Positions 1 to 39,208 of a stretch of 39,208 bases of DNA are shown one piece after another. The DNA comes from Bacteroidota bacterium. GTDB lineage: Bacteria > Bacteroidota > Ignavibacteria > Ignavibacteriales > Ignavibacteriaceae. The stretch is taken from NCBI GenBank assembly GCA_021824565.1, contig JAKAKL010000119.1, positions 1 to 39,208 of the forward strand, read 5' to 3'. Numbering within the stretch: position 1 is the first letter of the stretch; each line of letters opens with the position of its first letter. The notes under the pieces are model-generated. The model was not told where the DNA came from. It was given only the letters and a program-made list of their open reading frames with translations, and searched no databases. The position numbers were made by a program, and so were the translations under genes.

Positions 1-254
1 AAAAGCCACCAGACTGGAATGGAAAAAATAAATAACTCGATAAATGATTTTTTACTGCGGCTGAATAACGAACTGCCTTTCCTCAAAAATACAATCGAGT
101 CCGCAGCCAGTATATATCCCAGCCACAATGGGAAAAAAGCCCACTGCGTTCTTAAGCCGTCAAGAGACCAGTTTAATGTCCAGAAAATAATAACGAGAAT
201 AATTCCGGTATATCCGCGCATCGGAATTTGTTTCAGCTTACTTAAATTAAGCAT
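1..254 (-). CDS. Partial integral membrane protein, family not recognised
   Basis: The minus strand is open from an ATG at 254 to the left edge, so only the N-terminal 84 or so residues are present. A GAGGG ribosome binding site lies just upstream of that ATG. The peptide begins MLNLSKLKQIPMRGY and has a hydrophobic helix (GIILVIIFWTLNW), a second one (FFPLWLGYILAADSIVFL) and the start of a third (FIELFIFSIPVWWL). It is therefore a polytopic inner-membrane protein. I do not recognise a specific family, although the pattern of aromatic and Trp residues looks like a conserved membrane protein. The plus-strand reading of the same bases is a shadow with no ribosome binding site. Confidence 0.6.
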   Translation of the reverse strand, partial: MLNLSKLKQIPMRGYTGIILVIIFWTLNWSLDGLRTQWAFFPLWLGYILAADSIVFLRKGSSLFSRSKKSFIELFIFSIPVWWL

Positions 255-389
255 TCAAATTCCCTCTGTCGGAAATTTGTTTTAAGCTGTATAGTCTCTT
301 TGCGCCGGAAGATAAGTTATTCATTCCGTTTCCTTATTTTATCAATTTTTCGGAATGAATTTACAAATTATTTTCTAAACCATAAATGT

Positions 390-1331
390 TTAAGCGTGGC
401 TCAAAGCCTTTATATTATTGACATACTCGATCGCGCCCAGCGCCGCAACTGTCCCGTCCGCAACGGCGGTGGTTATTTGCCTGTATCTTTTTTGAATTGA
501 ATCGCCCGCGGCAAATACTCCATGCTCGCTCGTCTCCAGATTTTCTTTCACAACGATCTCTTTCCGGTCGTTCAACTCAATCTTGCCTTCCAAAAATTCG
601 GTGTTCGGCTGATAGCCTATGAAAATAAAAACGCCGTCTATTTCCATTTCCGTGATTTCATGCGTGTTCTGATTTTCGATCAAAACTTTTTTAAGCGACT
701 CTTCGCCGATAAATTCTGCGATCTTCGATTCCATTACAAAATTTATTCTGGGATTATTCTCAGCTTCTTCAACGGCATGTTCAAACGCCTGGAAATTATC
801 AAACTGATGAACGATCGTCACTCGGCTTGCGTACTTCGTCAATGAGACAGCTTCTTCAAGTGCCGAGTTGCCTCCGCCGACTACAATTATATTTTTATCC
901 TGGAAAAAATCGCCGTCGCAGGTTGCGCAGTATGATATTCCCTTCCCTTTAAATTTGTCTTCGCCGGTGACATTTAAATTTCTCGACCTTCCGCCGGTAG
1001 CAACTATTATCGAGCTTGCGGAAAATATTTCTTTATTATTTATCTCAACCGTTTTAACGCCGCCTTTTAAATTCAGATCAGTAATTCTAACGTTAGATTT
1101 TATCTCGCACCCGAAGCTCTTCGCCTGGTTCTTCATAACGTTGGCAAGCTGGTAACCGGAAATCTTTTCGACGCCCGGGTAATTTGCTATTTCGTGCGTC
1201 AGGATAATTTGTCCGCCCGCAGTTCCTTCGTTAAGAATTAGTGTCTTCATCTTCGCGCGTGCAAGATAAATTCCGGCGGTTAAACCTGCCGGACCTCCGC
1301 CGATAACAATTACATCATAGATCTCGCTCAT
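390..1331 (-). CDS. trxB: Thioredoxin-disulfide reductase
   Basis: This flavoprotein uses NADPH to reduce oxidised thioredoxin in the cytoplasm. All hallmarks are present in 313 residues, the usual length. They are an N-terminal FAD-binding GGGPAG (about 11-16), the redox pair CATC (Cys135 and Cys138), a central NADPH-binding GGGNSA (about 152-157), and a C-terminal GVFAAGDS that contacts FAD. The start is well supported by AGGAGG about 7 nt upstream. It lies 16 nt downstream of a small thioredoxin-fold gene on the same strand. The two probably form one operon, and that neighbour is a likely partner or substrate. Confidence 0.95.
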   Translation of the reverse strand: MSEIYDVIVIGGGPAGLTAGIYLARAKMKTLILNEGTAGGQIILTHEIANYPGVEKISGYQLANVMKNQAKSFGCEIKSNVRITDLNLKGGVKTVEINNKEIFSASSIIVATGGRSRNLNVTGEDKFKGKGISYCATCDGDFFQDKNIIVVGGGNSALEEAVSLTKYASRVTIVHQFDNFQAFEHAVEEAENNPRINFVMESKIAEFIGEESLKKVLIENQNTHEITEMEIDGVFIFIGYQPNTEFLEGKIELNDRKEIVVKENLETSEHGVFAAGDSIQKRYRQITTAVADGTVAALGAIEYVNNIKALSHA

Positions 1332-1347
1332 TTCTGTCCCTCCTTTT

Positions 1348-1692
1348 TTACTTCTTAAATTCCTTATCGAGAATTTCTTTTACCTGTTCCATCGATTGTA
1401 TGCTGCTCGTTGCGTTAACAACTTTGCCGTTCTTATAATAAACCGTAAACGGCAGCCCAGCAAAGCCTCTGCACTCCGGCAGGTTTCTGATCGCTCTCGC
1501 GTCGGGCGAATCGAATTCCATATCTCTGAACGCAACGTGTGTGTATTCATCCCGCAATTCTTCCATTACGCCGTAGACCGGCACACACATCGGTCCCATC
1601 CTGCCGCAGCATACCATTACGTTTTCATTCTCCGTTATTTCTTTATTTAAGTCAGCTTCCGATAAAATGTGCTTTAAATTTGTCTGTAACAT
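1348..1692 (-). CDS. Thioredoxin-family protein with an atypical active site
   Basis: A 114-residue thioredoxin-fold protein encoded just upstream of trxB in the same operon. The C-terminal half fits the fold: GFAGLPFTVYYKNGK supplies the conserved cis-Pro strand, followed by a final helix. The active-site segment is unusual. Where thioredoxins have WCGPC this protein has CCGRMGPMCVPVY (residues 28-40). The CxxC is therefore missing, and the candidate redox cysteines are Cys28/Cys29 and Cys36, six or seven residues apart. The coupling to trxB suggests a dedicated electron acceptor of the reductase, perhaps a peroxide or disulfide reductase. That role is an inference. Confidence 0.8.
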   Translation of the reverse strand: MLQTNLKHILSEADLNKEITENENVMVCCGRMGPMCVPVYGVMEELRDEYTHVAFRDMEFDSPDARAIRNLPECRGFAGLPFTVYYKNGKVVNATSSIQSMEQVKEILDKEFKK

Positions 1693-1888
1693 TTTCTGTA
1701 CTCTCTTTTAGTTAATAAATTTTTAATTTCGGAAAGTGTGATGCAGCCAAAACAAATTCGTTTCAATTTATTATTTTGCTTTGCATGACAATTCGTATAT
1801 GGATTATTTTCTATATTAGGTTAGAATAAATAAGAAATTACTTCAGCCGGGTTCTTTAATTATTAATGCAAGATGAATCACAGCAATT

Positions 1889-1896
1889 TATATTTG
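1889..1896 (+). promoter_or_regulatory. Possible Bacteroidota -7 promoter element
   Basis: TATATTTG matches the TAnnTTTG -7 element and lies 38 nt before the ATG at 1934. There is no clear TTG at the expected distance upstream, so only half of the promoter is supported. Confidence 0.3.
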
Positions 1897-1933
1897 TATC
1901 AAATAAATTTAATTAATCAGTAGTGCCGATAGA

Positions 1934-2254
1934 ATGGAAACTAAAATCAGCAGGAACAAATTGAATAGAATAAATAAATTAATCGAAAGCGATTATCCGG
2001 TCTTTTTGAATTTTATGAAAGCTAAGTTCCCCCTCTTTCATAATTCAAATATATTTTACCGAGATCTTCAATTCGGACTTATTAAGTTCCTTGAGAAGAA
2101 AGGACAAAAAGTCTCTTCGGTTGAAGCCCAGCGCTTAGCTGACGACATCGGAAAGAACCTGGAAGAAAAAGGTATTTTTACAAGAGTAAATAATTCCGGC
2201 TGGAGACTTAATTATCCCGAATTCACCACAACTAAACCAGGCGATCCGCTTTAA
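1934..2254 (+). CDS. Conserved-looking small protein of unknown function
   Basis: A 106-residue soluble protein with no signal peptide or membrane helix. It is rich in Lys and Asn at the N-terminus and appears largely helical (IESDYPVFLNFMKAKFPLF; EAQRLADDIGKNLEEKGIF). It ends in a Pro/Thr tail. I do not recognise the family. It lies 16 nt upstream of the A-type Fe-S assembly gene on the same strand, so the two are probably cotranscribed. Together with the proper ORF length, this argues for a real gene. A link to Fe-S assembly is only contextual. Confidence 0.65.
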   Translation: METKISRNKLNRINKLIESDYPVFLNFMKAKFPLFHNSNIFYRDLQFGLIKFLEKKGQKVSSVEAQRLADDIGKNLEEKGIFTRVNNSGWRLNYPEFTTTKPGDPL

Positions 2255-2270
2255 AATAAAGGATTTCAAT

Positions 2271-2621
2271 ATGCCAGATATGCAAATAGAATCAGAAATA
2301 AAAATTACTGAAAAAGCTTCCGGAGAAGTAAAAAAGATCATGCAAGAAAATAATATCCCGGAAGGCTACGGGCTTCGCGTCGGCGTTAAAGGCGGCGGCT
2401 GCTCCGGCTTGACTTATACTCTCGGCTTCGACGGCGAACAGAAAGACGGCGACACCGTTATCGAAGCTAACGGTATTAAATTATTAGTAGACGGCAAAAG
2501 CCTGTTCTACTTATCCGGTACCGAATTGGATTTTACCGACGGCTTGAACGGCAAAGGCTTTGTGTTCAATAACCCTAACGCCGTTAAAACTTGCGGCTGC
2601 GGCGAATCCTTCGGCGTGTAA
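2271..2621 (+). CDS. iscA: A-type iron-sulfur cluster assembly protein (IscA/ErpA/SufA family)
   Basis: This HesB/IscA-type carrier accepts and passes on Fe-S clusters to apoproteins. The 116 residues contain the three invariant cysteines in the family spacing: Cys44 in GGGCSG, then Cys108 and Cys110 in TCGCGESF near the C-terminus. The start at 2271 has AAGGA 8 nt upstream. A second in-frame ATG lies 9 nt later. No other Isc or Suf genes are in the window, so its assignment to a particular system is open. Likely clients nearby include the [4Fe-4S] enzymes CysH and CysI, but that is inference. Confidence 0.9.
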   Translation: MPDMQIESEIKITEKASGEVKKIMQENNIPEGYGLRVGVKGGGCSGLTYTLGFDGEQKDGDTVIEANGIKLLVDGKSLFYLSGTELDFTDGLNGKGFVFNNPNAVKTCGCGESFGV

Positions 2622-2673
2622 ATGAATTTAACTAATAATTTTTTTTTATTAACAATACATAAGGAGCTGTGAA

Positions 2674-3282
2674 ATGGGAAAGTTTGAACTTCCTAAATTA
2701 CCTTACCAGTATGATGCGCTGGAACCTTACATCGATAAGATGACTATGGAAATCCATTATACAAAACATCATAATGCGTACGTTACAAATTTAAATAACG
2801 CTGTTACAGGCACCGACCTGGAAAAGAAATCACTCGAAGAATTACTCGCTTCTGCTTCTAAAGTACCGGCGGCTGTTAGGAACAACGGAGGCGGTCATTA
2901 TAATCACTCCATGTTCTGGACTCTTATGAAAAAAGGCGGCGGCGGTACCCCTGCCGGTAAATTAGCAGATGCTATTAACGCTGCTTTTTCTTCCTTCGCC
3001 GAATTTAAAGCTAAATTCTCTAACGCTGCCGCTACAAGATTCGGCTCCGGATGGGCGTGGCTTATTGTTCAGGATGGAAAGCTCGTTGTTTCTTCAACTC
3101 CGAACCAGGATAATCCTTTAATGGATGTTGCTGACGTTAAAGGTACACCAATCCTCGGTCTCGATGTTTGGGAACACGCTTACTATCTCAAATATCAGAA
3201 CCGCAGACCTGAATATATCGAGAACTGGTGGAACGTTATTAACTGGGACGCAGTCGCTGAAAGGTTCTCAGCAGCTAAGTAA
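2674..3282 (+). CDS. sod: Superoxide dismutase, Fe/Mn family (Mn-like signature)
   Basis: Converts superoxide to oxygen and hydrogen peroxide. The 202 residues include the four metal ligands His28, His78 (HYNHSMFW), Asp164 and His168 ([11 protein letters not shown]). GGGHYNH and the Gln in NQDNPLM (about 145) are the arrangement usual in Mn enzymes, whereas Fe enzymes place the Gln earlier. Mn use, or cambialism, is therefore likely but not proven. There is no signal peptide, so it is cytoplasmic. AAGGAG precedes the start, and a strong terminator follows at 3311. Confidence 0.95.
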
Positions 3283-3310
3283 AACTAATTTGACCCTGAT
3301 TCCCTTATTC

Positions 3311-3346
3311 AACCGCTTCGCTTTTACTAGTGAAGCGGTTTTTATT
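3311..3346 (+). terminator. Rho-independent terminator after the superoxide dismutase gene
   Basis: A perfect 9-bp stem (AACCGCTTC / GAAGCGGTT) with a 12-nt loop is followed by a T-rich run, 28 nt after the sod stop codon. Confidence 0.85.
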
Positions 3347-3375
3347 TGTATAAGCTACTTGTTACTCGTTGCTTG

Positions 3376-3831
3376 TTACTTCTTCGTAAATCCCGTCATT
3401 TCAGTTCCATCAGCGTAACATACAATTACCGTCTCCTTATGTCCCTTCTTTAAACCAATCCAGTAGTGAATACTTTTATCCTGCGCTTTTGGCGATAGTT
3501 TCATTTCATAAGTCTGCACGATTGAATAACCTTTATAATACGTCTTTAAATGATCCTTTACTGCTTCGGGCAATTTGCGTTTATGTATTTCAGTCATTAT
3601 GGAAAACAAAGTATCCGCGTTAAATCCGGCATGTATTCTCTTCCCTTTTATTTTAAATGAAGCGTCTATTTTGCCTTCATCATGCGAAGACCATTTAACC
3701 GCCTTTGCGTCCGGGTAAAGACTTTTCAATTCCGCTTTCACTTTGCTTGAAACATTAACCTCGCCTTTATTCTGTGCAATAACAGAAATTGCCATTAGCG
3801 CAATGCTGATTGTTAATAATAATTGCTTCAT
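3376..3831 (-). CDS. Exported PepSY-like (DUF2874-type) protein
   Basis: A 151-residue protein with a clear Sec signal peptide (MKQLLLTISIALMAISVIAQ, cut near 19-20). The remainder resembles the PepSY-like periplasmic proteins common in Bacteroidota. It has a segment on the pattern of LYPDAKAVKWSSHDEGKIDASF, then strands with alternating charged residues, and ends AYADGTEM-like (CYADGTEMTGFTKK). The mature product is expected in the periplasm or at the outer surface. AAGGAG precedes the ATG. The family role is unclear. Assignment is from the overall pattern, not from catalytic residues. Confidence 0.65.
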   Translation of the reverse strand: MKQLLLTISIALMAISVIAQNKGEVNVSSKVKAELKSLYPDAKAVKWSSHDEGKIDASFKIKGKRIHAGFNADTLFSIMTEIHKRKLPEAVKDHLKTYYKGYSIVQTYEMKLSPKAQDKSIHYWIGLKKGHKETVIVCYADGTEMTGFTKK

Positions 3832-3898
3832 AATTTTACTCCTTTATGATTATACTAATTTGTCATTTTACTTACATGCCAGTACGCCAACAGGATCA

Positions 3899-3913
3899 TG
3901 CGCCTTTGGCGCA
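3899..3913. repeat. GCC-TTT-GGC hairpin
   Basis: A perfect 6-bp hairpin TGCGCC-TTT-GGCGCA. It has the same core and TTT loop as the inner hairpins of the repeats at 4594 and 7157. Confidence 0.45.
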
Positions 3914-3940
3914 CTAAAGAGGTTATACACCTCCACGTTT

Positions 3941-4222
3941 TTAAATTCTATTTCTTAGTTCTTGATCTATTCTTTCATTTAATATGATTTTTATTAAAGA
4001 CTGATATGGGACATCTCTTTTGTTTGCAAGCATTTTAAGTCCATCGATTAAATGCTCAGGCAATCTTATCGATATTGTTTTTGTAGATGGTTTTAAGTTT
4101 GAAAAATTTATTCTCTTAGCTTTTGCCCAATCTACATATTCAGTAGAATCGGCTTTAGTCCAAAACTTCCTTTCCTCATTTTCGGTCTTAAACTTCGGAA
4201 TCTTTTTTAACTTCTTCATCAT
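3941..4222 (-). CDS. CopG/BrnA-type antitoxin
   Basis: A 93-residue antitoxin of the CopG-antitoxin kind found with BrnT toxins. The N-terminus has the family pattern KKIPKFKTENEERKFW, then DSTEYVDWAKA. The C-terminal half is a ribbon-helix-helix (STKTISIRLPEHLIDGLKMLA, then VPYQSLIKIILNERI). The N-terminal region would cover the toxin, and the RHH would bind the operon operator. Its start overlaps the end of the upstream toxin gene by 35 nt, so the two are translationally coupled. Confidence 0.85.
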   Translation of the reverse strand: MMKKLKKIPKFKTENEERKFWTKADSTEYVDWAKAKRINFSNLKPSTKTISIRLPEHLIDGLKMLANKRDVPYQSLIKIILNERIDQELRNRI

Positions 4223-4505
4223 ATAACTCTCTTTCTTTTTTGCTCATGTTTCTCGCTGAAATAACGCGTACTAAATTTTTTCTTACTGTAAAAACAACAA
4301 ATAATTTTCTATCCATATCTGTCTTTCCAATTAAAAACCATCTTTTTTCCGATTCGGAATGTTTTTCATCATCTGTGACAATTAGCGGGCAATTAAAAAA
4401 TACTTGTTCAGATTCAGTCTTAGATACTTTATGCTTCAGCCAATTTTTTTCAGAATTAGCTTCATCCCAATCGAATCCCTCGCAACTTTCAAATACATTC
4501 TTCAT
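4188..4505 (-). CDS. brnT: BrnT-family ribonuclease toxin
   Basis: A 105-residue RelE-fold toxin of the BrnT family, expected to cleave RNA in starved or stressed cells. The N-terminal FDWDEANSEKNWLKH is the characteristic BrnT opening, and the C-terminal VFTVRKNLVRVISARNMSKKERELY is the characteristic BrnT ending. As in other BrnTA operons, the toxin gene comes first and the antitoxin second. Upstream lie paired TTGTATA repeats that are likely operator half-sites. Confidence 0.85.
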   Translation of the reverse strand: MKNVFESCEGFDWDEANSEKNWLKHKVSKTESEQVFFNCPLIVTDDEKHSESEKRWFLIGKTDMDRKLFVVFTVRKNLVRVISARNMSKKERELYDEEVKKDSEV

Positions 4506-4510
4506 TTATC

Positions 4511-4536
4511 TTTGTATATAAATATTGTATACACAA
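4511..4536 (-). promoter_or_regulatory. Possible brnTA operator
   Basis: The 30 nt before the toxin start contain two TTGTATA direct repeats spaced 13 nt apart. On the minus strand the second reads as a near-palindromic TTGTGTATACAA. An RHH antitoxin would be expected to bind such a site. Prediction only. Confidence 0.35.
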
Positions 4537-4593
4537 TTTTAATGAAATGATTACAAACGGTCAAGTTACAAAGATGAATTTGCTGAGTATATA

Positions 4594-4664
4594 ACAATTT
4601 CTATCTTACGCAATAGTTTGAGCCGGCTGCTCAACAGCCTTTGGCTGAAAATAAAATAGATATT
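4594..4664. repeat. Palindromic intergenic repeat, copy A
   Basis: A 71-bp element. The outer arm is ACAATTTCTATCTTA, followed by two stacked small hairpins, GAGC-CGGCT-GCTC and CAGCC-TTT-GGCTG, and then an AT-rich right arm ending ATAGATATT. A closely similar element lies at 7157-7230, and a version without the inner hairpins lies at 5469-5510. All are between accessory genes. Confidence 0.7.
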
Positions 4665-4721
4665 CTGCCTGACATCTTCGTCTGCGGCGATGTCCGGTTG
4701 TAACCTGATCATATTGCTTCT

Positions 4722-5141
4722 TTACTTTTGTTGAAAACTTTTTAAATATTCTTCTGCTGTTGCTATTGGAATGTTACTTTTCCTGTAATCTGATTTATTC
4801 CTGGTCAATATTATAGATATTCCATTATTTACGGCGGTGAAATATTGAATTGCGTCTTCAAAATCTGTGAAATCAGAGTTTAATGATTGCTCAATTATTC
4901 TTTCATCAACCGGTAAAATATTTATTAGCGTTTTCAATTTTCTTAAACTTTTAAGCGCGGATAAGTTGGATGAGTTTCTTCTTAGGATGTAATGAAGGTT
5001 TGCGAAAACTATTGGCGAGGTATATCCGGTTATTTTTTGTTGATCAATTAACGTGAACAACTTTGCCGCGTAAATGTAATTTGGTTCTCTTTTGGCTAGT
5101 AGATCTAAAATGATGTCTGAATCAACAAAGACCTTTTTCAT
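4722..5141 (-). CDS. PIN-domain toxin (VapC-like)
   Basis: A 139-residue PIN nuclease, the toxin of a type II pair. The acidic residues of the active site are visible: VDSDIILDLL at the N-terminus, DFEDAIQYFTA in the middle, and ILTRNKSDY towards the end. These resemble the PIN_3 subgroup. Its ATG overlaps the stop of the upstream DUF6364-type gene by 4 nt, the usual coupling of antitoxin and toxin. The target RNA cannot be told from sequence. Confidence 0.85.
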   Translation of the reverse strand: MKKVFVDSDIILDLLAKREPNYIYAAKLFTLIDQQKITGYTSPIVFANLHYILRRNSSNLSALKSLRKLKTLINILPVDERIIEQSLNSDFTDFEDAIQYFTAVNNGISIILTRNKSDYRKSNIPIATAEEYLKSFQQK

Positions 5142-5389
5142 TTGGAATATTTTTCCTCTATATGCTTACCGTATGCCTCTTTAATATTTATACCTCCCGC
5201 TAAATTTATAATTCCGGATAATTCTAAAATATTAGGAGAAATTTCAATCTCATCCGTCGTTTCCTTATTCGAAATCATGTTGAAATAGTTCTCAACAATT
5301 CCGGAGAGGCTCTGTTTATTTTTCCTCGCGTACTTTTTAGCTTTTTCAATTGCTCTTTTATTTAATTTTAAAGTTAATTTTGAATTCAT
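5138..5389 (-). CDS. DUF6364-type antitoxin
   Basis: An 83-residue antitoxin. The N-terminal half is a short RHH-like unit (KLTLKLNKRAIEKAKKYARKN, then LSGIVENYFNMI), as in DUF6364 proteins next to PIN toxins. The acidic C-terminal tail (ETTDEIEISPNILELSG, then IKEAYGKHIEEKYSK) is the likely toxin-binding part. GAGGA lies 6 nt before the ATG. The upstream region holds nested palindromes suited to autoregulation. Confidence 0.8.
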   Translation of the reverse strand: MNSKLTLKLNKRAIEKAKKYARKNKQSLSGIVENYFNMISNKETTDEIEISPNILELSGIINLAGGINIKEAYGKHIEEKYSK

Positions 5390-5401
5390 TTCGTCCTCGC
5401 C

Positions 5402-5430
5402 TACGTATTTTTATGTATCAAAGATACGTA
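5402..5430 (-). promoter_or_regulatory. Likely operator of the PIN toxin-antitoxin pair
   Basis: Two TACGTA palindromes (5402-5407 and 5425-5430) flank a perfect GTATC-AAA-GATAC inverted repeat, 13 to 40 nt upstream of the antitoxin start. This fits an RHH autorepressor site. Confidence 0.4.
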
Positions 5431-5468
5431 CTGTTGATTTTAACTTCAATGCATTCTAACGCAATATG

Positions 5469-5510
5469 ACAATTTCTATCTTACGCACTGTAAATTAAAA
5501 ATAGATTGTG
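5469..5510. repeat. Palindromic intergenic repeat, copy B (short form)
   Basis: A 42-bp element with the same arms as copies A and C (ACAATTTCTATCTTACGCA on the left, AAAATAGATTGTG on the right). It lacks the two GC-rich inner hairpins. A separate GTCTC-ATGCG-GAGAC hairpin follows at 5523-5537. The rest of 5390-5648 shows no gene. Confidence 0.6.
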
Positions 5511-5648
5511 CTTACTTACCCCGTCTCATGCGGAGACTAACTTACCCGACAATTTCTAAAAAAGTCGAATACGTCCTCTTTGACTGGAAATCAAGTCGAG
5601 GCATGAATTCGCTGTCCGCATGATTGCCCAGTTATGCAATGTTTCGTA

Positions 5649-7127
5649 CTAGTAGTTAACACTATCATAAAACTTTCTGTACAACTTCAAATAATCTTGA
5701 GGTTCAAATTTTTGCCCACCTTTAAATCCATGTACCATCGTTGATAAATATTTGCTGGCTTCAATCTTTTCCTTTGGTGTTCCTACCCATAATAATCCAA
5801 CTGCATCCAGATACTTAATTTTTGGCAGAACATCTTTCCACACCTTTTCCCAATCTGACTTAGGGAGTAATTGTGTTCCCATAATAGCAGGACCAAAGCC
5901 TAATTCACGTAATAATATTTTTGTTTTAGAATCGGAAGGATTATTGTAATATCTATCAAAAATTTCTTTTTCAAATTCTTTTGAGTTTAATCTTTCCATT
6001 CCGTCATAATTCGCATTAGTAAACCAAGATTCCCATTTGATTATTTTATTAAAGTTTTGACCTGACAATAATTCTAAAGATTCATTCGCTTCATTATAAT
6101 ACTTTTCAGCTAATGCTCCAGTTAAATTATTCTGTATATATTGTAATCTCTCAATATCTGCTTTAATTATATTTATACTAAATATGTTTCTTAGATTATG
6201 GCTTTGCGCAATATTTTCATTCCTAATAATAAATCCATCGTAATTCTGCGGTTGCATCCTATTCCATGGAATATCATCACTATATATAAATATATCAGAA
6301 TCCATAGCACTGGCAAACTGTGAGTTCTCAAGCATTTGCTTAGAAGCAAAACCTTGACTTATTATTAATACAGAATCACGTCCAAATCTTTTTTTAAGAT
6401 AATGAGCTAAATAATATCCTTTCGTTTCAGAATCCGGTACAATATTGCCTACATTTTTGTGTACGTAATTCTTAATAAGGTGAGAACCACCATAGAATAT
6501 TATCGCTTTCCTATTTTTATTTTTATCTAAGTAAGCAATAATATTATGTGAAGTTAAACTATCTCTTAAATTTATAAAATATTTTATCCCCTCAATTTTT
6601 GAGAATTGATATTTCTTGGGACTATCGAACACATTAAAAGCTTCTCCTCCGAATAAATCAAAATTTATTTTGTGATGAAAACTTTTATCTTCATTAATTT
6701 TCTTAATCTTTGCTGCTAATGATTTTAAGTCAGCACAGAACTCAAGCCATTCCATAGTATTATAAGGTAACCAGAATTTAATTAATGGTTCATAATCTCC
6801 ATTTAATAAAAACTTTTTTAGATTTGATATCTCTTGTGTATCCGCTTCCAGCACCAAAGATAGGTTGTAGATTTTAGATTGACCACTTTTAACTTTGTCT
6901 GTCCATTCATTCATCAACCAAATTAAGCTTTTATATGGTAATGCATATCCATGTGAGAAATCAGCAAGCATTATTATTTTTTTATTTGCAAATTGGTCTA
7001 TTATATATGCATTGGGATGAGTATAATATTTTTGATTTTTTACTCCGCAATAAATGGAGGAAGTTGAAATGATTAATAAAAATGTAACCCTCATTAAAAT
7101 ATTGCTAAATAAATAAGTTATTTTCAC
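5649..7127 (-). CDS. Exported protein resembling the erythromycin esterase / ChaN-like fold
   Basis: A protein of about 492 residues from a GTG at 7127, which has AGAGGTGG just upstream; an ATG at 7160 is possible but lacks a site. The N-terminus carries a hydrophobic signal segment (MRVTFLLIISTSSIYC). The Cys could be a lipobox, although Tyr before it is atypical. Features recalling EreA-type proteins are IIMLADFSHG near the mature N-terminus, an acidic VLEAD strand, and IIFYGGSHLIKN in the middle. They correspond to the His, Glu and His positions of that fold. Function is unknown and the link is pattern-based. It stands alone between toxin-antitoxin pairs and is AT-richer than the housekeeping genes. 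Confidence 0.55.
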   Translation of the reverse strand: MKITYLFSNILMRVTFLLIISTSSIYCGVKNQKYYTHPNAYIIDQFANKKIIMLADFSHGYALPYKSLIWLMNEWTDKVKSGQSKIYNLSLVLEADTQEISNLKKFLLNGDYEPLIKFWLPYNTMEWLEFCADLKSLAAKIKKINEDKSFHHKINFDLFGGEAFNVFDSPKKYQFSKIEGIKYFINLRDSLTSHNIIAYLDKNKNRKAIIFYGGSHLIKNYVHKNVGNIVPDSETKGYYLAHYLKKRFGRDSVLIISQGFASKQMLENSQFASAMDSDIFIYSDDIPWNRMQPQNYDGFIIRNENIAQSHNLRNIFSINIIKADIERLQYIQNNLTGALAEKYYNEANESLELLSGQNFNKIIKWESWFTNANYDGMERLNSKEFEKEIFDRYYNNPSDSKTKILLRELGFGPAIMGTQLLPKSDWEKVWKDVLPKIKYLDAVGLLWVGTPKEKIEASKYLSTMVHGFKGGQKFEPQDYLKLYRKFYDSVNY

Positions 7128-7156
7128 TTTCCCACCTCTATATTTTGAATTGCCTA

Positions 7157-7230
7157 ACAATTTCTATTTTACTTGCTGTTTGAGCCGGCGGCTCATCAGC
7201 CTTTGGCTGAAATTAAAAATAAATATTGTG
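7157..7230. repeat. Palindromic intergenic repeat, copy C
   Basis: A 74-bp element with outer inverted arms ACAATTTCTATTTTA and TAAAAATAAATATTGT. These enclose the hairpins GAGCC-GGC-GGCTC and CAGCC-TTT-GGCTG. It is closely similar to copy A over its whole length. Confidence 0.7.
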
Positions 7231-7280
7231 CCTTCCAGTCTTATAAACCGGCGCCTGCAAATTCATCGCATTAACTCCGG

Positions 7281-7562
7281 CTATACAGCTTTTTTACGCC
7301 GTGAAGGTTTTAATTCCCCTTTATTATATTTATGAATAATGCTTGAAATTAATGTTTGATAGGGAATTCCTTCTTCTACCGCTTTTACTTGTATATCGTG
7401 ATAATCTTTGGAAGTTAAACGGATATTAATTCTTTTATTTTTGGTAATGCTTTCCTTTGCCGCTGTTACATAGACTTTCTGGTCTTTCTTTTTAATCGGC
7501 TTCCATTCACCTCTATTGTACGATTCTATTAATTCCTTTTCTTCTTTATCCGTGTATTTCAT
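7281..7562 (-). CDS. CopG-type antitoxin
   Basis: A 93-residue antitoxin. It opens MKYTDKEEKELIESYNRGEWKP, a pattern common among antitoxins of BrnT-like toxins. A ribbon-helix-helix follows (KRINIRLTSKDYHDIQVKA, then IPYQTLISSIIHKYNKGEL). The C-terminus is basic (KPSRRKKAV). Only 2 nt separate it from the preceding toxin gene, so the two form one operon in toxin-first order. Confidence 0.85.
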   Translation of the reverse strand: MKYTDKEEKELIESYNRGEWKPIKKKDQKVYVTAAKESITKNKRINIRLTSKDYHDIQVKAVEEGIPYQTLISSIIHKYNKGELKPSRRKKAV

Positions 7563-7564
7563 GT

Positions 7565-7849
7565 CTAATCCTCGTCTTCTTTCCTTAAATACTTTTTGGT
7601 CGCTTCTCTGCTGGGATAAATTGTCTTTAGATAATATTTCTTTTCATCTTCGACAAATGGAACTATGTATGCATAATCTCTAACATTTACAATAAACATT
7701 TTTTGATTCGGATATCTGTCCTTATTAGGATGTTCAACTACTTCTAATAATTTATTATTTGAGAGAGATAAAACAATCTCCTCAAAAGATATATTCCTCG
7801 TTTCCTTTAAGAGATTATTTTTCTTTTCATCCCAGGCAAAATATTTCAT
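7565..7849 (-). CDS. BrnT-like toxin
   Basis: A 94-residue toxin. MKYFAWDEKKNNLLKETRN is a BrnT-style opening (aromatic, Asp, Lys-Asn). The ISFEEIVLSL helix and the C-terminal YYLKTIYPSREATKKYL correspond to the catalytic end of the RelE/BrnT fold. It differs considerably from the brnT at 4188, so the pairs are independent acquisitions, not a local duplication. AAGGA lies 11 nt upstream of the ATG. Confidence 0.75.
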   Translation of the reverse strand: MKYFAWDEKKNNLLKETRNISFEEIVLSLSNNKLLEVVEHPNKDRYPNQKMFIVNVRDYAYIVPFVEDEKKYYLKTIYPSREATKKYLRKEDED

Positions 7850-7865
7850 TTATCAATTTTCCTTA

Positions 7866-7886
7866 TTGTGTGCCTATTTGACACAA
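7866..7886 (-). promoter_or_regulatory. Inverted-repeat operator before the second BrnT-like pair
   Basis: TTGTGT and ACACAA form a perfect 6-bp inverted repeat with a 9-nt spacer, 17 nt upstream of the toxin start. The half-site also occurs upstream of the first brnT pair. Confidence 0.4.
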
Positions 7887-7949
7887 GTGAAAATTAATTA
7901 AGCATGCAGACTAAATCAAGTTATTCTATTTTTAACTTTAACAATATTG

Positions 7950-7988
7950 CCGCCAACCGGCGGTCTGCCGCCTTTAGCCGCGGCTAAA
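7950..7988. repeat. GC-rich palindrome cluster
   Basis: CCGCC-AACC-GGCGG is followed by a perfect 16-bp palindrome, TTTAGCCGCGGCTAAA (7973-7988). The pair of adjoining hairpins echoes copies A and C. The left flank (TTCTATTTTTAAC) resembles their outer arm. It is a possible diverged family member. Confidence 0.4.
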
Positions 7989-8031
7989 CTTCTGCATTTA
8001 TCTGAAAGCATATAATGGACTAATTAGCTCT

Positions 8032-8553
8032 TTATCTTTTTTTATGATTAATCAAATTCGACAACCGGAAACCAAACTTCATTTGATGATTTATATCTGT
8101 TTTAAAACCAACTGCCTCAATAGAATCCGGCGGAAATAATTTAAACGCTGAAGTTACCGGCTCGACTGCTTGATCTATACTGATAAGTTCATTGTTACTC
8201 GTTGAATATGCATAAGTAAAAGCATGCCATGGCTGATGTCCGCCGGAACTTAGCATACCAAAAACAAAGAACTTTGAATCTGCCGTCCATTCTGCCTGGT
8301 CTACACCAAATCCATGTTCATGATCCTTTGAAGCAAAGCTTGTATCGAATAGAACCTTGCCTTTACGGTTTAAAATACTTATCCGGCTTTCAAGTACTGC
8401 TCCTTTTTCATAATAATTATATACAACAGCTTTCGTCATTTTGTTTGGTGAAATAAACTCACGCTTGTTTTGTGCCGCCGCTGCTGCTGCTATAAACAGT
8501 AAAATAAATAGTATAATACTTATTAATGAAAACTATCTCATTATAAAAAACAT
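8032..8553 (-). pseudogene. Exported protein of unknown function, broken by an early TAG
   Basis: The intact part from an ATG at 8439 encodes 135 residues. Reading upstream in the same frame gives ISPNK, QNKRE and a textbook signal peptide core (FSLISIILFILLFIAAAAAA) with no interruption back to a TAG at 8533-8535. Just beyond are in-frame ATGs at 8541 (ATG AGA TAG) and 8553. A full-length gene would start there with a single changed codon, so the TAG looks like a recent nonsense mutation. The internal ATG would make a product lacking its signal. The mature region (WTADSKFFVFGMLSSGGHQPWHAF) resembles a beta-propeller-like strand set, but I do not recognise the family. Confidence 0.6.
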
Positions 8554-8628
8554 ATTCTTAAGTTTAAATTAGTAAAGTGTACTTTTTCTACTACTTGGCT
8601 TTTAACATAACAGAGGTTAGATGCGTAA

Positions 8629-9357
8629 TTAATAAAACTTTTCAAAATATATTTCTCCGGTTTTATCATTCGCTATTATTATTACAACTTTATTTGCAAA
8701 TAAATGTTCTTGCGTATTTTTGTACCAAGTGTCATCTCCTTCATTGAGGTAGTTAAAACTTATACTTCTTTTTCCACTTATTTTGAAAATTAAATAGACA
8801 CCTATTTCTCCTTTATTTTCTTCAATCATTGATCCAACTTTTTCATTTACCCTAATTGGAAGAACCTCTTCTCTAACGTCAGTCCCAAAAGAATTTTCTA
8901 GGTATGTAATTCTTTTTGTTGGTAATGTTGGGAAATAAATATCACTAATAGTTTTTGGAGAAATTGCACCGACTAAACCTAAACCAGAATTAATGCCTAA
9001 GGAAAGATTGAAACCACCCTCCTTAATAATGTAATTAGAAATATCGCAATCCCAATTTATAAAAAAAGAAGTATGTAATATCTCATTCTTTTTTAATTTC
9101 AATTCGTCATATTTTCCTAAGTATTCAGAAGTTTTTCTGAAATTCTTCTTTTCCAATTCAGTACTATATTGGCTTAAGTCGTAATATTCAAATACATCTA
9201 AATCATAGATCATATTGAGTTTATATATATCACTTGGATTACTCAATTCTTTAGCATTTCCTAAAAAAGGTTTATTTACTAAAGTGTCTTGAGGGTATGA
9301 GCAATTTGAAAATATAAAAATAAAAAACAAAATGAAGGAACAAATTAAGATTTTCAT
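8629..9357 (-). CDS. Lipoprotein of unknown function
   Basis: About 242 residues from the ATG at 9357; a TTG three codons earlier also fits, with no ribosome binding site for either. The N-terminus is a lipoprotein signal (MKILICSFILFFIFIFSNC), with SNC as the lipobox end. The mature part is rich in Tyr, Asn and Ile and looks mostly beta (ISGKRSISFNYLNEG; KVVIIIANDKTGEIYFEKFY). No known motif is recognised. It lies 13 nt downstream of the 9371 gene, so the two may be cotranscribed. Base composition is AT-rich, as across this accessory stretch. Confidence 0.6.
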   Translation of the reverse strand: MKILICSFILFFIFIFSNCSYPQDTLVNKPFLGNAKELSNPSDIYKLNMIYDLDVFEYYDLSQYSTELEKKNFRKTSEYLGKYDELKLKKNEILHTSFFINWDCDISNYIIKEGGFNLSLGINSGLGLVGAISPKTISDIYFPTLPTKRITYLENSFGTDVREEVLPIRVNEKVGSMIEENKGEIGVYLIFKISGKRSISFNYLNEGDDTWYKNTQEHLFANKVVIIIANDKTGEIYFEKFY

Positions 9358-9370
9358 AACTGCCAAGTAT

Positions 9371-9949
9371 TTAATTTAACCAATTTAATAGTTTGATAAT
9401 TTGAGCATCATTTAATATTCGCCCTTTCCTACCAATTATTCCAAATATATCCTCTGCTTTTGAATTAAAAATATTCTGCAACGTCGGTAGAAAGTACTTG
9501 GATAATTTTATTATTTTCCCAGGTAGCAAAAAGCTGGAATTATTTTTATCACCGATTATATAATAATTTTTTATTCGTTCAAATTTATCCTTGTGAATAT
9601 TATTATCGAATCTATTATAATTCCCAAATTTATCAACGATTATGTTTCCATTCGGGTTATTATTTTTCATCCTTTTTTGTGGAAACCTATTATAAGCCTC
9701 CATGTGTGAAATAGATTCTTGAATCTTTATATAACCGTAAATCATTTGTGGTAATTCGGCTTCCTTTGGTAGAACAAAAAATATATAATCATTTTTATCT
9801 AACCTTTTTCTGAAGTCTGTCCTACAAATTCCCCAAGTGGGTGGTTCATTCCAGAAATGTGGGTCATTATCTAGCCAATTCTTGTTGGGCTTGCATTTGA
9901 CATATTTTATATTAGTAAATGCACCCGAAATATAAATTCTACCTTCCAT
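9371..9949 (-). CDS. Hypothetical protein, possibly PUA/EVE-like nucleotide-modification-associated
   Basis: About 192 residues from the ATG at 9949, which has AGGA 7 nt upstream; a GTG at 9985 would add 12 unconvincing residues. The sequence starts MEGRIYISGAFTNIKYVKC and has WGICRTDFRKRLDKNDYIFFVLPK followed by IYGYIKIQES. This is the kind of arrangement seen in Nmad2/EVE-like domains, where a basic segment precedes a 'gD.i.f' strand. A basic Asn-rich middle and a short helical C-terminus (ILNDAQIIKLLNWLN) follow. The domain link is tentative. No nuclease or methylase is adjacent. Confidence 0.5.
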   Translation of the reverse strand: MEGRIYISGAFTNIKYVKCKPNKNWLDNDPHFWNEPPTWGICRTDFRKRLDKNDYIFFVLPKEAELPQMIYGYIKIQESISHMEAYNRFPQKRMKNNNPNGNIIVDKFGNYNRFDNNIHKDKFERIKNYYIIGDKNNSSFLLPGKIIKLSKYFLPTLQNIFNSKAEDIFGIIGRKGRILNDAQIIKLLNWLN

Positions 9950-10210
9950 AAATTTTCCTAAGAATATAACGGCGTAGCTTTTCACACGTCCGCCCTGAAC
10001 AGCGATGTTGTATAAAAAACCAACGCCAATACTTATTAATAAATTTATTTAATAAAACAAAGCTGAACAAAAATACTTACCTTTATAACTAAACCCGAGA
10101 ATATTAATTATGCCACATCGAAGAGACATCGCTTTTCAGGTATAGTTAGAGTGTTTCATACTAAACCATTATTCAAAACTTTTATGCTCTTTAAATTATT
10201 AACATGCAAT

Positions 10211-10687
10211 TTACTGCATCACTATTTTCAACGATAATACTGGATCAGGCGGATCAGGATAATATAAATCTGCATCCAGTGTATACAATCCTTTTGAAAG
10301 ATTCGGAACTTTTTCTTGGATGGCAAATCTTAGTGTGTCATTGGGATTTAGTGTATCCATATAAACAAGATGATGATTTGGACCATACATTCCCATTGCA
10401 TTATTTCCACTGCTATCTCTTAATACCCATTGAAAAATAGGACTATCGGGTGAATGAATCACTCGCTGAGTTTTTGATTGATTTATCAACAGAAAAGATC
10501 CTCTTAGAGTATCTTGACTTGAGATTGAATCAGCAGTTATTGATAATCTATAAAGGATGCTGTCTTTCAGTGCACTGACACTTGTCGGCGAATTTACAAA
10601 TGCCTGTGATTGTACTGGGTTATCACTATTTCTGCATCCTTGATAAAAGGTAAAAAGAAGTATTGCTATTAAAGTTACTTTTTTCAT
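10211..10687 (-). CDS. Lipoprotein with a BsuPI-like beta-sandwich domain
   Basis: A 158-residue lipoprotein. The signal peptide MKKVTLIAILLFTFYQGC ends in a plausible lipobox (YQGC). The mature part resembles the BsuPI (intracellular proteinase inhibitor) domain: GSFLLINQSKTQRVIHSPDSP, then a 'WVLRDSSGN' strand, NPNDTLRFAIQ, and GLYTLDADLYY. That set (an 'N.s' strand, a 'G..v' turn, a 'G.Y...a.l' end) is the usual sequence pattern. Whether it inhibits a protease is unknown. AGGAGG lies 6 nt upstream. It is the last gene before a 2-kb stretch without genes. Confidence 0.6.
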   Translation of the reverse strand: MKKVTLIAILLFTFYQGCRNSDNPVQSQAFVNSPTSVSALKDSILYRLSITADSISSQDTLRGSFLLINQSKTQRVIHSPDSPIFQWVLRDSSGNNAMGMYGPNHHLVYMDTLNPNDTLRFAIQEKVPNLSKGLYTLDADLYYPDPPDPVLSLKIVMQ

Positions 10688-10689
10688 AA

Positions 10690-11218
10690 AACTTCCTCCT
10701 AAATGTGTTTTTAATTACAACCTAATCTATTATTTATTCTGCACGTACTTATCGCCTATATTGGCAGCGTCCGTACAAACCATCATTCATTTTATTTTCT
10801 TCTTCATCAAAGAATAAAGTAAAAAAAATTCTTACACAGAGTTGCACAGAGTGCACACAAAGTTTCACAGAGAAACAGCGACCTTCAAGCTTACTAATGA
10901 ATAATATTCACCAATAAAGATTGCTAATCTATTTTTGCGGCCATGAAGCTCACAGACAATTCCAACAACACACCGCTAACAACACACAACAGACAACAAA
11001 CCACCCACCTCAACCAATCTAACTTCCCGCAAAGACCGCAGAACTATCATTCATCGCATCCTAAAACCATCTTCCGACTGACCATTGACTATTTCCCGCT
11101 TCAACACAGTATTTTTATATTCAGCACGACCTCCTTCCGAAAGTCACGGCTGTATTTTTTTCAAATTCTTTGAATTTTTGCAGATTTTGCACTTTTCCTT
11201 CTTTTTTCTTCTTAAAAA
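10690..11218. other. Gene-free stretch with short CACAGAG repeats
   Basis: No convincing ORF is present. At about 10833-10876 CACAGAG recurs three times within 45 nt (ttaCACAGAGttgCACAGAG...tttCACAGAG). The rest is AC-rich low-complexity sequence (10960-11010). Confidence 0.4.
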
Positions 11219-11656
11219 ACCAATTTTGATGTGACGTCGACCAATTTTGAGATGAGTTTTACCAATTTTAATGTGACGTCGACCAATTTTGAGATGCCAA
11301 AAACCAATTTTACATTTAAAAAACCAACACCGAGATGAGTTTTACCGACATCAATGTGACTTCGACCAATTTTGAGATGAGTTTTACCGACTTTAATGTG
11401 ACGTCGACCAATTTTAAGCTGTCAAAAACAGATTTTAATGTGACGTCGACCAATTTTGAGATGTCAAAAACCGATTTTACATTTAAAAAACAGACATCGA
11501 GATGTGTTTTACCGATTTTGAGCTGTCAATAACCAATTTTAATATTTAAAAAACCGATTTGAAGATGTCAATAACCAATTTTACTTTTAAAAAACCAACA
11601 TCGAGATGAGTTTTACCGATTTCGAGCTGTCAATAACCGATTTTGAGCTTTGAATA
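11219..11656. repeat. Array of 21 tandem 21-bp units with a mosaic of tail types
   Basis: The array has exactly 21 units: eighteen of 21 bp and three of 20 bp (starting at 11303, 11470 and 11574). Each begins with a conserved head, ACCAATTTT or ACCGATTTT. It is followed by one of four 12-bp tails: RATGTGACGTCG, GAGATGAGTTTT, GAGMTGTCAAWA or a TACATTTAAAAA type. Read on the plus strand it gives a heptapeptide T-N/D-F-x-x-x-x. The 20-bp units shift the frame, so no single long ORF spans it. Each A-tail unit of 20 bp is followed by the same ACMRACAYC...GAGATG unit, which implies block duplication. Confidence 0.9.
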
Positions 11657-12213
11657 TCTTACTTTAATTTCTCTATTTTCTCAATCGAGATTTCAATAGC
11701 AAATTGTAAAATTCGTATTACCGGATAAAATTTTAAGTAATCGATTCTTATTACTTCAAAGTCAAAAACAATTTTTCGATCACTAAGTTTTGAGAAAGTA
11801 ATCTTCAATTAAAATCCTCAAAACAATTATCAATATTTCAAAGAACAACGCAGCGGTGCATTAAAGCCGGATCGTCTTATAAATACATCGTATTATCTTA
11901 ACCTAAAAACATCAAATCATTTTATAAATATAGAACACGGACCTAAAGCCCGGAATAAAGCTGCGTACCCTAAGTTGTGAACTAACTGCCATCAATAAGA
12001 CCAGCAGGCAATTAGTTCCTGCGTCTCTCGTAGTTGTTATGTGCGTTAGTGAATAAAAAAAGATTAAACAAATTATATCCCTTATCAATTAAGTAATTTA
12101 ATCTGTGATTAAAATATTTATTTCTTTTTTAAATAACAAATACTTTTTTAAAAAAATATTTATCTCACCGCCGTTTATTAATACATATGCTGATCAAGAC
12201 TAAACAATAATTT
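11657..12213. other. Gene-free stretch with one strong hairpin
   Basis: No ORF is supported. A 12-bp hairpin with one mismatch lies at 11979-12018 (GAACTAACTGCC / GGCAATTAGTTC, 16-nt loop). The remainder is AT-rich without recognisable features. Confidence 0.45.
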
Positions 12214-12297
12214 CTTTGTGAACCTTAGTGACTTAGCGTCTTCGCGGCAAAGGTGACTTAACAAAAAACCTTGCCACAAAGACACAAAGACACAAAG
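12214..12297. repeat. Imperfect inverted repeat with GACACAAA units
   Basis: The left arm runs CTTTGTG ... GGCAAAGGT (12214-12254). The right arm ACCTTGCC is followed by repeated ACAAAGAC (12268-12297). The arms pair imperfectly across a short AT-rich loop. It is an intergenic element of unknown role. Confidence 0.5.
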
Positions 12298-12749
12298 CAA
12301 AAATTGCAATAAACTTTATTCATGCAGACTACTCGCCTCGCTTTGTAAGCAAACGCGGCGTCCGCACTGCGATCTAAAAATTTTCTTTTAATAATCCCAT
12401 CAAGCGTTTTGAATGAAGTATTTACTCTCCGACCCGGGCTTTAATTCTGCTGAGTCTTTAATCTTTTAAGTATATATTTTTTGAATCATACACTAATTTT
12501 GCGCCGCAAGGTGCTGCATGCTGAATGAGAAATTATATTTGATAAAGTAAAGATGCTTGCGGTATTATTAAAGGAGACTGACTAATAAGTGAGAAGTAAT
12601 AAATAAAACACCGGTGCGAGAGTTTCCAGTTCCTTCTGCCAATGTAAGATTGCTGCGAAATTGTTTCCAAGAATTTCCGTAAGCCAAAACTTTCCCCAAT
12701 CACCATACTCAATTTCGGTTACAGAAGCAGAATTAAGCCGGATTATTTT

Positions 12750-13889
12750 CTATGCATGTTCTAAAGATTTAATAATTATAGCCGACTGGTCGTCGGCAAG
12801 TTTTCCAAATGCCTTTACACTTTCAGTCAGCCGGTCATAAATATATTTTGCGGTTTCGTTATGATTTTCTATTAGAATCTTTTCTACATTTGAAAGTCCA
12901 AACTCTTCTCCGCCTTTATCCATCACCTCAACTATACCGTCGGTTAATAGAACAAATATGTCTCCCTCTGAATATTTAGCAGTACTGCTTATAAAAGCGA
13001 AATCTTCTTTAACGGTAATTGGTATTTGTTTTATTAACAAATGGCTTACTATGTTCAAATCTTTCTGAAAATGCAGTATAGGCAGATGTCCCGCAGTAAT
13101 AAACTCAACCGGTAATTCCTGGTTGAAGCGGATCATGCTGCAAGTGATAAACATTGCCGGCTTTTTTAATTTGTGAAGGATCTTGTTTACGTCGTTAGCA
13201 AGCCGCGTCAAAGAAATATCGCCGGTAAGCTTGGAATAAACGGCAGCTTTAAACATTCCCATTAATAATCCGGCGTCGATTCCATGACCGGATACGTCGG
13301 CTATATACGCAGTAAAATGTCCGTCGTCCTTATAGAAATCAATTAAGTCTCCGCCGATTTCAAGCGCAGGATTTGACATGCCGTATACTTCAAATTTATC
13401 GTTCTTAAATTCAATTGACGGAACAAGAACTTCGTGCATGCCTGCCGCCAGATCCATTTCGGTTCTCATTTGAATTTGCTTAATGCCTTCTTGCGTAATA
13501 AATATTATAAAAAATATATATCCCAGAATTACCGAGGCATAAATCCCGGCTGAGTCAAATATCAGTTTCCAGTTTTGATTTGCGGCAATGCTTCCCGCGT
13601 TTGAGTAATTATCTGGAGGCACGAACATGAACGTAATCATAACAACCAATACTACTGGAAGAGCTTTCATATTCCTTGTAAACGAATAAGCAAACCCGGC
13701 GCCGACAAATCCCGAATATAAAGACCAGAATAATACAGCAGCCGGAGGCATAGCAAACTTATTTATCATATCAGCCGTATAACCGAATATCGAGAAACTG
13801 AAAAAGACCGACAACGCAAAAAGCACATAAGCCCGCAATGACATCTTCTGCCAAAAAGCGTGCGTATATTTCCGGCGTAGTATTTTCAA
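12750..13889 (-). CDS. Membrane-bound PP2C-type (SpoIIE/RsbU) serine phosphatase
   Basis: A 379-residue protein, from a TTG at 13889 or, 15 codons later, an ATG at 13844; neither has a good ribosome binding site. The N-terminal 150 residues hold about four membrane helices (AYVLFALSVFFSFSIFGY; VVLVVMITFMFV; YASVILGYIFFIIFI). A short linker leads to a SpoIIE phosphatase domain with its metal-binding motifs: EIGGDLIDFY, ADVSGHGIDAGL, LLTDGIVE and DDQSAI near the C-terminus. Such proteins dephosphorylate anti-sigma-factor antagonists in partner switching. No STAS or HPK partner lies beside it, so its target is unknown. It sits between the two 21-bp repeat arrays. Confidence 0.85.
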   Translation of the reverse strand: MKILRRKYTHAFWQKMSLRAYVLFALSVFFSFSIFGYTADMINKFAMPPAAVLFWSLYSGFVGAGFAYSFTRNMKALPVVLVVMITFMFVPPDNYSNAGSIAANQNWKLIFDSAGIYASVILGYIFFIIFITQEGIKQIQMRTEMDLAAGMHEVLVPSIEFKNDKFEVYGMSNPALEIGGDLIDFYKDDGHFTAYIADVSGHGIDAGLLMGMFKAAVYSKLTGDISLTRLANDVNKILHKLKKPAMFITCSMIRFNQELPVEFITAGHLPILHFQKDLNIVSHLLIKQIPITVKEDFAFISSTAKYSEGDIFVLLTDGIVEVMDKGGEEFGLSNVEKILIENHNETAKYIYDRLTESVKAFGKLADDQSAIIIKSLEHA

Positions 13890-13993
13890 ATGATTAAATA
13901 TGATTTTATCCGCAGCAAATATATCCGTATTAAATTAAAAAGGAAATAATATCTGCCGGCATGAGGCGAGCCGTGTGCCTATGTAATAATGCG

Positions 13994-14161
13994 CCGGTCA
14001 TTTGCAAAGGCAATTCAGTCGTTTGCAAAGTGAGTTCAGTCATTTGCAAAATCAAATCGGTCATCTGCAAAGTGAGTTCAGTTATTTGCAAAATCAAATC
14101 GGTCATCTGCAAAGTGAGTTCAGTCGTTTGGAAAGACAAATCAGTCGTTTGTAATCTTGTT
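13994..14161. repeat. Second array: eight tandem 21-bp units
   Basis: Eight consecutive units, each exactly 21 bp. The head is TCAGTCATTTGCAAA or TCGGTCATCTGCAAA. Tails alternate between GTGAGT and ATCAAA before diverging at the ends. Read on the minus strand the units give a heptapeptide such as TELTLQM/TDLILQM. The sequence is unrelated to the array at 11219, but the unit length and the constant-head, alternating-tail grammar are the same. The ORFs across it have no ribosome binding site and no recognisable flanking domain, so coding is doubtful. The flanks, 13890-13993 and 14162-14412, show no gene. Confidence 0.9.
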
Positions 14162-14412
14162 CCGGTTATTAAAAGAACTGCCCTGGATTCTGCGGCGCTG
14201 TTCTTGTCGCGCGCAAAAGTGAACGAATCACTTGACAAGCTATTTTAGTTCTCAGCAAAAATGGATTACCGTTTCAAATCAGATCATGCCTTGTTCATTT
14301 TTTTTGTACGTAACAAAAAAATTAACCGGCATAAACCCGGCATTCATCTAACAAAAGTTTTATAAGTAATAAATGAGTTGTAATTTGGTATGACATAAAA
14401 ATAAAATAATAT

Positions 14413-15411
14413 ATGAACGACAATTGCGTAATTCGAGTTAACGGACTTAAAAAGATATTCACCGGAAGAGAAAAAGGAAAAACAAAATCGGTTGAAGCAG
14501 TAAGCGGAATTAGTTTTAACGTAAATAATGGAGAAATTTTCGGCCTGCTTGGTCCAAACGGCGCAGGGAAAACGACAACGATGCGAATCCTTTGCACTCT
14601 TATATCTCCGACAAGCGGAAGCGTTTCTGTTTTAGGATACGATCTTCTCAAACATCAAAACGAAATTAGAAAGAATATTGGTTACGTTAGCCAAAAAGGA
14701 GGATTGGAACTTCGCTCAACCGGCAAAGAAAATCTTATTCTTCAAGCGCGCCTTTACGGAATGAGTTCCTTGGATGCAGAACGCCGGGCTGATGAATTAA
14801 TTGATAAACTCGATCTTAAGTCTTTTGCATTTAGAAAAGCCAAAACTTTTTCCGGCGGACAGAAAAGACTTTTTGATCTTGCAACCGGCATAATTCATAA
14901 GCCGAAAATATTATTCCTCGATGAACCTACGACCGGGCTTGATCCTCAAAGCCGCAGCCATGTTTGGAATGAAGTTAAAAAACTTTACGACGATGGTACA
15001 ACCATTATTTTAACTACACATTATCTTGAAGAAGCCGACGTGCTTTGCAATCGTGTCGCAATTATTAATCTCGGTAAGATTGTTGAGCTTGATAATCCCG
15101 CGCTGCTAAAAAGAAGAATTATCGCCGGAGATATTATCGTGCTAAATTTCGGCAGCGGCGATTCGCTTGAATTTGCTAAGAAGATCCTCGCGGCTGAAAG
15201 TTATGTTAAAGAGATCCAATCAGCCGATACTATGCTTCAAGTTTATGTTGACGAAGGAGACCGTTCCCTGCCGGTGGTTATGGGATTGATGAATAAAAAT
15301 AATTTGCACGTACAGACCGTAAGTCTCTCGCGCCCGACTCTCGACGATGTGTTCCTAAAATTAACAGGAAGAAAATTAATTGAACCCGAACAATTAAGTG
15401 AGAAAGATTAA
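14413..15411 (+). CDS. ABC transporter ATP-binding protein (DrrA-like)
   Basis: A 332-residue ATPase that powers export by the adjacent permease. It contains Walker A GPNGAGKTT (about 54-62), a Q-loop (SQKG), the signature FSGGQKRL, Walker B ILFLDEPTTGLD and the switch His in TTHYLEEAD. The C-terminal 90 residues form the extra domain typical of DrrA/CcmA-type drug or polysaccharide exporters (RPTLDDVFLKLTGR). The stop is 3 nt before the permease start. The substrate is not predictable. No self-resistance or biosynthetic cluster is adjacent. Confidence 0.95.
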   Translation: MNDNCVIRVNGLKKIFTGREKGKTKSVEAVSGISFNVNNGEIFGLLGPNGAGKTTTMRILCTLISPTSGSVSVLGYDLLKHQNEIRKNIGYVSQKGGLELRSTGKENLILQARLYGMSSLDAERRADELIDKLDLKSFAFRKAKTFSGGQKRLFDLATGIIHKPKILFLDEPTTGLDPQSRSHVWNEVKKLYDDGTTIILTTHYLEEADVLCNRVAIINLGKIVELDNPALLKRRIIAGDIIVLNFGSGDSLEFAKKILAAESYVKEIQSADTMLQVYVDEGDRSLPVVMGLMNKNNLHVQTVSLSRPTLDDVFLKLTGRKLIEPEQLSEKD

Positions 15412-15414
15412 AAT

Positions 15415-16179
15415 ATGAAAAAGTTTTTCTTCGACACGTTTATTATTTTCAAAGAAGAAATTAGAATATTAATACGTAATCCATTCTGGATTTTCTTCGG
15501 CTTGTTTGAGCCGGTCGTTTACCTTTTGTTATTCATGCCGTTCTTAAAAGGCGTAACTTCAGCGCCGGGCTTTCCAGCCGAATCAACTTCGCGCTTCTTT
15601 GTACCCGGACTTATTGTTATGACGGCTATGTTCAATTCATCTTATGCTGGCTTCGGGGTTCTTGACCTGCTTGAGTCCGGATTTATTGAAAGGCTCCGCG
15701 TAACGCCGGTAAACCGCATGTCGCTCGCTCTTGGCTTCGTACTGCAAAGCGTAGCTGTTCTGCTCATTCAAAGCGTTATTATTTGCCTCGTATCATTATT
15801 CTTTGGTTTCAGTCCTAATTTAATCGGAATGATTTTTCTTTTGCTTCTTGTTCTCTTGATGGGAATATTTTTATCTTCGATTTCATACTCTGCTGCGTTT
15901 ATTGTGAAAGACGGCGGAATGCTTGCAAGCGTAATTAATTTTTTCGTGCTTCCATTATTCTTATTGTCGGGTATAATGCTCCCGCTCAGCTTTGCTCCGA
16001 AGATACTTCAGAACGTCGCGCTTTTAAATCCGTTTACTTATGCGGTTGACGCTTCGAGATTATTAAGCGACGGTTCCTTTACCGGCAGTACTGTACTGCT
16101 ATCGTTTGGTCTTTTCGTTGTTCTAAGTTTTGCTGCTCTTCAATGGTTCATTAGAGTAATGAAAGAAACTGTTGCGTAA
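15415..16179 (+). CDS. ABC-2 type permease (DrrB-like)
   Basis: A 254-residue integral membrane protein with six hydrophobic segments, including FWIFFGLFEPVVYLLLFMPF at the N-terminus, a central paired-helix region (IGMIFLLLLVLLMGIFLSSI) and the final LSFGLFVVLSFAALQWF. The family motif LLSGIMLPLSFAP, followed by LNPFTYAVDASR, is the ABC-2 signature. It pairs with the ATPase immediately upstream (3 nt) to form a homodimeric-type exporter. Confidence 0.95.
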   Translation: MKKFFFDTFIIFKEEIRILIRNPFWIFFGLFEPVVYLLLFMPFLKGVTSAPGFPAESTSRFFVPGLIVMTAMFNSSYAGFGVLDLLESGFIERLRVTPVNRMSLALGFVLQSVAVLLIQSVIICLVSLFFGFSPNLIGMIFLLLLVLLMGIFLSSISYSAAFIVKDGGMLASVINFFVLPLFLLSGIMLPLSFAPKILQNVALLNPFTYAVDASRLLSDGSFTGSTVLLSFGLFVVLSFAALQWFIRVMKETVA

Positions 16180-16204
16180 AACTTTTTAATTTATCTTACA
16201 AAAA

Positions 16205-16546
16205 TCATGAAACAACCCTGTCGCCATGACTTTTAGGCTGAGAGATAACAAGAAAAATTAAATCTTTTTTGCTTTCATTTCGCAATTGATGAGGTACTCC
16301 GCTTTTTATAAAGCAGCCGTTGTGTTTTCTTAATTTTATCGGTTCGCCATTTACTTCAAGTATTGCTGCTCCTGAAAGTACAAAGAAAAATTGGTTTGCT
16401 TTTTTATGATAATGTAAAACTTCTTTGCCGCCTGCCGGTACTTTTTCTTGTATAACACTTAACTCTTCGGTATTTACAAGATGCCAGCCTTCGCAAACTT
16501 CTCCCCATATGTAATGCTCAGTATTTTTAATCGATACTTTTTCCAT
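16205..16546 (-). CDS. Cupin-domain protein
   Basis: A small single-cupin protein of 113 residues. Motif 1 reads HYHKKANQFFFVLSG with two His metal ligands and a Gln in place of the usual Glu. Motif 2 reads GCFIKSGVPHQLRN with the last His. The substrate is unknown. It ends the gene run recQ, thioredoxin, TauE, cupin, 15 nt after the TauE stop, and is convergent with the ABC permease gene. Confidence 0.85.
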   Translation of the reverse strand: MEKVSIKNTEHYIWGEVCEGWHLVNTEELSVIQEKVPAGGKEVLHYHKKANQFFFVLSGAAILEVNGEPIKLRKHNGCFIKSGVPHQLRNESKKDLIFLVISQPKSHGDRVVS

Positions 16547-16561
16547 TTATAAAAAAATCCT

Positions 16562-17323
16562 TTAATGAAATCTGTCGAACAATAATTTTAATGTAGTAAG
16601 TATTACAACCGTAACGAAAATCGGACGTATAAACTTCGCTCCCTTTTTTATTACCAAACCCGATCCCAATTTAGCGCCGAGGATTTCGCCTGCTGCCATT
16701 GCTATGCCTGCTGTAAAAATAATTTTGCCCGCAATTAAAAAAAGTATGAATGAAACTATGTTGCTCGTAAAGTTCATGACTTTTGTAAAGCCGGTAGCTT
16801 TAGTAAAATTAAAACCAAGAAGCGTTACGAACACAATTGCCCAGAACGATCCTACTCCAGGTCCGAAGAAGCCGTCGTAAAATCCCAGCGTCAATCCGAA
16901 GACTGCATAAAATATTTTTTTGGGCATTCTCGGATGAATGTCAAAATCACCAAGATTAGGTTTTGCGAAAGTATAAATTATTATACCGATGAGTAAAAAC
17001 GGAATAATATTATTTAATATTTTCCCGGGAATTTGCTGAACTGTCCATACTCCCAAAGCTGCGCCTATAAGCGTGAAGATTATCCCTGTGAATGCTTCTT
17101 TTAAAATTACTCCGCCTTTTTTAACATAATAAAATGAAGCTGTAAAACTTCCGAAGCTTGATTGAAATTTATTTGTGCCGAGCGCAAAGTGCGGCTGAAA
17201 GCCTACTGAAAGCAGTACGGGAAGAGTGATAAGTCCGCCGCCGCCCGCTATCGAATCAACTAAGCCTGCAAAAAATCCGGTGAACAATAAAACCGGGAAA
17301 ATTATGTATGGATTTACTGCCAT
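16562..17323 (-). CDS. TauE/SafE-family anion transporter
   Basis: A 253-residue membrane protein with about eight helices. The N-terminal repeat has the family signature FAGLVDSIAGGGGLITLP. The second half repeats it in weaker form (GFYDGFFGPGVGSF). Members export or import sulfite, sulfoacetate or related organosulfur anions. A sulfur role here is plausible given the sulfate assimilation operon 8 kb away, but is not shown. The start lies 2 nt after the thioredoxin gene. Confidence 0.9.
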   Translation of the reverse strand: MAVNPYIIFPVLLFTGFFAGLVDSIAGGGGLITLPVLLSVGFQPHFALGTNKFQSSFGSFTASFYYVKKGGVILKEAFTGIIFTLIGAALGVWTVQQIPGKILNNIIPFLLIGIIIYTFAKPNLGDFDIHPRMPKKIFYAVFGLTLGFYDGFFGPGVGSFWAIVFVTLLGFNFTKATGFTKVMNFTSNIVSFILFLIAGKIIFTAGIAMAAGEILGAKLGSGLVIKKGAKFIRPIFVTVVILTTLKLLFDRFH

Positions 17324-17325
17324 GC

Positions 17326-17658
17326 TTAGTCAAAGTAAAGTGAATATGGTCGCGCAATTTCTTCTTCTAATTCAGCAAGGCTCATGTTTCTCGATTTTCT
17401 AGTTAACTCGCTTCCTTCTAAATAAAATAATATTGTGGGGACAACAAAAATATTTTTTTGCGCCGACAGCTCTTTTGCTTTATCACAGTCAACACAAGCA
17501 AATTTCATTAATGGAAATTTTTCATTGAGTAATTCAATCAGTTTTGGTTTCAGAACCTTGCAGACATTACACTGCGGCGTGCTGAAGTAAACTACTGCTC
17601 CTTTATTACTTGAAATAAATTCCTTGAATTCTTCTTCTGTAAAAATGTTTAATTCCAT
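17326..17658 (-). CDS. Thioredoxin-family protein
   Basis: A 110-residue thioredoxin-fold protein. FSTPQCNVCKVLKPKL holds a CNVC redox motif (residues about 29-32) in the standard place after the first strand. VVPTILFYLEGSE supplies the cis-Pro loop. The CNVC pair, not CGPC, suggests a different redox potential from general thioredoxin. It lies 21 nt after recQ and 2 nt before the transporter gene, so it is part of a single transcript. The functional link between these genes is unclear. Confidence 0.85.
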   Translation of the reverse strand: MELNIFTEEEFKEFISSNKGAVVYFSTPQCNVCKVLKPKLIELLNEKFPLMKFACVDCDKAKELSAQKNIFVVPTILFYLEGSELTRKSRNMSLAELEEEIARPYSLYFD

Positions 17659-17679
17659 TAATCAATACCTGTTATGAGG

Positions 17680-19119
17680 CTAACTGCAATTATCACAGTT
17701 GCCGCAGTTTTTTTCATCCATAAATCCGAAATAGTCAGAAATAAAAACACGTCTGCAGTTTTCGCTTCTAAAATAATTAACAACTGAAAGCAATTTTTTA
17801 TTATCACTCATCAGCTTTTCCTTTAATCTTTCTTCGTCTTCAAGCTGCGCGGGAAGTTCATCGGTTATTTTCAAATTATGATTTTCCACAGTCCCTTCAG
17901 TTACGCCGTATCTATCAAGCATGGCGAGAGCGGTTTCAATCCTAAAATCATTCCTATTCTTAAAATGCATTTGCTCCCGAAGGAAATCTAATCCGTCTGA
18001 ATTAACTACGTGAATATCTCTTTTCAGTATATCGAAAAGCGCGTTATAAAAATTTGCATCTGGATTTGACCATTTAATAAAATCCATTTGGATATAAAGA
18101 TCCTGCTGATTATAAAGCAGCAGACAAAGCGAGTCATTTCCATCTCGTCCGGCACGACCGATTTCCTGATAATAAGACTCTATCGATGAAGGCACTTCAG
18201 CATGGATGACAAACCGGATATCAGGCTTGTCAATCCCCATTCCAAAAGCGTTTGTAGCGAGAATAAGATTTTTTTTGTCGTTTAAAAAATCGCGCTGCAT
18301 TTGTTTACGCTGTTTGTCAGGCAGTTTGCCGTGATAAATTTTATGATTATATCCGGCGGCAGAAAGCATCTGAGAAAATTTATCAAGCGTCTGGATAAGC
18401 GAAAAATAAATTATGCCGGAGCCGGAATAATTATCAAGCACTGATTTTATAGCGGCAAGCTTTTCTTTATCATCAATTACGTCAACCGTTTCAAGACGAA
18501 GATTGGGACGCTCTATTCCTTGATGGAATATTTCCACTTCTTCCTTTTTTAAATTTAACTTTTCAATTATATCGTTTTGAACATCGTGAGTGGCAGTTGC
18601 CGTTAAAGCTATTGTCAGCGGGTTTCCAAGTATCTCTCTGAACTCTCCAATACGCGAATAATCGGGTCGGAAATCGTGTCCCCATTCGGAAATACAGTGG
18701 GCTTCATCAACAGCAAGCAGAGATATATTGGCATTTTTTATTTTTTCTATGAAATCTTTTTTGCGGAATCTTTCAGGTGTTACGTAAAGCAGCTTGGTTT
18801 TTCCAATCAGAAATTTCTCAACACGGTCGTCTCTATCTTTTTTGGATAAAGTAGAGTTGACGAAAGAGGCGGGTATGTTCTTTTTTCTCAGCGCATCGAC
18901 TTGATCCTGCATAAGCGCAATCAAAGGGCTGATAACAATTGTTCCGTTCTCAAAAATTAAAGCCGGGATTTGATAACATAAAGACTTGCCGCCCCCGGTA
19001 GGCATTAAAACAAGACTATGTTTTTTTTGATAAACAATTCTGCTAATAATTTTTTCCTGCAATCCGCGGAAATCATTGTAGCTAAAATATTTTTTTAATA
19101 TTTCGTTTGGCGTAGACAT
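17680..19119 (-). CDS. recQ: Short RecQ-family ATP-dependent DNA helicase
   Basis: A 3'-5' DNA helicase in recombination and repair. It contains motif I PTGGGKSLCYQIPA, motif II DEAH (VDEAHCISEWGHDFRPDY), motif III LTATAT, and motif VI QEIGRAGRDG. The C-terminal end is the zinc-binding region (CRR...NCGNCDNC). The protein stops there at 479 residues, so the winged-helix and HRDC domains of the ~600-residue E. coli enzyme are absent. Such short forms are common in this part of the bacterial tree. It heads a four-gene run. Confidence 0.95.
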   Translation of the reverse strand: MSTPNEILKKYFSYNDFRGLQEKIISRIVYQKKHSLVLMPTGGGKSLCYQIPALIFENGTIVISPLIALMQDQVDALRKKNIPASFVNSTLSKKDRDDRVEKFLIGKTKLLYVTPERFRKKDFIEKIKNANISLLAVDEAHCISEWGHDFRPDYSRIGEFREILGNPLTIALTATATHDVQNDIIEKLNLKKEEVEIFHQGIERPNLRLETVDVIDDKEKLAAIKSVLDNYSGSGIIYFSLIQTLDKFSQMLSAAGYNHKIYHGKLPDKQRKQMQRDFLNDKKNLILATNAFGMGIDKPDIRFVIHAEVPSSIESYYQEIGRAGRDGNDSLCLLLYNQQDLYIQMDFIKWSNPDANFYNALFDILKRDIHVVNSDGLDFLREQMHFKNRNDFRIETALAMLDRYGVTEGTVENHNLKITDELPAQLEDEERLKEKLMSDNKKLLSVVNYFRSENCRRVFISDYFGFMDEKNCGNCDNCS

Positions 19120-19261
19120 AAAACTTTATTAATTGAGCTGTAAAGATAAAAGCATACGATGAAAGAATACAGGAAAGATTCTCTAAGTTTAGTTAAAAGC
19201 CCGGCTTAATTAACTACAATCAGTTTCCTTATAAAAGCCATCGCACATAGAGCCTAAAATA

Positions 19262-19294
19262 TTTGTCATTTTCAATACGAAATAATTATATTTG
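19262..19294 (+). promoter_or_regulatory. Bacteroidota-type promoter of the hybrid kinase gene
   Basis: TTTG (19262-19265) and TATATTTG (19287-19294) are spaced by 21 nt, matching the TTTG...TAnnTTTG consensus. This predicts a start near 19300 and a 5' UTR of about 45 nt before the ATG at 19348. Confidence 0.6.
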
Positions 19295-19347
19295 CACTAA
19301 TATAAAATGGCAGGTTGAGATCAGATCTAATAACTGTTAGGAAAGAA

Positions 19348-21705
19348 ATGCAAAATTCAAAAATAGATTTCCTTAATAAGACAAACAGTCTTTTAAAGTT
19401 AGCTGTCGGCGCTTCGCACGATTTGCCAAGCGAAGTGTGTGAATTTTTAGTAAGCGAATTTGACTTGCACGCCGCAGTGTTGTTCAAAGTTGACGAACAA
19501 AACAAGTTAACGATGATGGGAAAATCTAACGAATCAAAGAAATCTTATTTATCTAATTCTGTTTTTAGCTGCAAAGCGTGCAGTCTGTTAAAAGAACAAA
19601 AAATCAATTCTTTGACTTCGCATTCTGACTGCGAAATTCAGGCGTCGGAATATATAATTTATGAAGGCTGCTTTCTTTTTAAAATCTCGCTTAATAATAA
19701 GATACTGATCAAGGTCGCCAAGAAGTCGGTAATTACATCTGTCGACAAGGAGAATATTGAGTCGTTAAGTCCGGTCCTTTCTTCTCTTTTCAATATCTGG
19801 ATGAATAACAAAGGCGCTGTAAATTATTCCACAGACGAATTACTTTCCGAAATTGCACACGAGCTTAGAACGCCCACAAACAGCATCATGGGCTTTGCCT
19901 CCCTCCTTCAAGAAGATAATCTAACGTCAGCTCAATCTGAATACGTTTCAACTCTTAAAGAAAGCGCGTATAATCTGCTGTCAGTCTTGAATGACTTAAT
20001 AGATATTGCTAAAAGTAATTCCGGATCAAATAAAGCGGTCTATTCGGAAGTTAATTTGAAATCGTTCATGGAAGAAGTTTTAAAGCTCTTCAACGAGAAG
20101 ATAAATAAAAATAAAATTGATTTTATTTTAAGCATAGATAAGGATATGCCGGAGACTTTAAAAATTGATTCGCAAAAACTCCGTTATATACTTTCAAATA
20201 TAATTACGTATTCGCTGCGCCTTACCGAAAAAGGAAGAATTACAATTTTTGTTTCTCTAGCAGCGCCTAATAAATTAAGCTTTAAGGTCAGCGACACAAG
20301 TTCTGGAATATCTTCAAACAAGCTGAAAGACATTTTCAAACCATTTGCTTTGACCGAGCTAGGCAATCCTAAGATTGGAGCTACTACCGGGCTTAGCCTG
20401 ATAGTTGCTAAAAAATATATTGAGGCAATGAACGGCGAAATAGAAGTTACAAGTTCTCTCGGAAAAGGAACAATTTATAATTTTACCGTCAGCGTTGAAA
20501 GCACGTCTGTAATTGAATCACAGATAAGCGCCCTTCCAAAGCCGGGCAAAAAAAATAAAGTCCTTGTCGTTGAAGATGATTATGCAACTTCAAAACTTTT
20601 AAGCAACTACTTGAACAAGTGGGGCTACGAGCCTACAATCGTAAATTCAGCAGAGCAGGCACTGAAGATAGTCGAGAAAGAAATTTTTCTTGCAATACTG
20701 ATGGATATTGTTCTGCCGGACGCAAACGGATTTGAATTATTAAAGCGAATCCGCGAACATAAAAATGCGAAAAACACGCCTGTAATTGTCTGCTCGGTAG
20801 AAGCGGAACAGCAAAAAGCTTTCTTAATGGGAGCCGTTGAATATTTTGTAAAGCCCATTCAGTATAAATTTCTCGTTGAAGTTTTAACAAGTTACAAGCT
20901 TAAAAAAGATTCCAACATTCTTATAGTTGACGACGACGTTCCTACTTTGAATTTAATTAAAGGCGCTGTGGAGCAGGCTGGCTTTAATGCTATAGCGGAA
21001 TCTCATTCAATCAAAGTGATGGATATGATTGAATCACTCCGTCTCGATCTGGCAATTATCGATCTAGATATGCCTGAACTAAACGGATTTGATTTGATTA
21101 AGCTGATAAAGTCTAAACCGAATTTCGCAAACCTTCCTATTATTATTTATACAGGAAAAGAAAATTACCAGGAAGATTTGAAAAAGATAGACGGTATGTT
21201 TGCAGACCTTCTGAAAAAAAGCAGCACTAATATCGAGCAGCTTTCGGATGCAATTAACCAGATGATCAACCGGTACGACGAACCGCCGAAACCTGAAGAA
21301 GTCGCAGTTAAAAAAGATGCGATTAAAATTCTTCTTGTAGAAGATTACAAGCATTCCCAAATAATTGTTACGCGTTTGCTTAAGAAAAATAATTTTGATT
21401 CAATTATTGTTGTCGAGAACGGCGCAGAGGCTGTTGAAGCCGTTCAAAAGCAAAGATTCGATTTAATACTTATGGATATGCAAATGCCCGTAATGAACGG
21501 CTTCGAAGCGACTGAAAGAATTAGGCAGATGGAAGATTATAAAGAAACTCCGATCATAGCTTTAACAGCATTTGCTATGAAAGGCGACCGTGAGAAATGC
21601 CTCGAAGCCGGTGCTACCGATTATATTCCGAAGCCAATCGACAGCCAGGAGTTTATCGAGAAGGTAAAATATTACACAAGTAATAGTAAGATGGCAACTG
21701 TTTAA
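19348..21705 (+). CDS. Hybrid sensor histidine kinase with three receiver domains
   Basis: A 785-residue cytoplasmic protein from the ATG at 19348 (AGGAAAG just upstream; a TTG at 19315 is less likely). An N-terminal GAF-like sensor region (1-150) contains CKAC and HSDC cysteine groups. A HisKA H-box follows (HELRTPTNS, His171) and then an ATPase domain. Three receivers follow in tandem, with phospho-acceptors near Asp453, Asp572 and Asp710. The third is the most canonical (LLVEDYKHS, MDMQMPVMNG, KPID). The ATPase N-box reads NIITYSLRLT, with Tyr where the Mg-binding Asn should be. The G-boxes (DTSSGIS, GATTGLSL) are degenerate too, so kinase activity is uncertain. Confidence 0.9.
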   Translation: MQNSKIDFLNKTNSLLKLAVGASHDLPSEVCEFLVSEFDLHAAVLFKVDEQNKLTMMGKSNESKKSYLSNSVFSCKACSLLKEQKINSLTSHSDCEIQASEYIIYEGCFLFKISLNNKILIKVAKKSVITSVDKENIESLSPVLSSLFNIWMNNKGAVNYSTDELLSEIAHELRTPTNSIMGFASLLQEDNLTSAQSEYVSTLKESAYNLLSVLNDLIDIAKSNSGSNKAVYSEVNLKSFMEEVLKLFNEKINKNKIDFILSIDKDMPETLKIDSQKLRYILSNIITYSLRLTEKGRITIFVSLAAPNKLSFKVSDTSSGISSNKLKDIFKPFALTELGNPKIGATTGLSLIVAKKYIEAMNGEIEVTSSLGKGTIYNFTVSVESTSVIESQISALPKPGKKNKVLVVEDDYATSKLLSNYLNKWGYEPTIVNSAEQALKIVEKEIFLAILMDIVLPDANGFELLKRIREHKNAKNTPVIVCSVEAEQQKAFLMGAVEYFVKPIQYKFLVEVLTSYKLKKDSNILIVDDDVPTLNLIKGAVEQAGFNAIAESHSIKVMDMIESLRLDLAIIDLDMPELNGFDLIKLIKSKPNFANLPIIIYTGKENYQEDLKKIDGMFADLLKKSSTNIEQLSDAINQMINRYDEPPKPEEVAVKKDAIKILLVEDYKHSQIIVTRLLKKNNFDSIIVVENGAEAVEAVQKQRFDLILMDMQMPVMNGFEATERIRQMEDYKETPIIALTAFAMKGDREKCLEAGATDYIPKPIDSQEFIEKVKYYTSNSKMATV

Positions 21706-21823
21706 TTTTTCCTTATTTTATTTAATAGAGATTAACTGACCTTCCAAAATTTATTTTTACTTTAGCCTTTTAAATTTTTCTTTTTTTGAATTAATATTTT
21801 TCTCAATTTCCTTTTTTTCAGCG

Positions 21824-23284
21824 ATGATTAACAAAGAACCAAGAGTAAGATTTGCGCCAAGTCCAACCGGATATCTGCATGTTGGCGGCTTGCGTACCGC
21901 CCTTTATAACTATCTTTTCGCTAAGCATAACAACGGTAAATTTATACTTAGGATTGAAGACACTGATAGAAACCGTTATGTTGAAGGCGCAGTAGAAAAT
22001 TTAATTGCCTCGCTTAAATGGTGCGGACTTGAATATGAGGAAGGTCCGGATGTTGGCGGCGCTTTTGGTCCTTATATGCAGTCGCAGCGACTTGATCTTT
22101 ATAAAAAATATTCTGAAGAATTAATTAAGAATGGTCTCGCTTATTATTGCTTCTGCACTCCTGAACGTCTTGAAGCTTTAAGAGAAGAGCAGCAAAAACA
22201 AAAACTTCCTCAAGCCAAATATGACAAGCATTGTCTTCATCTTTCAAAAGAAGAAATAGAAAATAATTTAAGTAAAGGCGTTTCTAAAGTAATTAGGCTA
22301 AACGTGCAGTCGGATCAAAAAATTATAATTGATGATATCATCCGCGGCAGAGTTGAGTTTAACAGCAGCAATGTAGACGATCAGGTTTTAATTAAGAGCG
22401 ATGGCTATCCGACTTATCATCTAGCCAACGTGGTTGATGACCATCTTATGCAGATTACTCATGTAGTCCGCGGCGAAGAATGGCTCTCTTCAACGCCGAA
22501 ACATATTCTGCTTTATGAATATTTCGGATGGGAAAAACCATATTTCGCACACCTCCCTCTACTTCTTAATCCTGACAGATCAAAATTAAGCAAGCGTCAG
22601 GGCGATGTTGCGGTCGAAGATTACCGCGCCAAAGGATATCTAAAAGAAGCTCTGGTAAACTTTGTCGCTCTGCTAGGATGGAACGCGGGTGATGACAAAG
22701 AGTTTTACAACATGAACGAATTGATAGAAAGATTTTCACTTGAGAGAGTGAACAAATCCGGAGCCGTTTTTGACCTTGAAAAATTAAGCTGGCTTAACGC
22801 TGAACATTTACGCAAAAAAACAGACGAAGAAATTCTTAATTTATTAAAAGTAGAAATAAATCATTCGTCATCAGTTATTCATCAATATTCTGATGATTAT
22901 TTATTGAAAGTGATAGCAGTGATGAAGGAAAGAGTTTCTTTTGTAAAAGAATATTTGACTAAAAGCCCTTACTTTTTTGAAGCGCCGCAGGAATATGATA
23001 AAGCATCGTTAGAAAAAAATTGGAAAACAGAAACGCCACCTCAACTGGAAAAGCTGAATGAAGCATTTTCAAGAATTGCATCACCATCAAAAGAAGAATT
23101 TGAAAAAGCTCTCACTGAAACTGCCGAAGAATTAAATATTGGCAAGGGAAAGCTGATTCATCCTCTGCGCCTTGCTGTTTCCGGTATGAGCGCCGGACCA
23201 GGTGTATTTGACATCCTTGTTATAATTGGGAAAGACGAAACTATTAAAAGAATTAATACTTCTTTAAGTAAGATAAAATTATAA
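21824..23284 (+). CDS. gltX: Glutamyl-tRNA synthetase
   Basis: Charges tRNA-Glu with glutamate. The 486 residues show a class I catalytic domain with the HIGH-type motif (PSPTGYLHVGGLRTALYN, near 11-28) and the KMSKS-type KLSKRQGD in the middle. A zinc-type cluster lies between them (CFCTPERL ... KYDKHC). The C-terminal anticodon-binding domain is helical and ends SLSKIKL. Length is normal for a bacterial GluRS. It follows the hybrid kinase by 118 nt with no shared promoter seen. Confidence 0.97.
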   Translation: MINKEPRVRFAPSPTGYLHVGGLRTALYNYLFAKHNNGKFILRIEDTDRNRYVEGAVENLIASLKWCGLEYEEGPDVGGAFGPYMQSQRLDLYKKYSEELIKNGLAYYCFCTPERLEALREEQQKQKLPQAKYDKHCLHLSKEEIENNLSKGVSKVIRLNVQSDQKIIIDDIIRGRVEFNSSNVDDQVLIKSDGYPTYHLANVVDDHLMQITHVVRGEEWLSSTPKHILLYEYFGWEKPYFAHLPLLLNPDRSKLSKRQGDVAVEDYRAKGYLKEALVNFVALLGWNAGDDKEFYNMNELIERFSLERVNKSGAVFDLEKLSWLNAEHLRKKTDEEILNLLKVEINHSSSVIHQYSDDYLLKVIAVMKERVSFVKEYLTKSPYFFEAPQEYDKASLEKNWKTETPPQLEKLNEAFSRIASPSKEEFEKALTETAEELNIGKGKLIHPLRLAVSGMSAGPGVFDILVIIGKDETIKRINTSLSKIKL

Positions 23285-23558
23285 ATTATTATTCCTTACT
23301 TTCCTTTTTTACTCATGGAATTTATTTCTATAATATCATGCAATAATTTTGACTCAGCTAAAAAATACATATACAAAATTAAGCCCTTAAACCAGACTAA
23401 TCAAAAACACCCGGTTTCGTTAAACCGCAATACTTAAACTTGAACTTAAACTCCTTCAAGACATATGTTGATATGAGGTAAATATTTTTTTGTTTCAATG
23501 TTGTTCAAGATAAATATTTTTTCATTAAATTCCGTTCGCTAATTCTGAGGAATATACA

Positions 23559-25271
23559 ATGAAAAATTTCATTTACGCTTTGTCCATCTTCTTACTGATT
23601 TCTGCTAATTTTATTTTCGCACAGGAGCCTTCGCATTACGATTGGGGAACTTTTACAAGAGCCGATTCTCTCCGCGGTTATCTCTCCCCTCTCCGTACTT
23701 GCTACGACGTTACTTATTATCATCTCGACGTTGCCGTCGATCCTTCCGACAGTTCTATAAAAGGCTCGAACACTATCCGATTTAAAGTTGTCAATTCATT
23801 CAAAGAAATGCAGGTCGATCTATTCGCAAACATGAAAGTAGATAAAATAGAATTCGAGGACGGCACTCTGCTTAAATATTCGCGCGAGTACGGAGCCGTG
23901 TTCATTTATCTTCCGGAGGAATTACAAAAGAACACCACACATCAAATAATATTTTATTATTCCGGCAGACCGCAGGTAGCTGTTAATCCTCCGTGGGACG
24001 GCGGCTTCATCTGGAAAAAACAAAAAGAAGGAAACCCCTGGGTAATGGTTACATGCCAGGGCACGGGCGCAAGTCTATGGTGGCCGAATAAAGATCATCA
24101 ATCGGATGAGCCCGACAGCATGCTGCTCAGCGTTACCGTTCCAAAAGGTCTCGAAGATATTTCAAACGGGAGACTGCGTAGCAAGGTCGATCTTCCCGGC
24201 GGACAAAAGCAGTACAACTGGTTCATCAGCTATCCGATAAATAATTACGATGTTACTATCAATATCGGAAAGTATGCTCATTTCAGCGATGTTTATACAA
24301 GCAGCGACGGAAGCAAGCTTACATTAGATTATTATGTTCTTCCTGAAAATCTTGCTAAAGCTAAAAAACAATTCAAACAGGTAAAGATAATGCTCGCCGC
24401 TTATGAAAAATATTTCGGCAAATACCCGTTCTACCGCGACGGCTATAAATTGATTGAGTCTTCCCACAACGGGATGGAACATCAATCCGCGGTTGCTTAC
24501 GGCAATCATTATCTCGGCGGATATGAAGGTCGCGCAAGTTCGCCGGTGGGATTGAAATTTGATTTCATCATCATTCATGAAAGCGCGCATGAATGGTGGG
24601 GCAACAGCATTACTTCAAAAGATATCGCCGATATGTGGATCCATGAAAGCTTCGCCGCTTATGCCGAGGCTCTTTACGTTGAGTATAACTGGGGTCATAA
24701 AGCTGCTCTTGAATATATGAACGGGAAGAAACAGAATATAAGGAATGATAAACCGATCATCGGTCCGTATAATGTTAATCATGAAGGATCGGGAGATATG
24801 TACGATAAAGGTCAGCTTGTGCTGAATACTCTGCGCGATGTAATTAACAACGATAAGCTGTGGTTCTCAATCTTAAAAGGATTGCAGCAGAAGTTTGCTT
24901 ACCAGACTGTTACAGCGGATGATATTACTAATTATATAAATGAAAAGACCGGTACAAATTATAATTACTTCTTCGATCAATACCTGCGCTATCCTAAAGA
25001 GCCGGAGTTCTTCGCTTTCGTAACTCAAAAAGGAAATGAAACATCGGTAAGATATAAATGGAATGCTGATGTTAAGGATTTTAAAATGCCTTTGAAGGTG
25101 ACTACTTCTCCGAATCATTTTGAGTTCATTTATCCGACTACTGCATGGCAAACTTTGAAGCTTAAGAATTTTGATCCGAAGGATTTTAAAGTCGATGAAG
25201 ATGAGTTCTTATGCCAGGTGAAGATTTTTCGTTTCTATATTGATCCGGACAGCAAGATAAAGATTGAATAA
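23559..25271 (+). CDS. Exported M1-family metallo-aminopeptidase
   Basis: A 570-residue zinc peptidase with a Sec signal (ALSIFLLISANFIFA, cut about residue 21), so it acts in the periplasm or outside. The zinc site is HESAH (340-344) followed by E363 after the family's 18-residue spacing (WIHESFAAY). The exopeptidase motif is HNGMEHQSAV in place of GAMEN. The N-terminal beta domain carries VTYYHLDVAVDPS. It ends soon after the catalytic domain and is shorter than full APN-type enzymes. GAGGA lies 9 nt upstream. The 274 bases between gltX and this gene hold no other gene. Confidence 0.93.
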   Translation: MKNFIYALSIFLLISANFIFAQEPSHYDWGTFTRADSLRGYLSPLRTCYDVTYYHLDVAVDPSDSSIKGSNTIRFKVVNSFKEMQVDLFANMKVDKIEFEDGTLLKYSREYGAVFIYLPEELQKNTTHQIIFYYSGRPQVAVNPPWDGGFIWKKQKEGNPWVMVTCQGTGASLWWPNKDHQSDEPDSMLLSVTVPKGLEDISNGRLRSKVDLPGGQKQYNWFISYPINNYDVTINIGKYAHFSDVYTSSDGSKLTLDYYVLPENLAKAKKQFKQVKIMLAAYEKYFGKYPFYRDGYKLIESSHNGMEHQSAVAYGNHYLGGYEGRASSPVGLKFDFIIIHESAHEWWGNSITSKDIADMWIHESFAAYAEALYVEYNWGHKAALEYMNGKKQNIRNDKPIIGPYNVNHEGSGDMYDKGQLVLNTLRDVINNDKLWFSILKGLQQKFAYQTVTADDITNYINEKTGTNYNYFFDQYLRYPKEPEFFAFVTQKGNETSVRYKWNADVKDFKMPLKVTTSPNHFEFIYPTTAWQTLKLKNFDPKDFKVDEDEFLCQVKIFRFYIDPDSKIKIE

Positions 25272-25274
25272 GCT

Positions 25275-25346
25275 AAGAGCATAGCACGAAGAGCAAAGAG
25301 AAAGCAGTTTATTGTCTTTCTCATTGCCCTTTGCTCTATGCGCTCA
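25275..25346. terminator. Long imperfect hairpin between convergent genes
   Basis: Left arm AGAGCATAG...AGAGCAAAGAGAAAG pairs imperfectly with CTTTCTCATTGCCCTTTGCTCTATGCGCTC. It occupies the whole gap between the M1 peptidase and cysG stops, and the right end overlaps the cysG stop. It is probably a bidirectional terminator, although the T-run is poor. Confidence 0.5.
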
Positions 25347-26645
25347 AAATACTTGAATCAGCTTTTCCTTCATAATAGGATATAACTTTTCATGCAGTTT
25401 TACAACATCTCCGAAAACAAGCACCGCCGGTCTCTCAGCTTCTTTTGCTAATGCAGGCAGATTTGAAAAAGTTGAAGTAAGAACTTTCTGATTATCTTTT
25501 GAAGCGTTTGATACAACGGCAGCCGGAAGGTCTTCTCTAATTCCTCTTCTAAATCCTTCTTCAATAATTTCATCCGCTCTTGTTAATCCCATCAAAACAA
25601 TTGTTGTGTGCTTTTTTATTTTCAAAAGATCAAGCCAATCAAAATTGTTTTTTCCTGTCCCGTTGCACGCGGTAACAATAGAAACACCGGAAGATAAATT
25701 TCTATGCGTCGGAGGAATACCGGCAAGCATCGGCGCGGCGAACGCTGATGAAATACCGGGCACTATTTCAACTTCAACATTATTATCAATTAAAAACTCT
25801 GCCTCTTCTCCTCCTCTTCCGAAAATAAATGGATCTCCTCCTTTTAATCTTGCCACTCTGTTTCCGGCTTTCGCGTATTGAAGCATCACTTTATTAATAT
25901 CTTCCTGGCTGAAGAGATGATGCCCTTTCTCTTTGCCAACGCTGAATATCTCCGCGTCTTCCTTTGCGAATGAAAGCACTTCTTCAGTTACAAGGAAATC
26001 ATGAAGTATTATATCTGCTTCACGGATTTTCTTCAATGCCTTGAGAGTCAAATAATCTGCGCTCCCCGGTCCGCATCCTACCAAAAATACTTTTCCAAAT
26101 GCTTCCTTAATTTCTCTTTTAGTTTCTTCAACGTTAATAATATTTTTTGACCTTTCAACCGACTTATTCAATGCGACGTCTCCAAGCCGCGTTGGAATAA
26201 TTTCTTTTATTCTATTTCTAACCTCTTGCGTTAAAGCTGGACTTGCGCCATCGCTTGAAACGGCAATTTTCAGATTATTATAAATCAAAAGCGAAGAGAA
26301 ATAGAAATCGCATTCTTCCGGCTTGTCAACCGAATTTACCAGCAGGAATCTTTTCTCTTTTACTCTGTCAAGGGTTTTCTTCACTTCGGGATTACCTGTG
26401 GCATCAACGATAATATTAAAATCTTCCGCGTCATACTCTTCAAATTTCTTTTGAAGGAATTCCACTCCGGACATTTTGATTTCGTCATTTATAGATATTG
26501 AGATTACTTTAAAATCAATATTGTTCGCCTTCATTACTTTCGCTTTTTGAAGCGCTACTTTCCCGCCTCCGATCAGAAGCATCTTTTGATCTTTAAGCAG
26601 AAGAGGCAAAGTTTTATTTAAGTACTTAGCAAAGCTGTTATTCAT
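25344..26645 (-). CDS. cysG: Siroheme synthase (precorrin-2 dehydrogenase/ferrochelatase plus uroporphyrinogen-III methyltransferase)
   Basis: A 433-residue bifunctional enzyme making siroheme, the cofactor of the adjacent sulfite reductase. The N-terminal module has LLIGGGKVALQKA (about 23-35) for NAD, then NSVDKPEECDF and SSDGASPALTQ. The C-terminal module is a SAM-dependent methyltransferase with VGCGPGSADYLTLKAL, GGDPFIFGRGGEE and PGISSAFAAPMLAGIPPTHR. It has the same fused layout as E. coli CysG (457). It is the last gene of the cys operon, 12 nt after cysI. Using SAM itself, it ties siroheme production to the metabolite sensed by the operon's riboswitch. Confidence 0.95.
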   Translation of the reverse strand: MNNSFAKYLNKTLPLLLKDQKMLLIGGGKVALQKAKVMKANNIDFKVISISINDEIKMSGVEFLQKKFEEYDAEDFNIIVDATGNPEVKKTLDRVKEKRFLLVNSVDKPEECDFYFSSLLIYNNLKIAVSSDGASPALTQEVRNRIKEIIPTRLGDVALNKSVERSKNIINVEETKREIKEAFGKVFLVGCGPGSADYLTLKALKKIREADIILHDFLVTEEVLSFAKEDAEIFSVGKEKGHHLFSQEDINKVMLQYAKAGNRVARLKGGDPFIFGRGGEEAEFLIDNNVEVEIVPGISSAFAAPMLAGIPPTHRNLSSGVSIVTACNGTGKNNFDWLDLLKIKKHTTIVLMGLTRADEIIEEGFRRGIREDLPAAVVSNASKDNQKVLTSTFSNLPALAKEAERPAVLVFGDVVKLHEKLYPIMKEKLIQVF

Positions 26646-26657
26646 AGTGTATACTTT

Positions 26658-28547
26658 CTATACTAAAAAAGGATCGCTGATCTTTTCCATAAGCTGCGCG
26701 GTATTCTCATTGCTCATTAAATATCTAACAACTCCGCTCATTCCAATTCTTTTGTGGAACTGACTTATTTCATTTTCCTCGTCTGTTTTATTTTCCAGAT
26801 AGTTGTCAATCAATGCCGAAATAACGTTAGCGGCTTCTTCTTTCGGAATTGAACGAAGAAATTTTTTACCGTCGCATATTATGTCTTTAGCAAGATTCTC
26901 TTCGTCGGTTATTCCGAACAACAGTTTAAGCTGATAAATATCATCGCCCTTTCCTTCAATTGAAATTCCGTAACGGATGTTGCGGGAGCAATGTCTCTCG
27001 CATCCGCTTATGCCTATTGATACTCCGTCTGCGTTAGCATAGCCTCTTGCTTCAAGCTCGGAAATCAGCGGCTCAAAATATTTCTCAGATTCAGCGACAG
27101 CAAGCGGACATGTATTAAGCCCTACGCAAGCTTCGGAATTTATTTTAAGTTTCGAATAATTACCGTATCCGTATTTCTCTAAGATTACTTCCAAAATATT
27201 TTTTGAAGATTCTTCTATACCGGTAAAAAGAATATCTTGTGTCGGCTGAATTCTTATTGTTGGTTTTACGGCAGATACAATTTCATCAACTAAAGATTTT
27301 ACTTTCCCCTGCGGGTTTGAATCGCTTACTCTTCCATTCTGAATCCACAGACCGTAACTCCACTTGCCGTCATGCTGCTTTATCCAGCCGTGGTGCTTTG
27401 CTACTTTGCCTAAATCAAATTCAACGGGCGGATGAACTTTAACGCCGAGCTTTTCAACCTGCTCTCTGTACCAATCAATACCAAGCTGTCTGACTTTCCT
27501 AAAAATATTTTCATCAAGCAATATAGATTCAAAAGAATACGAAGTGTGCTCAAGACCTTTTGTGATTAGTATGTTTTTTATTCTTGCCCAATGCCTGTTC
27601 TTGCGGTCGCCGACTTGCGAGAATACTTTTCCAATCGCATCAAGTCCTTTCATCAATTCAACTTCAGTGCGAAATATTCCAAGTGGTCCTGAAAGCATCG
27701 GGAAAGTTGCTTTACCGTTTTTCTGTCCGAGGCTTCCGCCGATGTAAACTTGATAACCAGTTACAATATTATGCTCAACAATTGGGACAATTGAAACATC
27801 ACTTGTAAGAACATCGTTACAGTTGCATCGCACTTCTTTTTGAAGTTCTTCATCGTAATAATATCCTCCGACGGCAATCTTAAACTTTCTCGGAAAACCG
27901 AAATCCGAATATTTAAATCCTGCTTCGCGAGGTTCCGCTTCTCTATCATTGTCATAAACTTTATAGTATTCCGAAAGAGGCAACTGGAAATATTTCCCTA
28001 TTTCCCTTGCGAGCGCATTCGCATCAAAGATATTTGATTTATGCGGGCATGCGGTAGGATTCCTCGCGTTGTCGCCGCAGCCATTTAGGGTAATTGCGCC
28101 TGTCTCCATCAAGCCTCTTACAAGAGGAATCAAATTCTTTTTTTCGACACGATGGAACTGCATGTTTTGACGGGTTGTTAATCTAATTGATGGCAAACCT
28201 TCATCGCTTCTTGAATAAAGTTCGGCGAGATTGCTTACACGTTTCCAGTTATCGGGAGAAATATCTCCTCCGCCCCACACGCTGTCTCTAACCATGAAGA
28301 ACCATTCACGTACATAGTCTTTTATCTGCGCGCGGTCAAACTGAATATAAATTCCGCCCGGCTTTAAGCTTATCTGAATATCTTTGTCAACATCCGGCTT
28401 AGATAAATCTTCAAGTTCTTTCCGCAGTTCTTCGCCGCCGAGCAGTTTAGTTTTTTGCTTTATCAATTCATCTTTACTTAGATTCCGCTCACCAAGCGCG
28501 TACTCAAGCCCGCCTAGATCAACATCATATTTTTTTATTTTATTCAT
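26658..28547 (-). CDS. cysI: Sulfite reductase hemoprotein (nitrite/sulfite reductase family)
   Basis: Six-electron reduction of sulfite to sulfide by a siroheme-[4Fe-4S] centre. The 629 residues contain the substrate-binding RLTTRQNMQFH, DNARNPTACPH and PRKFKIAVGG (paired Lys). Two cluster motifs follow: CVGLNTCPLA (Cx5C) and SGCERHC (Cx3C). No CysJ flavoprotein gene follows, so electrons probably come from ferredoxin or another donor. Sulfite, not nitrite, is the likely substrate because the gene sits between cysN and cysG. The start is 6 nt after cysN. Confidence 0.93.
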   Translation of the reverse strand: MNKIKKYDVDLGGLEYALGERNLSKDELIKQKTKLLGGEELRKELEDLSKPDVDKDIQISLKPGGIYIQFDRAQIKDYVREWFFMVRDSVWGGGDISPDNWKRVSNLAELYSRSDEGLPSIRLTTRQNMQFHRVEKKNLIPLVRGLMETGAITLNGCGDNARNPTACPHKSNIFDANALAREIGKYFQLPLSEYYKVYDNDREAEPREAGFKYSDFGFPRKFKIAVGGYYYDEELQKEVRCNCNDVLTSDVSIVPIVEHNIVTGYQVYIGGSLGQKNGKATFPMLSGPLGIFRTEVELMKGLDAIGKVFSQVGDRKNRHWARIKNILITKGLEHTSYSFESILLDENIFRKVRQLGIDWYREQVEKLGVKVHPPVEFDLGKVAKHHGWIKQHDGKWSYGLWIQNGRVSDSNPQGKVKSLVDEIVSAVKPTIRIQPTQDILFTGIEESSKNILEVILEKYGYGNYSKLKINSEACVGLNTCPLAVAESEKYFEPLISELEARGYANADGVSIGISGCERHCSRNIRYGISIEGKGDDIYQLKLLFGITDEENLAKDIICDGKKFLRSIPKEEAANVISALIDNYLENKTDEENEISQFHKRIGMSGVVRYLMSNENTAQLMEKISDPFLV

Positions 28548-28553
28548 TTTCTT

Positions 28554-29930
28554 TTAATTATTAATATTTTCAAATTTTATTTCCTCCAGGGATTTTACTT
28601 CCCAGTGAGGAAAGTGTTTTCTGATCAAGTTATTTAATTCAAGTTCAAAGGGATGATAAGCATTGTTATTCCGACGCTTCACATTTGCGTTTGAAGTAAT
28701 AAATCCGCCGCCGCTAATATCAAACTCATCTACAATTACAAACCGGCTTGTAGATGCCAACTCATTATTCAAATCAAAGCTTACAGGAGCCTCTGTATGA
28801 ATAATACATTGTGCAACTTCGTGCCTGTGGATTTCATTTCTGCCTGTAAGATTTTCAAGTACGGAAGCATCTAGAATATGCTCAATTGTTTCGATAACGC
28901 AATTTGTTTTATTTGTACCAATCTTGAGTTTATAATTTTTGCCAGGTGTTAAAGTCTTTTTCCCCATCCAAAAAATATTCACTCTGAATCTATCGGAAGT
29001 ATGCGGCTGCTTTTCATTTATTTTGCAGATAAGCTCGGAAGGCGTGACATAAATTTGAGTTTCAAGCGTAATGCCTATTGCTTCGCCTGCTGTTGCCGTT
29101 GATCGCTTTGGCTTATTAAAATTTTCTATAGACTTCACTTTTGAAATTTTTCTCGACGGTAGAAAAATTATTTCATCACCGGCAGCAATTGTGCCCGAAG
29201 CAATAGTTCCTGCAATTATTCTTCTATCGTCGCTGCCTGCGGTAAATTTATAAACTCCTTGTACAAACATTCTAAAATTATTTTGTTCTTCATCTTTCTC
29301 CTTTTTGAAATCATCGATCAGCTCGATAATTGTTTTCCCGCTGTACCAGGGCATTTTATCCGAATCATTCGTTATATTAATTCCATTCCTAGCCGATACC
29401 GGTACAAAAGCCGCAGGCTGAATACCGATTTCATCAAGGTAATAGATATAATCTTTTCTAATTTTCAAAAATGTTTCTTCGCTGTAATCGACAAGATCCA
29501 TTTTGTTAACTGCAACGACAACTTGCTTTATTCCAAGCAGCGAGAGCATGTAGGCATGCCGCTTTGAATTATCTGCGATACCTTCTTCAGCATCGATTAA
29601 CAATACTGCCGCTTCCGCACGAGCCGCGCCGCTTATCATGTTCTTTAAGAATTCTATATGCCCTGGTGCGTCGATTATTATGTATTCGCGCTTTGCGGTA
29701 TTAAAAAAAATTCTAGCGGTATCGATTGTTATGCCCTGCGCCTGTTCATCCGCAAGCGCGTCGAGAAGGAACGCATATTCAAACGGCTTTGAATTAATTT
29801 CACAATTTCTTTTTACCTGCTCAAGCTTTCCTTGTGGCAGAGAATTCGTATCAACTAACAAGCGTCCTATCAAAGTACTTTTGCCGTGATCAACATGACC
29901 GACAACAACTATATTCATTCTTTCTTTCAT
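28554..29930 (-). CDS. cysN: Sulfate adenylyltransferase subunit 1 (GTPase)
   Basis: The regulatory GTPase of ATP sulfurylase, which works with CysD to make adenosine phosphosulfate (APS). The 458 residues show the G1 loop GHVDHGKST, the G3 motif DAPGHIEFL and the G4 motif NKMD, then the EF-Tu-like domains 2 and 3. The length matches stand-alone CysN, so no APS kinase (CysC) domain is fused. The ATG at 29930 has AAGG 7 nt upstream; an in-frame ATG 12 nt later also exists. Confidence 0.96.
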
Positions 29931-29951
29931 CAACTTACCTTCAATTTAAAA

Positions 29952-30833
29952 TTACATATAACCATCGCGCCTTAATGCTTCAAGAGTTCCGCCGCCGTCT
30001 TTATCCTGCTCTCTTCCGGATCGTTCAGCAATGTTAGCGAACTTTCCGCTTCTCAACTCTTCAATAATTTCTTTCACGTTCTTTGCGGAAGATTCGACAG
30101 GTTTGGTGCAAGGATAGCATCCCAGCGAACGGTATCTTGTCCCGGAACCATTATCAAAATAAATTGGAATTATCGGGATGTTCTCTCTTTCCAAATATTC
30201 CCATATATTCAGTTCTGTCCAGTCAAGCAGAGGATGAATTCTTATGTGAGTGCCCGGGGCAAAATCAGTTTTAAACTGGTTCCATAATTCGGGCGGCTGA
30301 TCGCCGATATCCCAATCGTTATTTTTATCCCTCGGAGAGAAATATCTTTCTTTAGACCTGCTGCCTTCTTCATCAGCTCTTACTCCTACAATTACACCTG
30401 TGTATGATGTTCTATCCTCATGTTCAAAAAATTCCCCGGAATTATTATCTAATTTGTATCTGGCCCATTCCCCGGATAAAGTATGCTTTAATGCTTCCGA
30501 CTTAAGATTTTTGCAGCATGTAATTCGGTCAACTTGCCCATCTGGAAAAGTAAGTTTGTCTTTTAATGCTTGTTTATTTTGCCCAACAATTAAATTTAAT
30601 TTCCATTCGCGGGCTAATCTATTACGATATTCTATCATCGCCGGTATTTTATATGAAGTATCTATATGAACAAGAGGAAACGGCACATGTCCGAAGAAAG
30701 CTTTTTTAGCAAGCCACAACATTACGGTGCTGTCTTTTCCAATCGACCAGAGCATAGCAAGATTTTTAAATTCTCTATAAGCTTCTCTAAGTATATAAAC
30801 GCTTTGTGCTTCTAATTTATCTAAATAATCCAT
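29952..30833 (-). CDS. cysD: Sulfate adenylyltransferase subunit 2
   Basis: The catalytic half of ATP sulfurylase. The start at 30833 gives [19 protein letters not shown], the classic CysD N-terminus, and 293 residues. A longer reading to 30899 overlaps cysH and is rejected. The PP-loop reads [13 protein letters not shown]. Later [10 protein letters not shown] and the C-terminal [21 protein letters not shown] are characteristic. It lies 11 nt after cysH and 21 nt before cysN. Confidence 0.96.
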
Positions 30834-30844
30834 AGGTCTTTCTG

Positions 30845-31546
30845 TTATTGTTTTATATGAAGTCCGCATTCTTTTGTTTCGGGATTTTCCCACCACCATC
30901 TTCCGCTCCTGGAATCTTCGCCTTCTTTAATTTCTCTTGTGCATGGAGCGCATCCGATGCTCTTATAATTTTTATGATAAAGATTATTGTACGGGACATT
31001 ATTTTTTCTAATGTAATCCCAAACTTCGGATTCGGTCCAGTTTATTATTGGATTAATTTTCAGAATATTATTGTTTTTATCGGGTTCAACAACATTTATG
31101 CTCTCTCTTGTTATTGACTGCTCTTTTCTCAATCCGCAAATCCATGCGTCAAGATCTTTCAAAGCTCTTTTCAGCGGCTCGACTTTTCTATTATAGCAGC
31201 AAAGCTTTCTATCTTCTATGCTGTTGTAAAATAAGTTCATGCCTTTTTCCTTAATCATTCCTTCGACCAGATTACTGTTCGGGAAAAGCACATCAATTTT
31301 GCTGTCGTAAAAATTATTTGTTTCATCAATTAGTTTATAGGTTTCATAAGGAAGCCTGCCGGTATCTAAAGTAAAAATCTTCACATTCACATCTATCTTC
31401 AATATCATATCAGTCAGTACCTGATCTTCTATGCTTAAGCTCGACGCAAGCGCTATCTTCTTTCCGTATTTACTTAAAAAATACCTTAGAATGTCTTCTG
31501 CAGGCTTCTTATCAAATAATAAATTAAGTTCTTCTATCTCATTCAT
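30845..31546 (-). CDS. cysH: Adenylyl-sulfate (APS) reductase, assimilatory
   Basis: Reduces APS directly to sulfite with thioredoxin. The 233 residues contain two paired-cysteine motifs, KLCCYNRK (CC) and GCAPCTRE (CxxC). Those bind the [4Fe-4S] cluster of APS reductases and are absent from PAPS-using CysH. The C-terminal ECGLHIKQ carries the catalytic Cys. The lack of cysC in the operon fits direct APS use. It is the first gene after the long regulatory leader (31590-31977). Confidence 0.95.
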
Positions 31547-31589
31547 TGCAATTATTCTTTCGTTGAATATTTCTCTGCTCCTGTTAAGT

Positions 31590-31628
31590 AATAAAAAACC
31601 TCTCCGGGATGATTACTCGAAGAGGTTT
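31590..31628 (-). terminator. Terminator 2: expression platform of the SAM-I riboswitch
   Basis: On the minus strand AACCTCT (31627-31621) pairs with AGAGGTT (31603-31597), followed by T-rich TTTTATT. The loop contains an ATCATC that can pair with GATGA of the riboswitch P1 3' strand (31650-31646). TCTTC (31623-31619) can pair with the following GAAGA. These give an antiterminator when SAM is absent. Confidence 0.8.
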
Positions 31629-31642
31629 AAGAAAAACTTCTT

Positions 31643-31754
31643 CTCTCATCTTTCCCTTAATCCCGATTAAACCGGGCGGGCAGGAAGTAGCACCGCTGTT
31701 ATAGGGTTGCTAAGGTTTCTTCGGGCCTGATCCCTCAACCTTTCTCGATAAGAG
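31643..31754 (-). promoter_or_regulatory. SAM-I (S-box) riboswitch
   Basis: Reading the minus strand, P1 pairs CTCTTATC (5' strand) with GATGAGAG (3' strand). Inside are the invariant S-box blocks: CGAGAAAGGTTGAGGGA, GGCCCGAAGAAACC, GCAACC, GGTGCTACTTCCTGCC and the paired CCCGCCCGG/AATCGGG arm. At 112 nt it is normal size. SAM binding stabilises P1 and should allow terminator 2 to form before cysH. The start codon of cysH lies 44 nt beyond that terminator. Confidence 0.95.
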
Positions 31755-31772
31755 TTTATTATTTAATTTTTA

Positions 31773-31812
31773 TATAATAAAAAACCCTTCTCGATTAGGT
31801 TCGGGAAGGGTT
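31773..31812 (-). terminator. Terminator 1: attenuator after the Cys/Met leader peptide
   Basis: On the minus strand AACCCTTC (31812-31805) pairs with GAAGGGTT (31790-31783). CGA/TCG extends the stem after a C/A mismatch, and a run of T follows. The 5' arm CCCTTCC (31810-31804) is perfectly complementary to GGAAGGG (31855-31849) inside the leader reading frame, giving a mutually exclusive antiterminator. Confidence 0.85.
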
Positions 31813-31838
31813 CATCAAAAAAATTATTTATTAAAAAA

Positions 31839-31934
31839 TTAGTATGTGCCCTTCCATAGTGATGAATCCATCATACAGCAGCAACACATCGCCGTTAATC
31901 CGCTTAAATTAATATGTAAATTTTTGTTCTTCAT
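31839..31934 (-). CDS. Regulatory leader peptide with seven consecutive Met/Cys codons
   Basis: A 31-codon reading frame, MKNKNLHINLSGLTA then Met-Cys-Cys-Cys-Cys-Met-Met (codons 16-22) then DSSLWKGTY and TAA. It is the first ATG after a Bacteroidota-type promoter, with a predicted 5' UTR of only about 10 nt and no clear Shine-Dalgarno. The last Cys codon is 19 nt before the antiterminator strand GGAAGGG. That strand lies only 7-13 nt before the stop codon. A ribosome stalled at the Cys codons would leave the strand free; one that reaches the stop would cover it. This is the geometry of amino acid biosynthetic attenuators, here for Cys and possibly Met. Confidence 0.8.
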   Translation of the reverse strand: MKNKNLHINLSGLTAMCCCCMMDSSLWKGTY

Positions 31935-31946
31935 TTTTTATTGTCG

Positions 31947-31977
31947 CAAAGGTAAAGCATAAATCCTCCCATGTCAA
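31947..31977 (-). promoter_or_regulatory. Bacteroidota-type promoter of the cys operon
   Basis: TTGACA (31977-31972) and TACCTTTG (31954-31947) match TTG-N20-TAnnTTTG exactly. Transcription should start about 7 nt later, a few bases before the leader peptide ATG at 31934. Confidence 0.7.
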
Positions 31978-32150
31978 TATTTTTCTATATGAATATTATT
32001 GCAAATACAAAAACCCAGGAGCTAAATTATATCTCAAAGAATAACTTTAAGATTTAATGCAATAATATTCCGCATGTGTAAAGCATACACAATCAACTTA
32101 TTAACTTTACTCAACATAATTTCAAAATTATTTCTGCAAGTATATTTTTC
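31978..32150. other. Gap between the cys promoter and the 32151 gene
   Basis: AT-rich, with no ORF or strong hairpin seen. It separates the cys leader from the upstream hydrolase gene, which reads in the same direction. Confidence 0.4.
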
Positions 32151-33122
32151 TTAGTGTAGAAAATCGTTAATTGTTTTGATAAACATATCCGGCTGATCGA
32201 CAAATGTCATGTGCCCGCTCTTAGGAAAGATAACAAGCTTTGAGCCGGAAATTTTTTCGTGCATTTCTTTTGATAACGAAGGATCGCACTCATCGTGGTC
32301 GCCGCAGGTAATTAGAGTCGGCACTTTAATCGTATGAAGCTTATCAACATACTCAACTGATTTCAGATTTCCGTCAATAATAAATTCACCATCCGATCCC
32401 CACATCTCTCTATATAAATCCCACGACATGTTGCCGCTCGCAATCGGATCGTAATTCGGGTCGGGACGGTTTTGATACAAATAAGGGAAATATCCTTCGC
32501 CCCAGGCAGCGATCATATAATCATTGGTATAACGATTCTTTTCATATCCCAAACCGTGACCATATAATCCTTCCTTCTCCATCTTATCAATTTTATCGCG
32601 AAGATCTGCTGGCATCTTTTCTTTCATTTTAACAAAGACGTCATTCATCTGGGATGTGCTGGGGAATGTGCTGCACAAAATTAAATGCGTTAAGTTCTTC
32701 TGATATTTTAAAGCATAGGCTTGCGCTAATACTCCGCCGTAAGAATGTCCAAGCAAACTTATCTTGCCGAGATGCAAAGCCTTCCGAACAGCCTCAACAT
32801 CTTCAACCATATTTTCAACAGTATATTGTGACGCATCTTGAAGTTTCTCCGATTGCCCGGAGCCGCGTTCATCAATAAATATAAGTTTGTTCGTCTTAGC
32901 AAGAGGAACCAAGTAAGGAAGGAAATAATCATGCGATGCGCCCGGTCCGCCGTGAACAATCATAAGGGGTTTCCCTTTGCCGAACTCTTCATAATAAATC
33001 ATTGCGCCGTTCGCGTCAATATATCCCTGCTGGATTTTATAAACATTACCGTTCGATTCTGTTTTAGTTTGACCTAAAGCTGCAAACGAAACCAAGAGCA
33101 AAAAGCAAAATATTTTTTTCAT
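32151..33122 (-). CDS. Exported alpha/beta hydrolase, proline iminopeptidase-like
   Basis: A 323-residue hydrolase of the S33 type. The start at 33122 has GGAG 7 nt upstream and gives a signal peptide (MKKIFCFLLLVSFAALGQ). The HGGPGASHDYF oxyanion loop, the nucleophile GHSYGG, an Asp in CGDHDECDP and the catalytic His in SGHMTFVD are all visible. These are the proline iminopeptidase family marks, but substrate (N-terminal Pro, amide or ester) cannot be settled. It reads in the same direction as, and 65 nt after, the sigma factor gene. Confidence 0.88.
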   Translation of the reverse strand: MKKIFCFLLLVSFAALGQTKTESNGNVYKIQQGYIDANGAMIYYEEFGKGKPLMIVHGGPGASHDYFLPYLVPLAKTNKLIFIDERGSGQSEKLQDASQYTVENMVEDVEAVRKALHLGKISLLGHSYGGVLAQAYALKYQKNLTHLILCSTFPSTSQMNDVFVKMKEKMPADLRDKIDKMEKEGLYGHGLGYEKNRYTNDYMIAAWGEGYFPYLYQNRPDPNYDPIASGNMSWDLYREMWGSDGEFIIDGNLKSVEYVDKLHTIKVPTLITCGDHDECDPSLSKEMHEKISGSKLVIFPKSGHMTFVDQPDMFIKTINDFLH

Positions 33123-33187
33123 AATTACTCCGAACATTTAAATTGTTTTGAGGTAATTGAAAGATAATAAAAATATATTTAAGAGAT

Positions 33188-34417
33188 TTAAGCTACTAGT
33201 TTATCTATTTTCTTTTGAATTCCATGTTTATCTGTTTGAGTCTTCGCAATTGATAATGCTTTCAGAAAATTTTGTTTTGCTTTTTTATTGTCTACACCAG
33301 TATATAATTCACCAAGAAGACTGAAATAGAAATGATAGTCCTTTAAATTTAATTTTTCTGCTTCAATAATAGCTTCTTCTTTTCCGTTCGCTTTCGAGAG
33401 AGCGTAAGTTCTGTTGAGCGCCGCTATCGGCGAATATTCGATCAACAATAATTGATTATAAAGCTGCAAGATATTTTCCCATTTTTCTTTTGAGTCTTCT
33501 TTTTGAGTATGCCGATAAGCGATTGCGGCTTCAATATGATATTTAGAAATTTTATCTCCGCTTGCCGAGCAGTTTAAAAAATATTCTCCTTTCCGTATCA
33601 GATCGGAATCCCACAAGCTGACATCCTGATCATCGTAAAGTATCTGCTCGCCGTTCTTATCGATTCGCGCTTCAAACCGCGAAGCATGAAAACACATCAG
33701 TGAAAGCAGCGCATTTACCTGCGGCTTGTTTGTGTTTTTATTTTCAACAAGCATATAGCATAAACGCATTGCTTCCAGGCAAAGATCTTTTCGAAGAGTT
33801 TCATTCTGACTTACGGAATAATAGCCTTCATTGAACAATAAATAAATTGTTTTTAAAACCGTTTCAAGTCTCTCATCGATTTCGGATGTATTCGGAAGTT
33901 CAATTTTAATTTTTTCTTCGCGCAGTTTTTCTTTCGCACGGAATAATCTTTTGTTAATTGTTTCTTTGTTTGTTAGGAAAGCGTCCGCAATTTCTTCTAT
34001 TCCGAATCCGCAAAGAATGCGAAGCGATAATCCAATCTGCGCTTCAACAGAAATTGAAGGATGACAAACTGCAAACATCATCTGCAATTGACTGTCGTTT
34101 ATATTTTGCGGTGACAAATCGATCTCATTAAAATTATATTCGGTTTTGCCTAACTTCAGTTCTGGAACGATTTTGTTCTCATAAATCGAATTGCGGTGTA
34201 AATAATTCTTAGCTTTATTTTTTGCGGTGGTATAAAGCCACGCTGACGGATTAGGAGGAACTCCATTCAATCCCCAGACTTCCGAAGCAGTAAGGAAAGT
34301 ATCGCTGGCAATGTCTTCCGCAATTTCAATTTGATCAAAGCCGAAATGCCGCGACAATACGGAAACTATTTTTCTGTATTCGGTTCTGAACAAGTGAGGG
34401 AGTAATTCATCCGTCAT
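33188..34417 (-). CDS. ECF42-type RNA polymerase sigma factor with C-terminal extension
   Basis: A 409-residue sigma-70 family protein. Region 2 (IAEDIASDTFLTASEVW, then NPSAWLYTTAKNKAKNYLHR) and region 4 (LRILCGFGIEEIADAFLTNKETINKRLFRAKEKLR) occupy the first 170 residues. A long helical TPR-like extension follows (YLLFNEGYYS, then IAAYRHTQKEDSKEKW, then SPIAALNRTYALSKANG). This architecture is the ECF42 class, which usually lies beside DGPF/YciI genes and has no anti-sigma factor. Two such genes occur 2-3 kb upstream on the same strand, so the assignment is well supported. The extension is thought to control activity in that class. Confidence 0.92.
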   Translation of the reverse strand: MTDELLPHLFRTEYRKIVSVLSRHFGFDQIEIAEDIASDTFLTASEVWGLNGVPPNPSAWLYTTAKNKAKNYLHRNSIYENKIVPELKLGKTEYNFNEIDLSPQNINDSQLQMMFAVCHPSISVEAQIGLSLRILCGFGIEEIADAFLTNKETINKRLFRAKEKLREEKIKIELPNTSEIDERLETVLKTIYLLFNEGYYSVSQNETLRKDLCLEAMRLCYMLVENKNTNKPQVNALLSLMCFHASRFEARIDKNGEQILYDDQDVSLWDSDLIRKGEYFLNCSASGDKISKYHIEAAIAYRHTQKEDSKEKWENILQLYNQLLLIEYSPIAALNRTYALSKANGKEEAIIEAEKLNLKDYHFYFSLLGELYTGVDNKKAKQNFLKALSIAKTQTDKHGIQKKIDKLVA

Positions 34418-34517
34418 AATAAATATTGTTTATGTTTCATCGCAAGTCCGAAATAACTATATATTGAGATAAAATTATTTTATTTCTATCTTTACATGAA
34501 AAGAATCTAAATCGAAT

Positions 34518-34536
34518 ATTGAAAATATAATTCAAT
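34518..34536 (+). promoter_or_regulatory. Likely operator of the RelE-type pair
   Basis: ATTGAA and TTCAAT form an inverted repeat with a 7-nt AT spacer, 30 nt upstream of the antitoxin start. Confidence 0.35.
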
Positions 34537-34566
34537 GTTTTATTTTAATTAAGGAAGGTTATCACA

Positions 34567-34797
34567 ATGACTGAATTTCATAAAGCTTTAGATATGATTA
34601 TGGAATTACCTCCTGAAGATAGACGCTCTTTAATAGATATTGTTAAGAGAAGGATGATTGAAGAGCGAAGAGATGAAATTGCTAATGAAGCTCACGAGGC
34701 GATAAGTCTATACATAGCAGGCAAATTGAAGCAGCAGACGGCAGACAATGCTGTCAAAGAATTGGAATCTCTATTAGGGGAAGATGAAGAACCTTGA
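34567..34797 (+). CDS. Antitoxin-like small protein
   Basis: A 76-residue acidic, helical protein (MTEFHKALDMIMELPPEDR, then RMIEERRDEIANEAHEAI, ending LLGEDEEP). The 'LPPEDRRSLIDIVKRRMIEERRDEI' type of pattern is common in small antitoxins paired with RelE-family toxins. It has AAGGAAGG upstream. Its TGA overlaps the toxin's TTG start. It lies on the plus strand, opposite the surrounding ECF42 locus. Confidence 0.75.
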   Translation: MTEFHKALDMIMELPPEDRRSLIDIVKRRMIEERRDEIANEAHEAISLYIAGKLKQQTADNAVKELESLLGEDEEP

Positions 34798-35078
34798 ACT
34801 CTATAATACTGACTCCAAGTTTTAAGCGTTCTTATAAGAAATTCTTAAGAAAACATCCTGAGGTGCGACAAAGCATCAATATGAGTATTAAGAAGCTGGA
34901 ACAGGATGTCTTTTATCCTGCATTAAAAACCCATAAACTTTCGGGAAGATTGGCAGAGTACTATGGATGTTCCTGCGGATACGATTGCAGAATCGTTTTT
35001 TCTGCCCAAAAAGGTGAATCAGAAAAAGAACAAAATATTATTCTAATTTCAATTGGTACTCACGAGGAAGTATATTAG
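34794..35078 (+). CDS. RelE/YafQ-family mRNA interferase toxin
   Basis: A 94-residue toxin starting at a TTG that overlaps the antitoxin stop. TPSFKRSYKKFLRKHPEV is the usual first helix. LKTHKLSGRLAEYYGCSCGYDCRIVF contains the loop and strand carrying the catalytic basic residues. The C-terminal ILISIGTHEEVY matches the family end ('iGtHdevY'). It is expected to cut ribosome-bound mRNA. The gene pair is inserted between the ECF42 sigma gene and the locus's other genes. Confidence 0.88.
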   Translation: MNSIILTPSFKRSYKKFLRKHPEVRQSINMSIKKLEQDVFYPALKTHKLSGRLAEYYGCSCGYDCRIVFSAQKGESEKEQNIILISIGTHEEVY

Positions 35079-35097
35079 TATATTTCTTGAGTAACAC

Positions 35098-35583
35098 CTA
35101 GTGTGTGTTCAATCCTTTTGGAAATGCATCCTCTATTAGACCTAATTTTATTCCATGTTCAAGGTAAGTTTTTGCTCCGGCAAGAACCCACGTAAATCCG
35201 CCTTTAGAACCGAGTGCATCTTCAACAACTTTATCGCCGTCGCCGCCGAAGCCTGAATTCGTAATACTGACATAAGCCGCATCCTTTCCATATGGAGTAA
35301 AAATCCATTCAACAGGAGTAAGCACGCCGTTATACACCCACTCAACTAAGATTCTCCTGTCTTTTTCAACTTCCTTTACGTTTACATCGCCGGAAGAGTT
35401 ATACATTTCCCATGTCCAAGTAATTTTCCTTCCGGCTTCAAGTCTGCCGCTGCTTTTTGTGAACCAGAACTTAGTTGTAATTTCCGGATTTATAAACGCC
35501 TCAAATACTTCGCTTACCGGTTTGCGGATTAACATTCCCGCTTTAGCAGCCGGAGCTTTTGTTAGATAAAGTTTTTTCGTCAT
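35098..35583 (-). CDS. SRPBCC/AHSA1-domain protein
   Basis: A 161-residue START-like domain. IRKPVSEVFEAFINPEITTKFWFTKSSGRL is the AHSA1 opening, and WTWEMYNSSGDVNV, then RILVEWV and VEWIFTPYGKDAAYVSITNSGF, are its strands. The C-terminal helix (GGFTWVLAGAKTYLEHG) closes the ligand cavity. It overlaps the preceding carboxymuconolactone-decarboxylase-like gene by 4 nt. Such genes are common partners in DGPF/ECF42 loci. Ligand unknown. Confidence 0.88.
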   Translation of the reverse strand: MTKKLYLTKAPAAKAGMLIRKPVSEVFEAFINPEITTKFWFTKSSGRLEAGRKITWTWEMYNSSGDVNVKEVEKDRRILVEWVYNGVLTPVEWIFTPYGKDAAYVSITNSGFGGDGDKVVEDALGSKGGFTWVLAGAKTYLEHGIKLGLIEDAFPKGLNTH

Positions 35584-36146
35584 AATTGTGCCTTATTCTT
35601 TTTAAAAATATCGCAAAGCATATCTGAATGAATATTTAATCCGATATTCGTAATGTTGTATAGATGTTCGCTTGCTGCAAGCCAGACTATTTCGCATATC
35701 TCACGTTCCGAAAAATATTTTTTCAGCTTGCGAAAAGTTACCGGATTAACTTTCTTCTCTTTAGTCAACTCAGTTACGTAATCAAGCGCCGCACGTTCAG
35801 CGTCCGAAAACAGCGCGCTTGTTTTATATTCGTTCAGCTCATCGAATTTTGCTATGTTCATCGATTTCTGAATTGCATAATACCTGCTTGAATCCATACA
35901 GAAAAGACAAACATTGATACTTGCAACTCTTTGGCGAATCAGTACTGCGGTTTCTTCAGGCAGAACAAGTTTCTTATCAAGCCGGCTGACTTTAGTATAA
36001 AACAATCCGAACGCGGAAGGCAGCCTTGCGGAATGAATCGCGAGCGGCGAGAAAACTTTGCCGAACTGCTTTTTCACAAAGTAATATGCCAGCTTTATCA
36101 TCAACCCTTTCGGCTTTTCTATAGGTTCTAAATACGCTTCATCCAT
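35580..36146 (-). CDS. Carboxymuconolactone decarboxylase-like (AhpD-fold) protein 2
   Basis: A 188-residue protein from the ATG at 36146, set by a strong GAGGAGGA site; a longer TTG reading to 36218 lacks one. The AhpD-like helical core contains INVCLFCMDSSRYYA with the CxxC pair but without the following His (CxxCxxxH in active enzymes). SDAERAALDYVTELTKEKKV and the C-terminal EIVWLAASEHLYNITNIG also fit the family. It is coupled to the SRPBCC gene by an ATGA-type overlap. Substrate unknown; the missing His argues against peroxidase activity of the usual kind. Confidence 0.85.
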   Translation of the reverse strand: MDEAYLEPIEKPKGLMIKLAYYFVKKQFGKVFSPLAIHSARLPSAFGLFYTKVSRLDKKLVLPEETAVLIRQRVASINVCLFCMDSSRYYAIQKSMNIAKFDELNEYKTSALFSDAERAALDYVTELTKEKKVNPVTFRKLKKYFSEREICEIVWLAASEHLYNITNIGLNIHSDMLCDIFKKNKAQL

Positions 36147-36261
36147 TTCATCCTCCTCAAAAGAACATTCTAAATTTATTTTTAAAAATAAATAATGAAT
36201 GCTTGATACAGATTTCAAATTTTATCTTTAATCAAGTATCAAACATCCGTTATTTTATTTC

Positions 36262-36603
36262 TTATAATCTGCTTACTTCGCGAATTTCTACGTTGCCGCC
36301 GAGGCTTAAGATGGGGCATCCTTTCGATAATTCAACCGCTTCTTCATATGAATCAACTTTAACAATTGAATATCCGCCGATAGATTCTTTCACTTCAGTG
36401 TAAGGTCCGTCGGTAACGGATTTGTTCGACCAGATAACTTTGCCGCCGGTCGTTAATCTGTTCCCGCGCTCGAATAATTTATTTTGTGCTGCAATTCCTC
36501 CTATCCAATCCATCCATTTTTTAGTCATTGCCTGCATTTCTTCCGGCGAGCCTTTCGGCATTTTACTGTAATCCATTCTGAAAATTAATAAAAACTCTTT
36601 CAT
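36262..36603 (-). CDS. DGPF/YciI-family protein 2
   Basis: A 113-residue YCII-related protein. It has the family start MKEFLLIFRMD, the DGPYTEVKESIGGYSIVKV motif for which the DGPF group is named, and the final GGNVEIREV. Such proteins cluster with ECF42 sigma factors and are thought to be part of their regulon. AAGGAG lies 8 nt upstream. It is a tandem relative of the gene at 37108. Biochemical role unknown. Confidence 0.92.
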   Translation of the reverse strand: MKEFLLIFRMDYSKMPKGSPEEMQAMTKKWMDWIGGIAAQNKLFERGNRLTTGGKVIWSNKSVTDGPYTEVKESIGGYSIVKVDSYEEAVELSKGCPILSLGGNVEIREVSRL

Positions 36604-36649
36604 TTTGAACTCCTTGCATTTTTTATATCGAATTATATTTTCTTATAAA

Positions 36650-37111
36650 TTAATCCCAGCTCGCATTTGCATACTGTCCGGGCTGATAATCGCCGGGTAC
36701 ATTCCTAAAAGGAACATTAATCCTGTTCCATGAGTTAATAGTAATAGTTGCAATAGTAAGATCAATTATTTCTTTTTCTGAAAATTGTTTTTTTACTTCA
36801 TCATAAACTTCGTCCGGTACATCGCATTTTGTTACTGCTTCCGCCCAGCTTAAAGCCGCGCGTTCACGGTCTGAATAAAAAGGAGAGTCGCGCCAGGCAT
36901 CAAGAAGATAGAGACGCTGCTCGGTTTCTCCTTCCGCACGCAAATCTTTCGAGTGCATATCCAGGCATACCGCGCATCCGTTAATTTGTGATACGCGGTA
37001 ATCGATCAAGTCTATAAGTTTTTTTTCAATAGATGATTTATAAGCTCCTAAACCATAAAGAACTTTAAGCGCTCCTTTGCCCTGTTCCATTATATTTATT
37101 CTCGGTTTCAT
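36650..37111 (-). CDS. Carboxymuconolactone decarboxylase-like (AhpD-fold) protein 1
   Basis: A 153-residue alkylhydroperoxidase-type protein. The active-site helix reads NGCAVCLDMHSKDL, with the full CxxCxxxH motif (a redox pair plus His), so a peroxidase role is plausible. YSDRERAALSWAEAVTKCDV and ATITINSWNRINVPF follow. It starts at 37111, overlapping the YciI stop by 4 nt, with AAGGAGA inside that gene. It forms a YciI-CMD pair, mirrored by the 36262/35580 pair downstream. Confidence 0.92.
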   Translation of the reverse strand: MKPRINIMEQGKGALKVLYGLGAYKSSIEKKLIDLIDYRVSQINGCAVCLDMHSKDLRAEGETEQRLYLLDAWRDSPFYSDRERAALSWAEAVTKCDVPDEVYDEVKKQFSEKEIIDLTIATITINSWNRINVPFRNVPGDYQPGQYANASWD

Positions 37112-37491
37112 TTTTGTCTCCTTATATTTTCATTTATTGCATTCTTTGCATTAATTAATCTAACCTCAACGCTGTTGCCTTCGCCTTGAAGAACCGGGCT
37201 GCCTTTAGCAATTTCAATTGCTTCATCAATTGACGCCGCTTGAAATATGCCGTAGCCTCCGATTGTTTCTTTGATATCTCCGAATGGTCCGTCAGTAATA
37301 ACTTTCTTAGAATCTTTGTTTACGACGACTTTTGCGCCGTCAAACAACAGCCCGTTGCCGCCGATAAACTTATTCTTCGCAGACACGCTGTTGATCCAGT
37401 CAATGGTTTGCTTCATCCATATCTGCACTTGTTCAGGTGAAGCGACCTTAGTTCCATCCTGGTGCCTGAAGATTAGCATATATTCGTTCAT
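37108..37491 (-). CDS. DGPF/YciI-family protein 1
   Basis: A 127-residue YCII-related protein and first gene of the ECF42-locus run. It starts MNEYMLIFRHQDG and has DGPFGDIKETIGGYGIF (the DGPF motif proper) and EVRLINAKNA. GGAG lies 9 nt upstream. It has a 4-nt overlap with the AhpD-like gene. It is similar in layout to YciI 2 but clearly diverged. No operator or ECF promoter could be identified by eye in the 365 bases upstream. Confidence 0.92.
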   Translation of the reverse strand: MNEYMLIFRHQDGTKVASPEQVQIWMKQTIDWINSVSAKNKFIGGNGLLFDGAKVVVNKDSKKVITDGPFGDIKETIGGYGIFQAASIDEAIEIAKGSPVLQGEGNSVEVRLINAKNAINENIRRQK

Positions 37492-37856
37492 TTCTTACTC
37501 CATAATTATATTATAAATATTTTTTACTTACACTTCTATAACAAATGAGATTTCATAAATTGGACATAATAAAATTGAAATCTTTAGACTAAAAATATGT
37601 GAGAAAAAACAGCGCTGTTCTCTATCCCATAAAAAGTATTGCTGTTTATACAAGTATTCCCGGCAAATTATTTTTCTTAGATAATAAGATGTAAAAAGTA
37701 CACAATAATTTTTAATCAGCTAAATATGCTCTAAAATAATTTTGAAAAAATTCGATAATTGTAATTGGAGAATTACATCCTGTTAAGCAGATAATTCTTT
37801 CTTTAGAAAATTTTTTCCGGCAAGAAAAATCTTGGGAAACATTTAAGGGTTCTATT
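37492..37856. other. Divergent intergenic region
   Basis: AT-rich, separating the ECF42-locus run (minus) from the PAS gene (plus). It must hold promoters for both. TAATTTTG at 37737-37744 fits a plus-strand -7 element but lacks a TTG partner. No ORF is supported. Confidence 0.4.
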
Positions 37857-39208
37857 ATGAATAAAGAAGAAAAAAGCGACAGCGATCTTCTTGTTGAATT
37901 TAAAGCGCTGAACAAAAAGTACGAAGAGTTAAAACTTAAATACGAACGCGACATTGCTGCATACGAAGCCTCGGAAAATGTTCTGCGTAAAAGCGAGGGA
38001 AAATACCAACAGTATGTCGAAACTGCAATCGAAGGCATTTTGTCTTTGGACAGCGATAGACGACTTACATTTGTTAATAAACAGATGGCTTCCATGCTTG
38101 GATATACTATTGAAGAGATGCTCGGGAATAAATATGAATCATTCATGCCTGAAGATCAATTAGTCGAAGATAAAACTCAGGCTGCTATCCGCGCACAGGG
38201 AAAGAATGCGGTTTACGAAAGATGCTTCTTAAAAAAAGACGGGCAGCGCCATTGGACTTTAGTCTCAGCCAAAGCTTTAATTGACTCCGAAGGAAAGTTT
38301 ACAGGCTCGTTCGGAATGTTTACAGACATTAATAAACGTAAACAGATGGAAGTCTCTCTTCAGGAAAGCGAAGAAAGATATAGAAGGATCGTTGAGACCG
38401 CTAACGAAGGCATTCTGCAAGTCGACAGCGAAAGGAAACTTATTTTCGTTAACCAGCAGTTAGCTTCCATGCTCGGCTTTACTGTAGAAGAAATGCTTGG
38501 AAGAAAATACGAGTCATTCCTGCCGGAAGATCAATTAGTCGAAGATAAAGCTCAAGCGGCTATACGCGCGCAGGGTAAGAACGCAGTTTACGAACGATGT
38601 TTTCTAAAAAAAGACGGGCAAAGATACTGGCTGCTCGTTTCTGCCAAAGCAGTTACAGATGCAGAAGGAAAATTTGCAGGCTCATTCGGAATGTTTACAG
38701 ATATTAACGACCGCAAAAAAGCCGAAGCTGATTTGCAGGAAAGCGAAGAAAAATATAGAAGGATCGTTGAGACCGCTAACGAAGGCATTCTGCAAGTCGA
38801 CAGCGAAAGAAGACTTGTTTTCGTCAACCAACAATTGGCTTCCATGCTCGGCTACACAGTTGAAGAAATGCTTGGAAGAAAATACGAGTCATTCCTGCCG
38901 GAAGATCAATTAGTCGAGGATAAAGCTCAAGCGGCTATACGCGCACAGGGTAAGAACGCAGTTTATGAAAGATGCTTCTTAAAAAAAGACGGACAGCGCC
39001 ACTGGATTCTTGTATCTGCAAAAGCAATTAAAGACGCAGAAGGAAAATTTGCAGGCTCGTTCGGAATGTTTACAGATATTCACGACCGCAAAAAAGCCGA
39101 AGCTGATTTGCAGGAAAGCGAAGAAAGATATAGAAGGATCGTTGAGACCGCTAACGAAGGCATTCTGCAAGTCGACAGCGAAAGAAGACTTGTTTTCGTC
39201 AACCAGCA
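37857..39208 (+). CDS. Partial multi-PAS sensor protein
   Basis: The frame is open from the ATG at 37857 to the right edge (450 codons, no stop). A charged helical N-terminus (EFKALNKKYEELKLKYERD, coiled coil likely) leads to tandem PAS domains, each 125 residues. They have YRRIVETANEGILQVDSE, FVNQQLASMLGYTVEEMLG, the PAC part (KKDGQRHWILVSAK, GSFGMFTDI) and an S-helix-like linker ADLQESEE. Three full copies and the start of a fourth are present. It is likely the sensory part of a kinase or cyclase whose output domain lies beyond the window. A better start upstream was not seen. Confidence 0.9.
   Translation, partial: MNKEEKSDSDLLVEFKALNKKYEELKLKYERDIAAYEASENVLRKSEGKYQQYVETAIEGILSLDSDRRLTFVNKQMASMLGYTIEEMLGNKYESFMPEDQLVEDKTQAAIRAQGKNAVYERCFLKKDGQRHWTLVSAKALIDSEGKFTGSFGMFTDINKRKQMEVSLQESEERYRRIVETANEGILQVDSERKLIFVNQQLASMLGFTVEEMLGRKYESFLPEDQLVEDKAQAAIRAQGKNAVYERCFLKKDGQRYWLLVSAKAVTDAEGKFAGSFGMFTDINDRKKAEADLQESEEKYRRIVETANEGILQVDSERRLVFVNQQLASMLGYTVEEMLGRKYESFLPEDQLVEDKAQAAIRAQGKNAVYERCFLKKDGQRHWILVSAKAIKDAEGKFAGSFGMFTDIHDRKKAEADLQESEERYRRIVETANEGILQVDSERRLVFVNQ
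37986..39208 (+). repeat. 375-bp tandem repeats encoding PAS domains
   Basis: Repeat starts are at about 37986, 38361, 38736 and 39111, a constant 375 bp. The third and fourth differ at only two positions over the 98 bases visible. The first is the most diverged, which suggests stepwise amplification of the 3' copies. Confidence 0.9.

Follow-up and report, generated by a model that had tools for sequence, protein, structure and literature searches.

A putative cysteine/methionine leader-peptide attenuator in series with a SAM-I riboswitch before a sulfate-assimilation operon of Ignavibacteriaceae

Architecture of the locus

The locus described here lies on the minus strand of a 39,208-nucleotide stretch of DNA (hereafter the window) that belongs to a 4.59 Mb draft genome of a Bacteroidota bacterium from the family Ignavibacteriaceae. 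The first structural gene of its sulfate-assimilation operon is a cysH-like (phospho)adenylylsulfate reductase gene (30845–31546), followed by cysD (29952–30899), cysN (28554–29933), a sulfite reductase gene (sir, 26658–28547) and a siroheme synthase-like gene of the cysG type (25344–26645), all on the minus strand. Counting the window's own, 5 of 59 near-relative genomes have a match to cysH, which may point to a mobile operon or to its frequent loss. Upstream of the control region an alpha/beta hydrolase gene is located on the same strand; its stop codon is separated from the ATG of a short leader frame by 217 nt.

Transcription signals and leader follow each other closely on the minus strand. 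A promoter-like pair (31947–31977) is composed of TTGACA (31972–31977) and TACCTTTG (31947–31954), and we take the latter to resemble the TAnnTTTG -7 box of Bacteroidota. The leader ATG stands 12 nt past this -7-like box and opens a frame of 31 codons (MKNKNLHINLSGLTAMCCCCMMDSSLWKGTY and a stop codon, 31839–31934) with related leaders elsewhere. Codons 16–22 (31869–31889; ATG TGT TGC TGC TGT ATG ATG) read Met-Cys-Cys-Cys-Cys-Met-Met, and the cysteine run itself occupies codons 17–20 of 31, i.e. mid-frame. Codons 27–29 include the sequence GGAAGGG (strand 2, 31849–31855), which lies 19 nt past the last cysteine codon and 7 nt ahead of the stop codon. A protector hairpin of strand 1 with strand 2 is predicted to span the cysteine codons together with GGAAGGG (31844–31889; -15.1 kcal/mol, z -1.5). 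Terminator 1 (CCCTTCCCGAACCTAATCGAGAAGGG, 31785–31810) begins 28 nt downstream of the leader stop, is conserved across related leaders and is built from strand 3 (CCCTTCC, 31804–31810), strand 4 (GAAGGG, 31785–31790) and a run of six T (31779–31784). Its 5' arm is complementary to GGAAGGG, the putative antiterminator partner. The first-pass annotation of this DNA had described the promoter, the 31-codon frame, the regulatory codons, the terminator and this complementarity, and its coordinates, codons and distances were all confirmed on the minus strand. With up to two mismatches allowed, the core ATGTGYTGYTGYTGYATGATG has a single occurrence in the window, and 100 shuffles gave none. A simple scan for sigma-70 promoters and terminators listed neither the promoter nor any of the two terminators of this region; its rules (sigma-70 hexamers, hairpin loops of 3–8 nt) are unsuited to them, and the promoters it did list were no more numerous than in shuffles (2 vs 3.3).

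The same annotation had read the leader as an attenuator. This reading is supported and has to be extended, since a second attenuator follows the leader in series. Just over 20 nt past terminator 1 a SAM-I riboswitch aptamer begins (RF00162, 31643–31754, minus strand), which is matched completely from position 1 to 108 by Rfam with 72.2 bits at a gathering threshold of 44.4. It is followed by terminator 2 (31599–31625, minus strand), seen in the sequence as the expression platform of the riboswitch, and then by a T run. Both elements precede cysH and were absent from the earlier finding; with the riboswitch between them, the leader stop and the first structural gene are about 290 nt apart. As a complete riboswitch with its own terminator comes after the leader, the cysH-cysD-cysN-sir-cysG-like operon stands behind two putative attenuators in series.

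Related leaders and their target genes

The arrangement is found twice in this genome. Before metY the same tandem is present, i.e. a leader (MNKIFINIAKKFNHEAMCCCCMMMCMSSREDAA and a stop codon), a terminator and a SAM riboswitch. For a census in the order, 121 upstream regions were examined (67 of 72 metY and 53 of 77 cysK places found, in addition to the cysH of the window). The leader rule asked for a terminator at most 480 nt from the gene and a frame of at least 12 codons with at least three Cys/Met within 8 codons and a stop codon beginning 13–50 nt before the terminator. It returned 54 leaders or, with identical ones counted once, 52 (38 before metY, 13 before cysK and one before cysH); they share ancestry and are not to be counted as independent events. 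A promoter-like pair similar to that of the window precedes 26 of the 52, vs 5.2% of random stretches. At cysK the rule found leaders in only 13 of the 53 loci examined and none before the cysK of the window's own genome (L107). A related leader occurs in the family member G025, the same leader being present in MGZZ01000153.1 (Ignavibacteria bacterium GWC2_36_12).

In the order, upstream sequence is available for four cysH loci (the window, G039, G051 and G056), each of which shows a Cys/Met leader at the operon or ahead of it. In G039 the leader contains MMMAMCMCM and precedes a transporter-cysH operon; by Pfam the transporter comprises a solute-binding protein, a permease and an ATPase, from which we infer sulfate transport. 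Leaders like MMMAMCMCM (L330) are missed by a detector of adjacent cysteines and were recognised by eye. In the cysH operons of two relatives (L005:1017–1157 and L006:1034–1147, plus strand) the Cys leader and terminator are followed by a second frame ending in ..MCNNCMCCC or ..CACCC directly before the stop codon, ahead of a gene for a small membrane protein, which Pfam assigns to DUF2061 in L006. This second frame is reminiscent of translational polycysteine control, and with it the operon would have two cysteine sensors in series.

In the class outside the order such leaders were recognised, by reading the output, at 4 of 22 metY loci, one of the 22 being without upstream sequence. A cysH search across the phylum covered 345 genomes with matches in 120; among the 26 listed loci from outside the order that were inspected none has a leader, both the adjacent-Cys and the Cys+Met detector being negative. 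A Calditrichaeota draft genome (L077) shows leader, terminator and SAM riboswitch before metY, a locus that may be mis-binned or transferred. In a Lachnospiraceae draft genome (around L083:3120–3140, plus strand) a frame ending in ..VMCCCCMMIK before its stop codon lies 38 nt ahead of cysK, with no terminator detected; it represents possible translational cysteine control in another phylum.

Pattern searches were of unequal value. In 164 genomes of the order the bare pattern TGYTGYTGYTGYATG was matched 66 times, vs 7 times for the reversed control, and is weak evidence as such: a detector found leader and terminator at 9 of the 66 places and the others look like chance; all nine precede metY, cysK or cysH. 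When 245 genomes of the class were searched for this pattern, the sole new site flagged among the matches listed (L252) was dismissed because of its poor hairpin tail and because the next frame is no recognisable sulfur gene. A scan of a genome collection returned 20 stretches, five of them leader plus terminator before metY; a Photobacterium stretch and most of the others look like chance.

A covariance model was built from 19 leaders, one of them the metY leader of the window's genome, with the window itself left out. It scores the window leader with 85.1 bits (E 8.6e-14), the next match in the window reaching 17.4 bits. With 93 candidates scored per genome, the two strong matches in the window's genome are those before metY (92.9 bits) and cysH (85.1 bits); two further ones of 35.7 and 32.4 bits are unconvincing. 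A gene-blind search of 41 genomes, again with 93 candidates scored in each, gave 26 matches with E at or below 4.9e-7, of which by our own tally 14 were already in the model and 12 were new. Ten of the new matches stand before sulfur or thiol genes: metY in G007, G004, G010, G003 and G019, cysH in the window, the transporter-cysH operon in G039, cysK in G043, a DUF4395-cysK pair in G006 and a gamma-glutamyltranspeptidase gene in G052. The remaining two were set aside, one without a recognisable target gene (G010:C493) and one that ends at its contig end without a clear target (G008:C431).

Some of these loci deserve mention in their own right. Gamma-glutamyltranspeptidase fits thiol salvage, and the Cys-containing leader with terminator before its gene (L300:3–1655, minus strand; 65.5 bits) is less typical (MNKKKIIFNIKTNFLITLCCLLMQFILLRAATN and a stop codon), which makes this gene a possible further regulon member. 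A gene for a DUF4395 membrane protein is inserted between a Cys leader and cysK (L303:987–1475, minus strand), which suggests a role of DUF4395 in sulfur metabolism. In G008, a member of the window's genus, a leader (MKRINLNINLSTKPTAMCCCCTMMCTPLRKDAE and a stop codon), a terminator and a SAM riboswitch follow each other on the plus strand (L317:926–1230) and the contig ends before the gene.

The codon content of the leaders follows the target gene. The share of methionine in Cys+Met amounts to 0.14 before cysK (13 leaders) and 0.74 before metY (38 leaders) without any overlap (Mann-Whitney U = 0, p = 9e-8), a comparison that is independent of our rough, pattern-based split by SAM riboswitch. 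Leaders of cysK contain on average 3.85 Cys vs 0.62 Met, and those of metY are rich in Met. In this respect too the attenuator reading has to be extended: besides the cysteine codons the methionine codons count, since the mixture tracks the downstream gene.

Strand pairing and the proposed mechanism

If these leaders act as attenuators, a strand within the frame should be able to pair with the terminator arm. Such pairing reaches a score of at least 6 in 37 of the 52 leaders (window: 7) and stays below 6 in 15; it beats the leader's own shuffles at 0.05 in 36 and is no better in 16. Own arms pair with a mean score of 6.15, vs at most 5.75 across 200 swaps. For covariation the set was enlarged by ten: four leaders of the class, three that belong to cysH operons, and those of L077, L035 and L317. 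These 62 leaders comprise 24 distinct terminator arms, and strand 2 scores at least 6 in 47 of them; the own-arm mean is 6.63, and 1000 arm swaps give a mean of 5.46 (SD 0.12) and a maximum of 5.85. Up to six pair types occur at a single position of strand 2 with strand 3. Besides GGAAGGG/CCCTTCC of the window, the combinations of strand 2 and arm include GAAAGGG/CCCTTTC, GAAGCTG/CGGCTTC, AGAACGGG/CCCGTTTT, AGCAGCGG/CCGCTGCT, GTGAGAATG/CATTCTCAC and AGGAGTGGC/GCCATTCCT. Across this set of sequences, whose shared ancestry keeps either swap comparison from being a tally of independent events, the putative antiterminator strand in the frame and the 5' arm of the terminator covary.

The frame was also approached from the opposite side. 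In a frame-blind test 41 sites were picked solely by a terminator and a complementary strand 24–62 nt before it. The best frame of these sites contains on average 6.4 Cys+Met per 21 codons and the other two 1.1, and at least five Cys/Met in 21 codons are present at 34 of the 41 sites vs 3.2% of likewise-treated random stretches. One of the sites (L188) has no Cys/Met frame, and its hairpin is probably something else. The conservation check that had been proposed with the initial attenuator reading, directed at the cysteine codons, the frame and the complementary strands, has hereby been run: related leaders, covariation, frame-blind test and model score all favour an attenuator.

The geometry is of the classical kind. 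In the 37 leaders with a score of at least 6, the distance from the last Cys/Met codon to the start of strand 2 has a median of 11 nt and is no shorter than 10 nt in 32 of them, so that a ribosome stalled at that codon would leave the strand outside its edge. From where strand 2 ends to the last nucleotide of the stop codon there are 9 nt in the median (range -4 to 20), and it would therefore be mostly covered by a terminating ribosome. With a stalled ribosome, whose edges were assumed from E. coli, the antiterminator is part of the predicted fold in 35 of the 37 leaders; without ribosome the terminator is found in 36 of 37 predicted folds. Near metY leaders show a strong protector hairpin of strands 1 and 2 (mean z -3.7, n = 8 including the window, itself at -1.5). 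As this hairpin sequesters strand 2 in just 16 of the 37 leaders, default termination by way of it in the absence of translation is a prediction for the near metY group and not a general one.

Parts, spacing, conservation and covariation of the attenuator can be read directly from the compared sequences; from these we infer leader translation, stalling, read-through and an AND/NOR logic. RNA polymerase would start near 31940, judging from the promoter-like boxes, with a ribosome following on the leader frame. When charged Cys- and Met-tRNA are plentiful, the ribosome would reach the stop codon and cover strand 2, and the CCCTTCC/GAAGGG terminator would form. When Cys (or Met) is short, it would stall at codons 17–22, break the hairpin of strands 1 and 2 and free strand 2, which would then pair with the emerging CCCTTCC so that transcription continues. 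A polymerase past terminator 1 would meet the SAM riboswitch and terminate there if SAM is plentiful. Since terminators in series multiply, the operon would be read only if leader and riboswitch are both read through, i.e. it would be fully on only if Cys/Met-tRNA charging and SAM are both low.

Other explanations have to be weighed against this evidence. The terminator could end an upstream or a small independent transcript, the Cys-rich frame being the gene of a small functional peptide, for instance a metal- or thiol-binding one. The frame indeed has its own promoter-like boxes and a terminator behind it, features which such a gene would share; however, a free-standing peptide does not account for a Cys/Met mixture that shifts with the downstream gene or for strand 2 nucleotides that vary together with the terminator arm. 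Furthermore, all nine pattern-found leaders with terminator stand before metY, cysK or cysH, and ten of the 12 new strong model matches before sulfur or thiol genes, with two unclear cases, so that we give this explanation next to no weight. Control at the level of translation, where stalling at the cysteine run exposes the start of the downstream gene as in mycobacterial polycysteine frames, has its counterparts in poly-Cys frames located near the gene, both in relatives (those ending in ..MCNNCMCCC or ..CACCC before DUF2061-cysH) and 38 nt ahead of the Lachnospiraceae cysK. In the window, however, the first gene lies about 290 nt past the leader stop behind a riboswitch, and the intrinsic terminators with their T runs are conserved, which makes this mode of control very unlikely here.

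That the leader senses only methionine, or SAM via methionine, with the cysteine codons being incidental, would agree with the abundance of Met codons in metY leaders. It is difficult to reconcile with the cysK leaders, which retain their cysteine runs at few methionines, and with the four consecutive Cys codons before the Cys-pathway operon of the window, and we consider it unlikely. With these alternatives weighed, the control region very probably combines, in series before the sulfate-assimilation operon, a ribosome-mediated transcription attenuator of the classical type, with charged tRNA-Cys (and tRNA-Met) as its signal, and a SAM-I riboswitch.

Module exchange at metY and relation to known systems

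The combination of leader and riboswitch varies among the metY loci. Here riboswitches were counted by Rfam because our own SAM riboswitch pattern had missed some, and leader terminators by a looser rule (stem of 5, at most two mismatches, four T in 8). Sixty-five metY loci with enough upstream sequence were classified, two further ones being too short. Leader and SAM-I riboswitch occur together at 23; at one more (L132) the leader frame is present and no terminator was detected after it. A SAM-I riboswitch alone is found at 22 loci and a SAM-I/IV riboswitch alone at three, and 16 have no riboswitch. Of the latter, ten have two tandem leaders and four a single one under the looser rule; the last two (L175, L184) are left uncounted by it and have a leader by the stricter census rule. 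None of the 65 loci lacks both riboswitch and leader.

The ten loci with two tandem Met/Cys leaders and no SAM riboswitch (L164, L168, L169, L174, L176, L178, L179, L180, L186 and L187) have a terminator after each leader, seven of them also by the stricter rule. The three with SAM-I/IV (RF01725) instead of SAM-I (L189, L190 and L191) belong to genomes of the same family. Among the classified metY loci, leader plus riboswitch, riboswitch alone and leaders without riboswitch replace each other. It appears likely that in this clade Cys/Met attenuator and SAM-I riboswitch in series constitute a two-input RNA gate, in the evolution of which a second Met-rich leader takes the place of the riboswitch to do the same job. 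This gate would serve sulfur assimilation as well as metY operons and would be on only if charged Cys/Met-tRNA and SAM are low.

Ribosome-mediated transcription attenuators are known for amino-acid operons of the trp, his, leu and ilv type. The present leaders share with them a leader frame in which regulatory codons stand in runs, an antiterminator and an intrinsic terminator that exclude each other, and a strand 2 near the stop codon; they differ in the use of Cys and Met, in an Ignavibacteria-like host and in being followed by a riboswitch or, before some metY genes, by a second leader. Polycysteine leader frames before mycobacterial cys operons were reportedly described by Canestrari et al. 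in 2020. Attenuators of trp in Bacteroidota (bacteroid-trp) have been described since the 2010 survey mentioned below.

According to the accessible part of an earlier study, Cys leader frames before cys operons of Actinobacteria lack conserved terminator hairpins and have their Cys codons near the stop (PMC1262725). As far as that text goes, the likeness to the mycobacterial polycysteine frames consists in a Cys codon run in a short frame before sulfur genes (PMC1262725), whereas the run of the window lies mid-frame and terminator and antiterminator are conserved here. The uORFC-8-2 motif before cysS of Rhodobacterales, which has tandem Cys codons and a terminator, is likewise predicted to be a Cys attenuator; in the part of the source available, it differs by having two Cys codons, a tRNA synthetase gene as target, another phylum as host and no riboswitch described (PMC8632094). 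For Salmonella mgtCBR, two attenuators with different signals (ATP and proline) in one leader are outlined in the text available, both acting via tandem frames (PMC3641672), in contrast with the tRNA-Cys/Met and SAM-I riboswitch pair proposed here. The second module of the window is a complete SAM-I (S-box) riboswitch (RF00162) and differs from it by standing behind a leader-peptide attenuator.

A survey of premature terminators from 2010 states in its accessible portion that, an atypical case aside, no leader peptide system was known outside Proteobacteria and Actinobacteria before its own Firmicutes case (PMC2965389). In the part available of a survey of RNA regulons SAM-Chlorobi is listed and the words leader peptide are not used (PMC3766115). 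A Cys/Met leader attenuator in this clade, or one in series with a SAM riboswitch, was not found by our literature search, most subscription papers lying outside its reach. Since Cys leader frames, a Cys attenuator and tandem attenuators were reported earlier, the kind of mechanism is old; what appears to be new within the searchable literature is the clade, the pairing of Cys/Met codons with a terminator of the classical type, and the serial arrangement with a SAM riboswitch that can be exchanged.

As the tandem of leader and riboswitch recurs before other sulfur amino-acid genes of relatives, these bacteria probably read their sulfur supply twice on one mRNA. If it works as proposed, a single transcript would gauge the pathway's end products on two levels, namely as aminoacyl-tRNA and as cofactor. 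The metY loci can be considered a natural experiment: upstream of one and the same gene, RNA aptamer and translated sensor substitute for one another, and this interchange would make the question of how such sensors get swapped directly testable.
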